Source: Microcaldota archaeon | Lineage (GTDB): Archaea; Micrarchaeota; Micrarchaeia; Anstonellales; Bilamarchaeaceae | Reading direction: 5' to 3' | DNA length: 5,076 bases | NCBI GenBank assembly: GCA_013331535.1 | Contig: DUGF01000011.1 | Coordinates: 1-5,076 of the forward strand | Shown here: one piece after another, positions 1-5,076 of the stretch | Position numbering within the stretch: the first letter of the stretch is position 1 | How the letters are laid out: each line of letters opens with the position of its first letter | Made by a program: the position numbers and the translations under genes | Notes under the pieces: generated by a model | Database searches by the model: none | Seen by the model: the letters and a program-made list of their open reading frames with translations, nothing else | Told to the model about the DNA's origin: nothing

Positions 1-7
1 ATTACTA

Positions 8-70
8 AGCCACCGACGATCGAGCACATATTGTGCGAGAGATTTGCCCAACAGGGCAAACAGGGTGGCT
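8..70. other. Candidate structured element, three-way junction
   Basis: A perfect 7-bp outer stem (AGCCACC at 8-14 with GGTGGCT at 64-70) encloses two perfect hairpins: GCACA/TGTGC at 24-36 with a 3-nt loop, and TTTGCCC/GGGCAAA at 43-60 with loop AACA. It lies 11 bases beyond the 3' end of tRNA-Thr, so it could be part of that transcript's trailer or an independent small RNA. I recognise no RNA family. It lacks a TTCGA-type T loop and a usable anticodon arm, so it is not a readable tRNA. The part from CAGGGCAAA to GGCT resembles the hairpin repeats near 1587-1833, but weakly. Folding is seen in the sequence; function is unknown. Confidence 0.35.
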
Positions 71-81
71 GAATGAAATGA

Positions 82-199
82 AGCCCCCGACGAGAATCGA
101 ACTCGTGACCTCGTGCTTTTCGTTTTTCCGATGAAACGCTTTTTGCCGCGCAAAAAGGGTTCTTACCAAGCACGCGCTCTACCGCTGAGCTACAGGAGC
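82..199 (-). tRNA. tRNA-Thr(GGT) with a 46-nt intron
   Basis: Read on the minus strand, G1 is at 199 and the discriminator U73 at 82; no CCA is encoded. The acceptor stem is GCTCCTG/CGGGGGC, with two G-U pairs. U8-A9 follow, then D stem GCTC/GAGC around a 7-nt loop AGCGGTA. The anticodon stem is CGTGC/GCACG with loop TTGGTAA, which puts GGT at 34-36 (decodes ACC). The variable loop is AGGTC, and the T arm ACGAG-TTCGATT-CTCGT is standard. G1-C72, C2-G71 and U73 fit archaeal threonine tRNA. The exons are 164-199 and 82-117, giving a 72-nt product once the intron after A37 is removed. The gene diverges from the 264-residue protein gene to its right. Confidence 0.93.
118..163 (-). other. Intron of tRNA-Thr, position 37/38
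   Basis: This 46-nt insert splits the anticodon loop between A37 (164) and A38 (117), the canonical archaeal position. It contains a perfect 8-bp hairpin (CTTTTTGC, 3-nt loop, GCAAAAAG) followed by a second CGTTT/AAACG hairpin, so most of it is self-paired. A canonical bulge-helix-bulge is not clear: TTGG of the 5' exon meets ACGA of the intron with only three of four positions pairing, and I see no good inner helix. A relaxed motif is likely. Its run CAAAAAGCG, and the AAAAGC across its 3' splice site, resemble the intron of the tRNA-Ala gene at 1692-1770. Boundaries could shift by a base or two. Confidence 0.8.
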
Positions 200-239
200 A
201 ATATTAGCAACTTGTAATCCAACTTTGTGCCGGCTAGCC

Positions 240-247
240 ATTAAAAA
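240..247 (-). promoter_or_regulatory. Possible TATA box for tRNA-Thr
   Basis: On the minus strand TTTTTAAT lies 41-48 bases upstream of tRNA position 1. That would place initiation about 15-20 bases before the mature 5' end, to be trimmed by RNase P. The match is AT-rich but weak, and no purine-rich BRE is obvious. Confidence 0.3.
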
Positions 248-293
248 CATTTACGTTTAATCAACCCGTGTACAAAACTATTATGGCATAGTA

Positions 294-357
294 TATACTG
301 AACCAAATAAGTAATACCGATTTTGAAATCTAGGTTTTACCCCGGTGGTTCAGTATA
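294..357. other. 64-nt imperfect hairpin, possible guide RNA or mRNA leader
   Basis: TATACTGAACCA (294-305) and TGGTTCAGTATA (346-357) are perfect 12-base inverted copies. Inside them is a 5x5 internal loop (AATAA opposite CCCGG), then a 7-of-8 stem (311-318 with 333-340), then a GATTT/AAATC tip with two unpaired bases beside it. The layout resembles an archaeal H/ACA guide: a single hairpin with an internal pocket, and an ANA triplet (ATA, 355-357) 14 nt from the upper stem if the lower stem is read as 9 bp. I see no kink-turn, which argues against that call. It lies upstream of the gene at 406 and could equally be a leader element. The fold is near-palindromic, so the strand is undecided. 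Confidence 0.4.
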
Positions 358-360
358 GAT

Positions 361-384
361 TGAGACAAAAACTTTTTTGTCTCA
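361..384 (+). promoter_or_regulatory. Perfect hairpin just upstream of the ribosome site
   Basis: TGAGACAAAAA pairs with TTTTTGTCTCA across a 2-base loop (in practice 9-10 bp with a slightly larger loop). It ends 6 bases before the GGAGG at 391-395. It may stabilise the 5' end of the message or affect ribosome access. It could also end transcription arriving from the left, although its T run is inside the stem rather than after it. Confidence 0.45.
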
Positions 385-390
385 GGATAT

Positions 391-395
391 GGAGG
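391..395 (+). promoter_or_regulatory. Ribosome binding site GGAGG
   Basis: A strong Shine-Dalgarno match, with 10 bases to the ATG at 406. It fixes the start of the following gene. Confidence 0.8.
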
Positions 396-405
396 ACGAG
401 CATAT

Positions 406-1200
406 ATGGATATTAACGACGAGATTTTATTTTCAGGGGAATTCAAGGACTTTAGAAAAGGGATTTATTACTCCCTTAGGGGTGCTTCTGAATCTGATGT
501 TGCATCAGCTATTGCAAACATATTAAATTCCATAAACGAGCCGGCATTTGATTTTTCCGGAATCAATACGAAAAAAGTCCGGGATTTCATAAAGCTGAAC
601 GGAAGCGGACTTCCGGCAGTCATCTCGTTCTTGGAGTCAAAAAAACCAGCTGAATTAAGGGCAGCCTTGATCGATGCCGCAGGTAAAAATACTCTTTTAC
701 CAGCAGCCGAATGTTGTTTTTTCTACGAGCTTTTCAAGTCTGCGGGCGTGGCCTGTTTTCTCACTTCTTCAATGTTCAAAAGTGCAATTAAGCCAAAGGA
801 AGAGAAACCCGGGGACCAGATAGTCTTTATAGGGCATTACAAAGATTGGGCTGCAATAAAGAAGCTTAGTATTAATCAGAAAACCGAGGCATGGGAAGTT
901 TCTGGGATCCTTTCGGGAATTGTTTTTTCTCTTGTCCCTAAGGTTTTCCAGTTTGCCGGAGCATCTGATCCAAGCGTGGAAGTTTTGAAACTCTGTGCAG
1001 GAAAGCGGAAATCATATGTTAATGTTATTGACATGCTGAAGCAGATACATCCGGGTGGGAACCAATTTCAGGATGCATTTCTTTTGCTCCGTATGATGGA
1101 AACTCTTGGTTATAAACCATATGCTAACCCGGAAATGTTGTGCAAAGAATATCCTGACATAAAACCTCCAAAGGTCAAAGGCAGAAAGCCGAAGGAGTGA
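406..1200 (+). CDS. Two-domain archaeal protein of unknown function, DUF2666-like
   Basis: The 264-residue product has no signal peptide or membrane segment and ends in a basic tail (KVKGRKPKE). It is internally duplicated. Residues 5-24 (DEILFSGEFKDFRKGIYYSL) align with 137-154 (DQIVFIGHYKDWAAIKKL), and each is followed by a helical stretch of about 100 residues with comparable hydrophobic spacing, so two copies of one domain fill the protein. The motif of an acidic start, a Phe-containing strand, then YKDW and KKL recalls the archaeal DUF2666 family. I make that link from memory and hold it loosely. No catalytic residues are evident. The start is supported by GGAGG. It is followed 89 bases later by the Sm-like gene, which has its own promoter. 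Confidence 0.8.
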   Translation: MDINDEILFSGEFKDFRKGIYYSLRGASESDVASAIANILNSINEPAFDFSGINTKKVRDFIKLNGSGLPAVISFLESKKPAELRAALIDAAGKNTLLPAAECCFFYELFKSAGVACFLTSSMFKSAIKPKEEKPGDQIVFIGHYKDWAAIKKLSINQKTEAWEVSGILSGIVFSLVPKVFQFAGASDPSVEVLKLCAGKRKSYVNVIDMLKQIHPGGNQFQDAFLLLRMMETLGYKPYANPEMLCKEYPDIKPPKVKGRKPKE

Positions 1201-1203
1201 CAA

Positions 1204-1225
1204 TCTTTCCCGGAGGTCTGAAAGA
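1204..1225 (+). terminator. Weak hairpin after the DUF2666-like gene
   Basis: TCTTTC (1204-1209) pairs with GAAAGA (1220-1225) a few bases after the stop codon. No strong T run follows directly, so a terminator role is tentative. The downstream TTTAAATC shows a new transcript starts here. Confidence 0.2.
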
Positions 1226-1230
1226 TAACC

Positions 1231-1238
1231 TTTAAATC
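1231..1238 (+). promoter_or_regulatory. TATA box of the Sm-like gene
   Basis: TTTAAATC, preceded by a purine-rich AAAGATAACC that could serve as BRE, lies 52-59 bases before the ATG. Initiation about 25 bases downstream (near 1258-1264) leaves a short leader containing the GAGGTG site. Confidence 0.6.
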
Positions 1239-1278
1239 CAGTCGTGTTCTTATTCATTCTAAGTTTTAGTTTTTTATT

Positions 1279-1284
1279 GAGGTG
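1279..1284 (+). promoter_or_regulatory. Ribosome binding site GAGGTG
   Basis: It is complementary to the 16S rRNA tail and lies 5 bases from the ATG at 1290, which it selects as the start. Confidence 0.75.
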
Positions 1285-1289
1285 TATCT

Positions 1290-1514
1290 ATGCCAGAAAA
1301 AAGACCATTTGATGTATTGAACAGTTCGTTGAACAATACGGTAGTTATCGGCCTTAAAGGCGGAGTAGAATTCCGCGGGGTAATGGCTGCTTATGATGTT
1401 CACATGAATATAGTGCTTGATAATGCAGAGCAGATAGTGAATGGCGAAGTAAAGCGCGGAATGGGAACCATCCTGTTGCGCGGAGACAGCGTCATTTATA
1501 TCTCACCGTCATAA
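1290..1514 (+). CDS. Sm-like archaeal protein (SmAP/LSm)
   Basis: The 74-residue protein has the usual length of a minimal archaeal Sm fold. Such proteins form heptameric or hexameric rings that bind U-rich RNA and take part in RNA metabolism. The Sm1 motif spans about residues 10-45: hydrophobic strands, GGVEFRG (24-30), then AYDVHMNIVLDNAE, where H38 and N40 occupy the usual uridine-binding loop. The Sm2 motif is LLRGDSVIYIS (62-72), with R64 and D66 in the second RNA-binding loop. A six-residue N-terminal stretch precedes the first helix. In many archaea the next gene encodes ribosomal protein L37e; here a tRNA-like region follows 26 bases after the stop. Promoter and ribosome site are both visible. 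Confidence 0.95.
   Translation: MPEKRPFDVLNSSLNNTVVIGLKGGVEFRGVMAAYDVHMNIVLDNAEQIVNGEVKRGMGTILLRGDSVIYISPS
1495..1502 (+). promoter_or_regulatory. Possible TATA box of the permuted tRNA-Ala gene
   Basis: TTTATATC lies inside the last codons of the Sm-like gene. Initiation about 25 bases downstream would fall near 1523-1528, just ahead of the leader that forms the outer side of the 59/60 splice motif. The position fits, but the match alone is weak; read-through from the Sm-like gene is the alternative. Confidence 0.35.
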
Positions 1515-1554
1515 TTTCCCTGTAGTCACGCTATCGCAATTCCCTCCGAGTCCA

Positions 1555-1571
1555 AAATTTTATTTTACTTA
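1555..1571 (+). other. Linker between the 3' and 5' halves of the permuted tRNA
   Basis: This AT-rich 17-nt spacer runs from just after A73 to just before G1. By analogy with characterised permuted tRNAs, tRNase Z would cut at its left end and RNase P at its right end after the halves are joined, releasing it. Its extent follows from the acceptor-stem pairing. Confidence 0.75.
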
Positions 1572-1586
1572 GGGCTCGTAGCTCAG

Positions 1587-1625
1587 AGCCCTTTTGACAT
1601 AGGGATTATTCAGGGCAAAAGTGCT
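1587..1625 (+). repeat. Hairpin repeat, copy 1 (D loop)
   Basis: AGCCCTTTTG (1587-1596) pairs with CAAAAGTGCT (1616-1625) at 9 of 10 positions around a 19-nt loop that starts ACATAG and ends AGGG. It resembles copies at 1693-1728 and 1797-1833 in both stem and loop, so common descent is likelier than chance folding. Confidence 0.65.
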
Positions 1626-1672
1626 TCACCCCCAAAGCCTTGAGTCTTTACTAGTCAATTGGGCGTGTATAA
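1589..1672 (+). other. D-loop insertion of tRNA-Ala, probable intron
   Basis: The D-stem strands are 91 nt apart. Keeping AGAG (1585-1588) and GCA (1673-1675) gives the 7-nt loop AGAGGCA, with G18 and G19 in place and the same length as the tRNA-Thr D loop. The remaining 84 nt would be intron. The sequence CAGAGC occurs on both sides (1584-1589 and 1674-1679). I found no canonical bulge-helix-bulge here, so the exact ends, and whether this is one intron or two, are unresolved. It contains the first of three related hairpins. Confidence 0.55.
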
Positions 1673-1691
1673 GCAGAGCGTCCGCTTGGCG

Positions 1692-1770
1692 GAGCCTTTT
1701 GACATAGTCTTTATAAGGGCAAAACGCTTCAGCGAAAAGCCCTGAAGAAGCAATATGTCTGGTTCCAGAC
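1692..1770 (+). other. 79-nt anticodon-loop intron of tRNA-Ala with canonical BHB
   Basis: The intron lies between G37 (1691) and U38 (1771). The splice motif is complete: anticodon stem TCCGC/GCGGA; central helix TTGG (1686-1689) with CCAG (1765-1768), including one G-U pair; 3-nt bulges CGG (1690-1692) and ACT (1769-1771), each cut after its second base; and inner helix AGCC (1693-1696) with GGTT (1761-1764). This is the substrate of the archaeal splicing endonuclease. Its interior carries the second hairpin repeat and a GTCTGG/CCAGAC inverted repeat that competes with the BHB pairing. Confidence 0.85.
1693..1728 (+). repeat. Hairpin repeat, copy 2 (anticodon intron)
   Basis: AGCCTTTTG (1693-1701) pairs with CAAAACGCT (1720-1728) at 8 of 9 positions; the 18-nt loop begins ACATAG and ends AAGGG. 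TTTTGACATAG is identical to copy 1. A small CGCT/AGCG hairpin (1725-1734) overlaps its right end. The leading AGCC also forms the inner helix of the splice motif. Confidence 0.65.
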
Positions 1771-1796
1771 TGCGGAAGGCCGAGGGTGCGAGCACA

Positions 1797-1833
1797 AGCC
1801 TTTTGGATTTCAGGTTTACAAGGGCAAAAGGCT
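1797..1833 (+). repeat. Hairpin repeat, copy 3 (trailer of permuted tRNA)
   Basis: AGCCTTTTG (1797-1805) pairs perfectly with CAAAAGGCT (1825-1833) around a 19-nt loop ending ACAAGGG. It starts 4 bases after the end of the tRNA 5' segment, so it occupies the trailer where a 59/60 intron would stand in an unpermuted gene. Confidence 0.65.
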
Positions 1834-1838
1834 GGTGT

Positions 1839-1860
1839 GTATCCAAAACCATGAGGATAC
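1839..1860 (+). terminator. Small hairpin downstream of the permuted tRNA
   Basis: GTATCC (1839-1844) pairs with GGATAC (1855-1860) around a 10-nt loop. The sequence after it (GTCGTTTCC) has only a short T run. It might mark the end of the tRNA transcript. The remaining stretch to 1925 is AT-rich, with no other structure that I can support. Confidence 0.2.
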
Positions 1861-1925
1861 GTCGTTTCCTGAAAGATATTTCAATTACTGATTTTTATGC
1901 AACCTAGAAAAAACATGCTAAATTT

Positions 1926-3209
1926 TTGCCGGTTTATGCCTTAAAACTTGCTGCTGATTTGAAAGCAGACAGGCAACGAAGCGATATCGCCAAAGAAATG
2001 TTTCAGAAGCATGGGCTTGGTCAAGATACTACCAAAGAATACTTAGCTACTTATTTTCCTCAGCGCGAATTAAAGGTGTTGCCTCCTGACAAAGTGAATG
2101 CTACGATTGATGAACAGTTATGGGGATACCGTGAATGCGTTAAAAATTCAGAAGACTGGCATGCCATCGTACAAAGAGCCGAAGAAACACGAAGAAAAAT
2201 TGGTAAAACAACTGTGCAACTAACTGCTGGAATGGCTCCAGAACAAAGAAGGCAAATCGCTATAGATCGAGACAGGGAAAGAGAGAAACAAGGAACTGCC
2301 ATACTGCAAATATCACTAAGGATGACTCATAAGCAAAGAAGTGACGTTGCAATCGAACGAGAACTGCAAAATGGTTCAGAGAAACGAAGCGATATTGCAA
2401 GAAAAAGAATGGCTCAAATGGCTCCAAAAAGAAGGAAAAGAATTGCCAAACGAGCCGAGAAAACCAGAATCAGACGTGGAAAGTCACTCACACAGTTTTG
2501 GCAAAGGCAAACCCATGAGGAAAGAAAAGAAATTTCAAGAAGAGTCAGGTCAATCGAAAAGGATGCCGAGAGAAGCAGGAGAAGCCGAGCCATGTGGAAA
2601 AGCAAAACCGCAGGGCAAAGAAAACTGATAGCACGAAAAAGAAATGCCGAATTAGAGAAAAAAGGGAAGGCAATATGGCAGATCTGGGAGAGGATGACCC
2701 CCGAACAAAGAAGTGAAACAATACAAAAAAGATGGGCTAAACTAAGCTCTGAACTAAGAATCGAAATTGCCAGAAGAGCATGGGAGTCCAGGAAGAAAGA
2801 GGTAGAAGAAAAGCTTGCGAGGATATCTATACTTGGTTTACCTGAGCTTAGGCTGTTGAACAGAGCGGAGGAAAGCATGTTTGTAACTCAGTATTTTGAG
2901 CACTTCTTTTTGAATCGCGCGTTTTCCCCGCCTATAAAAACGTTTTCCCTTCCGATCGAAATGTTTTGCAAACGGATGGATTATGATGATATCAAACAGG
3001 AGTGTATGCTGGCAATATTAGATGCATTAAGAAGGTGGGATCAGGAAGTCGACCTGAACAAACTTGTAAATAATTCTGTTGTCCATCATATGTATAGATA
3101 TTTTGCAGGAGAGCGAAAATATACGGCAATGTTATCACATCTCGAGCCAGACTCAGCCCAATCCCTACTCGAAAGAGACAAAACCGGAAGAACCCCAAGA
3201 AAAAGATAG
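1926..3209 (+). CDS. Basic repeat protein with sigma-70 region 2-like C-terminus
   Basis: The 427-residue product is unrecognised as a whole. Residues 85-290 are a highly charged helical array of roughly 30-residue units, with a GK-(A/S)-x-x-Q-x-W-x-R stretch followed by MTPEQR-S-(E/D)-IA-x-KR, plus shorter half units; residues 15-25 (DRQRSDIAKEM) look like an outlying copy. Residues 308-404 resemble sigma-70 region 2: EESMFVTQYFEHFF as 2.1, MDYDDIKQECMLAILDALRR then WD as 2.2, and an NKLVNNSVVHHMYRYFAGER segment as 2.3. No region 4 is visible, so it cannot be a complete sigma factor. DNA or RNA binding is inferred. The start is unsure: TTG at 1926 lacks a ribosome site, the frame is open back to 1908, and no in-frame ATG precedes residue 25. 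It may be acquired from a mobile element. Confidence 0.75.
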   Translation: MPVYALKLAADLKADRQRSDIAKEMFQKHGLGQDTTKEYLATYFPQRELKVLPPDKVNATIDEQLWGYRECVKNSEDWHAIVQRAEETRRKIGKTTVQLTAGMAPEQRRQIAIDRDREREKQGTAILQISLRMTHKQRSDVAIERELQNGSEKRSDIARKRMAQMAPKRRKRIAKRAEKTRIRRGKSLTQFWQRQTHEERKEISRRVRSIEKDAERSRRSRAMWKSKTAGQRKLIARKRNAELEKKGKAIWQIWERMTPEQRSETIQKRWAKLSSELRIEIARRAWESRKKEVEEKLARISILGLPELRLLNRAEESMFVTQYFEHFFLNRAFSPPIKTFSLPIEMFCKRMDYDDIKQECMLAILDALRRWDQEVDLNKLVNNSVVHHMYRYFAGERKYTAMLSHLEPDSAQSLLERDKTGRTPRKR

Positions 3210-3740
3210 TTATCCAACCTCCGTAATCTTCGGTCTCCCCTTTTTAATCATCTCAAATAATTGCTTTCTAAAATCATCCTTGAAAACTCTTAACGAAACA
3301 GGAACTTCATTTTCTTTACTTTTTAGCATTTCAAGCAGATACGGAAGTGCTTCATCTGCCTTTTTTGTGAATTCCTCATGCAATTTCACAAAATCCATTC
3401 TTTCCCCGATTGCACGCGGATTATAGAATATTTCTCCGTCTTCATTTTCCCCTCTTCCTTCCGTTCCAAGCATTGCATGGTTGCTATGTGCGAATATATT
3501 TCTTATCTTATTCAGTCTGTATAAATCCTTTATTTTTTGTTTGTCCGCATTGGTCGTCTTTTCAATAATCCTACATTTCAATCCAAAATTTGCGCTGTCA
3601 TCATACATTACCTGGGATACGAAATCAAGATTAAGATACCCGAAATAATGGTATGAAATTATAATATCCACAAGCTGCTCAATGGAGATAAACCGTTCGA
3701 TTATTTCACTTCTAAACCTGGATACTTCTTTGTCATCCAT
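3210..3740 (-). CDS. Probable HEPN-fold protein in the dnaJ operon
   Basis: The 176-residue, mostly helical product contains R80-N-I-F-A-H85 within YRLNKIRNIFAHSNHA, matching the RNxxxH signature of HEPN domains. Many of these are metal-independent RNases in toxin, defence or RNA-processing systems; others (MtlR-like) are regulatory. The helix before it (IERFISIEQLVDIIISYHYF) and FGLKCRIIEK fit the four-helix HEPN bundle. Residues 118-176 add a lysine-rich helical tail ending GRPKITEVG. The ATG directly follows the dnaJ TAG with no spacer and has a GGGGTG site inside dnaJ, so translation is coupled. Its stop abuts that of the convergent gene at 3209. An actual RNase activity or a chaperone-linked role is inference. 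Confidence 0.8.
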   Translation of the reverse strand: MDDKEVSRFRSEIIERFISIEQLVDIIISYHYFGYLNLDFVSQVMYDDSANFGLKCRIIEKTTNADKQKIKDLYRLNKIRNIFAHSNHAMLGTEGRGENEDGEIFYNPRAIGERMDFVKLHEEFTKKADEALPYLLEMLKSKENEVPVSLRVFKDDFRKQLFEMIKKGRPKITEVG

Positions 3741-4886
3741 CTAAAACACCCCGAACAGTTTTCCATCCTCTTTTTTGAATTCCTCAAGCAGTTCCCTCTG
3801 TTTTCTGGATAGGTTTTTGGGAATCACAACATTTATCTTGACCAGCTCGTCGCCCCTTTCGCTATTTCTTCCTCTCTCTATGTTCGGAAGCCCTTCACCT
3901 TTCATTCTGAAGACCGTCTCTGGCTGGGTTCCTGCAGGAATCTTTAGTTCCGCCTTCCCAGATCCTGAAATCGTTGGCACATCTATTTTAGTCCCAAGAA
4001 TAGCATCAATAAAATTTATTTTTGTTTCAAAATAAACATCTTCCCCGTCACGTTTCAATTGCGCGTGCGGCTTTACATTAATATAAACGTATAAATCCCC
4101 GGAACCATCCTTTCCATAGCGGCCCATCCCGCGAACGCGCAGGTTCATTCCATCCTCCACGCCTGCGGGTATTGTTACTTCAAGTTTCTCATGTTTTTCT
4201 ATTGTTCCGCGGCCATTGCATCGCGAGCAGAATTGTTTTATGCTTCGTCCTTCTCCATAGCATGAATTGCACGCAGCGGCACTCCTTACAATCATAGGGC
4301 CTAATCTTCTGTTCACGTAAACCATTCCGCTTCCTTTGCATTTATCACATGTTGTAGAATTAGTTCCTGGTTCTGCCCTGCTTCCTTTGCATCTGTCGCA
4401 TGCATTGTTATGTGAAACTTCAATTTCACGGGTTGTTCCTTTTGCAACCTCTTCAAGCGTAATCTGTATTTCTGTTTGAAGGTTTTCCCCAACTTCTCTT
4501 CTTTTTCTGCTTCTTCCCTGCCCTCCAAAATCAAAAAACATCGAAGAAAACGGGTCATTTCCTCCACGTCCAAATCCTCCTCCAAATCCGAAATTCCTTA
4601 GAACATCTGCAAACTCCTCAAAATTAGCGTTTCTGAAGATATCCTCCTGAGAATATCTCTGGTCAAATCCCGCATGGCCGTACTGATCGTACGCACTGCG
4701 TTTTTCCGAATCGCTGAGTACGGCATATGCCTCGCTTATTTCCTTGAATCTGGCTTCTGCATCCTTGTTTTTATTCCTGTCTGGATGAAATTCCAGCGCA
4801 AGCTTTCTATATGCTTTTTTGATCTCATCGGCGCTTGCGCTCTTCGCAACTCCGAGAATTTCATAATAATCGCGTTTAGAAGTCAT
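3741..4886 (-). CDS. dnaJ: Chaperone protein DnaJ (type I Hsp40)
   Basis: The 381-residue co-chaperone stimulates DnaK (Hsp70) ATPase activity and delivers unfolded clients in the cytoplasm. The J domain covers about residues 5-70, with H34-P35-D36 and the YDQYGHAGF exit. A Gly/Phe-rich linker follows (99-125). The zinc domain holds four cysteine pairs: C163/C166, C180/C183, C206/C209 and C220/C223. The first reads CDRCKGSR, losing the last glycine of the usual CxxCxGxG. The substrate-binding beta domains (about 135-160 and 230-355) include IPAGVEDGMNLRVRGMG and IPAGTQPETVFRMKGEGLP. Length is typical. An AAGG lies 7 bases before the ATG. It is 24 bases after a partial J-domain gene and immediately before the HEPN gene. 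No dnaK or grpE is in view. Confidence 0.97.
   Translation of the reverse strand: MTSKRDYYEILGVAKSASADEIKKAYRKLALEFHPDRNKNKDAEARFKEISEAYAVLSDSEKRSAYDQYGHAGFDQRYSQEDIFRNANFEEFADVLRNFGFGGGFGRGGNDPFSSMFFDFGGQGRSRKRREVGENLQTEIQITLEEVAKGTTREIEVSHNNACDRCKGSRAEPGTNSTTCDKCKGSGMVYVNRRLGPMIVRSAAACNSCYGEGRSIKQFCSRCNGRGTIEKHEKLEVTIPAGVEDGMNLRVRGMGRYGKDGSGDLYVYINVKPHAQLKRDGEDVYFETKINFIDAILGTKIDVPTISGSGKAELKIPAGTQPETVFRMKGEGLPNIERGRNSERGDELVKINVVIPKNLSRKQRELLEEFKKEDGKLFGVF
3747..3752 (-). promoter_or_regulatory. Ribosome binding site inside dnaJ for the HEPN gene
   Basis: GGGGTG on the minus strand, within the last dnaJ codons, lies 6 bases before the ATG at 3740. It supports that start and coupling to dnaJ translation. 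Confidence 0.65.
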
Positions 4887-4910
4887 TCAATTACCTTAAA
4901 TTATCGAAAT

Positions 4911-5076
4911 TTACCTGTACGAACTGTCATTTTTGCGATTCGCAATTTCATGCCAAACCCTGAAGACTCTCTGTTCCCAGCTTTCCGAGACTCTTGCATC
5001 ATATTGCTTATATTTCACCGGTTCCTTTTGTTTTCCAGTAAGAATTGAGTATGCTTCGTTTATCTCTTTGAATTTT
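4911..5076 (-). CDS. C-terminal end of a second J-domain protein (partial)
   Basis: On the minus strand an open frame enters at the window edge (first full codon 5075-5073) and ends at TAA 4913-4911, giving 54 residues. It begins KFKEINEAYSILTGKQKE and continues PVKYKQYD, the end of a J domain (compare RFKEISEAYAVLSDSEKRSA then YDQYG in the adjacent dnaJ). It is followed by a short tail, ESWEQRVFRVWHEIANRKND. No zinc or Gly/Phe region follows, so this is a short J-only (type III-like) protein rather than a second full DnaJ. It lies 24 bases upstream of dnaJ on the same strand, probably as the preceding gene of one operon. The HPD motif is expected outside the window. Confidence 0.8.
   Translation of the reverse strand, partial: KFKEINEAYSILTGKQKEPVKYKQYDARVSESWEQRVFRVWHEIANRKNDSSYR

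Follow-up and report, generated by a model that had tools for sequence, protein, structure and literature searches.

A probable circularly permuted tRNA-Ala(GGC) gene next to an LSm protein gene in an archaeal contig

The 5,076 nucleotides analysed here (the whole stretch, called the window) contain a tRNA-Ala(GGC) gene in permuted order, in such a way that its 3' part, from T60 to A73 (1541-1554), is placed 17 nt 5' of the part running from G1 to G59 (1572-1792), both on the plus strand. The locus is a real permuted tRNA gene, probably with a working tRNA as its product. From its sequence, we consider it very likely that it is a functional circularly permuted gene, whose transcript would be cut at a bulge-helix-bulge (BHB) splice motif, likely closed into a circle by joining position 59 to position 60, and then likely linearised into a mature tRNA by RNase P and tRNase Z. 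The parts of the locus are the following:

1290..1514, plus strand: LSm (Sm-like archaeal) protein gene (Pfam LSM, 1.4e-20)
1515..1540, plus strand: leader, read from the sequence; CGCA (1535-1538) provides one side of the central helix of the BHB, and A1539 and T1540 belong to a bulge
1535..1793, plus strand: BHB at the 59/60 join, with the T-stem (5 bp) as outer helix, a central helix of 4 bp and two 3-nt bulges
1541..1554, plus strand: 3' exon without encoded CCA, with T60 (1541), T-stem 3' strand CCCTC (1542-1546), acceptor 3' strand CGAGTCC (1547-1553) and A73 (1554), pairing with 1782-1786 and 1572-1578
1555..1571, plus strand: A+T-rich linker of 17 nt between A73 and G1, read from the sequence
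1572..1586, plus strand: 5' exon a, G1 to G15 (acceptor 5' strand GGGCTCG at 1572-1578, T8 A9, D-stem 5' strand, A14 G15)
1587..1666, plus strand: predicted D-loop intron, 80 nt, with a GCTC/GGGC central helix recognised by eye, as in relative L014
1667..1691, plus strand: 5' exon b, with the remaining D-arm, anticodon stem 5' strand, anticodon GGC (1688-1690) and G37
1692..1770, plus strand: predicted 37/38 intron, 79 nt, with its pairs checked and its bulges read from the sequence
1771..1792, plus strand: 5' exon c, with T38, anticodon stem 3' strand, variable loop AGGCC, T-stem 5' strand GAGGG (1782-1786) and T54 to G59 (TGCGAG, 1787-1792)
1793..1837, plus strand: trailer hairpin CACAAGCCTTTTG/CAAAAGGCTGGTG (GCCTTTT...AAAAGGC), found by repeat search

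The acceptor stem (7 pairs) and the T-stem (5 pairs) are both formed across the separated pieces, and all pairs of the acceptor, T- and anticodon stems and of the 4-bp splice helix are intact. The alanine features G3.U70 (1574/1551), A73 and anticodon GGC are also present. An initial annotation of this DNA had proposed such an arrangement, with the 3' strand and A73 17 nt upstream, the seven and five pairs, G3.U70, and CGCA and TGCG forming a helix with 3-nt bulges, and all these elements were recovered at the same positions. The 3' boundary of the D-loop intron is uncertain by about 4 nt: the strict motif leaves a D-loop of 11 nt, versus 7 nt in intron-free relatives, and the intron would end at 1670 if the D-loop had 7 nt. 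With either length, ARAGORN identified the joined exons as tRNA-Ala(ggc), and it detected no tRNA in the whole window, in 1515-1925 (introns allowed or not), or in the 5' part by itself after splicing. The only match of an Rfam search of the window up to an E-value of 5 was to another tRNA, which contains an intron and lies on the minus strand at 199-82. No second copy of the 3' part with up to 2 mismatches was found in the window, the closest being one 3-mismatch match at 4559-4572, 2.8 kb downstream. An ordinary cis-spliced 59/60 (T-loop) intron was rejected, because the sole 3' exon within 2 mismatches lies upstream and none follows 1792. Inspection by eye for a promoter 5' of 1541 pointed to TTTATATC (around 1495-1502), which overlaps LSm codons and was not counted as evidence.

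The pairing was evaluated on the plus strand, with G.U allowed, against 3000 versions of the 5-kb window obtained by dinucleotide shuffling. The 12 acceptor and T-stem pairs appeared 983 times, 219 times together with A73, and 6 times when the 4-bp helix was also included, so all elements together correspond to 0.002 per window, or by scaling to around 5e-5 within 120 nt. In the real window a segment with all 12 pairs occurs once on the plus strand, and at least 11 of the 12 are found at 7 places on this strand and at 12 on the minus strand. As 12 pairs are common in the shuffles and near-matches are frequent in the window, pairing alone is weak evidence.

The strongest sequence evidence for a permuted gene is the comparison with relatives that carry the same tRNA in linear order. 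Their 3' exon, TCCCCCCGAGTCCA (for example in L004), is found in the window with up to 1 mismatch only at 1541-1554, and in 0 of 200 shuffles. Unlike pairing alone, this match is not weak evidence. The 3' exon of the window is identical to that of the linear relatives at 13 of its 14 bases, the sole change being T64 for C64, and this change is matched in the downstream piece by A50 for G50. Pair 50-64 is therefore A-T in the window, and in the 14 distinct intron-free relatives it is G-C (12) or C-G (2). As read from these sequences, the change is two-sided and preserves the pair, that is, it is compensated between the two separated pieces. Exon a of the 5' part shows no differences from that of L004.

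When the joined tRNA (with the short D-loop) was compared with 22 intron-free relatives (14 distinct), 50 to 66 identities were found over 72 to 76 columns. The triplet T54-G55-C56 is present in 16 of these 22 relatives, always with A18-G19, and the other 6 have TTC with G18-G19. The window tRNA shows the combination of AG with TGC. Its G55 is odd for a tRNA but normal in the nearest relatives. In tRNA, G18 contacts pseudouridine 55, and A18/G55 is an unusual replacement. Positions 18 and 55 covary among the 22 loci (L004 and L022 are examples), with A18-G55 in 16 and G18-T55 in 6. This covariation shows a normal member of the clade and not the join, because both sites lie within the 5' part, and support for the join is taken from pair 50-64 instead.

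The LSm protein of the window shows 97% identity to an NCBI Candidatus Micrarchaeota protein. An LSm search over 300 genomes of the phylum found it in 264, the best among the matches listed having 86% identity, and 54 loci came from scanning GTDB contigs with an alignment of LSm. The 700 nt 3' of LSm were classified in 55 distinct other loci (one genome, G032, gives two, and one record bears the name Aenigmatarchaeota). Of the 55, 43 have a linear tRNA-Ala in this interval, on the same strand in 41 cases and on the opposite strand in 2. The permuted order was found in none of the 55, the window alone being permuted. The strict pattern gave no match in the remaining 12, among which L002 and L019 have linear copies by eye and the contig of L007 ends 21 nt after LSm. 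The initial annotation had tied its proposal to the conservation of both halves in relatives; they are kept there, as a linear gene, and the permuted order occurs in no relative seen. Synteny was not detected past LSm, as the other four window proteins gave 0 tblastn matches (E 1e-5) in the 54 loci.

A T-loop insertion that can be read as a 59/60 intron is present in 12 of the 43 linear genes. In this reading the script fixes the intron position at 59/60, and position 60 is T in 12 of 12. In L003, L018 and L049 the central splice helix then consists of 4 pairs, versus 1 to 3 in the remaining nine insertions. Read in this way, L003 and L018 have in their insertions the TGCG/CGCA helix of the window (4 of 4 pairs) and also the arrangement of its leader, CGCA plus 2 nt plus T60, and the starts of these insertions resemble the trailer hairpin, with which they may be homologous. 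Five linear LSm-adjacent tRNA-Ala(GGC) genes (L001, L003, L008, L017 and L018) coincide with the window gene in place, anticodon and T-loop TGCGA and have an insertion readable as a 59/60 intron, but their parts are in normal order.

The junction at 59/60 that had been proposed from the start is thus supported by the pairing, by the BHB, by the recognition of the tRNA by ARAGORN in joined exons only, and by the linear orthologues at the same LSm-adjacent place. The central helix of this BHB is formed by CGCA (1535-1538) and TGCG (1787-1790), and its bulges are AT/T (1539-1541) and AG/C (1791-1793), the stroke marking the exon boundary. Its intron-side helix is missing, so the motif is of the relaxed, hBH-like kind, as had been suspected. 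The BHB of the 37/38 intron has the central helix TTGG/CCAG, with one G.U, and the bulges CG/G and AC/T. Unconstrained folding of the RNA 1515-1860 formed the acceptor stem, the T-stem and the 59/60 BHB with probabilities of 0.94-0.98, the D-stem with 0.23 and the central helix of the 37/38 BHB with 0 in the free ensemble. Its energy was -116.7 kcal/mol versus -100.05 +/- 5.83 for 100 shuffles (z -2.86), with 1 of the 100 as stable. When both predicted introns were removed, the acceptor, T-stem and BHB helices reached 0.95-1.0. The fold depends on the ends chosen, with T-stem and BHB probabilities of 0.06 for 1490-1925, 0.3 for 1400-2000 and 0.05 for 1515-1800.

The layout suggests how the gene could be processed. 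A single transcript would span both halves, and an EndA of the ARMAN-2 type (epsilon2), such as the one found in a relative, would cut the 59/60 BHB and both introns. RtcB would then ligate position 59 to 60, giving a circle. By analogy with known permuted tRNAs, tRNase Z and RNase P would excise the linker 1555-1571 from it to yield a linear tRNA, and CCA would be added post-transcriptionally. In PMC4033280 the pathway of permuted tRNAs is described as BHB formation from the precursor ends, splicing to a circle and possibly the action of RNase P and tRNase Z, and the ARMAN epsilon2 endonuclease is reported there to cut the relaxed motifs hBH and BHL. An ARMAN-specific loop is essential in assays, and its residues Y160 and K161 contact RNA, according to PMC12397907. 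All 5 relatives searched have genes for PF01974 proteins and for RtcB, the RtcB of G002 being partial. In G003, the one relative compared, EndA aligned with PDB 4fz2 with an E-value of 8.6e-131 over residues 6-394 of 394, which makes it of the ARMAN-2 type, and it retains Y160-K161, as counted on the printed alignment. A relative carries a splicing endonuclease of a type reported as broad in specificity.

It is improbable that the locus is a decayed remnant, in other words, a duplicated, truncated and non-functional tRNA-Ala locus in a genome with a normal linear copy elsewhere. Among 47 loci scanned for tandem copies of tRNA pieces beside LSm, two do have them, partial and exact: L019 with one of 18 nt, and L025 with one of 113 nt and another of 18 nt. 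L009 shows a partial tandem tRNA-Ala copy by eye. Decay is, however, at odds with the complete pairing of the stems and the splice helix and with the compensated change at 50-64 between both pieces. A normal copy elsewhere also fits poorly with the relatives, as 22 of 300 genomes, searched with a method that would miss interrupted copies, contain the uninterrupted tRNA-Ala body and 21 of these have it just once.

Joining in trans of two separately transcribed pieces, that is, a split tRNA, was regarded as very unlikely. The same 59/60 BHB would serve it, and Aeropyrum pernix has split tRNA genes whose halves are adjacent (PMC3218864). Nevertheless, a 3' half followed by a 5' half on one strand is the layout of a permuted gene, and the 17 nt from A73 to G1 were judged insufficient to hold another promoter and leader. 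Least credible of all is misplacement of the 3' piece by a chimeric or collapsed metagenome assembly, given that a collapsed tandem array would join LSm to the 5' half and not to an apparent intron end, and that the breakpoints coincide with a splice motif with a 4-bp helix. In favour of this doubt, the protein of the ORF at 1926-3209 is listed on one contig, the longest having 5503 bases; the LSm protein is listed on 10.

Assuming a permuted gene, comparison with its relatives points with unusual clarity to a possible origin. The ancestral gene next to LSm would have been linear and have carried a 59/60 intron, as 12 relatives still seem to. This gene would have been duplicated in tandem, after which the first copy would have lost its 5' part and the second its 3' part. 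The leader and the trailer would then be the two ends of the old intron, the leader (1515..1540) being perhaps its 3' end, and the linker would be the old spacer. The window gene and linear relatives agree in their location, in where the T-loop insertion lies and in the splice helix, and the tandem tRNA pieces of L019 and L025 are found at this location too. Judging from these sequences, the gene probably derives from duplication of one with a 59/60 intron and later loss of the outer parts, the duplication step being deduced. The same model, in which an intron-bearing tRNA gene is duplicated in tandem and its outer exons are then lost, is put forward in a review (PMC3978253). We favour, with some reserve, the combined view that this is the first archaeal permuted tRNA gene outside Crenarchaeota and that it arose by duplication and loss from a gene with a 59/60 intron. 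If true, this would give direct comparative support to the origin of permuted tRNAs by duplication and loss, against an ancestral state. With linear genes at 43 of the 55 loci, 12 of them with an insertion at the apparent point of permutation, a late origin from intron-bearing genes and an ancestral one, between which opinion is divided, become testable within one clade.

The permuted genes of Thermofilum pendens are the sole genes for their anticodons. There are two of them, joined at 59/60, as the initial annotation had stated and as PMC3218864 confirms. According to the same paper they are, like the window gene, archaeal, with the 3' half upstream on one strand, a 59/60 BHB and a 37/38 intron. 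Their linkers are short (7 and 1 nt, versus 17 nt in the window), and they differ from the window gene in belonging to a crenarchaeon, in encoding CCA, in having one intron listed and in being of other isotypes; moreover, their flanks looked laterally acquired, whereas the window gene is at the usual LSm-adjacent place. The type IV tRNA-Ala(UGC) of Cyanidioschyzon merolae also shares with the window gene the 59/60 junction, the alanine isotype and the absence of encoded CCA (PMC3218864 and PMC3978253), and the permuted tRNAs of this alga pass via a circular intermediate (PMC4033280). C. merolae is, in contrast, a eukaryote, with another anticodon and another splicing enzyme, and common descent of the permutation is not implied. 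As in type IV (59/60) genes, the window has the parts in permuted order with a short linker, a full tRNA of one isotype when joined, and a BHB, in this case relaxed. In the literature searched, partly available as text and with subscription papers and preprints outside it, no archaeal permuted tRNA was found beyond the two T. pendens genes, nor any for Micrarchaeota, and for DPANN the word "permuted" appeared in one reference list only. The gene would be one of very few of this known kind in archaea and would extend it to a distant lineage, probably the Micrarchaeota (DPANN).

Other permuted genes were searched for in 300 genomes of the phylum with the pattern GTCCA-N(1-31)-GGGCNYRTAGCTCA, which covers Ala-like genes only. 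It gave 8 matches, none of them permuted by eye: in G003 and G026 a GTCCA happens to precede the linear gene beside LSm, another three matches look coincidental, and the last three mark where other tRNA genes begin. ARAGORN run on six of the eight loci detected two tRNAs, both in L092 and away from the pattern match. Viral contigs gave 0 matches to the permuted pattern and no LSm relative, and plasmid records gave no match.

Some further observations concern the tRNA genes of this group. In L025, a 113-nt repeat starting 274 nt after LSm contains the tRNA-Ala 3' part and its flank, with its exact second copy 109 nt further on, and an additional piece resembling a 5' half lies upstream. The Rfam tRNA model at an E-value of 0.001 detected 10, 5, 3 and 18 places in genomes G001, G003, G004 and G036, low counts which suggest that most of their tRNA genes are heavily interrupted. 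In the window, the D-loop intron and the 37/38 intron have a 20-nt block in common (85%; 1590-1609 and 1695-1714), and the 37/38 intron and the trailer one of 19 nt (89%; 1710-1728 and 1815-1833), suggesting that introns were copied inside one gene if the blocks are homologous. The ORF at 1926-3209 (plus strand) encodes 427 aa with repeated basic motifs; it gave no convincing Pfam or PHROGs match, and its one relative besides itself is a 281-aa protein of Candidatus Micrarchaeota (66% over 58%). The minus-strand tRNA at 82-199 (Rfam, 54.3 bits) has by eye the anticodon GGT (Thr), and its intron contains CCCTTTTTGCGCGGCAAAAAGCG, a hairpin that resembles those of the tRNA-Ala introns.
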